NCBI GenBank assembly: GCA_020436125.1
Contig: JAGQYK010000017.1
Location: forward strand, 1-50,366
Direction: 5' to 3'
Length of the DNA: 50,366 nucleotides
From: Cyclobacteriaceae bacterium
Lineage (GTDB): Bacteria; Bacteroidota; Bacteroidia; Cytophagales; Cyclobacteriaceae
Shown here in pieces: positions 1 through 50,366 of this stretch. The notes under the pieces were generated by a model, which was not told the DNA's origin, searched no databases, and was given only the letters and a program-made list of their open reading frames with translations. Each line of letters opens with the position of its first letter. Within the stretch, counting starts at the first letter, position 1. A program made the position numbers and the translations under genes.

Positions 1-3000
1 TTCCTGGTTTTGGATTTAGTGCTGCCGACTGGGGCGATTATGACAACGATGGCGACCTGGATATAGCAGTCCTTGGAGGAAAATTCTCAGGCACAGATGG
101 TGCATTTATCTACCAAAACAATGCAGGAGTTTTCAGTGATATCAACGCAGGTCTTCCCGATGACATCGAGGAAGGCTCTATCCAATGGGGCGACTACGAT
201 GGCGATGGTGATCTGGATTTGCTGTTGACAGGAAATGATTATTCGCCCGGAGACAACATTACTTCCGCCATCTTCAGAAATGATGCAGGAGTTTTCACCA
301 ACATCAATGCCGGTTTGGAGGGTGTTACTTTTCAAAGCGTTGGCGATTGGTTAGACTTTGACGGAGATGGCGACCTCGACTTGTTTGTGGCAGGAGAAAA
401 TATACCTGGTGATATTGTAAGTAAACTTTATGAAAATACTGTCTTCACTCCTTTCATTACCACCTGGAAAACAGACAACTCAGGCTCATCCAATGACAAT
501 CAAATAACCATCCCTACAACAGGCACAGGGTACTTCTATAATGTCAACTGGGGTGATGGAATGACCGATACGGATGTAACGGGTGACATTACTCACACTT
601 ATGCCACACCGGGCACTTACACGGTTTCTATTTCTGGGGCGTTTCCCAGAATATATTTTAACGCTGGCAGCTTTCTGCCCGATAAGGACAGTAAAAAATT
701 ACTTACCATAGAACAATGGGGAGATGTTGCCTGGACATCAATGAGGAGTGCATTTTCTGGTTGTGAATTTTTGCGGATCAATGCGGTGGACGCTCCTGAC
801 TTGTCGAACGTTACCGATATGAATCGAATGTTCTATTATGCGGAGGCGCTTAACGATGACATCAATCATTGGGATGTTAGCAATGTAACTGACATGTCTG
901 AACTTTTCCGTGATGCTAACACCTTCAATCAACCTTTAAGTACCTGGGATGTCAGCAATGTGACTAATATGTCCGATATGTTCAGTTTCGCACGAGACTT
1001 TAATCAGGATATTAAGTTCGTAGCAGGAGGAGCCAACACAGGCGGTGATGCCTGGAATACTTCCAATGTGCAGGATATGAGCTCCATGTTTGGAGGCGCC
1101 TCTTCCTTTAATCAGCCCATTGGCAATTGGAACGTGAGCAACGTGACCAACATGAATCAAATGTTTTCTGTGAGTGCCTTCAATCAGGATATCGGCAACT
1201 GGAACGTGAGCAACGTGACCAATATGGGTGGCATGTTCAATGGGGCATCTGATTTTAATCAAGATATTAGCTATAAGCCCGGAGCAGGTAACTATGGTGG
1301 TGACGCGTGGAACACTTCAATGGTTACCAGTATGATCACCGTGTTTAGCGGTACACAATTCTTTAATCAGGACATTGGCAATTGGATAGTTGATAATGTT
1401 AATGACATGCGCGGCATGTTCGATGGAGCCATTGCCTTCAATCAGGATATCAGCGGGTGGAATGTAAGTAATGTCGATGACATGAGTAATATGTTTGCCG
1501 GGGCAGTAGCCTTTGATCAGAACATTAGCATTTGGGATGTATCAACAGTGCGCGACTTTAACAGCATGTTTGATGGTGCTATCTCATTCAACCAGCCTAT
1601 CGGTGCCTGGACTTTAAACACCTCCTTCAATATTGATATGCGCAATATGTTCGAGGGAGCCACCGCGTTTGATCAAGACCTCAGTGGATGGGACGTGACC
1701 TTTCTTAACCTGGCAGTAAACATGTTTAACAATTCAGGTCTTTCCGTCAGTAATTATGATAAACTCCTGGAAGGCTGGGCTGCGCAATCTGTAAGGTCAG
1801 GTGTTAGCTTTGGAGCACAAGGAATTTTCTATTGTTCAGCCCAAGCTGCACGAGATGTATTGACAACCACGTTCAATTGGAACATTACTGATGGAGGACC
1901 GAAGTGTATTACGCTTTTTGATGGCCCGGATACTACCGCACCGGAAATAGTAAATGCCCAGCCTGAAGCCATCGACTTCGGCTCCACCTCTACAACCAAA
2001 AGCAAAACATTTACCCTACTTAACAATCAGAATATTCCAATTACCAATGTTCAGATTAACAATGCCTCTCCAGGATTTCCTTCTGTTGTTGTATTTGTAA
2101 GTATAGCTGCAGGTGCTACGCAATCATTTACGGTTGATTTAACGGGGCCCATTGGAACGTACACAGAAACGGTTTCTATCACCAGCGATGACTTTAGCGG
2201 TTCTTTTCAATTTGATGTAACGGGAGAAGTGACAGCTACTCCTGAACCTGAGATTGCTGCATTTGAAGGGGCGGACGTGTTGGGTACTCCTATCCTGGAT
2301 GGGCAGGCTACCCCGCTGGATATTGGATATGAAGTAAAGGGAAACAGCTTGATGGGTGAGTTTACCATTACCAACATAGGCTCAGCTGATCTCAATATAT
2401 CCGACATCACTTTCTCCGGAACGGAGTTCCAGCTGGGATCCATTCCTCCTGCGTTGATCCCGGTGGATGGTACTGAAACCATCCAGGTGATGTTGACGGG
2501 TTCTAACTCGGGTATCTTCTTTGAAACGATCAGCATTATCAGTGACGACACAGACGAAGCTATTTTTGATTTTAATGTTTATGGAGAAATTATTGGTCCC
2601 GACATTGCGGTGTATGAAGGGCCGAATATTTTTTCCGACCCTGAAATATTCGATGGTCAAGCTACTCCTTTAGATTTCGGTTCTGGCTCGCAAGGGGCAG
2701 ACATTATTGTCCCTATCACCATTGCCAACTGGAACCCAGCCGATTTAAATATCTTTGATATTACTATTAGTGGAACTGCTTTTACCCTCACAAGTGCACC
2801 TCCCAATTTTGTTGCTGCAGAGGTCGATGGAATTATTTCCAGAGTCAGCGTTGATATTTTATTAAGCGGTGCTACAGGCGGTACGTTTAATGAAACTGTA
2901 ACCATTCTAAGTGATGATGATGATGAGCCTAATTTTACATTTCCAATTACCGGAACCATTGTAGCTTCAGGGTGTGCCTCCCCCCCAACCGCGTCAGTAG

Positions 3001-4364
3001 GAATCATTGCTTCCATTTGTGAAGGAAGTACGATTGCGTTGGCAGGAAGTATCGGTGGATCTGCTACTCTATCGACATGGTCTACGGGGGGTGATGGAAG
3101 TTTTGATGATGCAACACAACTCAATGCAGTATATACACCCGGTCCAACGGATATTAGTAATGGCACTGTTACCCTTTCGTTGTCAACGGATGATCCAGAT
3201 GGAGCTGGCCCCTGTGTTGCTGCAACTTCCCTGGCTTTTGTCAGTATCGGCCAAACAGCTACGGTGGATGCAGGAGTTGATCAAACCATTTGCACCACGG
3301 ATATCGCGATGCTAACAGGTACAATGGGGCAAGCAGCCAGCAACCCAATGTGGAGTACTTCAGGAACGGGTTTATTTTCAGCTCCTAATTCATTGAGCAG
3401 TGACTATACACCAAGTGCCGAAGACATTGCAGCAGGTACGGTTACACTCACACTCACCGTTGATGCGACCGGAGTTTGCCCGCAGGTGACAGCCCAAATG
3501 ATTTTAACCATTGCACAACCCATTGTTGCAGGTGTCCCCACTGTATCTGCTAATGTTGGACAAACCACGCTTGTAAATGTTATTACAAGCTCGGGTACTA
3601 CTTCTGCAAACGTTTCAACTGTTACAGTAACACAAAGCCCTTCACTAGGAACAACCTCAGTTAATGCTGATAACACGATCAACTACACACCTGATGACGG
3701 CACTATTGGTGCGGATTCTTTTGATTACGAAATTTGCAATCAATGCGGGTTGTGCAGTACTGGAAGTGTTAATATTGATATTCTCAACCAACCACCTGTT
3801 TTTACAGCTCCATCGACACCCCCTCCTGTTTTACCAGGGCAGGTGATCACTATTTTAATAACTGATTATTTGACGGACCCCAACAATAATATTGACTTAG
3901 CGTCAGTAAGCAACCTTACTACCTCAGGGAATGGTATTGTTTCATATGATGGCAATGGTACTATTACTTTGGATTATACCAATGCCACCTTCACCGGCAA
4001 TGCTGAGAGTATCAGTTTCAGAATATTTGATACTTCAATGGCATTTGTTGATGTAACCATTTTGATTGATGTTATTGGAGAAATCATAGCCTTCAATGGC
4101 GTCTCTCCCAACAATGATGGATTTAATGATCACTTCCAGATTCAAAACATCCAATTTCTGGAACCCAACAATACCGTAATTATCTATAACCGTTGGGGAG
4201 ATAAAGTATTTGAGATGAATAACTATAATCCTGATCAGTCAGAGAGTAGGTTTGAAGGAAGGCAGAACAGTGGGAAGGAATTACCTAGCGGAGTGTATTT
4301 TTATAAAGTGGAATTTTCAACGGGTAGACCAGGACTTAATGGTTACTTAACACTTAAAAGATAG
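1..4364 (+). CDS. T9SS type B cargo: VCBS/FG-GAP, BspA repeats, anchor-D and Ig-like domains (5' partial)
   Basis: The frame is open to the left edge, so the true start lies outside; about 1450 residues are visible. In order: two Asp-rich FG-GAP/VCBS calcium-type motifs ([18 protein letters not shown]) and a third at about 355-385; a PKD-like stretch; about eleven BspA-type (DUF285) repeats of the form [20 protein letters not shown]; three choice-of-anchor D domains (about 1950-2960); Ig-like modules; and a C-terminal gliding-motility-associated domain ([42 protein letters not shown]). The last domain is a type B T9SS signal, so the protein is expected on the cell surface or secreted. The next gene is a paralogue 25 bases downstream. 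The role is probably adhesion or substrate binding, which is inference; no catalytic domain is visible. Confidence 0.9.
780..1740 (+). repeat. BspA-type (DUF285) repeat array, about 11 units
   Basis: Coding repeats of about 23-25 residues with core F-N-Q[17 protein letters not shown]. Two units carry an insert ending GGDAWNTS (near 1020-1060 and 1275-1310). Near-identical DNA recurs, for example the segment encoding [11 protein letters not shown] near 1122 and 1192, so the array could expand or contract by recombination. Confidence 0.85.
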
Positions 4365-4389
4365 TATTAAGCATTGGTAATTTTTCATA

Positions 4390-7300
4390 ATGACTAGGCA
4401 GATAGCAACAAAGATCAAAATCATATTAATTTTATTTGGCTTGCCAGCCATTGCCAGTGGGCAGGCCTTTATTACCACCTGGAAAACGGATAATCCTGGG
4501 AGTTCAGGTACTACAGAAATAACTATCCCTACTACCGGAGCTGGATATAATTACGATATCTACTGGGAGGAAATTGGTGACGCCACTCATTTTGGCAATC
4601 TAACAGGCATTACAGGTAATGTAACCATTGACTTTACTTCGATTGGAGAGTACCGAGTCGAGATCACAGGTTCCTTTCCTCGCATTTTCTTCAATGGTGG
4701 TGGTGACAGGAGAAAGATTTTAAGTGTAGAGCAGTGGGGAAGCATTGGCTGGACTTCCATGGCCGATGCATTTAGAGGTTGCAGTAATTTGGTCGTTAAT
4801 GCTGCTCTTCCCCCTGACCTATCAGGTGTAACTAATATGTCATCCATGTTTCAGGGGTGCTCAACCTTCAACCAAAGCATTGACAATTGGAATGTATCTA
4901 CCGTTACGGACATGAATAATATGTTTCGTGATGCTGATTTATTTAATCAGCCTTTGAACAATTGGAACGTAGCTAATGTAACTAACATGGGTTCCATGTT
5001 TTTTGGGGCAGATGTCTTCAATCAAGATTTAGACAATTGGAATGTGAGCAGTGTGACTACCATGGCCTCCATGTTCAGGAATGCTTTTGCATTCAATGGA
5101 GATATTTCCACCTGGACACCCATAAATGTTACTGACATGTCCGAAATGTTTGTTTTCTGTAATGCCTTTAATCAAAATATTGGTAGTTGGAATGTGGGCA
5201 ATGTCACCACTATGTTCCGCATGTTTCAAATTGCTGGCGCTTTCAATCAAAACATCAATTCATGGAATGTGGGTAATGTGACTAACATGGCGGAGATGTT
5301 TGATTCAGCTCGCGACTTTGATCAACCCCTGAACAGTTGGGATGTAAGCAGCGTGACTACTATGAGTCAAATGTTTGCGGATGCTGACGTATTCAATCAA
5401 GATCTTGATAGTTGGGATGTAAGCGGTGTAACTAACATGAGCTCTATGTTCAATGGCGCGGATGCATTCAATGGTGTCATTGGCAGTTGGAATGTAGGTA
5501 ACGTCACCAATATGAATTCTATGTTTCGAAATGCCAATTCATTTAACATGCCGATTGGAAGCTGGGATGTAAGTAATGTGACCAACATGAATTCTCTATT
5601 CGCTTTCACCCCTTTCAATCAAGATATCAGCGGATGGGATATGACAAGCGTAACCACCATCAGCAGCATGTTTACATTTTCGCAATTCAATCAAAATATT
5701 GATGGTTGGGACGTCAGTAATATCTCCAATATGAGTTCGGCTTTCTCCGGTGCAGTCTTTAATCAACCTATCGGAAGTTGGGATGTAACGGGTGTAACCA
5801 ATATGACATCTATGTTTGCCAGTGCACAGTTTTTCAATCAAGACATTGGCGGATGGAATGTGAGCAACGTAGGGTTTATGGGGAACATGTTTTCCAATGC
5901 CAATGCATTTAATCAAGATTTAAGTTCGTGGGATGTAAGCAACGTTACAAACATGAGCGGCATGTTTAACCTCACCCTTGCTTTTGATCAGAGTCTGGCC
6001 AGTTGGGATATTGCTAACGTTTCGTTTATGACGGGCATGTTTAGCAACTCGGGAATATCAGTAGATAACTACGATCAAACGATTATTGGGTGGGCGAGCC
6101 TTACCGGTCCGCTCCAGCTTGGTGTAACTTTCGGTGGATTCAATGTATTCTATTGCAATAGTGGACCAGAGCGGGCAGCACTTACAGCAGCATATGGCTG
6201 GATATTTGATGATGGGGGTCAGCAGTGCCCTGCAGGAGAAATTGCGGTATTCGAAGGCCCCAACAATACAGGGGCTGAGATCACAGACGGTCAGGTTACG
6301 GCATCAGATTTTGGAATTGGTATTTTAGGCAGCGACATTGTTAGGCAATTCACCATTGAAAATCAGGGAGTCGCAGATCTTGTTATCTCTAACATTACAT
6401 TAAGTGGCACAGCATTTACCATCCTGTCGCCCACCAGCTATACGCTACCAGCCGGAAATACGCAAACTATTGACATCCAATTGAGCGGAGGTGCTGTTGG
6501 TGTGTTTACCGAAACACTTACCCTCCTAAGTGACGATGCAGATGAAGCCTCTTTTGACTTTCCGATCACCGGAGATATTCGTGCAACAGCAGAGCCAGAA
6601 ATTGCCGTATACGCGGGAAACGGTATTAGTGGCATTCAACTCACAGATGGACAAGGTACCGCATTTGATTTCGGATCAGAAGTAGTGGGCGTTGACCTTA
6701 CGCAACAATTCACAATAGAAAACAGAGGAACGGCAACATTGAATATTTCAGATATCGCAGTAAGTGGTAGTGCCTTTAGTATAGCTTCAGCAACAACAGC
6801 GATTGTGAATGCTGGAAATACTGTGACTATCGATGTGGTGCTCAGTGGAGCCACTATTAACACATTCAGCGAAACCTTGACGATCACCAGTGACGATGTG
6901 GATGAGGCAATTTTTGATTTTCCGATAGCGGGGGAAATCACACCTGCTCCTCAACCTGAAATTGAAGTCTTCCAAAACGGTATTGAGATATTTGATGGGC
7001 AAGCATCACCTGTTGACTTTGGATCAGCGAATCTCAATACTGACATCATTCTTCAGTTTGTAATAGGAAATAGTGGATCGGCAGATCTGATGATATCGGA
7101 TATTTCAATCACAGGAAGTGCATTTAGCATTACATCTACCATTCCAACCGCAGCTCAATATGATTCTCCCAGTCCTACTTTTGATGTTACCCTAAGTGGT
7201 TTAGTGGGCGGCACGTTTGCAGAAACCATTACGATTGAAAATGATGATGCCGATGAATCTACATTTAGCTTCCCCATTACGGGAACCATTTTATGCTCCG

Positions 7301-8148
7301 CTATTACAGCGGGCGCACCATCCGTTCAAAGTAATGTTGGCCAAACTACAGTTGTAGATGTCGTTACCAGTTCAGGGACTACTTCATCCAACGTGTCGAC
7401 TGTGACCATAACACAAAATCCTACACAAGGAGTAGCAACAGTGAACCCCGATAAAAGCATCAACTATGTACCTAATATAGGTACAATTGGAAATGATTCG
7501 TTTGAGTATGAAATTTGTAATGCTTGCGGTTTATGTGATGTTGCTGTTATATCTGTTGATATCCTTAACGCAGCACCCCTATTCACCTCTCCTTCTACCA
7601 CGCCCAGTGCTGCACCCGGTCAGTCAATTGTCCTATCCATTCCATCACTTGTTTCTGATCTGAATAACAACATCGATTTAAGTTCTTTTACGAACTTCAG
7701 TTCCACTGCCAATGCAACATTCAGTTATGATCCAGGCACCGGAGCACTCACGTTGAATTATACCAATGCAACATTCTCTTCAGCGCAGGATAACATCTCT
7801 TTCACCATTTGCGATCAACTCAATTCTTGCACTGATGTAACGCTACAAATTGACCTGAACGGAGAGATTGTTGTTTTCAACGGTATCTCACCCAATGGCG
7901 ATGGAGATAATGACTACTTCTTTATTCAAAACATTCAAGTTATTGAACCTGCTAACAATGTAACCATCTACAATCGCTGGGGAGATAAGGTTTTTGAGAT
8001 AGAAAATTATGACAGTTTAAATCCGGACAAACGCTTTGAAGGCCAGCAGAATAATGGCAAAGAACTTCCTAGTGGAGTCTATTTTTATAAGATTGAGTTC
8101 ATTAGCGGACGTTCTCCTCTTAATGGTTACCTCACATTAAAGAAATAA
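4390..8148 (+). CDS. T9SS type B cargo: BspA-repeat surface protein with choice-of-anchor D domains
   Basis: A 1252-residue secreted protein. The N-terminus has a basic start and hydrophobic stretch ending near ASGQA, a Sec signal peptide. The first domain ([29 protein letters not shown]) closely matches the same region of the upstream gene. It is followed by about sixteen BspA-type repeats (FNQxIxxWxVSNVTNMxxMF), three choice-of-anchor D domains (for example QFTIENQGVADLVISNI), an Ig-like module containing EICNACGLC, and the gliding-motility-associated C-terminal domain ([32 protein letters not shown]). This is a tandem paralogue of the preceding gene, without its FG-GAP front end. Expected to be exported by the T9SS and attached to the surface; ligand unknown. 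Confidence 0.92.
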   Translation: MTRQIATKIKIILILFGLPAIASGQAFITTWKTDNPGSSGTTEITIPTTGAGYNYDIYWEEIGDATHFGNLTGITGNVTIDFTSIGEYRVEITGSFPRIFFNGGGDRRKILSVEQWGSIGWTSMADAFRGCSNLVVNAALPPDLSGVTNMSSMFQGCSTFNQSIDNWNVSTVTDMNNMFRDADLFNQPLNNWNVANVTNMGSMFFGADVFNQDLDNWNVSSVTTMASMFRNAFAFNGDISTWTPINVTDMSEMFVFCNAFNQNIGSWNVGNVTTMFRMFQIAGAFNQNINSWNVGNVTNMAEMFDSARDFDQPLNSWDVSSVTTMSQMFADADVFNQDLDSWDVSGVTNMSSMFNGADAFNGVIGSWNVGNVTNMNSMFRNANSFNMPIGSWDVSNVTNMNSLFAFTPFNQDISGWDMTSVTTISSMFTFSQFNQNIDGWDVSNISNMSSAFSGAVFNQPIGSWDVTGVTNMTSMFASAQFFNQDIGGWNVSNVGFMGNMFSNANAFNQDLSSWDVSNVTNMSGMFNLTLAFDQSLASWDIANVSFMTGMFSNSGISVDNYDQTIIGWASLTGPLQLGVTFGGFNVFYCNSGPERAALTAAYGWIFDDGGQQCPAGEIAVFEGPNNTGAEITDGQVTASDFGIGILGSDIVRQFTIENQGVADLVISNITLSGTAFTILSPTSYTLPAGNTQTIDIQLSGGAVGVFTETLTLLSDDADEASFDFPITGDIRATAEPEIAVYAGNGISGIQLTDGQGTAFDFGSEVVGVDLTQQFTIENRGTATLNISDIAVSGSAFSIASATTAIVNAGNTVTIDVVLSGATINTFSETLTITSDDVDEAIFDFPIAGEITPAPQPEIEVFQNGIEIFDGQASPVDFGSANLNTDIILQFVIGNSGSADLMISDISITGSAFSITSTIPTAAQYDSPSPTFDVTLSGLVGGTFAETITIENDDADESTFSFPITGTILCSAITAGAPSVQSNVGQTTVVDVVTSSGTTSSNVSTVTITQNPTQGVATVNPDKSINYVPNIGTIGNDSFEYEICNACGLCDVAVISVDILNAAPLFTSPSTTPSAAPGQSIVLSIPSLVSDLNNNIDLSSFTNFSSTANATFSYDPGTGALTLNYTNATFSSAQDNISFTICDQLNSCTDVTLQIDLNGEIVVFNGISPNGDGDNDYFFIQNIQVIEPANNVTIYNRWGDKVFEIENYDSLNPDKRFEGQQNNGKELPSGVYFYKIEFISGRSPLNGYLTLKK
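4800..6060 (+). repeat. BspA-type (DUF285) repeat array, about 16 units
   Basis: Sixteen units can be counted by their F-N/D-x-x-I/L-x-x-W signature (NQSIDNW, NQPLNNW, NQDLDNW, NGDISTW and so on to DQSLASW). The spacing is close to 23-25 residues with few insertions, making it more regular than the array in the upstream paralogue. Confidence 0.85.
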
Positions 8149-8283
8149 ACCCTTAACCTTCGTAAAGGAACGTCCTAACAAATTTACTTCGCAAAAGTAG
8201 TTCCTAAGTGCAGAAATAACTCCAGCAGGTTACTTCATCTCAAAAAAACCGATTTAACATCGGCATTTGAGTGATAATGCCTT

Positions 8284-8291
8284 TAACTTTG
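8284..8291 (+). promoter_or_regulatory. Candidate Bacteroidota -7 box (TAACTTTG)
   Basis: TAACTTTG fits the Bacteroidota TAnnTTTG box and lies 19 bases before the ATG at 8311. A TTTG at 8266-8269 could be the -33 element, but the 14-base spacer is shorter than usual, so this is tentative. Confidence 0.35.
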
Positions 8292-8310
8292 GGTAAACCT
8301 GTACCGATTT

Positions 8311-10929
8311 ATGCTCAAAAGACTCTCTATCCTATCCTGTCTGCTATTTTTTTCACTCATTAGTTTTTCTCAAAAATTATTCATCGCTGAAAATGGAGCC
8401 ACGGATATTAGAAGAAGCAACACAGATGGAACTTCGCTAGAGGTGATTTCTGGGTTTGCAAGTGTGAATGCGATTAGAAGTATGGTATTCGATGAGCAGC
8501 GAAATACCGTTTTTTGGATTGAATCCAATACACTTATCAAGAAAGCGTCCCTCATTGATATTAGTGGGAACACCCGGCTTGGTTTTGCCAGCAACTACGC
8601 CAGTGTTACGGGTGCCAACTTTCTGTCATTGGTAATCAATCCGCTCACACGAGAACTTTTGGCATCCAATAATGGGTCTATCCATAAGCTTAACCTTGAC
8701 GCCACAGGAACCATCACTGTTTTACCGGCAGCATTTATTACAGGACAATCATTTATACCTGGATTTGATATTGACCAAATAAATGGCAAAGTCTACTTAA
8801 TTCGAGCTATTACCTCTAGGGAGATAAGAATTGCAAACTTAGACGGATCAGGGATAGTTACTACCATAGTGCCAAATCCTGGTGTCGAATTTATGTCAGA
8901 TATTTCTGTTGATGTGACCGGTGGGAAATTTTATTATTCCAACAGGACAAATTCTTCAGTCGGTCAAATCATAGCAAGAGACCTAACCACTGGCAACAAT
9001 CCTGCTACTATTGTAGACAATTTAGCATCAACGATCAATGGTATAAAACTTGATCTCATAAATGGTTTTCTTTTCTGGGCAGATGGCACTTCCGCTATTG
9101 GAAGATCAAGCCTAACAGGAAGTGGAAAAATAGATGTAGTAACAGGACTCAATGCACCTATCGATGTGGCTTTGGATTTCAGTTCTATCCTCCCACCCAA
9201 ATTGTATTGGACAGAACCCAATGTTAACGAAGTGCAGCGTATCAACACGAACGGATCAGATTTTGAAAGGTACCATTTCAATTTTGCCTCGACACCCAAT
9301 GGCATTGCTATCGACCAAAATACACGTTATGCCTACTGGACAGATGAGGCTCAAGCCAACATCATCAAAGGTTTTATTGATGAGACCAATTTTTCAGACC
9401 TTGACACACTAATAGATTATCCCAATGCAGCCAATGGTATTGGTGGTATCGCCCTGGATCCTTCCAATCACATGATGTACTTTGCCTATACGGCCGGAGG
9501 GAGAATACAAAGGGCAGATTACAATTTCACTCCTACTCCAATTCCCGCTGGAAGCATTCAGGATTTAGCCGTTATTGCCAACCCTTTTGGAGTGGCACTG
9601 GATTTAAGAAGAGGGAAAGTATATTATACCTCAAATGATCTGTTATCTACCAATACAGGTACCCTATCGCGCATGAATCTTGATGGCACTGGGCAAGAAA
9701 TATTGATTACACAAACTGCTCCGGGGCCTCAACGCTATATGCATGATGTAAAAGTGGACGTTAAAAACAAAATGGTCTATTGGGTATTTACTGAGGCAAA
9801 CGGTGCCGCCACAATTTATCATGCCGATGTAGATGACGTTATTGGTACAGCAGCACCTCTTATCACCACTAGCTCTGGTGAAATAAGAGGGTTAGAAATT
9901 GATTTCGTAACTGACAAACTATGGTGGGTATCAAGAGGTATAGTTGGTTTATTTTCACCATCCATTATGGAAGCCCAGCTTTCAGACGGAACTGGGGTGA
10001 ATACCCTGCATACTATTTCCTTCACACCACCACGTGCTAATTTTATCGCACTGGACAGAGGATGCGATCAGCCCATTGCATCAGCACTATTTCTAAATGC
10101 ACCCCTGGGTCAATCCTCCACTGCAGATCCTGTCATTACCTCCTACCATCACATCAATGATGTCATACAGGTAAGCATTACCCAAGCCCCCACAAAAGGA
10201 GTGGCTACACTGCAACCGGATGGCAAGATTTTTTACACACCCAACACCGGAACCGTAGGCGCTGATGCCATTGATTATCAGATTTGCAATCAATGCGGAC
10301 TTTGTGACCAGGCAACTATCAGTGTTAGCATCCCCAATGTGCCTCCTGTGATTGCTCCCACTGCCACTGTTCAAATAGAGAATGGTGCTATTGCAATACT
10401 ACCTCTCAGTGCTTTACTATCTGACCTTAATGACAATCTGGACATTTCCTCTCTTACTGTTGTTACACCACCAGTAAGTGGAGCCAGTGCCAGTTTCAAT
10501 ACCAACAATGAACTGGTGGTGGATTACACAGGCATTACATTTTCAGGAGTAGATAATCTTACCATAGAAGTGTGTGATTTGGCAAACGAATGTAGTACGA
10601 GTGTAATAAGTATAACAGTAGATGCTCCTGTACCAGTAACACCTGAAATTGTAGTATATAACGCCCTTTCACCCAATGATGATGAATATAACCCGTATTT
10701 AAGAATTGAAAACATTGAAGTCGTTTCACCACAAAACAAAGTATCGATCTATAACCGCTGGGGCGATAAAGTATTTGAAATGGATAATTATCAAAATAGC
10801 GATCCTGCCAAACGATTCAATGGTGAAAGTGACAAAGGTAAAGACCTTCCTTCCGGAGTTTATTTTTATAAAATTGAATTCAACAGTGGCAGTCCGGAGT
10901 TGACAGGTTATCTTACACTAAAAAGATAG
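8311..10929 (+). CDS. T9SS type B cargo: YWTD/NHL-like beta-propeller protein
   Basis: An 872-residue secreted protein with a clear signal peptide (MLKRLSILSCLLFFSLISFSQ). Residues about 20-590 are repeated blades resembling LDL-receptor YWTD or NHL/SMP-30 propellers (KLYWTEPNVNEVQRINTNGS, YAYWTDEAQANIIKG, KVYYTSNDLLS), probably two propellers. After these comes an Ig-like module with QICNQCGLC, then the gliding-motility-associated C-terminal domain ([32 protein letters not shown]). The C-terminal third is clearly homologous to the two preceding genes, so these cargo proteins share a module with variable front ends. Likely on the cell surface; the propeller probably binds protein or sugar (inference). 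Confidence 0.9.
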   Translation: MLKRLSILSCLLFFSLISFSQKLFIAENGATDIRRSNTDGTSLEVISGFASVNAIRSMVFDEQRNTVFWIESNTLIKKASLIDISGNTRLGFASNYASVTGANFLSLVINPLTRELLASNNGSIHKLNLDATGTITVLPAAFITGQSFIPGFDIDQINGKVYLIRAITSREIRIANLDGSGIVTTIVPNPGVEFMSDISVDVTGGKFYYSNRTNSSVGQIIARDLTTGNNPATIVDNLASTINGIKLDLINGFLFWADGTSAIGRSSLTGSGKIDVVTGLNAPIDVALDFSSILPPKLYWTEPNVNEVQRINTNGSDFERYHFNFASTPNGIAIDQNTRYAYWTDEAQANIIKGFIDETNFSDLDTLIDYPNAANGIGGIALDPSNHMMYFAYTAGGRIQRADYNFTPTPIPAGSIQDLAVIANPFGVALDLRRGKVYYTSNDLLSTNTGTLSRMNLDGTGQEILITQTAPGPQRYMHDVKVDVKNKMVYWVFTEANGAATIYHADVDDVIGTAAPLITTSSGEIRGLEIDFVTDKLWWVSRGIVGLFSPSIMEAQLSDGTGVNTLHTISFTPPRANFIALDRGCDQPIASALFLNAPLGQSSTADPVITSYHHINDVIQVSITQAPTKGVATLQPDGKIFYTPNTGTVGADAIDYQICNQCGLCDQATISVSIPNVPPVIAPTATVQIENGAIAILPLSALLSDLNDNLDISSLTVVTPPVSGASASFNTNNELVVDYTGITFSGVDNLTIEVCDLANECSTSVISITVDAPVPVTPEIVVYNALSPNDDEYNPYLRIENIEVVSPQNKVSIYNRWGDKVFEMDNYQNSDPAKRFNGESDKGKDLPSGVYFYKIEFNSGSPELTGYLTLKR

Positions 10930-10940
10930 AAGTTAGCGCC

Positions 10941-11003
10941 AAGTTTAAGTTTCAAGTTTCAGGTTGCAGGTTAATCTTGTAACTTGGAACCTGCAACCTT
11001 AAA
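10941..11003 (+). repeat. Heptamer palindrome (nine 7-base units)
   Basis: The sequence divides exactly into nine 7-mers: aagttta, agtttca, agtttca, ggttgca, ggttaat, cttgtaa, cttggaa, cctgcaa, ccttaaa. The second half is an approximate reverse complement of the first. Bases 10961-10972 pair perfectly with 10988-10999 (12 bp, 15-base loop). It ends six bases before the ATG at 11009 and so lies in the leader of the TIGR03032-P450-ACP operon. Confidence 0.75.
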
Positions 11004-11008
11004 CCAAC

Positions 11009-12079
11009 ATGTCTCAGTCTCAGCCATTACCTCCTTTTAGCTGTACCTTTTCTCCCACTGCCCCAGAGATTCTTCACGGACTTGGGGCAACCATTGCCAT
11101 TTCCACTTATCAGGCGGGCAAAGTTATTTTCATCAGCGCCAAAGACAATGAGCATTTGGTGCAATTGCCACGCAACTTTGAAAAACCCATGGGTATAGCG
11201 ATTCAGGAAGATAAGTTAGCCATTGCTACGAGTGATTCAGTGATGGTATTGCGTAATGCACCACGCATGGCACCTAACTATCCAAAGCTTCCCAAAACCT
11301 ATGATGCATTGTATCTTCCGCGCATACAGTACTTTACAGGGGAAAATGATATTCACGACCTGCATTGGGCGGGCGATCAACTTTGGGCGGTTAATACAAG
11401 GTTTTCGTGTCTCGCCACCCTTGATGACCAATATAGTTTTACGCCACAATGGACACCCCATTTTATAACCAAATCAGAACCCACCGATCAGTGCCATCTC
11501 AACGGTGTTGCTTTTGAAAACAATACACCAAAATATGTAACCGCTTTAGGTGCTACGAATAAAGCTGGTGGCTGGCGCGAAAACAAAGCCAATGGAGGTA
11601 TTATTATGGACGTTGATAGCAATTCGATTCTAATGAAAGACCTACCTATGCCGCACTCCCCCCGTATCATTGATGGCCATTTATATTGGTTGCACTCCGC
11701 CACTGGAGATGTGGTGCGTATGACTGCACCTGGAAAATATGAAATAGTGAAATCATTGGATGGTTTTGTAAGAGGTATGGATCGGATTGGCGATTATCTT
11801 TTTATAGGACTTTCCAAACTAAGAGAAACATCGCAGGCATTTCAAAACCTGCCCATCTCCAAAAAATCCATTTATGCCGGAGTGGTTATCCTGTACATTC
11901 CCAAAATGAGTGTAGCTGGTTATATTAAATATGAAAATAACGTAGATGAAATTTACGATGTGCGGATATTGCCCAGCATGAAGAGGCCAGGATTGTTAAG
12001 TGCTGACAAATCCAGTAAAGTAATGGCCATCACCACACCTTCTACCGATTACTGGGGTGTAGCAGAAAAAGAAAAGTAA
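11009..12079 (+). CDS. TIGR03032-family (DUF4915-like) protein
   Basis: A 356-residue protein with no signal peptide. It has the features I associate with TIGR03032: STYQAGKVIFIS near the N-terminus, FEKPMGIAI, NDIHDLHWAGDQLWAVNTRFSCL, CHLNGVA, NKAGGWRENKANGGIIMD, LPMPHSPR and GLSKLRE. These alternating short strand motifs suggest a beta-propeller. I know of no defined reaction for the family. It is the first gene of a tight operon: its stop codon is one base before the start of the P450 gene, which in turn is three bases before an acyl carrier protein. This suggests a role with an ACP-bound substrate or product, for example as a binding scaffold (inference). Family call firm, function unknown. 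Confidence 0.8.
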   Translation: MSQSQPLPPFSCTFSPTAPEILHGLGATIAISTYQAGKVIFISAKDNEHLVQLPRNFEKPMGIAIQEDKLAIATSDSVMVLRNAPRMAPNYPKLPKTYDALYLPRIQYFTGENDIHDLHWAGDQLWAVNTRFSCLATLDDQYSFTPQWTPHFITKSEPTDQCHLNGVAFENNTPKYVTALGATNKAGGWRENKANGGIIMDVDSNSILMKDLPMPHSPRIIDGHLYWLHSATGDVVRMTAPGKYEIVKSLDGFVRGMDRIGDYLFIGLSKLRETSQAFQNLPISKKSIYAGVVILYIPKMSVAGYIKYENNVDEIYDVRILPSMKRPGLLSADKSSKVMAITTPSTDYWGVAEKEK

Positions 12080-12080
12080 C

Positions 12081-13265
12081 ATGGAGTCACCATGGAAACC
12101 ATTTCTGCGGGAGAACATGCTCGACCCCTATCCCATGTATAAGGAGTTGCGCGAAAACGATCCTATCCACCAATCAAGAACAGGGGAATGGGTAATCACC
12201 CGATACGAAGACGCCAAAGCGATTCTCAAAGATGATCGGTTCATTGTCGGCAACAGGGCCGAGTGGTTGTCCAAAGCTGCTACACAGCATATGGACAAGT
12301 GGGAATCATTTGCTGTAATAATAGACGCACTCAGATCCTTTCTTGTTTTCAAAAATCCTCCAGACCATGCCCTGCTTCGCAAATTTATTATGCAGGCCTG
12401 GAACAGCAGAGAGGTAGACCAAATCATCAATGAAAATATAGAAAAGCTGTTTTCTACTATTGATCCTTCCCATTTTGATGTGGTCTCCCAATTAGCCACA
12501 CCCCTTCCCGCCATGACGATGGCCAGGATCTTCGGACTCCCCACTTCCGACTATCAATACCTGGAAGACTTATCACATAAAATGATTCAGTCATTGGATC
12601 TTTATTTGACTTTCCGTCAGATCAAAAAAATGGAAGACGCTACCAAAGCGTTTATCGCCTACTTTGAAAAGCATGCTGCCATTAAACTTGCAAAACCTGA
12701 TGATGGTCTTCTGAGCAGATTAATACAACTTAATAAGGAATCCAAAACGATTCATCATCATGAGTTGATCGCCAACTGCTTCTTTTTATTCATCTCCGGG
12801 GAAGAAACTACTGCCGGACTGATTGAATTGGGTTTGTATCATTTAATTACCAACAATAAACTCAATCCAGGTATACAGGATACTGCAAACACCGCTATTG
12901 AGGAAATTCTCAGATACGATTCACCGCTACAAATTGTAGTGAGAATAGCCTCGGAAGATGTTGAACTGGGAAAGCAGAAGATAGTTGCAGGAAGCGCGGT
13001 AACGATATGCTTGGGTGCAGCCAATCGTGATCCTGAAAAGTTTCAGCAACCGGATGAATTACTCCTTTCTCGCACACCTAATCACCATCTCTCCTTTGGC
13101 TCAGGAGTACACCGATGCCTGGGTGACTGGCTGGCTAAGAAGGAATTTGAATTATTACTTAACTATCTTGGAAGGTATGACAGTTTTAAGATAGCTAAAG
13201 AACCCGTTTGGAAAGAGAATATGAACATGCGAAGTTTTCAATCCTTCGCTATATCTTGCGAATAA
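12081..13265 (+). CDS. Cytochrome P450
   Basis: A 394-residue soluble class-I type P450 without a membrane anchor. Key motifs: I-helix oxygen-activation segment SGEETTAG (E242-T243-T244), ExxR at E275-R278 (EILR), and heme loop FGSGVHRCLGDWLAKKEF with the proximal thiolate at C346. The length matches the bacterial CYP average. A ferredoxin and ferredoxin reductase are not nearby, so electrons must come from elsewhere in the genome. The immediately following gene is a lone acyl carrier protein. Known P450s such as BioI and several NRPS tailoring enzymes act on carrier-protein-bound substrates, so this one may too (inference). Substrate unknown. Confidence 0.95.
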   Translation: MESPWKPFLRENMLDPYPMYKELRENDPIHQSRTGEWVITRYEDAKAILKDDRFIVGNRAEWLSKAATQHMDKWESFAVIIDALRSFLVFKNPPDHALLRKFIMQAWNSREVDQIINENIEKLFSTIDPSHFDVVSQLATPLPAMTMARIFGLPTSDYQYLEDLSHKMIQSLDLYLTFRQIKKMEDATKAFIAYFEKHAAIKLAKPDDGLLSRLIQLNKESKTIHHHELIANCFFLFISGEETTAGLIELGLYHLITNNKLNPGIQDTANTAIEEILRYDSPLQIVVRIASEDVELGKQKIVAGSAVTICLGAANRDPEKFQQPDELLLSRTPNHHLSFGSGVHRCLGDWLAKKEFELLLNYLGRYDSFKIAKEPVWKENMNMRSFQSFAISCE

Positions 13266-13268
13266 CAT

Positions 13269-13505
13269 ATGTCTGATATCAGTCATTTTATACAAGTAAA
13301 AGTAGCCGATACTTTGGGAGTAAAACCAGATGAGGTTAACCCCGATGAGGAGTTTATGTCCTTGGGACTGGACTCCATGCATGCCATATTCTTAATTGAC
13401 GAAATAGAAAAGGAATACAATGTTGAAATTAACCCTCACTCCTTTTGGGAGTTTCCAACAATCAATTCGTTTGCTGGCAATTTAAAAAAGAAGCTGACTA
13501 AATAA
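13269..13505 (+). CDS. Free-standing acyl carrier protein
   Basis: A 78-residue acyl/peptidyl carrier protein with the phosphopantetheine attachment motif LGLDSMHA (Ser36) and a helix-III ending of the WEFPTI type, more typical of polyketide/NRPS carriers than of fatty-acid AcpP. It starts three bases after the P450 stop, so co-translation is likely. No adenylation, ketosynthase or phosphopantetheinyl transferase gene is in the window, so loading must be done elsewhere. The last 8 bases overlap the 3' end of the convergent GNAT-like gene. Its position makes it the probable tether for the P450 substrate. Confidence 0.93.
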   Translation: MSDISHFIQVKVADTLGVKPDEVNPDEEFMSLGLDSMHAIFLIDEIEKEYNVEINPHSFWEFPTINSFAGNLKKKLTK

Positions 13506-14001
13506 GGGCGCCCTTAAAGTAATAGACCCTGATGGGTTGGCCTTTGGTGTTGAACCCAATGAAATACATTTTGTAGGCGCGCCACACCGCAGCATTGTTC
13601 ACCTTATTATTGTATAACCCCGCGTTTTCTATCACTGTAAATACCCCGATTGGATTATCTGCATCTTTCTGACCTGCCGCCTCCAATGCATCCAGGGATT
13701 GTTGAGTAAGGTGGTAATCAAATCCAATGACCCTAAAGTTGGGATCAATAAAACATCGGTACTGGTACAACCAGTTGTTGTTCAATAATTTCACTTTGGT
13801 CTTCGCTCCAGTACTGGTAGCAATCACTTTGTTATTGTCATCATAGGCAACCATTACTAGTTCACTTGCTCGTTGTTGAAGTACCTCTTCTTTGAGAATC
13901 ACCTTATGCTTTTTCCAATAAGTTATAGCGGCTTGCTCTACCTCTTTCCTGGATGCCAGCTCCAGCACGTTAACCAGCCTGATGTCACCCACCCCTTTCA
14001 T
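13498..14001 (-). CDS. GNAT-like acyltransferase family protein, copy 2
   Basis: A 167-residue protein resembling GNAT-fold N-acyltransferases: a central VIATSTGAKTKV strand, then QYRCFIDPNFRVIGFDYHL where the acyl-CoA-binding turn would be, and a C-terminal IRVYYFKGALI. It is clearly paralogous to the gene just upstream (shared VYYFKGA terminus, FxVIENxxL segment and overall spacing), and the two overlap by four bases (ATGA). The CoA-loop residues are less canonical than in copy 1, so its activity is less certain. It runs tail-to-tail with the acyl carrier protein gene. GNAT enzymes can use acyl-CoA or, as in LuxI and FeeM, acyl-ACP; the use of ACP here is speculation from position only. Confidence 0.6.
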   Translation of the reverse strand: MKGVGDIRLVNVLELASRKEVEQAAITYWKKHKVILKEEVLQQRASELVMVAYDDNNKVIATSTGAKTKVKLLNNNWLYQYRCFIDPNFRVIGFDYHLTQQSLDALEAAGQKDADNPIGVFTVIENAGLYNNKVNNAAVWRAYKMYFIGFNTKGQPIRVYYFKGALI

Positions 14002-14495
14002 ATCGTGGCTCCTTTAAAATAATACACACGAATATGGTGCCCTTTACTGGAGTTCCCAGCATAAATCATTTTAGACGCAGGCCAGATGGCTTCCCTTTTG
14101 TTTTTCTTAAGCAATTCGTTCTCTACTAAAGTAATCATACCGATAGGTGGATCAGGAAGGTCTTCCTGATGAATCGATTCCAGAAAGTCGCGGGACCTGA
14201 CCAATAAGTCGGTTGCTAATTTTTGACTTCTATACTCAGGGAGCACCATAAGGCGAATGGAATACATGAAATTTCTAAACTGCTTGATATACACCTTAAA
14301 AGCAGTTGAGACACCAATCACCTGCTCATATTCATTCTTCACTACCAACACGATTTGGTTGGCGCGCTCTTCCGCTTTTTCTTCTTCAAGCCCAGGGTTA
14401 TGTTGCCTCCACATGGTGATCACCTCTTTCTTTAGTTCTCCCAGATCCTTCCTCCAAAGGTTTTCGTAGGATATATTTTTAGTAGTGGAATTCAT
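13998..14495 (-). CDS. GNAT-like acyltransferase family protein, copy 1
   Basis: A 165-residue protein with a GNAT-like core: VIGVSTAFKVYIKQFRNFMYSIRLMVLPEYRSQKLATDLLVRS, where RSQKLA sits at the acyl-CoA pyrophosphate-binding turn and the preceding strand ends in VLPEYR. The C-terminus IRVYYFKGATI is shared with the following gene, its tandem duplicate. ATG at 14495 is the only sensible start. The divergent gene at 14673 is a T9SS cargo protein, with a 177-base intergenic region between them. Substrate unknown. Confidence 0.65.
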   Translation of the reverse strand: MNSTTKNISYENLWRKDLGELKKEVITMWRQHNPGLEEEKAEERANQIVLVVKNEYEQVIGVSTAFKVYIKQFRNFMYSIRLMVLPEYRSQKLATDLLVRSRDFLESIHQEDLPDPPIGMITLVENELLKKNKREAIWPASKMIYAGNSSKGHHIRVYYFKGATI

Positions 14496-14672
14496 AAAGG
14501 CGAAAGAGATGTTAATATCTGATTATCAATCAATTACAAAATGAAAGCCCGTAATTTAAATCACAAGTTATTAAATGAATTACCAAGCAAGACGGGTAAA
14601 GATATCTTAGGGAAAATTCACACAACGAAAGGTAATATTTTATATCTTTAGTCTCAAAGTACCATCTCTATT

Positions 14673-17600
14673 ATGGGGTTTAAAGAAGATTTCAGCAGTA
14701 TTCTTGAAAAAAAACGTGCCCAGCTTGAGTTGATTGCTACCCGCATCAATAAGAGCAAGAAGTCTGGAACCTTCTATCGCTACAGCCCCCAAAAAAGGAA
14801 TTCTCTGCTATTCAAGTTTAAAAAACTCACCCGAAAGGTGGATCAGTTGAGGTGGCAAATGAAACTGGCCGCAGTGGGAGGAACGATTGCTGCACTCGGC
14901 AATACCCAAGATGCATTGGCACAAGCACCTATAGGACCTTTTGTCAACCAAGGCCGCGCTTCCAATCCTTTAAGATATCCCTTACAAGGAAACCGATTGA
15001 GGCCTGCCATTATAGACCTTGACAATGACGGGGACTATGATATTGTTGTTGGTGGTGACATTCAAGGTGGTAGCCAGTATGACATGAAGGTGTATGAAAA
15101 TGTGGGCACCAATACCAACCCCAAGTTCAATGACTATGACCTGGTAGATACAGATTTAAATACACTTTACTTAACAGGGCAAGGATCACCTTCATTTGCT
15201 GATCTTAACGGAGACGGCCTCATGGATCTGATTGTGGGTGTAACAGGAAGTGTTGATCGTATCCAATATTTTGTTAACAATGGAGGCACCCAATTAGGTG
15301 AAGGAGCTGGCCGAATTACCTTTACTGATCAATCAGATGCCCCTTGGGATAATGTTGCCAAAACCGGCAACCCGTTCTATGGTATCAATTCTAATTTACC
15401 TGGTTCTGATCCTGTTCCCTTCCTAATCGATTTTGATGGTGATGGCGACATGGACGTTTTCATTGGTCATGATTATGACCAGATTGATGCGGGTGTAACC
15501 AGCGTACACTATTATGAAAATGATGGAAACAGTAACTTTTCGCTAACATCCTTTACCACATCCCCTATTATTGACAATGGTTTTTCCAATTACAGTGCCA
15601 CTCCTGTTTTCGCAGATATAGATCAGGATGGCAACCTGGATTTTATCATGGGCAGACAATATGGCGATGTTCGCTTTTTTAAGGGAAATGGTACCAGTTT
15701 CACCGAACAAGCCGGCTCCTGGGATCCCGTAGCCAAAACCGGTAATCCCTTTGATGGCATTGATTTTGGTTACCAATCTGCTCCAGCTTTTGCCGATCTT
15801 GACAATGATGGAGACTTAGACATGGTTTTTGGAGCCACTTTCAGCAGCTATAAATACAAGGTAGGTGACAATGATGGGCTTAATTACTTCATCAATCAGG
15901 GAAATGCAGTTTTTGAACAGCAACTTAAATTAGATAACCCATTCAATGGCATTACCCTTTTTGACAACTCCACTGCATATTTTGCCGATATGGACGGGGA
16001 TGGAGATCTGGACGCACTGTTAGGTGGGAAATACGATGGGGCTCAATATTTCATCAATGAAAACAATGGCTTCGTTCGGGGAGAAGGCATTGATAATCCA
16101 TTTAATGATATCGACTTTAGTGGAGATCCCGTCAAGCCTGTACTTATTGATATCGATGGTGATGGCGACCTTGATTTGCTCAATGCCACCTACTTTGAGG
16201 ACATTCAATTTTTCCAAAACAATGAAGGCGTATATGAATTGCAAGAGGTTTCACCTTTTTCAGATATCAACCTGGACTTTGACTCTACTATTGACTTTGT
16301 AGACATTGATAATGACGGTGACTTTGATTTGTTTGTATTCGCTGATGATGGAACTGCTGCTTTTTACAGGAATACTGGAGATGCAGAGAATCCCGAATTT
16401 GAAGCGCCCACAGATCCAACAGAAAACCCCTTGGATGCCTCTTATATACCAGAATTAGGAACCCTGTTTCCATACAATTTATTAGCACGTTTCGTAGACG
16501 TTGACAATGACGGAGATTTTGATATTCTTTTAGGCGCTTATTATTATGTAGATAATTATACCCACGGAGATAACGTTTACTATATAGAGAATACAGGTTC
16601 TCCAGAAGCGCCAGTCTTTGTTTTACACAGTACTCCAATTATTTCCGACACGGACTATCGCCCCTATCCTGGTTTAGCAGATGCGGATGGTGATGGTGAT
16701 CTTGATATTTTCCTAGGTAATACATACGGCACTTTTAAATACTTTGTTAATAATAACCCGGCTGCTGTTCCCACCGTTTCAAGTAATGTGCTCAGCTACA
16801 CATTTGGTTCGGGAGCTCAAGTTTTAGACGCCAACCTCACTCTAGCTGATCAGGACAATGATAAAATCGTTCAAGCTACCGTGTCCATCCAAAGTTTTCA
16901 ACCTGGCGATGAGGTTTTGACTTTTACCCCTCAAGCCCCGGTGACAGGCAGTTTTAATACCACTACCGGAGTGCTCACCTTACAGGGAAATGCGCCTTTG
17001 GCTACCTATCAGTCCATATTGCGCACAGTGGCCTATGAATATACAGGTGCTGATCCTGGTGCACGAAAAGGAAGTGCTGGAAAAATCAAAGCATTGTCAA
17101 GAACCATTGCTTTTGCTGTAATTGATGCTGACAAAACTATTGGTCAATCTGCTTCCAGAACGGTGAATGTTGCCTCGCAACCGAAAAACCCACCAGTGAT
17201 CACAAGTAGCACTTTGAGAACAGTGATCAATGCCAACGCATCTGTTGATCTTAACACCATTATTTCCGATCCAGATGGAAATTTAGATCCGCTCTCATTC
17301 AAGGTTATTCCCAATGTTTCACCTACACCTTCCAGGGTAGGAAATGCTACCATTGCCAATGCTTTGTTGACCATTGATTATGTGGGTACCAACTTTGTAG
17401 GAACTGATTTTGTCACTATTGAAGCTTGTGATCTGGATGGACTTTGCGCCAATGCAGAATTGAGTATTGAGGTGGCAGGAAGTGTTATAGTGAGAAACGG
17501 AATGTCACCCAATGGTGACGGATTAAATGAATACTTCCAACTGGATAACATCACCACACTTGGTGCTGAGAATAAGGTAAGCATTTTTAACCGCTGGGGC

Positions 17601-17759
17601 GATAAGGTTTTTGAAGTCAATAATTACGACAACGCCAGCCGCAGGTTTGAAGGAAAGAGCGATGGTGGAAAAGAGCTTTCAAGTGGTGTATATTTTTATA
17701 AGATTGAATTTTTAAACGGACAACCTGAACTTACTGGGTACTTGACTATAAAGCGATAA
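14673..17759 (+). CDS. T9SS type B cargo: VCBS/FG-GAP repeat protein with extended N-terminus
   Basis: A 1028-residue secreted protein. Residues 1-62 are strongly basic and hydrophilic. A hydrophobic stretch (residues 64-84, ending DALAQA) looks like a signal peptide, so either the signal has an unusual N-extension or translation starts at the internal ATG at 14859. Residues about 90-700 contain at least nine FG-GAP/VCBS calcium motifs (DLDNDGDYD, DLNGDGLMD, DFDGDGDMD, DADGDGDLD), suggesting an integrin-alpha-like propeller. Cadherin-like modules follow, then the gliding-motility-associated C-terminal domain ([32 protein letters not shown]). The PorP/SprF gene starts two bases after the stop, a typical pairing for type B cargo. 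Confidence 0.92.
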   Translation: MGFKEDFSSILEKKRAQLELIATRINKSKKSGTFYRYSPQKRNSLLFKFKKLTRKVDQLRWQMKLAAVGGTIAALGNTQDALAQAPIGPFVNQGRASNPLRYPLQGNRLRPAIIDLDNDGDYDIVVGGDIQGGSQYDMKVYENVGTNTNPKFNDYDLVDTDLNTLYLTGQGSPSFADLNGDGLMDLIVGVTGSVDRIQYFVNNGGTQLGEGAGRITFTDQSDAPWDNVAKTGNPFYGINSNLPGSDPVPFLIDFDGDGDMDVFIGHDYDQIDAGVTSVHYYENDGNSNFSLTSFTTSPIIDNGFSNYSATPVFADIDQDGNLDFIMGRQYGDVRFFKGNGTSFTEQAGSWDPVAKTGNPFDGIDFGYQSAPAFADLDNDGDLDMVFGATFSSYKYKVGDNDGLNYFINQGNAVFEQQLKLDNPFNGITLFDNSTAYFADMDGDGDLDALLGGKYDGAQYFINENNGFVRGEGIDNPFNDIDFSGDPVKPVLIDIDGDGDLDLLNATYFEDIQFFQNNEGVYELQEVSPFSDINLDFDSTIDFVDIDNDGDFDLFVFADDGTAAFYRNTGDAENPEFEAPTDPTENPLDASYIPELGTLFPYNLLARFVDVDNDGDFDILLGAYYYVDNYTHGDNVYYIENTGSPEAPVFVLHSTPIISDTDYRPYPGLADADGDGDLDIFLGNTYGTFKYFVNNNPAAVPTVSSNVLSYTFGSGAQVLDANLTLADQDNDKIVQATVSIQSFQPGDEVLTFTPQAPVTGSFNTTTGVLTLQGNAPLATYQSILRTVAYEYTGADPGARKGSAGKIKALSRTIAFAVIDADKTIGQSASRTVNVASQPKNPPVITSSTLRTVINANASVDLNTIISDPDGNLDPLSFKVIPNVSPTPSRVGNATIANALLTIDYVGTNFVGTDFVTIEACDLDGLCANAELSIEVAGSVIVRNGMSPNGDGLNEYFQLDNITTLGAENKVSIFNRWGDKVFEVNNYDNASRRFEGKSDGGKELSSGVYFYKIEFLNGQPELTGYLTIKR

Positions 17760-17761
17760 GC

Positions 17762-18673
17762 ATGAAAAAAATTTTACTCGTCACCATTATCAACCTTGCT
17801 TTCTTAAGCTTAAGCTTTGCCCAGCAAGACCCACTGTACTCACAGTACATCAATAACCCAATGGTAATCAATCCCGCCTACGCAGGATTGAACAATAACC
17901 TGAATGCTTCGATTTCCTATCGTACCCAATGGGGCGGCTTTGAAGGTAACCCCACTACGGTCAATGCCAACGGACATATCTCATTGGTAGACAACCGTGT
18001 AGGAGCTGGGTTACTTATCGTACAGGACAAGATTGGAAACGCCACCAATACGGAGTTTCAGGTAGCTGGATCCTACAAATTGCAACTAGAGGACATGACC
18101 TTTAGTTTTGGTATGCAGGCAGGTTTGATCAACTTTCAAAGCAACTATAACCAGTTGAACCTGGCAGATCCAGGTGATCCAGCATTTACAGGCAATGAAA
18201 ACCTAAGTAAACCCAACATCGGAGCAGGTGTAGCCCTTAAAAGTGAAAGATTTTTCGTGGGTTTATCAGTACCCCGCCTTTTAAGCACCACCTTCAAAAG
18301 TAGCATGGGTGAGCAGTTTGATTTGTATAACCAGCATTACTATCTGTTTGGTGCCTATGTCTTCAACATGGGCACGCGTATCCGATTAAAGCCAGGAATA
18401 TTATTAAAATCAGTGAAGGGGTCTCCCCTATCGACCGACCTTAATTTCAACGTGAATATTGACCAGTTGTATACTGCAGGCGTGTTTACGCGGAACTTCA
18501 ACACGTATGGCATTCAATTGCAGGCGCTCCTTAAAGAGCAGTTCCGTCTTGGATATACTTTCGAAATTCCAACAGCAGCATCAGTAGGAACACAATTCAA
18601 CACCCATGAGATTATGCTGGGAATCAGAATGTCTGTACTTAATTTCCACGACCGATCCATCAGTAATTTCTAG
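17762..18673 (+). CDS. PorP/SprF-family type IX secretion system membrane protein
   Basis: A 303-residue outer-membrane protein with signal peptide MKKILLVTIINLAFLSLSFA and the family opening QQDPLYSQYINNPMVINPAYAG. The rest alternates amphipathic strands (for example GAGLLIVQDKIGNATNTEFQVAGSY), consistent with a beta-barrel. PorP/SprF proteins are T9SS components, and SprF-like copies next to type B cargo genes are thought to help export that cargo. It is two bases downstream of a type B cargo gene and probably co-transcribed with it. The genome likely has several paralogues, so this one may serve the neighbouring cargo. Confidence 0.95.
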   Translation: MKKILLVTIINLAFLSLSFAQQDPLYSQYINNPMVINPAYAGLNNNLNASISYRTQWGGFEGNPTTVNANGHISLVDNRVGAGLLIVQDKIGNATNTEFQVAGSYKLQLEDMTFSFGMQAGLINFQSNYNQLNLADPGDPAFTGNENLSKPNIGAGVALKSERFFVGLSVPRLLSTTFKSSMGEQFDLYNQHYYLFGAYVFNMGTRIRLKPGILLKSVKGSPLSTDLNFNVNIDQLYTAGVFTRNFNTYGIQLQALLKEQFRLGYTFEIPTAASVGTQFNTHEIMLGIRMSVLNFHDRSISNF

Positions 18674-18737
18674 TCTTTTTATCATTTAGTTACTCCTGGA
18701 AGAACCTTTTACCTTAATTGGTGTTTTTCCACTAGTT

Positions 18738-19148
18738 ATGAAGGTAGCGGTATCCCGTAAGGAACATTTTAATGCAGCCCACAGGCTTTACAATCCTGAT
18801 TGGACTGATGAAAAAAATGATCTGGTCTTTGGAAAGTGTAATAATCCCAATTTCCATGGCCACAATTATGAATTAATTGTAACGCTTATTGGTGAACCCG
18901 ACTCTAATACCGGATATGTGTTTGATATGAAGGTGCTAAGTGACCTCATTAAAGAACATATTCTTAAACAATTTGATCACAAGAATCTTAATCTAGATGT
19001 TGTCTATTTTAAGTCCATGAATCCTACAGCTGAAAACATAGCTATTGTGATTTGGAGAATCTTAAGACAGCAGATAGACGATAAATTTGACCTTAAAATC
19101 AAACTCTATGAGACAGAAAGAAATTTCGTTGAATATCCAGTCCATTAA
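18738..19148 (+). CDS. 6-pyruvoyltetrahydropterin synthase / QueD family protein
   Basis: A 136-residue enzyme of the PTPS fold acting on 7,8-dihydroneopterin triphosphate. Zinc ligands are H15, H40 and H42 (FHGHNYEL), with candidate catalytic C34, the D80-H81 pair and E126 (YETERNF). The spacing CNNPNFHGH leaves five residues between Cys and HGH, as in eukaryotic PTPS; classical QueD has CxxxHGH. The product may therefore be 6-pyruvoyltetrahydropterin (biopterin-type) rather than 6-carboxytetrahydropterin for queuosine. The gene overlaps folE, whose product supplies its substrate. No sepiapterin reductase or queC/queE is in the window, so the pathway assignment remains open. Confidence 0.88.
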   Translation: MKVAVSRKEHFNAAHRLYNPDWTDEKNDLVFGKCNNPNFHGHNYELIVTLIGEPDSNTGYVFDMKVLSDLIKEHILKQFDHKNLNLDVVYFKSMNPTAENIAIVIWRILRQQIDDKFDLKIKLYETERNFVEYPVH

Positions 19149-19797
19149 GCCTCTGGATGATGAATTTGATGACGATCACGTTCTGTCTTCATGGGAAACC
19201 CCTGTAAGGCCGGATGCCTTTGATCTGGATGACGACCAGAAAGTGGATAAAATTGAAAAGCATTTCAAAGAGATCATGACTATTCTGGGCCTTGATCTTA
19301 CGGATGACAGCTTAGCAGGTACACCACGAAGAGTGGCTAAAATGTATGTGAAAGAGGTTTTTAGCGGCTTGAATCCTAAAAACAGACCGCATGCGCGCTT
19401 GTTTGACAACAAGTACAACTACGATCAAATGTTGGTAGAAAAGGACATCACTTTTTATAGCCATTGTGAGCATCACTTTGTTCCTATTTATGGTAAAGCC
19501 CACGTGTCCTATTTTTCTACAGGCAAAGTGATAGGTTTGTCTAAAATCAACCGCATTGTACAATACTATGCTAAAAGACCACAAGTGCAGGAGCGTCTTA
19601 CCGTGCAGATTGGCAAGGAAATCGAACGCGCATTAAACACTCCACATGTTGGAGTCGTGATCGATGCCAACCACATGTGTGTGGCCTCAAGAGGCGTTGG
19701 AGACACCAATAGTAAAACGGGAACAGCATACTTCTCCGGAAAGTTCAAAGACGAGAACGTAAAGCGAGAATTCCTCAATTATATCAATAGTAAGTAA
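19108..19797 (+). CDS. folE: GTP cyclohydrolase I
   Basis: A 229-residue type I GTP cyclohydrolase making dihydroneopterin triphosphate for folate and other pterins. The zinc and active-site residues are in SHCEHHFVPIYG and in NHMCVASRGVGD; also present are GTPRRVAKMY and GLSKINRIVQYYAKRPQVQERLT. An in-frame TTG at 19087 would lengthen it by seven residues, but ATG at 19108 is preferred. Either way the start lies inside the upstream PTPS-like gene (41-base overlap), so the two are translationally coupled. The acidic 45-residue N-terminus before the conserved core is typical of Bacteroidota FolE. Confidence 0.95.
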   Translation: MRQKEISLNIQSIKPLDDEFDDDHVLSSWETPVRPDAFDLDDDQKVDKIEKHFKEIMTILGLDLTDDSLAGTPRRVAKMYVKEVFSGLNPKNRPHARLFDNKYNYDQMLVEKDITFYSHCEHHFVPIYGKAHVSYFSTGKVIGLSKINRIVQYYAKRPQVQERLTVQIGKEIERALNTPHVGVVIDANHMCVASRGVGDTNSKTGTAYFSGKFKDENVKREFLNYINSK

Positions 19798-19816
19798 AGT
19801 GTAAAAGCCAAAATTG

Positions 19817-19845
19817 AGGGCGCCAGATTAATGACTTAGCGCCCT
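19817..19845 (+). terminator. Weak hairpin after folE
   Basis: AGGGCGC (19817-19823) pairs with GCGCCCT (19839-19845), 7 bp with a 15-base loop. No T-run follows, so termination is uncertain. The rest of the 140-base gap to the aconitase gene shows nothing else clear. Confidence 0.35.
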
Positions 19846-19937
19846 AAATTCTGAATTTAATTGGTTCTGTTTATCCTCAGGGATTCCAAATTCCTCTCTC
19901 TTTTTAGTAACTTAGCCGTTCAACTAAGACTACTATT

Positions 19938-22607
19938 ATGGTGTTCGATTTAGACATGATAAAGGCCGCATATAAAGCAATGCCTGGCCGCATTGAAAAA
20001 GCAAGAAAAGTGGCTGGCAGACCACTGACGCTAACAGAAAAAATTCTCTATTCTCACCTCCATGCCGATCAGCCTATGGAGAAGTTCGGTCGCGGTAAAT
20101 CATACGTAGAGTTTACTCCCGATCGTGTAGCCATGCAGGATGCTACCGCTCAAATGGCCTTGTTACAATTCATGTCTGCAGGAATTCCCAAAGTAAAAGT
20201 CCCCTCCACTGTTCATTGTGATCACCTCATTTTGGCAAAAGACGGAGCTAAAAAAGATTTAAAGGACTCCATTACTGCCAGTGGCGAAGTATTTAATTTT
20301 CTGGAATCTGTATCTAATAAATACGGAATTGGGTTCTGGAAACCTGGAGCCGGTATTATTCATCAGGTAGTATTGGAAAACTATGCATTCCCCGGAGGCA
20401 TGATGATAGGTACCGATTCCCATACTGTAAATGCAGGAGGTCTTGGAATGATAGCCATCGGTGTAGGTGGAGCTGATGCCGTGGATGTAATGGCGGGCAT
20501 GCCATGGGAACTTAAATTCCCTAAACTCATTGGAGTAAAACTTACTGGCAACCTCAGTGGCTGGACAGCTTCTAAAGACGTTATTCTTAAAGTAGCGGGC
20601 ATACTTACCGTGAAAGGCGGAACAGGTGCTGTCGTTGAATATTTTGGGCCCGGTGCCAGTAGTCTTTCCTGTACAGGAAAAGGAACTATCTGTAACATGG
20701 GTGCAGAAATTGGCGCAACCACTTCTACATTTGGTTATGACCAAAAGATGGCTGAATACCTCAGAGGTACTGGCAGAAAAGAAGTGGCAGACCTTGCAGA
20801 TAAAGTCAAAGAACACTTAACAGGAGATCCTGAAGTATATGCTAATCCTGAGCGATACTTTGATGAGGTCATAGAAATTGATCTCTCTACATTGGAGCCA
20901 CACGTGAATGGTCCTTTTACTCCAGACAGAGCCATTCCCATTTCAAAATTTGCTGAAGAAGTAAAAGCCAACAACTGGCCGCAAAGATTAGAGGTAGGAT
21001 TGATCGGATCCTGTACGAACTCGTCTTATGAAGATATTTCCAGATCCGCTTCAATTGCCCAACAAGCTGTTGATAAAAAACTGAAAGCTAAAGCAGAGTT
21101 TACGATTACTCCTGGATCTGAAATGGTAAGATATACCGTGGACAGAGATGGGTACCTTGGTACATTTGAAAAAATGGGAGGCGTAGTATTGGCCAACGCT
21201 TGTGGTCCTTGTATCGGACAATGGGCACGCCACACCAACGACCCTACTAGAAAAAACTCTATCATTACTTCTTTCAATAGAAATTTTGCCAAACGAAATG
21301 ATGGTAACCCCAATACGCATTCATTTGTAGCTTCTCCTGAAATCACGACCGCCTTTGCAATTGCTGGTGACCTTACTTTCAATCCATTGACCGACAAGCT
21401 CACTAATGAAGATGGAGAACAAGTGATGCTGGATGAGCCACGTGGTGTTGAGTTTCCACCCAAAGGATTTGATGTAAAAGATCCAGGTTACCTTGCTCCT
21501 GCTAAAGACGGAAGTAAAGTGCAGGTAAAGATTGCGAATGATTCAAAACGATTACAAGCTTTGAGTCCCTTTCAACCTTGGGATGGTAAGAACCTTATGG
21601 GAATGAAGTTGTTGATCAAGGCCAAAGGAAAGTGTACGACTGATCACATTTCCATGGCTGGTCCCTGGTTGAGATTCAGAGGACATCTTGACAACATCTC
21701 CAACAATACCCTAACCGGTGCGCAGAATTTCTTTAACGAAAAAACAGACAGTGTCAAAAACCAACTGACAGGGCAATACGGCTCAGTACCTGATACGCAA
21801 CGTGCTTACAAAAAAGCTGGAGTACCAACCATCGTTGTAGGAGATCACAATTATGGTGAAGGTTCTTCTCGTGAACATGCTGCGATGCAGCCACGCCACT
21901 TGGGTGTTCGTGTTATTCTAGTGAAATCATTCGCCCGTATCCATGAAACCAACTTGAAAAAGCAAGGAATGCTGGGATTGACGTTTGCCAACGAGGCCGA
22001 CTACAATAAAATTCAGGAAGACGACACCATCGATATCATTGACTTAGAAAGCTTTGCTCCTAACAAGCAACTGACATTGGTACTTCATCATGCAGACGGA
22101 AGTAAGGATACAATTAAGGTGAACCATACCTACAATGAAGGACAAATCGGTTGGTTTAAAGCAGGCTCTGCATTGAACCTGATCGCCAAGTCTCCTGATC
22201 AGCCAAAGAAAAAGGCGACCAAGAAAGCAAGTAAAAAAGCAGCAAAAAAGAAGGCCACAAGCAAAGCTTCTCCAAATAAAAAAGTGAAAAAAGTGGCCAA
22301 GAAAGCAGCCGCCAAGAAAAAGACTTCACCAAAAAAGGTAAAGAAAAAGGCCACTAAAAAGGCAGTAAGCAAGAAAAAAACCTCACCGAAGAAAAAGGTT
22401 GTGAAGAAAGTGAAAAAAGCGGCTAAGAAGGTTACACGCAAGGCCGCTAAAAAGACTAAGAAGGTGGTGCGTAAAGTGAAGAAGGTGGCCAAGAAAGTAA
22501 AGAAGTCAGCCAGAAAGACTGCCAAAAAGGTGGTGAAGTCAGCTAAAAAAGTAAAAAGAAAAGTAGCTAAGAAAGTAAATAGAAAATCGAGCAAGAGGAG
22601 AAAATAG
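19938..22607 (+). CDS. Aconitate hydratase (mitochondrial-type) with histone-H1-like C-terminal tail
   Basis: An 889-residue protein. Residues 1-755 are a complete aconitase interconverting citrate and isocitrate in the TCA cycle: iron-sulfur ligands in [10 protein letters not shown] and in [10 protein letters not shown], the conserved [10 protein letters not shown], and the swivel-domain loop [22 protein letters not shown]. The length and sequence match the mitochondrial/bacterial AcnA_mito class. Residues 756-889 form an unbroken tail of Lys, Ala, Val, Thr, Ser, Arg, Pro and Asn with no acidic residue, resembling histone H1 or AlgP tails. The reading frame is continuous, so the fusion is not a frameshift artefact of the track. 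The ferritin gene follows after six bases. The tail could bind DNA, RNA or polyphosphate (inference). Confidence 0.95.
22203..22604 (+). other. Histone-H1/AlgP-like tail region of the aconitase
   Basis: This encodes 134 residues (756-889) built from loose repeats of [21 protein letters not shown] and two TSPKK elements. Lys and Arg dominate, and Asp and Glu are absent. The DNA is a purine-rich AAG/AAA/GCT/GTG codon run, and the long reverse-strand frame over it is only a shadow. The low-complexity sequence could vary in length between strains. Confidence 0.9.
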
Positions 22608-22613
22608 TTATTT

Positions 22614-23171
22614 ATGAAAAAGCAATCAAAACAGATGATCACCCCTACGCGGTCCCTGACAAAGGAAACGGAAGCTTTGCTGAACAAGCAAATCATGATG
22701 GAGGGTACTTCATCTGCCTATTACCTTTCAATGGCATCATGGTGTGAAACCCAGGGTTACGAAGTAAGCAGTCAGTTTTTGTACAATCATTCCGAAGAGG
22801 AAAGAATGCATATGCTCAAACTGTTTAAATATGTGAACACGGCTGGCGGCCATGCGCATCAACCTGAAGTAACTGGCATTAAACATACCTTTAAAAGTTT
22901 GAGAGAGGTTTTTGACCAGACGTTAAAGCACGAAATTGCGGTAACCGAATCGATCAATGAATTAGTTGATCATTGTTTTAAAATTAAGGACTTCGCTACC
23001 TTCAACTTTCTACAATGGTTCGTTAGTGAACAACGTGAAGAAGAAACTATTGCCCGTAGGGCGGTAGAACTTTTTGATCTAATTGGAGAAGAAGGAGTCG
23101 GGCTCTTTATGATTGATCAGGAGATAGGAAAATTGGAAGCCTACGCTGCCAAAGTATCGCAAAGCGAATAA
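22614..23171 (+). CDS. Ferritin (FtnA-type, non-heme)
   Basis: A 185-residue ferritin forming an iron-storage shell. Residues matching the ferroxidase centre of E. coli FtnA are all present at constant offset: E30, Y37, E63, H66, E107, Q140 and E143, so it should be active. The N-terminus has a 13-residue extension (MKKQSKQMITPTR) not usual in FtnA. It starts six bases after the aconitase stop and is followed by a strong terminator, so the two genes form an operon. Both products depend on cellular iron, a meaningful link. ATG at 22614 is the obvious start. Confidence 0.95.
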   Translation: MKKQSKQMITPTRSLTKETEALLNKQIMMEGTSSAYYLSMASWCETQGYEVSSQFLYNHSEEERMHMLKLFKYVNTAGGHAHQPEVTGIKHTFKSLREVFDQTLKHEIAVTESINELVDHCFKIKDFATFNFLQWFVSEQREEETIARRAVELFDLIGEEGVGLFMIDQEIGKLEAYAAKVSQSE

Positions 23172-23185
23172 TCCAAATTGTCTTT

Positions 23186-23223
23186 AAGGGTTCAACATCA
23201 GTGCATATTGATGTTGAACCCTT
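23186..23223 (+). terminator. Rho-independent terminator after ferritin
   Basis: A perfect 15-bp stem, AAGGGTTCAACATCA (23186-23200) with TGATGTTGAACCCTT (23209-23223), an 8-base loop, then a T-rich run. It lies between the ferritin gene and the convergent Nudix gene. Confidence 0.93.
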
Positions 23224-23229
23224 TTTCTT

Positions 23230-23865
23230 TTAAATAATTTCTTTAAGGATTACTCTCAGTTCATTCAGCATCATTGCGGTTGCCCCCCAAACCACTTCAT
23301 TGTCTATACTAAAGTGTGGCGCATTCATCTGATAGGTTTTGGCAGCTATAATTTCCCTTTTCAACATGGCTTCATCAGGTAGAATGGATTCAATATCACC
23401 ATGCAATATTCTGGCTACTTCAATGGGGTCAGCTACTAGTTCCGGCTTGCGTTCAGCATACCCAACAATGGGCACTACCATAAAATTACTAGGGATCACG
23501 AAGAAATTACTCAGTCTGCCAATCACTTTTACTTCGCTTATATCTATCCCGATTTCCTCATTCCCTTCCCTTAGAGCAGTAGCTACACTATCTTCCTCCC
23601 CTTCCTTCTTCCCTCCCGGAAAACTGATTTGACCACTATGCATGCCTGAATAATCTGGTCTTTTGATCAATGGGAAAATAATTCGATCAGCATCGGGGTA
23701 AAGTACAATCAAGACACTCCCAGATTTGGGTGGCGTCTTGTGGGCAAAGTTGGGCATCTTATTGCCGACAGGAACTGCCCGCATCATCTCATGAGCGGCA
23801 GGTCCAGGTAAAGGCCCTTGGAGTCTACGCTCCAATTGATCTATCAACTTCCCAAAATCTATCAT
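23230..23865 (-). CDS. Nudix hydrolase, CoA pyrophosphatase-like
   Basis: A 211-residue Nudix protein. The box GX5EX7REUXEEXGU is present at residues 85-107 (GKKEGEEDSVATALREGNEE followed by IGI), and the preceding SGMHSGQISFPGGK is the CoA-pyrophosphatase (NudL/Pcd1) signature. It probably cleaves CoA or acyl-CoA to 4'-phosphopantetheine derivatives and adenosine 3',5'-bisphosphate. A GTG two codons upstream (23871) is possible, but ATG at 23865 overlaps the upstream TPR gene stop as ATGA, so that start is chosen. Co-transcribed with the TPR lipoprotein. Confidence 0.9.
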   Translation of the reverse strand: MIDFGKLIDQLERRLQGPLPGPAAHEMMRAVPVGNKMPNFAHKTPPKSGSVLIVLYPDADRIIFPLIKRPDYSGMHSGQISFPGGKKEGEEDSVATALREGNEEIGIDISEVKVIGRLSNFFVIPSNFMVVPIVGYAERKPELVADPIEVARILHGDIESILPDEAMLKREIIAAKTYQMNAPHFSIDNEVVWGATAMMLNELRVILKEII

Positions 23866-24881
23866 TGACACACTTTGATTAAGTCAACAGTCAACATCCC
23901 ATCACCTGCTTCTTCCGATAACCTAAATTGTTCACAAGCCATTACTTGCTTGTTATTCTTATAATAAGCCATCCCCAGATAGAAATGAATTTTATCAATG
24001 AAAGATTCCATTTCTTTAGCCTGAGTTAATAGTCGCTCTGCATTGGGGTAATCTCCTTTCATCAGATAATAGATTCCTTTATTACGGTACGCCCAACCAT
24101 TCTCGGGATCGGTGCTCAAGCTGGCGTTAATATCTTCCTCTGCTTCCTCTAGTCTATTCTGAATGAGGTAAATAAATCCCCGGTTGTTCATAAAGTAGGG
24201 TTCAGCAGGGATCAATTCAAGTGCTTTGTTCACCTGTTTCAAAGCTTCTTCCATATCATTTTGATCAATCGCTATCAGGGCCAGCGTATTATATATGTTC
24301 GCTTCGGATCGATCCAAATCTATTGCCTTACTCAAATCAGCTATTGCAGCATCATAATCCTTCAAATAGTATTTAACGTTAGCCAGATTGACCAAAAATT
24401 CCACGTTATCCCCATCCACTGCAAAAGCCTTTTCAAAGGATTTTTTTGCCAAGTCAAAATTACGAAGCTTCGTTTGTACAAGACCTCGGGTAAAATGAAC
24501 AATTGCGGTATCGGAATGAGCTGCCTCAATTCGATCCAGATCATTTAGGGCACTGTAATACTCCTTGAGCTCATAAAAGGTGTTGGCTCTATTGTAAAAT
24601 GTGGGCAGATAATCAGGGTCACAATTAATGGCCTCCTGATACTGAGTAAGGGCCTGATCAAATTTACCTTGTTGGAACAAGGCAGTACCCAGGTTGTTTA
24701 ATCCCTCAGTAAAGCAAGGTTCAATTCGAATGGCCTCCTTGTAATAACTAATCCCCTGATCGTAGTTTTTGTTATTAATTTCATTATTCCCCTTGATAAG
24801 GAACTTTTGAAGTCTGCTTTCCTTGCTTTCGGTACAGGCCACCAACCCGATAAGAAGAATAAGTATGTATACTTTATGCAT
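23862..24881 (-). CDS. TPR-repeat lipoprotein
   Basis: A 339-residue protein. The N-terminus MHKVYILILLIGLVAC is a lipoprotein signal with lipobox LVAC, so the mature protein is anchored at Cys16. The rest is about eight tetratricopeptide repeats (for example NLGTALFQQGKFDQALTQYQ, YNRANTFYELKEYYSALNDL, AYRNKGIYYLMKGDYPNAER), a protein-protein interaction scaffold. A TTG start at 24899 would add six residues and spoil the signal, so ATG at 24881 is chosen. Partner unknown. Confidence 0.9.
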   Translation of the reverse strand: MHKVYILILLIGLVACTESKESRLQKFLIKGNNEINNKNYDQGISYYKEAIRIEPCFTEGLNNLGTALFQQGKFDQALTQYQEAINCDPDYLPTFYNRANTFYELKEYYSALNDLDRIEAAHSDTAIVHFTRGLVQTKLRNFDLAKKSFEKAFAVDGDNVEFLVNLANVKYYLKDYDAAIADLSKAIDLDRSEANIYNTLALIAIDQNDMEEALKQVNKALELIPAEPYFMNNRGFIYLIQNRLEEAEEDINASLSTDPENGWAYRNKGIYYLMKGDYPNAERLLTQAKEMESFIDKIHFYLGMAYYKNNKQVMACEQFRLSEEAGDGMLTVDLIKVCQ

Positions 24882-24950
24882 GATCACAAATTTAACCAAT
24901 TACCTACCGTTGATGGAGTATTTGACAAGGTGACATCAATTTATTACGAA

Positions 24951-24958
24951 TAATTTTG
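24951..24958 (+). promoter_or_regulatory. Candidate his operon promoter, -7 box (TAATTTTG)
   Basis: TAATTTTG matches TAnnTTTG and sits 42 bases before the leader-peptide ATG. A TTTGAC at 24921-24926 could be the -33 element, although the 26-base gap is rather long. The position fits transcription of the leader and attenuator that follow. Confidence 0.45.
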
Positions 24959-25000
24959 AGAAATCACTTCTTATGCATTTCTTGCGAACGATTTCAGACA

Positions 25001-25078
25001 ATGACACAAAATCTTAACATTCACGGCCATCACCATCATCATATTTCACATATGTGGAGTGGTCGGTCTATGTTTTGA
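25001..25078 (+). CDS. hisL: his operon leader peptide (25 aa, 7 His)
   Basis: A 25-codon ORF reading MTQNLNIHGHHHHHISHMWS then GRSMF, with His at positions 8, 10-14 and 17. It is too short for most gene callers. It lies between a candidate promoter and a terminator hairpin directly before hisG, as expected for an attenuator leader peptide whose translation measures charged tRNA-His. The codons after the His run (Trp-Ser-Gly-Arg-Ser, 25055-25069) overlap the RNA segment that can form the antiterminator. It is analogous in logic to enterobacterial HisL but not similar in sequence outside the His run. Confidence 0.9.
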   Translation: MTQNLNIHGHHHHHISHMWSGRSMF

Positions 25079-25118
25079 TTAATTTATAAATAAGAATTTT
25101 TCAAAAGGCTTGCCACTC
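25057..25118 (+). promoter_or_regulatory. his attenuator: antiterminator helix
   Basis: GAGTGGTCGGTCT (25057-25069) can pair with AGGCTTGCCACTC (25106-25118): twelve of thirteen positions pair, three of them as G-U wobbles, with one C-U mismatch. The 3' arm includes most of the terminator's 5' arm, so the two structures exclude each other. A ribosome stalled on the His codons (25028-25042) would leave the 5' arm free; one at the stop codon (25076-25078) would cover it. Confidence 0.75.
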
Positions 25119-25130
25119 GGCAGGCCTTTT
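25103..25130 (+). terminator. his attenuator: rho-independent terminator
   Basis: AAAAGGCTTGCC (25103-25114) pairs with GGCAGGCCTTTT (25119-25130), 12 bp including one G-T wobble, with loop ACTC, followed by TTTGTTTTAT. It sits 28 bases before the hisG ATG and after the leader peptide stop, the expected place for premature termination. Confidence 0.9.
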
Positions 25131-25158
25131 TTTGTTTTATCTACACCCTACATTTTTA

Positions 25159-26019
25159 ATGAAAAACTACTTACGAATTGCCATTCAAAAATCAGGAAGA
25201 CTCCAGGAAGGCTCCATGGCACTACTCAAAGAAAGCGGACTTGCCATCAGCAACGGCCGAGGTCAACTCAAAACGCAAGCGCGCAATTTTCCTGTAGAAA
25301 TTCTCTTCCTAAGGGATGATGATATTCCACAATACATTGAAGATAAAGTAGCCGATGTAGGAATTGTGGGTGAAAACGTGTTTGTAGAAAAAAACAAAAA
25401 TAACACCCTGATCAAGCGACTTGACTTTGCCAAATGCCGACTATCGCTTGCTGTTCCGAAATCTGATAACTACACAGGCTTATCCTCCCTTCAAGGAAAA
25501 AACATTGCGACCTCCTACCCTGTTATTGTTAAAAAATACCTTGAAGCCAATAACGTACAAGCCGGTATTCATGAAATCAGCGGATCAGTTGAGATTGCAC
25601 CAGGGATCGGTCTGGCGGAAGCCATTTGCGATATAGTCAGTACTGGTAGCACACTTTTGAGTAACGGACTAAAAGAAGTAGAAACAGTAATGCAATCGGA
25701 GGCAGTGATGATAGCTGGCCCTGATCTCTCTGACGAAAAACAAGAGATATTGGATCAACTCCTTTTCAGGTTGGAGGCTGTCAATTCTGCTAAGAACAAT
25801 AAATACATTCTACTTAATTGCCCAGATGAAGCCATCGAAAAAATTACCTCCGTAATTCCAGGCATGAAAAGTCCAACAGTTATGCCATTGAGCAGAAAAG
25901 GTTGGTCCTCATTGCACTCTGTAGTAAACGAGAATGCATTCTGGGAAAAGATAGATCAACTGAAATCGTTCGGTGCCGAGGGAATACTTGTAATACCTAT
26001 TGAAAAAATGATACTGTAA
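25159..26019 (+). CDS. hisG: ATP phosphoribosyltransferase, long form
   Basis: A 286-residue long-form HisG catalysing the first step of histidine synthesis (ATP plus PRPP to phosphoribosyl-ATP). The start MKNYLRIAIQKSGRLQEGSM matches the family. The catalytic part includes ADVGIVGENVFVE and the PRPP-binding segment DIVSTGSTLLSNGLK. The C-terminal region of about 75 residues is the ACT-like domain for feedback inhibition by histidine, absent from short HisG/HisZ systems. An upstream TTG (25132) would put the start inside the terminator T-run, so ATG at 25159 is correct. The stop codon overlaps the hisD start by one base. Confidence 0.97.
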   Translation: MKNYLRIAIQKSGRLQEGSMALLKESGLAISNGRGQLKTQARNFPVEILFLRDDDIPQYIEDKVADVGIVGENVFVEKNKNNTLIKRLDFAKCRLSLAVPKSDNYTGLSSLQGKNIATSYPVIVKKYLEANNVQAGIHEISGSVEIAPGIGLAEAICDIVSTGSTLLSNGLKEVETVMQSEAVMIAGPDLSDEKQEILDQLLFRLEAVNSAKNNKYILLNCPDEAIEKITSVIPGMKSPTVMPLSRKGWSSLHSVVNENAFWEKIDQLKSFGAEGILVIPIEKMIL

Positions 26020-27299
26020 TGAAAAAATATGTCAATCCATCGCGCAACACTTGGGCAGCACTTTGCCAGCGACCAGCATTGGAGTTGGAATTTCTGGAGG
26101 GCAGGGTAAAGAATATCCTCAACAGAGTAAAGGTATCCGGTGACGAAGCGTTGAAAGAATTAACACTTCAAATCGACAGCGTGGCTTTAGATTCCGTCCT
26201 GGTAACCCAAGAAGAGATTAACATGGCTGAAAAGCAGGTACCTGAAGATTTAAAACAGGCCATCAGAATTGCGGCCTCCAACATTTCAAAGTTTCACAGC
26301 TTACAACAAAAAGAAACAACTTCCATAGAAACCATGCCGGGAGTTACATGCTGGCGTAAAGCAACACCTATTGAAAAGGTTGGGATTTATGTACCTGGTG
26401 GAACAGCCCCTTTGTTTTCTACCCTTTTGATGCTTGCGGTACCTGCAAAAATCGCAGGGTGCAAAGACATCGTTTTATGTACGCCACCAAAATCTGATGG
26501 ATCTGTAGACTCTACAATCTTATTTGCTGCAAAAGAAATTGGCATAACGCAGGTCTTCAAGGTGGGAGGCGCACAAGCCATCGCGGCAATGGCTTATGGC
26601 ACTGCAACCATTCCTCCGGTATATAAAATTTTCGGCCCGGGTAACCAGTACGTTACTAAAGCCAAGCAGTTGGTAAGTATGGAAGGCATAGCTATCGATA
26701 TGCCAGCAGGCCCCTCAGAAGTATTGGTTGTAGCCGATGAAGCCGCTAACCCTGCATTCATAGCTGCCGACCTTCTTTCCCAGGCTGAGCATGGTGCTGA
26801 CAGTCAAGTGGTATTGGTCGCAACAACTACCGAATTGATTGAAAAAGTTGAAAAAGAGGTGGCATTGCAAATTGAAAAGCTGCCGCGAAAAGACATCGCT
26901 GCTCAGGCATTACAAAATAGCCTGACCATAGAGATCAATAATGAAGCAGATATCATAGATTTTGTGAATACATATGCTCCTGAACATCTCATATTAAACA
27001 CAAAGAACTGTGACCCTCTTGCCGAAAAGATCACGAACGCAGGTTCCATATTTTTAGGTCCACTTACTCCTGAATCCGTTGGGGATTACGCCTCAGGCAC
27101 CAATCATACCTTGCCTACCAACGGGTTTGCAAAAGCCTACAGTGGTGTCTCTTTGAGTAGCTTCCAAAAGTTTATCACCTTTCAAAAACTAACTCAAGAA
27201 GGAATCATCACCTTAGGGCCAGTGGTTGAAAAGATGGCCGAAGCTGAACAACTCATCGCTCATAAAAGGGCTGTAAGCATTAGACTGGAAAGCTTATGA
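26019..27299 (+). CDS. hisD: Histidinol dehydrogenase
   Basis: A 426-residue enzyme for the last two steps, L-histidinol to L-histidine with two NAD. Family motifs: [20 protein letters not shown], the NAD site [26 protein letters not shown], the zinc/substrate region [13 protein letters not shown], and the C-terminal [20 protein letters not shown]. Full length. It overlaps hisG by one base and hisC by four (ATGA), indicating translational coupling along the operon. Confidence 0.97.
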
Positions 27300-28342
27300 A
27301 GTTTGATATTGATTCAATTACGAGGAAGAACGTAAGAGAGCTAAAGCCTTATAGCACTGCTCGCGATGACTTCAAGGGATCGGCTTCTGTTTATCTAGAT
27401 GCAAACGAAAATCCATATGCAACGGAATTCAATCGCTATCCAGACCCAAAACAAAACGTTCTCAAGTCTGCCCTAGCCCAACTAAAAAAAGTCGAATCTC
27501 AACAAATTCTGCTTGGCAATGGTAGTGATGAAATCATCGATCTTTTAATAAGAGCATTTTGTGAACCTGGTATCGACAATGTGATAATTCCTCAACCGAC
27601 CTATGGAATGTATTCGGTGTGCGCTGCCATCAATAATGTGGAAGCAAGGCTACCTCATCTATCTCCAGATTTTGCATTGAACATTCAAAATATCAATGAA
27701 TGCATAAATGATAGAAGTAAAATCATCTTTCTTTGCAGTCCCAACAATCCATCAGGTAATTTGTTAGAACCGGATAAAATTAAGCTCCTTCTACAGTCCT
27801 TTTCAGGTTTGGTAGTGCTCGATGAAGCATATATCGATTTTTCGGAGGGTGGTGGGTTCTTGCCATTTCTTAACGACTATCCTAATCTATTCTTACTACA
27901 AACTTTTTCCAAGGCCTGGGGACTTGCTGGGCTAAGGTTAGGTGTTGGATACGGATCAAAGGAGATAATCGAAATTTTAGATAAAATAAAACCTCCTTAC
28001 AATATCAACACCATCACACAAAAGGTTACACTTGATGCAATTAACAATTGGAATCAGACCATTAAATGGGTGGATAAATTAAAGAAGGAAAGAAATGTAT
28101 TAGAGGGTTTGTTGAAGCAATTTTCTTTTGTAAACAAAGTATACCCTTCACAAACCAATTTTTTGCTTGTGAAGATGACAGACGCAAAAGCATGTTATCA
28201 ATATCTGTTAACAAAAGGGATTATTGTAAGGGACAGGTCGTCTGTTATTCTTTGCGACAATTGCCTTAGGATATCCATTGGTACACCTATTGAGAATAAA
28301 GAATTAATTAATGCGCTTAGTACTTATCAAAATATGGAATGA
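27296..28342 (+). CDS. hisC: Histidinol-phosphate aminotransferase
   Basis: A 348-residue fold-type I PLP aminotransferase converting imidazole-acetol phosphate and glutamate to histidinol phosphate. Seen: [11 protein letters not shown] at the N-terminus, [36 protein letters not shown], and the Schiff-base lysine in [16 protein letters not shown]. The ATG overlaps the hisD stop and its own TGA overlaps hisB, both by four bases. Full-length for the family. Confidence 0.97.
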
Positions 28343-29439
28343 TGAAGAAAGTATTATTTATAGATAGAGATGGCACCTTGATCATTGAGCCTCCTGATGA
28401 ACAAATTGACAGCCTGGAAAAATTAGAATTTTTACCCGGTGCAATCACATGGTTGAGAAAGATTGCGGAACGATCAAGATATGAATTAGTGCTGGTGTCC
28501 AATCAAGATGGGTTGGGTACTGATAGTTTTCCAGAAGAAAATTTTTGGCCTGCTCACAATAAAATGATCCGCACCCTGGAAAATGAGGGCATAAAGTTTT
28601 CAAGTGAATACATAGACAAGTCCTTTCCACACGAGAAAAAGGCGACCAGAAAACCAGGTACTGGCATGCTCACCTCATTCTTCACAAAGGAATATGATTT
28701 AAAAAATTCATACGTGATAGGTGACCGGGCTACAGATATGGAATTGGCAGTGAATATGGGATGTAAAGGACTACTCCTCTCCTCTACCCTGACTACAGAC
28801 GTGCCTAATTGTACTTCTCTATCATCATGGGAGGAAATTTATAAGCACCTCATAGCAACCCCAAGAAAAACAGAAGTGATTCGTAACACCAACGAGACTC
28901 AAATAAGTATCGAACTGAATCTTGACGGTACTGGAAAAGCCAAGATAAAAACCGGACTTGGTTTTTTTGATCATATGCTTGAACAAATTGCAAAGCATGC
29001 TCAGGTGGATTTGGACATTGATGCGAAGGGAGACTTACATATTGACGAGCATCATCTTATTGAAGACACCGGTATTGCATTAGGAGATGCTTTTAATAAA
29101 GCACTGGGTGATAAGAAAGGCCTTGCCAGATATGGATTTTGTTTACCTATGGATGATTGTTTGGCTCAGGTAGCCTTAGATTTTGGAGGGAGACCTTGGA
29201 TAGAATGGTCAGCTAATTTCAAAAGGGAAAAAATCGGAGAAATGCCTACCGAAATGTTCTTTCACTTTTTCAAATCTTTCTCTGACGCTGCCAGATGTAA
29301 CTTAAACATGAAGGTAGAGGGTGAAAACGAACACCACAAAGCGGAAGCTCTTTTCAAAGCTTTTGCAAAAGCGATTCTAATGGCTAAACAAAGAGACATT
29401 GAAAGCTCCAGTTTACCGACCACCAAAGGAACATTGTAA
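28339..29439 (+). CDS. hisB: Bifunctional histidinol-phosphatase / imidazoleglycerol-phosphate dehydratase
   Basis: A 366-residue fusion. Residues 1-175 are a HAD-family histidinol phosphatase (FIDRDGTLI nucleophile motif, [19 protein letters not shown]). Residues 180-366 are imidazoleglycerol-phosphate dehydratase, with the paired manganese-binding His motifs [27 protein letters not shown] and [18 protein letters not shown]. It covers steps 6 and 8 of the pathway. ATG codons occur at 28339 and 28342; the first gives the usual ATGA overlap with hisC. Confidence 0.97.
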
Positions 29440-30023
29440 TGAAGATAGCTATTATTAAATACAACGCAGGGAATACGCAATCGGTAGCATTTGCACTGGA
29501 TCGGATTGGGGTCTCTTACGCAATCACGGACAACCCTGAAGAAATAAAAGCTGCGGATAAAGTAATATTTCCGGGAGTGGGTGAAGCCAGTACGGCCATG
29601 AAATACCTAAGCGATAAAAATCTTGATCAATTGCTCCCACAACTCCAACAGCCGGTATTAGGAATATGCCTTGGAATGCAGCTCATGTGCAGGTTTTCAG
29701 AGGAAAACGAAACCCACTGCCTAAACATATTTGACGAGACGGTAAAACGGTTTGAGGCTACCCAGATAAATAAAGTACCGCATACAGGATGGAACAACCT
29801 GAAGCAATGTAAGGGGTGGATTGGGCCTGAATTTGAGAATACCTTTGTATACTTTGTTCATAGTTACTATGTACCCATAAACCAGTATACAGTTGCGCAA
29901 ACAGACTATATTGCGCCTTTTAGTGCAGCAATGGAAAAAGATAATTTTTTTGCAGTCCAGTTTCATCCTGAAAAATCAGCTGACATTGGAGAAAAGATAT
30001 TAAAACAGTTTTTGAAGAATTAG
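29439..30023 (+). CDS. hisH: Imidazole glycerol phosphate synthase, glutamine amidotransferase subunit
   Basis: A 194-residue class-I glutamine amidotransferase that supplies ammonia to HisF. Nucleophile Cys in PVLGICLGMQLM, oxyanion region FPGVGEAS, and catalytic His and Glu in AVQFHPEKS. The N-terminus KIAIIKYNAGNTQSVAFAL is typical of Bacteroidota HisH. It overlaps the hisB stop by one base (TAATG). Confidence 0.97.
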   Translation: MKIAIIKYNAGNTQSVAFALDRIGVSYAITDNPEEIKAADKVIFPGVGEASTAMKYLSDKNLDQLLPQLQQPVLGICLGMQLMCRFSEENETHCLNIFDETVKRFEATQINKVPHTGWNNLKQCKGWIGPEFENTFVYFVHSYYVPINQYTVAQTDYIAPFSAAMEKDNFFAVQFHPEKSADIGEKILKQFLKN

Positions 30024-30035
30024 AAGTTTGATTTC

Positions 30036-30752
30036 ATGAAGATTATTCCCGCAATTGACCTGGTAGACGGAAAATGTGTACGACTTACTCAGGGAGATTT
30101 TAACAAGAAGAAAATTTATAGAGACAATCCGGTAGAAGTTGCCAAAGAATTTGAAGATGCAGACCTTGAATACCTGCATCTCATAGACCTTGATGGTGCC
30201 AAAAAAGGTGAAGTAGTCAACTGGAAAGTGATCACTGAAATACTGGATAAAACTGCATTAAAGGTTGATTTCGGAGGTGGGGTCAAAACTACGGAAGAAG
30301 TAGAGCAGTTACTGGATTTGGGTATTAACAGAATTAACATTGGTTCAATAGCTGCAAAGGAACCAGAGAAATTCAAAAGCTGGATGAGAGACTATGATCC
30401 AGAGAATTTTATCCTGAGTGCAGATGTACGAGGTGATAATGTACAAATCAATGGCTGGCAGGAAGGAACGGACTTGTGCTTGTATGATCTTATTGCCCAA
30501 TATGAGCCAGCACTTAAATATATGGCCTGTACCGATATTGGCACTGATGGTATGCTCAACGGACCAAACTTCGGATTATTCAAAAAAATCATTAATCGTT
30601 TCCCTAACCTAAAGGTAATTGCCAGTGGAGGCGTCAGCTCTATTGAAGACTTGATCCAACTACAGTACATCAAGGTGGATTCAGTAATCATAGGAAAGGC
30701 CATTTATGAAGGAAGAATAAAACTTGAAGAGCTCAAACCACTAACCATCTAG
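30036..30752 (+). CDS. hisA: ProFAR isomerase
   Basis: A 238-residue TIM barrel isomerising ProFAR to PRFAR, step 4. Seen: [19 protein letters not shown] with the catalytic Asp at the end of the first strand, [23 protein letters not shown], the second catalytic Asp in [15 protein letters not shown], and [11 protein letters not shown]. It starts 12 bases after hisH, the widest spacing within the operon except for regions without overlap further on. Confidence 0.96.
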
Positions 30753-30754
30753 CA

Positions 30755-31510
30755 TTGCTTACCAAAAGAATAATCCCGTGCCTTGACGTAAAGGATGGCA
30801 GGACAGTAAAGGGAGTTAATTTTGAGGGTCTTCGCGATGCAGGAGATCCTGTATCGCTGGGTGCATTATATGCAAAACAAGGGGCTGACGAATTGGTTTT
30901 TCTTGACATCTCAGCGACCAATGAAGGCCGAGGAACTTTTGCTGAGTTGGTTAAGGAGATTGCGGCAGAATGCACAATTCCATTTACTGTGGGAGGCGGC
31001 ATTAACTCCGTTCAGGATGTTGATCGATTACTGAAGGCAGGAGCAGATAAAGTCTCCATCAATTCTTCAGCTGTAAAAAATCCTAATCTGATCACCGAAC
31101 TGGCCAAAGAATTTGGCTCACAATGTATCGTTCTTGCTATTGATGCTCAACTTGTAAATGATTCGTGGGTGGTATATACGCATGGAGGAAAAAAATCCAC
31201 CGATAAAGAATTGTTTTCGTGGGCTCTTGAAGGTCAGCAACGAGGGGCCGGTGAGATACTCTTTACAAGTATGAATCACGATGGTACAAAAAATGGGTTT
31301 GCTGTAGAAGCATTGCGTGCCCTAGGTCAAAAGGTAACACTTCCAATCATTGCTTCCGGAGGGGCCGGAACAATGAATCACTTTGTAGACGTCTTTAAAG
31401 AAGGAGGAGCAGATGCTGCATTGGCAGCCAGTGTTTTTCATTTTGGCGAAATATCTCTACCCCATCTTAAGTCTTATCTAAGAGATCATAACATTGCTAT
31501 AAGAAATTGA
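30755..31510 (+). CDS. hisF: Imidazole glycerol phosphate synthase, cyclase subunit
   Basis: A 251-residue TIM barrel that with HisH makes imidazole glycerol phosphate and AICAR. The opening [19 protein letters not shown] includes the catalytic Asp, with [37 protein letters not shown] and [11 protein letters not shown] downstream. The conserved N-terminus begins at the TTG at 30755, two bases after hisA; no ATG is available without losing the first strand, so a TTG start is inferred. Confidence 0.95.
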
Positions 31511-31511
31511 A

Positions 31512-32123
31512 ATGATTGATATCAACAGCTTAAAATTCGATAAAACCACCGGCCTTATTACCTGTGTAGTTCAAGATAACCTATCCTCTAAAATATTGAT
31601 GGTAGGCTATATGAATCAAAAAGCTTTACTGAAAACCATGGAAGAAAACAGGGTGACTTTCTTCAGCAGAAGTAAAAACAGGCTATGGACGAAGGGAGAA
31701 ACCTCAGGAAACTTCCTCGATCTCATTGAAATTACGCCTGATTGCGATCAGGATTGCCTGCTCATCAAGGCAAAACCAACTGGTCCTGTTTGTCACACAG
31801 GTAATGATACTTGTTTCAATGAGACGAATCCTTCTTTTAGCCTTCAACATCTGGAAAGTGTTATTCAAGATAGGGTCAACAACCCATCGCCCTCCTCTTA
31901 TACCTCCAAACTATTAAAGGATGGTATTAATAAAATTGCACAGAAAGTAGGAGAAGAAGCAGTTGAGCTGGTCATCGAGGCTAAGGACGAAAACCGTGAC
32001 CTCTTTCTCAACGAAGCTGCTGACCTGATGTATCACTATCTCTTGCTTCTAGCGGCTAAGAACACCGAGCTTGTAGATGTAATAAACGTGTTGGAACAAC
32101 GACATAATTCACCCCAATCATAA
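31512..32123 (+). CDS. hisIE: Bifunctional phosphoribosyl-AMP cyclohydrolase / phosphoribosyl-ATP pyrophosphatase
   Basis: A 203-residue fusion for steps 2 and 3. The N-terminal HisI part has FFSRSKNRLWTKGETSGN and metal-binding cysteines in TPDCDQDCLLIK and GPVCHTGNDTCF. The C-terminal HisE part has INKIAQKVGEEAVELVIEAK and NEAADLMYHYLLLLAAKN. It starts one base after hisF and is the last gene of the operon. With it, every enzyme from PRPP to histidine is encoded in this run. No clear terminator is visible in the 78 bases that follow. Confidence 0.96.
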   Translation: MIDINSLKFDKTTGLITCVVQDNLSSKILMVGYMNQKALLKTMEENRVTFFSRSKNRLWTKGETSGNFLDLIEITPDCDQDCLLIKAKPTGPVCHTGNDTCFNETNPSFSLQHLESVIQDRVNNPSPSSYTSKLLKDGINKIAQKVGEEAVELVIEAKDENRDLFLNEAADLMYHYLLLLAAKNTELVDVINVLEQRHNSPQS

Positions 32124-32201
32124 GTTGTCGCACCCATTACATTACTAAGTGTTGTAAAGGCTCCTGTTTGTGCATTGAGTAGCAATTCATAAATTTCCAT
32201 C

Positions 32202-32888
32202 ATGGACAAGAAGATTAAAACCATCGATGGATACGACTTTATTGAGTACCATCATGAAAGTTATTCTGAAGAAGAAACCGTAAAGCGTAGTCAATCCTTT
32301 TATCACTGGATGGATGAGCGCAGAACCGTACGGGATTTTTCAAATAAACCCATCCCAAAAGAAGTAATAGATAACCTTATCCTTACCGCTTCCACCGCAC
32401 CATCAGGAGCCCATAAACAACCTTGGTCTTTTTGTGTGGTAAGTGATCCAGATCTGAAAACGCAAATAAGAAAAGCTGCAGAAGAAGAAGAATTTGAAAG
32501 TTATAATAGTCGTATGCCCCCTGAATGGTTGGATGATCTGAAGCCGCTTCAAACCGACTGGCATAAGCCCTTCCTGGAGGTTGCACCCTATCTGATCATC
32601 GTCTTTAAAAAAACATACGACCTATCTCCAGAAGGAAGCAAGAAAACAAATTATTATGTGGCTGAATCCGTGGGACTGGCTTGTGGCTTCTTATTAACAG
32701 CGATTCACAATGCTGGATTAGTTGCCTTAACCCACACCCCCAGCCCCATGAATTTTCTAACCAAGCTACTTCAGCGACCTGAGAATGAGAGGCCATTTCT
32801 TTTAATACCTGTAGGGTACTCCACCGAGGATACTTACGTACCTCACTTAATAAGAAAACCGTTGGAAGATATTGTTACTTATTATTAG
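32202..32888 (+). CDS. Nitroreductase-family protein, iodotyrosine deiodinase-like
   Basis: A 228-residue FMN enzyme of the nitroreductase fold. Compared from memory with human iodotyrosine deiodinase (IYD), conservation is strong: DERRTVRDFSNKPIP, TASTAPSGAHKQPWSF, ACGFLLTAIHNAGLVALTHT, PVGYSTEDTYVP and LIRKPLEDI. The IYD residues that close over the iodotyrosine zwitterion (human E157, Y161, K182) match E97, Y101 and K122 at identical spacing. It may dehalogenate halotyrosines, as shown for a homologue in Haliscomenobacter, also of the Bacteroidota. Cytoplasmic, no signal peptide. Its last 14 bases overlap the convergent gene. The physiological substrate is uncertain. Confidence 0.88.
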   Translation: MDKKIKTIDGYDFIEYHHESYSEEETVKRSQSFYHWMDERRTVRDFSNKPIPKEVIDNLILTASTAPSGAHKQPWSFCVVSDPDLKTQIRKAAEEEEFESYNSRMPPEWLDDLKPLQTDWHKPFLEVAPYLIIVFKKTYDLSPEGSKKTNYYVAESVGLACGFLLTAIHNAGLVALTHTPSPMNFLTKLLQRPENERPFLLIPVGYSTEDTYVPHLIRKPLEDIVTYY

Positions 32889-33486
32889 AAATCCTACGAA
32901 GAGGTGTTTCTTCCTTTTTAGGATAAATCTTTAGATAAGAAAGTTTATAGGTAATTGTCTTTCTACGTACTACCTCAGTAAGAACACCATCCAAGATATC
33001 AAACTCAGACAGTACAAATGAATAGGAAATATTGGGCTGTTTGGGCTCATAGTGTTTATACACAAAAGCCCTTCCTTCTGAGAGGCTACTAAATTCACCA
33101 ACAACAGGATATTTTCCGGGTACTTTGGAGGCCAACGACACTTCCAGGTATTCTCTATTGGGGTGTTCAGAATCCTTCATGATTACCACTTTGGCATAAT
33201 TATCCTTTCGCGCTATTATTTTTTCCCTATTGGGATTAGCTAAAAAGCCACCTCTTTTGGAAATAATAGCAGAAACAGAATAAATACCCTCCAAAGGTTC
33301 CATGGGTTGCGTTTCCTTCATCAAGTAGCGCTTTACCATGCCTTCAAAATCAATATGCTCAGCAAATAAAGACTTTTGTTTTTTAGCAAACCTACCCTTT
33401 GCTGACGAGCTAACTGTTTCCTGAGCAATCAATACGGCTGGCAAGCCAACAAACAAAACAATTAGAAACCAATTAAACCTTCTCAT
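32875..33486 (-). CDS. Secreted protein of unknown function
   Basis: A 203-residue protein with signal peptide (MRRFNWFLIVLFVGLPAVLIAQ). The mature part has no motif I recognise. It contains a core PLEGIYSVSAIISKRGGFLA followed by KVVIMKDSEHPNREYLEV and SYSFVLSEFDILDG, suggesting a beta-rich fold. No cysteines. It begins directly after the stop of the flavoprotein gene (zero spacing), so they are probably co-transcribed, and its 3' end overlaps the IYD-like gene by 14 bases on the other strand. Function not assigned. Confidence 0.75.
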   Translation of the reverse strand: MRRFNWFLIVLFVGLPAVLIAQETVSSSAKGRFAKKQKSLFAEHIDFEGMVKRYLMKETQPMEPLEGIYSVSAIISKRGGFLANPNREKIIARKDNYAKVVIMKDSEHPNREYLEVSLASKVPGKYPVVGEFSSLSEGRAFVYKHYEPKQPNISYSFVLSEFDILDGVLTEVVRRKTITYKLSYLKIYPKKEETPLRRISNNK

Positions 33487-34971
33487 CTAACTAAATATAA
33501 TATCCTCGTACGCACAATCAACGCATGTCCTGCACGAAAGTTTTCCGCGCAATGCAGTAGGTTTAAATAAGGATTTACCCATTAACATGCGTACACATTC
33601 CTGGATACCTTCGGTAATGGAGGGATGAGGATGAACACATTCCGCCAACTCTTCTATTCCTTTATTCATAGAAATAAGAACAGCCACTGCCTGGATAGCG
33701 CTGGAAGCATGATTTCCCACCACTTTCATACCCAATATTTTCATGTCCTCATCATTGGTAACCAATAATTTAATAAAGCCTTGTGTGTTTCTCTTTGCTA
33801 TCGCCCGAGGTATACAACTGTAATCCAATGTAACTACTTTGTAATTAAGTCCCTTTTCTCGGGCCTGGGTTTCGTTTAATCCCACGCCTGCCACCTCAGG
33901 GCTCAAAAACATTATGTTACTTATATTTTCATATACAAGCTTTCGTTTTGGCGTACTGAAAATTCTTTCCACTGCGTATCTACCTTCCAATTCTCCCACG
34001 TTCACCAATGAAATATCCGCAGTGAGATCTCCTACCGCATAAATATTTGAAACATTGGTTTGCGTATCATTATCTTCAATTCCCCTTCTATCAATTTTTA
34101 TATCTACACTATCATCCCATAAGTTTTCATAGTTGGGAATTCTACCCACTGAAACCAAAGCCTTCTCCACATTAAAAACTTCTTTCCCCGCGTCATCATA
34201 CTGCAGTTCATATTCAACCCTTCCATTCTTAATCTCCATTCGAATGAGCTTAGAATTGCGATGAATGAGCACTCCATTGTTTTCCATGTTACGCTCAATA
34301 ATTTTCACCACATCTTCATCCTCAAAAGGAAGTATGCGATCACCCTTATCAATCAGGTGCACCTTGGTTCTACCAAAGCCAGAAAATATAGTGGCATATT
34401 CACAACCTATCACACCCGCACCCACAATTACCATACTTTCGGGAAAATCTGTCATGCTCTCAATACCATCGCTGGTCATTACAATTTTCTCATCGATAGG
34501 AAGGTCGGGAAGATACCGAGGTCTGCTACCTGTTGCCAATATAACGTGGTCGGCATACACTACTTCTTTAGAGGTGCCATTGGTGATTTCAATTTCGTTT
34601 TGTCCCACCAATTTTGCCGTTCCATTTTTGAACTCTAGAAGATCAGAATAATTAGAATCTTTCAACTGATCCATGTGCAGCTCCAACATGGTTTTTCGTT
34701 CACTTACTGCACGTTTTACCTCGGCTTGAATTTCATCATAGTTGACACTAGGAGCATCAATATTAAAGCGCTTCAAATTTCTTCTAAACGCTGCCGTTTC
34801 TCGTGATAATTCCCACCAGGTCTTGGACGAAAGTGCTCCATTGGTAACGCCTGCTCCTCCTACCTTATCCCTCTCAATGAGTAGCACCTTTTTTCTAAAA
34901 TCCAAAGCACGCATGGCGGCAGCATAGCCAGAAGGGCCAGCACCAATGATAACAAGGTCGTATTTAGTCAT
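33487..34971 (-). CDS. FAD-dependent pyridine nucleotide oxidoreductase lacking the redox disulfide
   Basis: A 494-residue homologue of dihydrolipoamide dehydrogenase and soluble transhydrogenase. FAD site YDLVIIGAGPSGYAAAMRAL, NAD site MVIVGAGVIGCEYATIFSGFG, second FAD site IYAVGDLT, and C-terminal HPHPSITEG with the catalytic-type His and Glu. The usual redox motif GGTCLNVGCIPSK reads GGAGVTNGALSSK here, with G41 and A46 replacing both cysteines. A CxxCxxC cluster (C480, C483, C486) is at the extreme C-terminus. It therefore cannot act as a standard disulfide reductase; it may be a transhydrogenase-like enzyme or use the C-terminal cysteines for redox or metal chemistry (inference). Confidence 0.88.
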   Translation of the reverse strand: MTKYDLVIIGAGPSGYAAAMRALDFRKKVLLIERDKVGGAGVTNGALSSKTWWELSRETAAFRRNLKRFNIDAPSVNYDEIQAEVKRAVSERKTMLELHMDQLKDSNYSDLLEFKNGTAKLVGQNEIEITNGTSKEVVYADHVILATGSRPRYLPDLPIDEKIVMTSDGIESMTDFPESMVIVGAGVIGCEYATIFSGFGRTKVHLIDKGDRILPFEDEDVVKIIERNMENNGVLIHRNSKLIRMEIKNGRVEYELQYDDAGKEVFNVEKALVSVGRIPNYENLWDDSVDIKIDRRGIEDNDTQTNVSNIYAVGDLTADISLVNVGELEGRYAVERIFSTPKRKLVYENISNIMFLSPEVAGVGLNETQAREKGLNYKVVTLDYSCIPRAIAKRNTQGFIKLLVTNDEDMKILGMKVVGNHASSAIQAVAVLISMNKGIEELAECVHPHPSITEGIQECVRMLMGKSLFKPTALRGKLSCRTCVDCAYEDIIFS

Positions 34972-35060
34972 AACAGTTAAAGCCTAATCTATATGCTCCA
35001 ATTTATAAAAATTAGGTCACCGAGCATAGAAAAGAGCTGCCATACTCATAAAATGAGGCT

Positions 35061-35984
35061 TTATTTAGAGGGAAGGTGGATTCCAGCAACCATGCAGCGA
35101 ATGGAGCCACCTCCACTTTCCTCAATGGTATGAATATCCAGGGGCAGTGGACTCAAGTACTTTTCCATTTCACTCAACTGGCCAGGGAGCAAAGCGTCAT
35201 AGGCAGTTTGAGACATTAGTAAAAAACGGTCATTGTTTGCATTTTTTACCTCAAACATATTGCCAGCGAAAGCATTCATTTGGTCGTAGCTCAAAGCAAT
35301 TACTTTATGGTTTGTTGCCGCCAATTGATTAAGTATTAATTCCTGATCATTTTCTTCATGAATGGAATCCAGACAAATTCCAGCTAATGACTCCCCTATC
35401 CACATCATCACATTGGTGTGATAAATAGCCAGTCCATTTTCATCTACAGCATTAAACAAGATGGGTTCGTACCCCAACTTTGCACAAAGTGATGTAAACA
35501 ATTCTCCCTCTGTTCTTTCAGATCGGCATGCGTACGCTACTTTATTCGGATGATCAAATATTATACTACCTGTACCTTCCAGAAACCTCCCCTCCGATTC
35601 AACGCTACTTATATCATCAACTTCAGTGACTTTATAATTTTCATTAAGCTGTTTTACAATATCCGTTCTCCTTTCTAATCTTCGACTTGGTGCCATCATA
35701 GGATAAAGCAATATTCTACCATCTTCATGGGTGGTGATCCAATTATTAGGGAAAATAGCATCTGTTGTGACAGGGTCAGGGGTGTCCTCCACTACTAGTA
35801 CTGAAATACCCTTTGTAACCATTGCATCCACTGCATTATCAAATTCCTTTCGTGCCATGATCTGAACTTGGCTTTCGTTGTCACTCCTTTTCTGAAAAGC
35901 ATTAGAAGCTGCTGTTTCCGGATTATATCCAAAAGAAGCTGGTCTTACCATTAAAATTGTATGAGGAACTTGAGAAAAAGCCAT
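35061..35984 (-). CDS. ctlX: CtlX-type arginine deiminase-related hydrolase
   Basis: A 307-residue member of the guanidino-group-modifying superfamily, matching the citrulline utilisation hydrolase (CtlX) / arginine deiminase-related family. Opening TILMVRPASFGYNPETA, substrate-contact region DAIFPNNWITTHEDG, GTGSIIFDH, catalytic His in AIYHTNVMMWIG and catalytic Cys297 in GGGSIRCMVAG. Probably hydrolyses a guanidino or ureido compound such as citrulline or a methylarginine; the exact substrate cannot be read from sequence. Single gene, apparently monocistronic. Cytoplasmic. Confidence 0.82.
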   Translation of the reverse strand: MAFSQVPHTILMVRPASFGYNPETAASNAFQKRSDNESQVQIMARKEFDNAVDAMVTKGISVLVVEDTPDPVTTDAIFPNNWITTHEDGRILLYPMMAPSRRLERRTDIVKQLNENYKVTEVDDISSVESEGRFLEGTGSIIFDHPNKVAYACRSERTEGELFTSLCAKLGYEPILFNAVDENGLAIYHTNVMMWIGESLAGICLDSIHEENDQELILNQLAATNHKVIALSYDQMNAFAGNMFEVKNANNDRFLLMSQTAYDALLPGQLSEMEKYLSPLPLDIHTIEESGGGSIRCMVAGIHLPSK

Positions 35985-36004
35985 CCAATTATGCAGTTAT
36001 GGGT

Positions 36005-36012
36005 TAATTTTG
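36005..36012 (+). promoter_or_regulatory. Candidate -7 box (TAATTTTG) upstream of the PAP2 gene
   Basis: TAATTTTG fits TAnnTTTG and lies 26 bases before the PAP2 start. No clear -33 element is at the usual distance. Confidence 0.3.
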
Positions 36013-36037
36013 GTGCCAATCACAAAAGTAATTCATT

Positions 36038-36622
36038 TTGGAACGCCTACTCGAACTTGATAAAGAACTTCTTCTTTACTTCAACGGATTTCATGCCAGC
36101 TGGCTAGATCCCATAATGATGTTGGCTACAAAAACCATATTCTGGCTGCCACTCTATTTATTGCTCGTTTATCTGATGGCCAAATTCAAGAAGTGGGATA
36201 CACTTTATTATTTGTTGGGGGTTGCAATATGTATTACCCTTACCGACCAGATTACCTCTGGCTTTATGAAACCTTTTTTTGGAAGGTTACGCCCTTCTCA
36301 TGAGCCATCGCTGGAAGGCCTATTGCATATTGTTAATAACTATCGAGGAGGTCAGTTCAGTTTTGCCTCCGGACATGCGGCCAACACTTTCGGAGTGGCG
36401 ATGTTTGTTTTTCTGCTTTTCAGAGGTCGCTACCATTGGATGAGCGTCATCTTCCTATGGGCAGCGTTTATGAGTTATACCAGAATCTACCTTGGAGTTC
36501 ACTATCCAGGTGATGTTATAGTTGGCGCTTTAATTGGTTTACTTTGTGGCTGGATAGGATATCAATTTTCTACCTGGCTAATTAGAACCGTTCAAAAAAG
36601 AAAACTGAAGGCTCAAAGTTAA
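36038..36622 (+). CDS. PAP2-family membrane phosphatase
   Basis: A 194-residue integral membrane protein with the lipid phosphatase motifs KPFFGRLRPSHEP (KxxxxxxRP), SFASGHAAN (PSGH-like) and SYTRIYLGVHYPGDV (SRxxxxxHxxxD). About five to six membrane segments. It probably dephosphorylates undecaprenyl diphosphate, phosphatidylglycerol phosphate or a similar lipid. The N-terminal ERLLELDKELLLYFNG is conserved, so translation starts at TTG 36038 or at the adjacent ATT; the first in-frame ATG is within the conserved region and too late. Stop codons of this gene and ribE abut. Confidence 0.9.
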   Translation: MERLLELDKELLLYFNGFHASWLDPIMMLATKTIFWLPLYLLLVYLMAKFKKWDTLYYLLGVAICITLTDQITSGFMKPFFGRLRPSHEPSLEGLLHIVNNYRGGQFSFASGHAANTFGVAMFVFLLFRGRYHWMSVIFLWAAFMSYTRIYLGVHYPGDVIVGALIGLLCGWIGYQFSTWLIRTVQKRKLKAQS

Positions 36623-37204
36623 TTAGCCAACGAGTTTCTTTACATATTTACCGATAATATCAAACTCAAGGTTTACGACATCCCCTACTTTCACTGCGTG
36701 GAAGTTGGTGTGTTCATAAGTGTAGGGTATAATGGCGACACTAAAGCCATTGTCTCGTGAATTATAACAGGTAAGGCTCACACCATTTATTGCAATAGAT
36801 CCTTTTTCTACTGTAACATTACCTATTGATGAATCATATTCAAAATCAAACACCCAACTGCCATTCTCCTCTTTAATAGCCACGCATCGACCAGTCTGAT
36901 CTACATGGCCTTGCACAATATGCCCATCAAACCGACCATTAATAAGCATACATCTTTCAAGATTAACTTTACTCCCAATTCGTAAATCTCCTAGATTAGA
37001 CTTTGTTAATGTTTCCTTAATTGCGGTCACCCAATATATATCTTCATCAATCCTAGTAACAGTAAGACATACTCCATTGTGTGCAATGCTTTGATCAACT
37101 TTCAATTCAGGCACAAGACTGCTAGTTATACCAAAATGAGTGTTGCTGCCCTCCTGAGCTAAATCTTCAACTGTTCCTAGTGTTTCAATAATTCCAGTAA
37201 ACAT
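36623..37204 (-). CDS. ribE: Riboflavin synthase, alpha subunit
   Basis: A 193-residue enzyme that dismutates two 6,7-dimethyl-8-ribityllumazines to riboflavin. It shows the two-fold lumazine-binding repeat: MFTGIIETLGTVED with VCLTVTR, then FDGHIVQGHVDQTG with GVSLTCY. A longer frame to 37324 adds a 40-residue segment absent from the family, so ATG at 37204 is chosen. No other riboflavin genes and no recognisable FMN riboswitch are adjacent. The 178 bases to the divergent dps gene hold the promoters of both. Confidence 0.95.
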   Translation of the reverse strand: MFTGIIETLGTVEDLAQEGSNTHFGITSSLVPELKVDQSIAHNGVCLTVTRIDEDIYWVTAIKETLTKSNLGDLRIGSKVNLERCMLINGRFDGHIVQGHVDQTGRCVAIKEENGSWVFDFEYDSSIGNVTVEKGSIAINGVSLTCYNSRDNGFSVAIIPYTYEHTNFHAVKVGDVVNLEFDIIGKYVKKLVG

Positions 37205-37382
37205 AGCTGCAAGATATAAATTCGGTGTGAATCTTAACAATGCTGCCTGCCACCTATTCGCATTGCTAATATTCCCATGAGGTGTGGAAATACTGAAAAT
37301 TAGAAACAAATAAGGCCCTTGCATTGTTCTTAATGAAAGAAGTCATTAAGCTTCTTAACATTTAAATAAAATCAAGTAAGAC

Positions 37383-37862
37383 ATGAGCAACTTAAATAGA
37401 ATAGGACTTAATGAAGAAAAAACTAAAGAGTTGGCCATACTTCTCAATGACTTATTGGCTAATTACTCTACATTTTATCAAAATGTACGTGGATATCACT
37501 GGAATATCAAGGGTGATAAATTTTTTGAACTGCACTTAAAATTTGAAGAACTATACAATAATTTATTATTGAAAATTGATGAAGTCGCTGAGCGCATTCT
37601 TACCCTTGGTTTTACTCCCAACCATAGATACACTGACTATCTTAAAACTACCAAAGTACCGGAAAGCATCGAGGTGTCAGATGGAAATAAAGCTGTAGCC
37701 AATATTCTTGAGGCCTTCAAGGTATTGCTCACTAAGCAAAGAGAAATACTCAACTTATCAGCAGAGATTGATGATGAAGGCACTAATGCTATGATGAGTG
37801 ATAATATTCGCGAGCAGGAGAAGTTGGTTTGGATGTACTCGTCATTCCTTAGCAAAAGCTAA
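37383..37862 (+). CDS. dps: Dps-family DNA-protection / mini-ferritin protein
   Basis: A 159-residue Dps. Inter-subunit ferroxidase residues H39 (GYHWNIKG), H51, D66 and E70 (KIDEVAE) are at the canonical 12-15-4 spacing. It forms a dodecamer that oxidises ferrous iron with peroxide and protects DNA. There is no Lys-rich N-terminal tail, so direct DNA binding of the E. coli kind is doubtful. Monocistronic, followed by a strong terminator. Confidence 0.95.
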   Translation: MSNLNRIGLNEEKTKELAILLNDLLANYSTFYQNVRGYHWNIKGDKFFELHLKFEELYNNLLLKIDEVAERILTLGFTPNHRYTDYLKTTKVPESIEVSDGNKAVANILEAFKVLLTKQREILNLSAEIDDEGTNAMMSDNIREQEKLVWMYSSFLSKS

Positions 37863-37880
37863 TATCTATAACAGAATACA

Positions 37881-37916
37881 AAAGCAATGCAGAAATGAAG
37901 TATTCTGCATTGCTTT
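37881..37916. terminator. Bidirectional terminator between dps and the FN3 lipoprotein
   Basis: AAAGCAATGCAGA (37881-37893) pairs perfectly with TCTGCATTGCTTT (37904-37916), 13 bp with a 10-base loop, followed by T residues. The A-run at the other edge gives Ts on the minus strand, so it can serve the convergent gene as well. Confidence 0.92.
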
Positions 37917-37921
37917 TTTGT

Positions 37922-38323
37922 TTAAAGTGTAGTTGCCTCCTTTACAGTGGAACTAGAAGATAAAACAGATCCTTTCTTAGCGTATACACGAAAATAGTAC
38001 TTAGTCGCAGCAGTAAGGCCTGTTACTACGGTACTCGTTCCTGTAATCTCCTTTCTGCTGTAACCTGTTACCGTAGTGCTAAAATCCGCCTTTAAAGAAA
38101 CATCTAAAAGATATTTCTCTGCGCCTGTTACCCCATTCCAGCTGGCTTTAAATGATGTAGTATTAATATCCGTAGCTGCGTTCAGACTAGGCACACCTAC
38201 TGGTTTCGGATCATCATCCTTGCTACACGCAACCAACATCATTGAAAATAAAAGTGTCAATGATAGCACTTTTAGAATACCCCTTCTTTCGATCATCATT
38301 TTGAGAAACATTAAGTAAAACAT
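37922..38323 (-). CDS. Fibronectin type III domain lipoprotein
   Basis: A 133-residue protein: lipoprotein signal with lipobox MLVAC, Asp-rich CSKDDDPKP linker typical of surface-exposed Bacteroidota lipoproteins, then one FN3 domain (SFKASWNGVTGAEKYLLDVS to YYFRVYAKKGSVLSSSS). The start is uncertain: ATG codons at 38323, 38311, 38299 and 38296 are in frame, and the last, giving MIERRGILKVLSLTLLF, makes the most normal signal peptide. Role probably binding; the protein is only one domain long. Confidence 0.8.
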   Translation of the reverse strand: MFYLMFLKMMIERRGILKVLSLTLLFSMMLVACSKDDDPKPVGVPSLNAATDINTTSFKASWNGVTGAEKYLLDVSLKADFSTTVTGYSRKEITGTSTVVTGLTAATKYYFRVYAKKGSVLSSSSTVKEATTL

Positions 38324-38537
38324 TATTTAGTTTAATGCCTCTTTGACCCCTAATGAAATCAACAGGTTGGAATGAAGATAAAATAAGGATGAAAAATATT
38401 CTTTAGGGAAGAAAAAAAATAGCGGCAACAAAAATCAATACTCTTAATTCTCTACAGCACTTATGAATAAAGTAAGAGCTAACGAGTCAAATTCTCACAA
38501 AAGGTAGGCAGGAAGATAAATTTATTTGATTAGCAAA

Positions 38538-38918
38538 CTAAATGGCAACTTCCTCCTGGCATAACTTTTTAATAGATGCGACAGCCTCTTCAAATTGAAC
38601 AGATTTGTCATAAAATTCATTAGCACCTAAAGCCATGCAGCGCTCTTTAAAATAGAAGTTACTATTATTCGTGAATACGATAATATAAGGTTTATGCTTA
38701 TCCTGAAGCGTCTCAATAATTTTTAAGCCATTCATCCCGGGCAACTGTAGGTCCAGTAGCACAATATCCGGTTTGTCGGACTCTATTCGTTTCAACCCTG
38801 ACGTACCATTACGTACGGACCCTATAATTTCAAGGTTTTCAATCTCCTTCAAAAAACTAAGTAAGCGCCAAGTAATGGAAACTGAGTCTTCGATAATTAA
38901 TAATGATTTTTTGCTCAT
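38538..38918 (-). CDS. Single-domain response regulator (CheY-like)
   Basis: A 126-residue receiver domain with acidic pocket E10-D11, phosphoacceptor D56 (VLLDLQLPGMNG), T83 and K105 (FYDKS). There is no output domain, so it acts through protein contacts or as a phosphate relay or sink. It lies 129 bases downstream of the NarL-type regulator and histidine kinase on the same strand, suggesting the same signalling system, although the gap leaves room for its own promoter. Confidence 0.92.
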   Translation of the reverse strand: MSKKSLLIIEDSVSITWRLLSFLKEIENLEIIGSVRNGTSGLKRIESDKPDIVLLDLQLPGMNGLKIIETLQDKHKPYIIVFTNNSNFYFKERCMALGANEFYDKSVQFEEAVASIKKLCQEEVAI

Positions 38919-39047
38919 TGCTGGTGACTGGTGAATACTAAATACTAATACTCAAAAGTCTGGATATTCAACAGAGCATGCTATAGTAATAAACTGAATA
39001 ACAGGTAGTGCTTTAATGAAAGCTTGTAGTGCTTTTACTACAAAGAA

Positions 39048-39686
39048 TTAGGTTATTTTATGTTCGTGTACGTAGCGAATAAGCTCTGCATTGCTTGTCA
39101 TATTCATTTTCTCCAAAATGCGAGATCTGTAGGTACTTATAGTGTTGGGGCTCAAATTCAGTTTTTCACCTATAGTGGTAAGCGATTTTCCGTTAGCAAT
39201 TAGCTGAAGTACTTCTAATTCCCTATCAGAAAGTAATTCATGCAACTCGAGCCGCTCCTGATTCCCAATATGATTTATCAATATCGCAGCCATTGATGGC
39301 GATACGTACTTTTTACCCACCAAAATGTGGCGCACCGCCTTAATTAACTCTTCAGGCGCACTTTCTTTGGCCAGATATCCGAATGCCCCTGCTTTTAGTG
39401 CTCTTACAGCATACTGTTCTTCCCTATGCATACTAAGTACTAATATATTTTGAGATGGTTTCAGATTCTTTATCTTCTTAATGAGTTCAAGTCCTGTAGT
39501 TCCGGGCATACTAATATCACAAATAACAAGATCAAATCCATTTTTGGAAATGGCATCAAGCGCATCATCAGCATTTGCAACTTCTGTAATAACAGCTTCA
39601 GAAAAATCGTCTTTTAGAATCTGATTCAATCCGCGTCTTACTATGGCATGATCATCTGCTAACAAGAATTTTAGATCACCTTTCAT
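39048..39686 (-). CDS. NarL/LuxR-family response regulator
   Basis: A 212-residue regulator: receiver domain with D11-D12 and phosphoacceptor D57 (LVICDISMPGTTGLEL), linker, then a LuxR-type helix-turn-helix (LSDRELEVLQLIANGKSLTT, LSPNTISTYRSRILEKM). A TTG at 39698 would add four residues within the kinase gene, but ATG at 39686, one base after the kinase stop codon, is the better start. It is the probable phosphorylation target of the upstream kinase, since HisKA_3 kinases normally pair with NarL-type regulators. Target genes unknown. Confidence 0.93.
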   Translation of the reverse strand: MKGDLKFLLADDHAIVRRGLNQILKDDFSEAVITEVANADDALDAISKNGFDLVICDISMPGTTGLELIKKIKNLKPSQNILVLSMHREEQYAVRALKAGAFGYLAKESAPEELIKAVRHILVGKKYVSPSMAAILINHIGNQERLELHELLSDRELEVLQLIANGKSLTTIGEKLNLSPNTISTYRSRILEKMNMTSNAELIRYVHEHKIT

Positions 39687-39687
39687 A

Positions 39688-42600
39688 TTACTGAGCAATT
39701 ATCGGTATGATTAACTCCAGTGTTGTTCCTTCTCCAGATTTAGATTTCAAAGTAAGCGTTCCATTCATCATCATTGCCCTTTCCGTCATACCCAAAATTC
39801 CAAATGATCTGGCCTTGGTTTTATCATTTGTGTTAAAGCCCTTACCATCATCCGAAATAATAAGATGAAACTTCTCCTCTTCCTCTTTTATCTCAACATT
39901 TACCTTGGTGGCTTCTGCATGCTTGGCTATATTATTTAGGCTTTCTTGAAAAATTCTGAAAATTGCAATGCTATAATGCTGATTAAACTTAGGCTCATCA
40001 ATATCTGCCACTATTGAACACGACACACCAAATCTTTTACTAAATTGGCTAGCTTGATATTCCAAAGCCGGAAATAAACCCAGATCATCTAACAAGGAAG
40101 GTCGAAGTTCAGAATTGATTCTTCTTAAGGAAGAAACAGCATCAAGTGTGATGTGTATTGTTTCCTGTATCTTAGATGTCAATTCATCAGAATTAACCTT
40201 CTTATTTAGCCAGGATAAATCCATCTTTATGGCTGTCAGTTGCTGACCTAATTCATCATGCAGTTCTCTTGAAAGCGAAGCTCTCTCTTCCTCACGTACG
40301 TGCTGTAAATGTACTGTTAATTCTTTTAGCTGATTAGTGTATTGGTTGACTTTGGCTTCAGCGTTTTTCCGATCCGTAATGTCTCGTGTCACTGCCAATG
40401 ATGACACAATTTTCCCGTCTGAGTCTCGAAACGGAACAGCATGGGTTTCCATCCACAATTTTCTTCCTTTTAATCCAATAATTTCAAATTCTAGTTTTCC
40501 AATAATTCCTTTAAATACATCTTGAGTATGTTTTCTAAAGGCCTCCTTATAGGGCCCATCGACCAAATTAACAAGCTCAATTCCCTTCACAGCCTGCAGG
40601 CTATCGGCCTGTATCATTGCCAATCCTGCCGGGTTCATATCAATCAACTCACCCCTTCTATTTAATATTTTAACGCACTCCGGCTCGGTGTCTAAAATGG
40701 TTCTCAGACGGTATTCACTTTCCTCTAATGCCTTTTCAGCGTTTTTCCTTTCAGTGATATCACGCACTATACTTAGCGTGTTACCATTCTTTAACCTCGT
40801 AGCGTTTACCTCTACCGGAAAGGTCGTGCCATCCTTTCGTTTTAAGGTCCTTTCCTGCAATAGCGACACATCCTCCCTTACTTCATTCATTCTAAATGAT
40901 ACTTCATTTTCCTGAAAGAGTACAATGTCAGGAAGGGACAATTTTAATAACTCCTCCTGAGAATATCCCAACATAGCGCAAGCCATTCTATTCACTTGTT
41001 GAAGTTGAAGAGAATGGTTTACAATAAAAATTCCATCTGAGGCCTGGTCCACCAATGTTCGATACTTCTCTTCACTTTCTCTTATTTTTTGTTCAAAAAT
41101 TATGCTTTCAGTTACATCTTGTATTATTCCTCTGAACTTAAGTGGATTTCCATTGTTATCTCGCTCCGCGTACCACCTGTTGAGAAGATACTTTAATGGA
41201 AGAATTTCTGGATTAGTTCGAAATAATGTTGGTCTAGGGTCCTCCCCATTAAGCATTCCTTCAACACCCGCGTCAAATTTATCCCTATCCTCAGGATGAA
41301 TCCTGAAAATGTATTCTGAATGAGGTACCGATTCTGATCTGGGATCAAATCCAAGCAATCGAAATAATTGCTTAGACCATTTTCTTTTATCTGTACTCAC
41401 CTCCAACTCCCAACTCCCCAGTTTGGCTTGCTCTTCAGCTACTTCAAGGATTTCCATTGCTTGAAGTAATTTCATCTCATCCTGCTTCCTCTCACTGATA
41501 TCTCTAAAATAGATGGATAAACCACCCAACGATGGATAGACATGATTTTCATACCACCTGTCATGCGGAGGGTAATACTCTTCCAAATAAATATACCTTT
41601 GATACTTCATGGCTTTTCCATAAGCCAAATAAAATGGACGCCCCGTCCCTGAAGGGAATATGGTGCTCACTTTCTGTCCAACTACTTCCTCTGGATTGCA
41701 CTTAAATATCTCACCTGCCCGATTGTTTAAATAAGTAAAACGCCAATTACTATCAAATGATACAAACCCATCAGTGATACGCTCTAAGGTAGTACGATAA
41801 CGCCTCTCATTTTCCTCCAGCAAAGAATGAATACTTTTTTGATCTGTGATATCTACAGCTGTGCCTATATAGCCATAGGGCTGATAGTCCGTATCATATA
41901 AAACAACAGCCCGAGCCGCCAGCCATGTAACTTTCCCCTGTCGGGTAAGAAACCTCATCTCAGTTCTAAATTCTTTCTTATCAGACACTGCATTCTGCCA
42001 CTCGATAAGCACTCTACCTTCGTCTTCTGGATGAATAGCCCTGATCCAACCATCCCCCATTGCTTCTTTATAACTGATACCAGCGTGTTTTATCCATTCC
42101 TCATTTACGTAGATGCAATTTCCGTCAAGATCAGTCTGAAAAATACCTACAGGAGCATTAGCAGTTAATCTTGTGAATAGCAATTCACTATTTGCTAATG
42201 CTGTTTCGCTCATCTTTTTCTCAGTGATATCCTCAGCCACAACCAGAAGTGAATTAATTCCCTTTGTATCACTTATTAGCGGCACTGTTTTAAAAAACAG
42301 GTGTCGTTGACGCAAATCCAATTCAAATACTTGAGGCTCCCCTTTTAAAGTTTTTTTATAGTACTCCGTTACTGTATTTACAATTTCATCACCAAGCTCT
42401 GAAAAGAGGTCCGCGGGTGACTTACCTACATAGGATTCTGGATCCTGATCTGATTTCACAAATGCCTCACCTCCATTAAAAAGGACACGTAAATCTTCAC
42501 CAACAACACTCAAGAAAGAATTAGGGAAGTTATCTATTACAACCGCTAAAAATTTTTCTCTTTTTACAATCTCTTGCTCAGCTTTTTTAAGATTTGTTAT

Positions 42601-43503
42601 GTCTCGGGCTACCCCTAAGACAGATTTAACATTTCCATGTTGATCAAATTCAGGATTTAAACGCAAATCAAAGTGATGAGCTCCGTCAGCTCCATCCCAA
42701 TCAAATTGGGTGTTAAGCGGCTTACCGATTTCAAAAACAGATTTTATATTCTCATCCCAAAAACCAACCATCTCATTAGCAAACCCGATCTCATGGTGTG
42801 TTTTACCAATAATCTCCTCTTCTTTAAATCCAGTCAACTTGAACAAGGATGGATTGGCGTAAGTAATCCTGATCTCACTGTCATAGCGGGTAATAATATC
42901 AGCTATCCCCTCAGCCAGGGATCGGTATTTCTCCTCGCTCTCCGCAAGATCCAAAGCACGAATATGCTGTTCGATGGCTATTTTTACCTGATTGGCAGAA
43001 CGGTCAATTAATTCTAGATCGATACTTTCCGGTGCTTTGACCTCTTTATAATAAATAGCAAATGTGCCTAAAACACTGCCGTTGTTGCGTAAAACGGGTG
43101 TAGACCAGCAAGATCTTAGACCATGATTGAGAGCAAGGTTTTTAAAATCGTCCCACAATGGATCATTGGCTATATCAGAAACTATTACCCTCTCTTTTCT
43201 GTAAGCCGCTGTTCCGCAAGACCCCCTATTTTGTCCAATTGCCAGACCATCTATTGCCTTACAATATTCATCCGGAAGACTAGGCGCAGAACCATGTACC
43301 ACATGCTTCCCTTCTTTATCCATCAAGAGAATTGAACAAAGCGCCCCTTTTATATTTTTTTCAAAATTTTGTGTGACTAAATCCAGAATTGTGATCAGAG
43401 GTTGATCTGTAGCAATCATTTTCATGACCTCCATTTCCATTTCCAATAGTGTAGCCTGGGAAGGAAACTCTTTCAATGTTGTGGTTTTGGATCTGTTGCT
43501 CAT
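39688..43503 (-). CDS. GAF plus seven-PAS sensor histidine kinase (HisKA_3 type)
   Basis: A 1271-residue protein with no transmembrane segment, so a cytoplasmic sensor. Residues about 15-185 are a GAF domain (includes NRGSCGTAAYRKERVIVSDI). Then seven PAS/PAC units can be counted from about 190 to 1050, each opening with a signature such as EEKYRSLAEGIADIITRYDS, NAPVGIFQTDLDGNCIYVNE or DQASDGIFIVNHSLQLQQVN, several with a PAC ending in RDITERK. The kinase core has the phosphoacceptor H1082 (SRELHDELGQQL), N-box FQESLNNIAKHA and G-box DDGKGF. The response regulator gene begins one base downstream. Signals could be light, redox or small ligands; none can be named from sequence. Confidence 0.94.
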   Translation of the reverse strand: MSNRSKTTTLKEFPSQATLLEMEMEVMKMIATDQPLITILDLVTQNFEKNIKGALCSILLMDKEGKHVVHGSAPSLPDEYCKAIDGLAIGQNRGSCGTAAYRKERVIVSDIANDPLWDDFKNLALNHGLRSCWSTPVLRNNGSVLGTFAIYYKEVKAPESIDLELIDRSANQVKIAIEQHIRALDLAESEEKYRSLAEGIADIITRYDSEIRITYANPSLFKLTGFKEEEIIGKTHHEIGFANEMVGFWDENIKSVFEIGKPLNTQFDWDGADGAHHFDLRLNPEFDQHGNVKSVLGVARDITNLKKAEQEIVKREKFLAVVIDNFPNSFLSVVGEDLRVLFNGGEAFVKSDQDPESYVGKSPADLFSELGDEIVNTVTEYYKKTLKGEPQVFELDLRQRHLFFKTVPLISDTKGINSLLVVAEDITEKKMSETALANSELLFTRLTANAPVGIFQTDLDGNCIYVNEEWIKHAGISYKEAMGDGWIRAIHPEDEGRVLIEWQNAVSDKKEFRTEMRFLTRQGKVTWLAARAVVLYDTDYQPYGYIGTAVDITDQKSIHSLLEENERRYRTTLERITDGFVSFDSNWRFTYLNNRAGEIFKCNPEEVVGQKVSTIFPSGTGRPFYLAYGKAMKYQRYIYLEEYYPPHDRWYENHVYPSLGGLSIYFRDISERKQDEMKLLQAMEILEVAEEQAKLGSWELEVSTDKRKWSKQLFRLLGFDPRSESVPHSEYIFRIHPEDRDKFDAGVEGMLNGEDPRPTLFRTNPEILPLKYLLNRWYAERDNNGNPLKFRGIIQDVTESIIFEQKIRESEEKYRTLVDQASDGIFIVNHSLQLQQVNRMACAMLGYSQEELLKLSLPDIVLFQENEVSFRMNEVREDVSLLQERTLKRKDGTTFPVEVNATRLKNGNTLSIVRDITERKNAEKALEESEYRLRTILDTEPECVKILNRRGELIDMNPAGLAMIQADSLQAVKGIELVNLVDGPYKEAFRKHTQDVFKGIIGKLEFEIIGLKGRKLWMETHAVPFRDSDGKIVSSLAVTRDITDRKNAEAKVNQYTNQLKELTVHLQHVREEERASLSRELHDELGQQLTAIKMDLSWLNKKVNSDELTSKIQETIHITLDAVSSLRRINSELRPSLLDDLGLFPALEYQASQFSKRFGVSCSIVADIDEPKFNQHYSIAIFRIFQESLNNIAKHAEATKVNVEIKEEEEKFHLIISDDGKGFNTNDKTKARSFGILGMTERAMMMNGTLTLKSKSGEGTTLELIIPIIAQ

Positions 43504-43683
43504 TCAATCTTAAAGAAAACTTAACTACGAAAAACCTATTTAGGAATATAATAAATCCAAAGCACATTATCTGTGTATGTACGGCATATTTATAGTCTTT
43601 TCAGGTTATTTTAAGCTTACAGAATAATTAAAATATGAATAAAACAGGCATCGACATGCATCAAGAATAGAGTAATCTCTGCT

Positions 43684-43691
43684 TATCTTTG
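43684..43691 (+). promoter_or_regulatory. Candidate -7 box (TATCTTTG) just before the glucosaminidase gene
   Basis: TATCTTTG fits TAnnTTTG but lies only 4 bases before the ATG at 43696. If it is a promoter, the transcript would be essentially leaderless. No -33 element is evident. The other part of the 192-base divergent spacer shows nothing further. Confidence 0.3.
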
Positions 43692-43695
43692 AAAG

Positions 43696-44502
43696 ATGAT
43701 CATTTGGAAGAAAGACTGGTTTCTATTGTTTTCGATGGCTCTCCTTCTTAGTAGTTGTGGCGAAAAACAAAAAACACTTCAGGTTATCAAAATAAAAGTC
43801 GATTCATTAAGTCAAATTCAACTCATTCAAGACTCATTGGTAAAACCAATCGTCTACACGCATATCATTGACCTGGAAAATCAACCTGTTCCCGAGGCCA
43901 AGGCTCTATTTATTTCTGCCGTTTTACCATCCATTCTTATTACAAAACATAATCTTGAAACAGAACGAAGGAAAGTTCATGATCTAAAAGAGAAAAAAAA
44001 GTGGCACAAGGAAGATAGCACTTATTATCTGAACTTAAAGCGAAAATACAAAGCCAGTAATATTGAAAATCTTTTGAAACGAATGACCACTGTACCCAAT
44101 AGCATCGTATTGGCACAGGCTGCCGTAGAGAGTGGATGGGGCCAGTCCAGGTTCTTCAAAGAAGGAAATAACATCTTTGGCATGTGGTCATACAACCGAA
44201 ATGAACCCAGAATAAGAGCAGGGCTAAAAAGAGAATCAGGCCCAATCCATGTTCGGGCTTATGACGACATATCTCAGTCCATTGCCGACTATTTCAAAAC
44301 ACTTGGCTCCGCTCACGCCTATCGGGAATTGCGCACAGCCCTTCAGGAAAGTAACGATCCTTTCACCTTATTGCCTCATTTAAAATATTACAGTGAAAGA
44401 AGACATGAGTACACCGAACAATTAAGAAAAATTATCAAGTACAACCATTTGACTCAATACGACAGTTATACACTTGATCCGCAATATTTTGTCATAGAAT
44501 GA
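43696..44502 (+). CDS. Bax-like glucosaminidase-domain lipoprotein
   Basis: A 268-residue lipoprotein (lipobox LLSSC) with a glucosaminidase (GH73-like, Bax-type) domain: VLAQAAVESGWGQSRFFKEG with the catalytic Glu, NNIFGMWSY, and AYRELRTAL. It probably cuts peptidoglycan glycan strands in the periplasm. It is the first gene of a run of envelope-related genes; its stop overlaps the polysaccharide deacetylase gene by four bases. Confidence 0.88.
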   Translation: MIIWKKDWFLLFSMALLLSSCGEKQKTLQVIKIKVDSLSQIQLIQDSLVKPIVYTHIIDLENQPVPEAKALFISAVLPSILITKHNLETERRKVHDLKEKKKWHKEDSTYYLNLKRKYKASNIENLLKRMTTVPNSIVLAQAAVESGWGQSRFFKEGNNIFGMWSYNRNEPRIRAGLKRESGPIHVRAYDDISQSIADYFKTLGSAHAYRELRTALQESNDPFTLLPHLKYYSERRHEYTEQLRKIIKYNHLTQYDSYTLDPQYFVIE

Positions 44503-45572
44503 TGAGAATATTGATCATTATATCATCCCTTTTGCTTTTCACCAGTTGCTCACAACAAACCGAAACAAAAAGTCAATCCAACTCTTCTAGCGATCAAATC
44601 AAAAGTTATAAGGAGGTAGTTTGTTTCGTATACCATCGTTTTGGAGACAGTCGTTTTTCCAGCACCAACATATCAGTGGAGGATTTCAAAACACACCTTG
44701 CCTGGTTAGCGAATCATGAGTATCAGGTATTGAATCTGTCAGAGGCTATCAACTACCTTTCCAATAACGATCCCGTAAAAAAGACAGCAGTTATTACCAT
44801 AGATGACGGGTATAAAAGTTTTTTTAAGAATGGACTCCCACTACTCCATCAATATCAATTTCCCGCCACTTTATTTATCAATACAGAAACTGTAGGCGCA
44901 GGAGATTATATGAACTGGGAAGAGTTAAAGGGCGCCATGAATCAAAAAATAGAGATTGGTAATCACACTCATACCCACGATTACTTTGTTGACAATGAAC
45001 CGTCTTTACGCTACACCTATTTCGAAGACAATATTCAAACCGCACAGCAGTTGATCAAGGATAAACTTGGAATCTTTCCAAAAGTGCTGGCCTACCCCTA
45101 TGGAGAATTTGATCAAAAAATGAAAGTCATTACTAAAGGTATGGGTTTTGTAGGTGCGGCTGCCCAAAATTCAGGTGTCATGAACAATATGACAGACACC
45201 TATCAAATTCCTCGCTTTCCTATGTCTGAGCATTACGCTAAAATGTTTGAAGAAAAAGTAAACATGCAAGCCTTAAAAGTGATAAGAAAAATACCAGAAG
45301 AAAATTTAATAACTAATGACGCAAGTAAACCATTACTGACCTTGACGATCAGTACTGAAGAGCTATTAATGGATCAATTGCAATGTTTTGTACAAGGTGG
45401 AGATTGCACCCTCCAAATTATTGACCAGTCTGCTGATCAAGTTACATTGACCCTGCAATCTACCCAAGATCTAACAAGCAGACGAAGAACGCTCTATACA
45501 CTTACAGTACCAGATAGTACTGGAAATTGGCACTGGTTTAGTCACCTTTGGATCAACAATTCCGTTAAATAA
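44499..45572 (+). CDS. Polysaccharide deacetylase (NodB-like) lipoprotein
   Basis: A 357-residue lipoprotein (MMRILIIISSLLLFTSC) with a NodB-homology domain at about residues 45-260: CFVYHRFGD, catalytic/metal Asp pair in AVITIDDGYKSF, metal His motif IGNHTHTHDYF, and a motif-3 segment VLAYPYGEFD. It probably removes N-acetyl groups from peptidoglycan or another glycan. The last 100 residues carry no domain I recognise. ATGA overlap with the glucosaminidase gene supports joint action on the cell wall. Confidence 0.88.
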   Translation: MMRILIIISSLLLFTSCSQQTETKSQSNSSSDQIKSYKEVVCFVYHRFGDSRFSSTNISVEDFKTHLAWLANHEYQVLNLSEAINYLSNNDPVKKTAVITIDDGYKSFFKNGLPLLHQYQFPATLFINTETVGAGDYMNWEELKGAMNQKIEIGNHTHTHDYFVDNEPSLRYTYFEDNIQTAQQLIKDKLGIFPKVLAYPYGEFDQKMKVITKGMGFVGAAAQNSGVMNNMTDTYQIPRFPMSEHYAKMFEEKVNMQALKVIRKIPEENLITNDASKPLLTLTISTEELLMDQLQCFVQGGDCTLQIIDQSADQVTLTLQSTQDLTSRRRTLYTLTVPDSTGNWHWFSHLWINNSVK

Positions 45573-45575
45573 GAA

Positions 45576-46358
45576 ATGCAAAAACAACTCACCTACTTTT
45601 TTAGCTTTTGGCTCATTCTCGTTTCTTGTACCCAAAAAAAAGATAGCATTCAGAACCCTACTTTCATTGATTTTAAAGTTCAAAATACCTTTCCACACGA
45701 TAAAGAAGCATTTATACAAGGATTGGTGATAAACAATGGACAGCTTTACGAAAGCACTGGCCAGGAAGATTCGTGGATTGGAATAGTCAACATTAAAACT
45801 GGTATTGCTGATAAAAAGATAACGCTTGATAAAAAGTACTTTGGAGAAGGCATAACCATTCTAAATAACAAGATCTATCAATTGACTTGGCAAAACAGAG
45901 TCGGTTTTGTGTATGATCTTAAGACCTATGGAAAACTACAAGAATTTGAATATACCTCTGAGGGCTGGGGACTAACACATAACAATATCGATTTGATCAT
46001 GAGCGATGGGACCAGTACGCTCTATTTCAGAGATTCCCTAAGTCTTAAAATTAAAAAAGAGATGCAGGTAATGTATAATGGTAAGCCTGTTAACGCGCTT
46101 AATGAATTAGAATACATTGACGGATTTATCTATGCGAATGTGTGGCGCACAAATTGGATTGCAAAAATCAACCCTGCCAACGGAGAGGTGGTTGGATTTT
46201 TGGATTTATCGAAATTAGTTCAGCAAGCTAACCTTATCAATCCCAATGCAGATGTGCTCAACGGCATTGCCTGGCACGAAGGCACTCAATCCATGTTGGT
46301 TACAGGAAAGAACTGGCCTTATATTTATGTCTTAAAAATGAATGACCCTATTCAATGA
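45576..46358 (+). CDS. Glutaminyl-peptide cyclotransferase, lipoprotein
   Basis: A 260-residue protein of the plant/bacterial-type glutamine cyclotransferase family, a five-bladed beta-propeller that converts N-terminal Gln to pyroglutamate. Seen: FPHDKEAFIQGLVINNGQLY, ESTGQEDSWIG, YFGEGITILNNKIYQLTWQN, EGWGLTHN, NELEYIDGFIYANVW and LNGIAWHEG. The signal MQKQLTYFFSFWLILVSC ends in a lipobox, so it is on the periplasmic or outer-membrane side. In Bacteroidota many exported proteins carry N-terminal Gln after signal cleavage, so these could be substrates (inference). It starts three bases after the deacetylase gene. Confidence 0.93.
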   Translation: MQKQLTYFFSFWLILVSCTQKKDSIQNPTFIDFKVQNTFPHDKEAFIQGLVINNGQLYESTGQEDSWIGIVNIKTGIADKKITLDKKYFGEGITILNNKIYQLTWQNRVGFVYDLKTYGKLQEFEYTSEGWGLTHNNIDLIMSDGTSTLYFRDSLSLKIKKEMQVMYNGKPVNALNELEYIDGFIYANVWRTNWIAKINPANGEVVGFLDLSKLVQQANLINPNADVLNGIAWHEGTQSMLVTGKNWPYIYVLKMNDPIQ

Positions 46359-46370
46359 TCAAAAGAAGTC

Positions 46371-46880
46371 ATGTATAAAAAAATAATCACCATATTACTA
46401 CTATCAGGTTTTAGCTCTGTTCAAGCACAGAACCCCTACCCTTTAAAAAAAGATGTTGCAACGCTGGATGGGATCATTAAAGCTTATTATGAGGTGGTGT
46501 CAGGGCCTGATGGGCCAAAGCAAACAGAGCGTGACAAGTCATTGCACCATCCTATGGCCAACGTGATGGTTACTGGCATTACCCGATCTGGAGAGCCCTT
46601 CCTTCGTGCGATGACATTGAAAGAGTTTCATGCCAATGTACCGCAAGATGCTTTCTATGAATCAGAGATTCATAGGGTAACAGAAACGTTTGGCAACATC
46701 ACCCACGTGTGGAGTACCTACGAATCACGAGATCAGTTGAACGGCCCAGTAACTGCAAAGGGCATCAATAGTATACAGCTCTACTATGATAGAGAGCGAT
46801 GGTGGATTCTTAATTGGGTGTATGACAGTGAACGAACCGGAAACGAGATTCCTGTAAAATACTTACCCGAAGAAAAATAG
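46371..46880 (+). CDS. Secreted NTF2/SnoaL-like protein
   Basis: A 169-residue protein with signal peptide (MYKKIITILLLSGFSSVQAQ). The mature part resembles the NTF2-like superfamily: LDGIIKAYYEVVSGPDGPKQ, LHHPMANVM, ETFGNITHVWSTYESRD, INSIQLYYDRERWWILNWVY. This family covers small cone-shaped enzymes and binding proteins with many functions. No catalytic residues can be pinned down. Located 12 bases after the cyclotransferase gene. Confidence 0.82.
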   Translation: MYKKIITILLLSGFSSVQAQNPYPLKKDVATLDGIIKAYYEVVSGPDGPKQTERDKSLHHPMANVMVTGITRSGEPFLRAMTLKEFHANVPQDAFYESEIHRVTETFGNITHVWSTYESRDQLNGPVTAKGINSIQLYYDRERWWILNWVYDSERTGNEIPVKYLPEEK

Positions 46881-46896
46881 TAACTACCTCATAGGG

Positions 46897-47736
46897 ATGA
46901 GAATATCATTATTTCTTAACAATGATCTTGAAAGTAACATTGCACTCAACTGCTTACTCCCAGCTTTATCCTCTCATCACTATAATATCTACCTATCAGA
47001 AAAAGTAGGCAAAGAATCAACCATTGCTCCCCTACGACAGCTCGCCTTTCTAGAAAGAGAATTTCCTAATCAACATTTGTTTCCGCAATTAGAGTTGATG
47101 TCAGCCAGCGGATTTCTTTCATTTGATCAAATCAATAAAAAATACGGTGTTTCCGTCACTCAAGTCTCCTCGCTAGAAACCTGCTTGAAAGAGATATCTT
47201 CTTTCAAGCCCGATCTGTTTATCTCTATTCGGTTTGGCAAAATATTTAAAGGTGAGATCATTACTATTCCTCCTCTGGGAATAATTAATCTACATTCGGC
47301 CATACTTCCCAACTACAAAGGGGTACTCGGGACATTTCGAGCCATCCTTAATGGAGACAAGAAAATAGGGAGCACACTTCACTATATTACAGACAGCGGA
47401 ATTGACACAGGAAAAATCATTGGTATCAACCAACAAAATGTATCACCTGACAAAAGTGTGCTATGGCATATCGTTAATTTATATCCGCAAGCATGCGAAA
47501 AACTAAGCACACTCATTAATACAATTGATAATAACGAAACCATTCAATCCATTCAGCAAAGTGGTGACGGCAACTACTACTCTTTTCCCACGCAAGAGGA
47601 ATTTGATCAACTAAAAGAAGTCAAAATAGAGTTATTTAATCTGAGTGAGTATGCTGATCTACTCGAGCATTTCTATTCCATTGATCCAATTTGGGCAAAG
47701 GAAAAGTTAAAAAATGACGATATTTTTAAACCTTAA
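46897..47736 (+). CDS. Formyltransferase-like protein
   Basis: A 279-residue cytoplasmic protein. Residues about 100-190 match the formyltransferase core: FKPDLFISIRFGKIF, INLHSAILPNYKGVLGTFRA (catalytic N131 and H133) and YITDSGIDTGKIIG (D170). The family includes methionyl-tRNA, phosphoribosylglycinamide and sugar-amine formyltransferases. The N-terminal 95 residues and the C-terminus do not look like Fmt or PurN, so the acceptor is more likely an amino sugar or other small amine (inference). It is 16 bases after the NTF2-like gene. Confidence 0.8.
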   Translation: MRISLFLNNDLESNIALNCLLPALSSHHYNIYLSEKVGKESTIAPLRQLAFLEREFPNQHLFPQLELMSASGFLSFDQINKKYGVSVTQVSSLETCLKEISSFKPDLFISIRFGKIFKGEIITIPPLGIINLHSAILPNYKGVLGTFRAILNGDKKIGSTLHYITDSGIDTGKIIGINQQNVSPDKSVLWHIVNLYPQACEKLSTLINTIDNNETIQSIQQSGDGNYYSFPTQEEFDQLKEVKIELFNLSEYADLLEHFYSIDPIWAKEKLKNDDIFKP

Positions 47737-47822
47737 GTATCAACTCCACCATCTCCAATTATACCAGTGGCATTTCGTTTTCAGGTTTATTTTTTAACTT
47801 GAATTGTTAAAACCCTGAGTGT

Positions 47823-48113
47823 ATGCAAAAAATAGGTAGAAACGATCTCTGCCACTGTGGAAGTGGGAAAAAATATAAGAATTGCCACATGGATAATGAG
47901 ACCTCCAACCGAGGCATGAATCAGGCATTTATCATCACAGGAATATTGGTTGCATTGCTAGCCATTGGAATAGTTGGTTATTACATCAACGATGCTAACA
48001 GTAGTACCGAAGCTCAGGGTCAGGGATTCACTCCATCAGCTCCTCCCAGTGGTGAAGCACCTCCAGGCAAGGTTTGGTCTTACGAGCATGGCCATTGGCA
48101 TGATGCTTTCTAG
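47823..48113 (+). CDS. SEC-C zinc-finger protein with one membrane segment
   Basis: A 96-residue protein. Residues 5-22 are a SEC-C zinc motif (C10, C12, C21, H22 in NDLCHCGSGKKYKNCH), as found at the end of SecA and in many small proteins. One transmembrane helix spans about residues 34-55. The outer part is Pro/Ser/Gly-rich and ends in GKVWSYEHGHWHDAF, with three His in the last eight residues. The zinc finger would face the cytoplasm by the usual positive-inside reasoning. It sits 86 bases after the previous gene and may have its own promoter. Function unknown. Confidence 0.85.
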   Translation: MQKIGRNDLCHCGSGKKYKNCHMDNETSNRGMNQAFIITGILVALLAIGIVGYYINDANSSTEAQGQGFTPSAPPSGEAPPGKVWSYEHGHWHDAF

Positions 48114-48121
48114 ATTCTAAA

Positions 48122-48159
48122 ATGCTGGCTTCAAAGATAAACACCTCCGAAGCCAGCAT
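48122..48159. terminator. Hairpin between convergent SEC-C and S10 peptidase genes
   Basis: ATGCTGGCTTC (48122-48132) pairs perfectly with GAAGCCAGCAT (48149-48159), 11 bp with a 16-base loop. A short T-run follows only on the minus strand, so it best serves the peptidase gene and may be bidirectional. Confidence 0.75.
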
Positions 48160-48164
48160 CAAGA

Positions 48165-49682
48165 TTAATGCTTACTCGTCTGCAAAATAAACTCCGCAGT
48201 TTCTTTTTTGAACTTTTCTAGTGAAGGCTTATGGGTGTACATCATGTGGCCACCTTCATAGTACTTCATGATGATGTTCTTCTTAATGTCTTTCTCCAAT
48301 CCCAGATGATCGATTGAATATTCCACACCATAAAAAGGTGTAGCCAAGTCATAATAACCATTAAGAATAAGAACCTTCATATATGGGTTTCTTGACATGG
48401 CCAAGGCCATATCCGTACCTGTATTGGGTGGTGTTGGAAATCCAGCACCATTGATGGCATGATCCCAATCCCAATCAAATCCCTGACGTCCATAAGCTGA
48501 CGTGTAATACGTATTGGCTTTGTTTACTTTTAAAGTGTTGTAAAAATAATCCATAAACAAAGCGGTGTAGGCAGGACTAATCGCTGCACTCTGAGGATCA
48601 TATACTGAATATTGACTTAAAGGATTCTGGTTAATTCCTGTAAATCTTGAATCCAACCTGCCAACAGTTTTGCGTTCATTCCTCAATAGCTCTTCTGTAA
48701 ACTCGGGCTCACTTACTCTCAAATCTGCTCTTTCCAGATAATCTAAACTTAGACCGGTAAAGTAGGAAAGACGTTCCGCTATTTTCTTGCGGGCATCACC
48801 TACTAATCCATCTCCTTCCATTAGGGCGGTGGTATACTCCCCTTTTGCAAATTCGCGCGCCTCCTGAACAAAGGCTGCAAGGCTTGCCGGTTTGTTGGCT
48901 ACTTTATCATGATACCATGCTGTTGCTGCATAAGTCGGCAAATTCATTACATATGAAATATCGTCACCTTGAGCGAAAACCAAAGTGCGCAGATCAAATA
49001 CAGCTGATACCATCACCACACCATTCACCGACATTCCCAAATTTTGTTGCAGATAGTGCATCACACCCGCATTGCGAAACGTTCCATAGCTCTCGCCAAT
49101 TAGGTACTTGGGGGAATTCCAGCGATCATTCTCATTGATGAACTGTCTGATAAACTGACTGATCATTCTTATATCCTGGTCTACTCCCCAAAAGTCTTTG
49201 TTCTTGGCCTTCCCTACCGCATGGCTCAATCCCGTTCCAATCGGGTCCATCATTACGATATCAGACACATCCAATATGGAGGCATTGTTATCTTCTAAAG
49301 TGTAAGGAGCTGCAGGCGTAAATCCCGGGTCATTTACCACAACGCGCTTGGGACCAATTACTCCCATGTGCAACCAAATGGAAGAAGAACCAGGACCACC
49401 ATTGAAGACGAAACTGATAGGTCTCGTTTTAGCATCCGTTACCCCCTCCTTGATATAAGCCGTAAAGCCATGCAAGGCGATGGGTTCATCATCATTGTTG
49501 CGCAACAGCATGGTTCCTGCCATTGCCTTATAGTTAATTACTTTTCCATCAATCCGCACCGTGTGACTAGTGGTAGAAACATCTCCCTTGGGAATAGTAT
49601 CTGACTGGCCTTGAGAGAAGAGTGCAATGGGCGCCACCAAAAAGGTAACGCAGAATAAAATGAGTTGATAAAATGATTTCAT
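48165..49682 (-). CDS. Serine carboxypeptidase, family S10, secreted
   Basis: A 505-residue exported peptidase with signal peptide (MKSFYQLILFCVTFLVAPIA, cleavage near FSQG). S10 hallmarks: SFVFNGGPGSSSIWLHMGVI, oxyanion/nucleophile motif IGESYGT with Ser198, Asp445 in LNGYYDLATP and His479 in YEGGHMMY. It removes C-terminal residues from peptides, probably in the periplasm. Monocistronic. Confidence 0.93.
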   Translation of the reverse strand: MKSFYQLILFCVTFLVAPIALFSQGQSDTIPKGDVSTTSHTVRIDGKVINYKAMAGTMLLRNNDDEPIALHGFTAYIKEGVTDAKTRPISFVFNGGPGSSSIWLHMGVIGPKRVVVNDPGFTPAAPYTLEDNNASILDVSDIVMMDPIGTGLSHAVGKAKNKDFWGVDQDIRMISQFIRQFINENDRWNSPKYLIGESYGTFRNAGVMHYLQQNLGMSVNGVVMVSAVFDLRTLVFAQGDDISYVMNLPTYAATAWYHDKVANKPASLAAFVQEAREFAKGEYTTALMEGDGLVGDARKKIAERLSYFTGLSLDYLERADLRVSEPEFTEELLRNERKTVGRLDSRFTGINQNPLSQYSVYDPQSAAISPAYTALFMDYFYNTLKVNKANTYYTSAYGRQGFDWDWDHAINGAGFPTPPNTGTDMALAMSRNPYMKVLILNGYYDLATPFYGVEYSIDHLGLEKDIKKNIIMKYYEGGHMMYTHKPSLEKFKKETAEFILQTSKH

Positions 49683-49787
49683 TATAAAGAGGTTTTAATA
49701 AGGCGCTCAAAGTACCCAAATTTGATTGCTTTGAAAAGCTTTAATATGCGAGTGTTATGTCTCACAGATAACACAGAATTGCACAGA

Positions 49788-50075
49788 TCAATTTATTATT
49801 CGGATGATGCTTTCTTTATCTAACAATCTTGCTGTATTGAAATTCACAAGAATACCCGACTTTTTGTTTGACAATCTCAGATAGGTCAATAGTTGCTTTT
49901 TGTTTACATCATAAAGCGTTTCTACTGATTTTATCTTAACTATAATCTGATTCTCTACAAGAATATCAATACGAAATCCAATCTAAGCTTTATACCCTTA
50001 TAAATAACTGGAAAAGGTATCTGTGTATTTACGGTCAATCCTATATCTCGTAATCTTAAAGTCAAAATAATTTGG
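49788..50075 (-). pseudogene. Decayed GxxExxY-family gene
   Basis: On the minus strand, two frames together read as most of a GxxExxY protein: IGLTVNTQIPFPVIYKGIKL, then after a frame change near 49982-49986, IGFRIDILVENQIIVKIKSV, TLYDVNKKQLLTYLRLSNKK and GILVNFNTARLLDKESIIRI ending at TGA (49788-49790). One missing base after the KL codons explains the shift. The N-terminal third, including the GxxExxY motif, is not recognisable, and the usual VEIKS reads VKIKS. This is the only content seen in the 498-base stretch between the S10 peptidase and the last gene. Confidence 0.75.
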
Positions 50076-50180
50076 TTTATAATATAAACTACTTTACATT
50101 TATTTCGTTATAGAACATTAAGCGCCTGCTAAAGCATCGCTTTTAGGCCAAAAAACACATTTACCTTTAAAAAAGATGAA

Positions 50181-50366
50181 ATGACACAAGAAACTGACAA
50201 CCTCTCTCCACAGCAAAGTCTGGATCTCATCCAATCAATGATCAGGCAGGCGCATGGAAACATGAGCAACAACAGCTTCTATTTTATCCTCTGGGGTTGG
50301 GTAGTGGTTACTGCTAATTTTGGTATGTACTTCATGATCCAATTTACTGACATTCAAAATCCACAA
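50181..50366 (+). CDS. Membrane protein (3' partial)
   Basis: The first 62 residues of a protein cut by the right edge. It starts MTQETDNLSPQQSLDLIQSM, followed by a short linker and a first hydrophobic segment (FYFILWGWVVVTANFGMYFM). The opening resembles small conserved Bacteroidota membrane proteins that often precede a transcription-regulator gene, but I cannot name a function. ATG at 50181 is in a suitable context after an A-rich stretch. Confidence 0.7.
   Translation, partial: MTQETDNLSPQQSLDLIQSMIRQAHGNMSNNSFYFILWGWVVVTANFGMYFMIQFTDIQNPQ

Follow-up and report, generated by a model that had tools for sequence, protein, structure and literature searches.

The aconitase encoded in a 50,366-nucleotide stretch of DNA from a Cyclobacteriaceae bacterium (NCBI GenBank assembly GCA_020436125.1, contig JAGQYK010000017.1; hereafter the window) ends in a lysine-rich tail resembling histone H1, and, as judged from protein trees, this tail tracks the organism rather than the lineage of the enzyme that carries it. 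The conservation of the tail despite an exchanged enzyme body suggests that the enzymes bearing it are held on DNA or on another negatively charged polymer. Bacterial proteins concerned with DNA or with granules are known to bear H1-like tails, and the carriers here are an enzyme of the TCA cycle and a peroxiredoxin of the Bcp/PrxQ type. The features of the window that bear on this are collected in Table 1.

Table 1. Features around the tailed aconitase, in window positions.
Feature	Position	Strand	Details
6-Pyruvoyl tetrahydropterin synthase-like protein	18738..19148	+	Conserved upstream neighbour
GTP cyclohydrolase I (FolE)	19087..19797	+	Conserved upstream neighbour; landmark of the aconitase locus for type A and type B alike
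Aconitase with tail, complete ORF	19938-22607	+	889 aa, without internal stop
Aconitase catalytic body	19938..22202	+	Residues 1-755; mitochondrial type, enzyme type A
Histone-H1-like K/A/V/R tail	22203-22604	+	134 aa free of Asp and Glu; disorder predicted by AlphaFold2
Ferritin gene	22614-23171	+	Starts 6 bases past the aconitase stop; Pfam Ferritin E 7e-36
NUDIX protein	23230..23871	-	Frequent downstream neighbour

A preliminary description of this DNA had claimed a complete aconitase followed in frame by a tail without acidic residues, and this is borne out by the reading frame, by composition, by Pfam (Aconitase at residues 34-477, Aconitase_C at residues 556-686) and by the TIGR01340 model of mitochondrial-type aconitases, which the protein matches with 1136 bits over residues 12-749 against a curated cut-off of 825.35 bits. 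The nearest solved structures are those of the 5acn group of aconitases (1025 bits), and since this alignment also covers residues 12-749, the tail starts right past the native C-terminus. C359, C422 and C425, which we take to be the iron-sulphur cluster ligands, and the SSREH loop with S643-S644, presumably active-site residues in the catalytic serine loop, show no variation among 38 aligned sequences. The enzyme is predicted to be an active and otherwise ordinary TCA-cycle aconitase, and the only other aconitase-family match in its genome (4.2 Mb in 216 contigs, 92% complete) is a 512 aa protein taken as LeuC. IRP1, AcnA and AcnB bind RNA via the enzyme body; the window aconitase is like them in being an aconitase with a possible nucleic-acid role but belongs to another subfamily, falling outside that of IRP1/AcnA (TIGR01341, 252 bits against a cut-off of 945) and under the cut-offs of both the AcnA and AcnB models.

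Lysine makes up 64 of the 134 tail residues, encoded by 32 AAA and 32 AAG codons, and a run of this length free of Asp and Glu would be expected by chance at about 9e-8 given the D/E frequency of the core itself. AlphaFold2, run with 38 aligned relatives, assigns pLDDT below 50 to residues 753-889 in a model with moderate core confidence (mean pLDDT 68.3 over the whole protein). Composition and predicted disorder together give the window tail the properties of an H1-like or AlgP-like terminal domain, rich in K and A and free of acidic residues, and the H1/AlgP-like character attributed to it earlier holds. Because the tail alone finds nothing in Pfam better than E 1.3, we liken it to the H1-like kind and do not place it as a member of a family.

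We searched for the aconitase in 116 related genomes. The same-genus sample comprises 62 genomes including the window's own, with a readable C-terminus in 55 (the other 7 being G004, G010, G021, G029, G047, G057 and G058), and 52 of these 55 have a K/A/V-rich tail of 43-140 aa. Among 43 genomes from other genera and families of the order Cytophagales none has the tail, the longest overhang being 13 residues. The tails in 52 of 55 same-genus genomes rule out assembly error as their source. Chance low complexity in all proteins is likewise ruled out: among 400 mechanically called ORFs in same-genus loci, 51 have K/R-rich ends and all 51 are aconitases, with none among the other 349 and none among 263 ORFs called in the same way in loci of other taxa. 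In one same-genus genome, G016 (small, 2.8 Mb), the aconitase tail is plainly absent and that of Bcp is retained, so the aconitase tail is dispensable in at least one genome. Downstream of this tail-less aconitase (locus L087) lies a tandem array of ~24-bp units, AATAAGCTAGTTTTCATACAACAG-like. In G013 and G024 (loci L089 and L096), the tail stops after 26 residues and the Lys-rich reading goes on in other frames; both assemblies have the same early stop, which is probably a sequencing error in A-runs.

Similar tails occur more widely. A family search covered 390 genomes, of which 340 matched, and of 20 loci fetched from the best 150 of the 340, mostly picked for long frames, 16 are tailed (genera g46, g217, g281, g273, g234 and g225). 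A phylum search covered 395 genomes with 189 matches, and of 20 loci fetched, again mostly long-frame picks, 7 are tailed: two from g46, 3/3 from f39, 1/2 from f36 and 1/2 from f50, the last three being further families of the phylum. Tails are present in 8 of 80 named loci, including Flammeovirgaceae UBA2371, Fulvivirgaceae JP3-4 and a Chryseolinea MAG.

Across the 70 tails with complete cores, length ranges from 43 to 155 residues (median 87), composition is 41.8% K, 21.6% A, 12.4% V, 5.2% P, 5.0% T, 4.6% S and 2.7% R, the combined K+R share is 34-58%, and D/E are absent from 50. Neutral low-complexity growth by slippage of A-rich DNA could account for the wide variation in length and sequence between relatives (43-155 aa) and for the shifted frame inside the tail in G013 and G024. 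The share of AAA among Lys codons is, however, lower in tails than in cores (0.529 vs 0.653), and since AAA is the rarer in tails we conclude that the tail is kept at the protein level and was not made by poly-A slippage. The mixture of AAA and AAG, the near absence of D/E, the reading in frame in 52 of 55 genomes with one clear loss in 55 and the presence of the tail on both of the enzyme lineages described below all make slippage very improbable. The tail sequence is too simple to prove common descent.

On a large core tree of 133 aconitase rows, with 5 fragments excluded and 2 rows left without a score, the distribution of the tail requires at least 5 changes. On a more careful tree of 30 rows, the family's tailed aconitases fall into clade A, which includes that of the window, and clade B, separated by tail-less enzymes, and a single tailed clade is rejected (p-AU 2.1e-5). 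The RpoB tree covers 29 of these 30 organisms, without that of the window, whose rpoB is a 77-residue fragment, and with partial RpoB sequences for G017 and G684. It instead unites all 19 members of the tailed group, G016 included, in one clade with support of 100/100. Within this clade, types A and B are intermixed, and monophyly of A is rejected (p-AU 6.4e-51). A tail that tracks the organism while the body differs is a rare natural experiment, in which selection acting on the tail is separated from that acting on the enzyme.

G732, the closest organism without a tail, shares the folE neighbourhood and has an aconitase core resembling type A; type A therefore looks native, and type B would have entered from another part of the order. 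FolE lies upstream at 12/16 type-A and 12/17 type-B loci compared, as well as in G732. Three pairs of a B and an A organism are closer in RpoB and FolE than in the aconitase: identities in RpoB, FolE and aconitase body are 95.0%, 94.8% and 78.2% for G059 vs G020, both tailed; 96.0, 87.7 and 74.2 for G647 vs G684; and 94.6, 88.6 and 73.6 for G565 vs G573. In a contrast pair in which both are A (G046 vs G684), RpoB and aconitase are 87.6 and 88.0 identical. These identities indicate that the body has been exchanged at the same site in several organisms, and whichever type is resident is tailed; alternatively, an ancestor may have had both types and its descendants may have lost one or the other. 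A further pair, G030 and G034, differs in the site of the aconitase and illustrates type mixing, not in-place exchange. The linker after AGSALN reads L-I/M-A in 20/20 type-A enzymes and mostly A/K-M-G in type B, a count that assigns the fragments G053, G014 and G019, which resemble A, to B by default. Since the linker goes with the enzyme type, tails seem to move together with their enzyme bodies, and their history may comprise either two gains or a single gain with one transfer from one type to the other.

As a protein query the tail is weak, giving any match (E up to 1) in only 3 of 8 genomes and missing most known tails, so DNA patterns were used to search for further arrays. The looser DNA pattern is near background, with 66 matches vs 49 for the reversed pattern in the closed genome G041 and 32 vs 47 in the tail-less G078, and only clustered matches are informative. 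In the window's genome, the pattern search returned few K/A arrays: those of the aconitase, Bcp, a DksA/TraR zinc-finger protein with an N-terminal Lys array of ~90 residues (L350, contig C136), small H1-like proteins and a Lys-rich 114-residue protein. Clustered motifs occur at five places in G041 (aconitase, an H1-like protein, a SWIB-domain protein, Bcp and a 21-residue peptide), and G078 has one place with two pattern matches. SWIB/MDM2-domain proteins with an N-terminal K/A array are found in four tail-clade genomes (L339 in G041, L361 in G761, L376 in G565 and L463 in G692), and small stand-alone H1-like K/A proteins, several with an APAP-rich end and one only 21 residues long, in G041 (L338, L340), the window's own genome (L351, L352), G016 (L359) and G647 (L384). 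Among 19 of 29 pattern matches read in five sister tail-less genomes, by a pattern that would miss other array spellings, there are no H1-like arrays apart from the Lys-rich end of one PAP2-like protein. G647 also encodes a TfoX_N-like protein, under the Pfam cut-off, with a Lys-rich C-terminal tail (L364).

The Bcp/PrxQ-type peroxiredoxin of the window's genome (L035:973-1542, contig C55) has a K/A-rich tail of 41 residues. A Bcp tail of 20-53 residues is present in all 40 tail-clade genomes read, that of G001 being poor in lysine; in 12 further tail-clade genomes Bcp was assessed by frame length only, and the search in G667 gave no match. Of 18 family members with a tail-less aconitase (8 by reading the aconitase, 10 assigned by frame lengths of 757-780), none has a tailed Bcp, the overhang being 0-1 residue. 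Second Bcp copies in G644, G565 and G647, 63-65% identical, are tail-less, and in G170 and G188 the aconitase is tailed and Bcp is not. That two unrelated enzymes carry the tail would also be expected if it built an enzyme assembly or tuned stability, abundance or membrane contact by its charge, with no nucleic-acid partner, and V and A at short spacing could conceivably form an amphipathic helix. This explanation is nonetheless improbable in view of the predicted disorder of the tail, its near lack of acidic residues and the use of the same array to make stand-alone H1-like proteins.

The small H1-like, SWIB and DksA-like array carriers fit a nucleic-acid or nucleoid role. Our preferred reading, to which we give an even chance, takes the tail as a tether that binds polyanions in the manner of histone H1, AlgP and PhaF and would hold aconitase and Bcp most likely on the nucleoid. 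A disordered K/A/V chain of ~40-155 residues would bind non-specifically, driven by charge, and aconitase and, by the same device, Bcp would be held on the nucleoid beside the small H1-like and SWIB array proteins. A plausible use would be the retention of an iron-sulphur enzyme together with a peroxide scavenger near DNA, much as yeast mitochondrial aconitase protects mtDNA.

Counter to a nucleoid tether, a +60 tail would bind RNA, ribosomes or polyphosphate too. If the partner were RNA, ribosomes or RNA condensates and not DNA, aconitase would be placed near translation; a Lys-rich disordered chain is blind to the type of nucleic acid, and bacterial aconitases and animal IRP1 bind RNA (for IRP1, PMC7463775 and PMC11431987). 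We consider this unlikely, since the other array carriers, H1-like and SWIB proteins, point more to DNA and ferritin is uncoupled from the tail. The tail might instead anchor the enzymes on polyphosphate granules or be a target of polyphosphate, as in AlgP, which has the same kind of tail, sits on polyphosphate granules and needs its C-terminus for granule spacing (PMC9239181). We found no link of aconitase or Bcp to polyphosphate in these genomes, in a search that did not extend to polyphosphate kinase genes, and regard this partner as a poor prospect.

Tethering of the preferred kind has precedents that differ from the present case in informative ways. In Pseudomonas, AlgP and PhaF have KPAA tails that serve in DNA binding and granule positioning (PMC9239181), and like the proteins described here both combine a folded N-terminal portion with a long disordered C-terminal tail rich in K and A. 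That portion is a helical or phasin domain and the repeats are KPAA, whereas here the body is a metabolic enzyme and the tail is built of KK[AV]x without regular proline. Actinobacterial HupB/HupS and TopA have Lys-rich C-terminal tails or repeats on proteins acting on DNA, and their bodies already bind or process DNA, unlike aconitase and peroxiredoxin. Yeast Aco1 of the mtDNA nucleoid belongs to the same aconitase subfamily by the TIGR01340 model and binds and protects mtDNA independently of catalysis; unlike the window protein, it has no polylysine tail described in the parts available of these sources (PMC7463775, PMC11431987), and the tail-less relatives in our sample stop at the native C-terminus.

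A bolder proposal, which we advance tentatively and think rather doubtful, is that metabolic enzymes have been made chromatin components: an H1-like module shared with the small H1-like and SWIB proteins would have been joined to aconitase and peroxiredoxin on one branch of the species tree and kept through repeated replacement of the aconitase body, since both enzymes would be needed on the nucleoid. If true, bacteria would have arrived by another route at a counterpart of the aconitase-bearing mitochondrial nucleoid of yeast. The old question of aconitase on nucleic acid in mitochondria and bacteria becomes testable through removal of one disordered segment clear of the active site. The parts are of known kinds, and their union and its evolution seem new to description: in line with the earlier remark that no such aconitase was known to have been described, our searches of open-access full text brought up neither a Lys-rich or H1-like tail or C-terminal extension on an aconitase nor a Lys-tailed peroxiredoxin.

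The ferritin gene was recognized from the start, six bases after the aconitase and with its ferroxidase residues intact, and the residues that we take to be the ferroxidase ligands align with Campylobacter ferritin 1krq. It had been proposed that the tail could bring aconitase to nucleic acid and tie TCA flux or iron status to the nucleoid or to ferritin mRNA. The first part of this interpretation is supported, in that the tail is real and conserved and the other carriers fit such a role; the special tie to ferritin is not. An iron-responsive switch coupling aconitase to ferritin mRNA would draw on the adjacency of the two genes in the window, in 9 more same-genus loci and beside the tailed aconitases of three g46 genomes (G677, G761 and G757). 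Ferritin, however, adjoins the aconitase in only 10 of 55 same-genus loci, window included, with cores of both types, and it is missing from the other 45, of which 39 have at least 1.5 kb of downstream sequence. The putative ferritin operon as the key to the tail is rejected on this count, and ferritin is probably a frequent but incidental neighbour and not part of the tail's function. Because Bcp is also tailed in the same organisms, a general tether is favoured over an aconitase-specific iron sensor, and we find the coupling to ferritin mRNA hardly credible. Elsewhere in the window, positions 14673-18673 encode a large secreted-type repeat protein and then a PorP/SprF type IX secretion protein.
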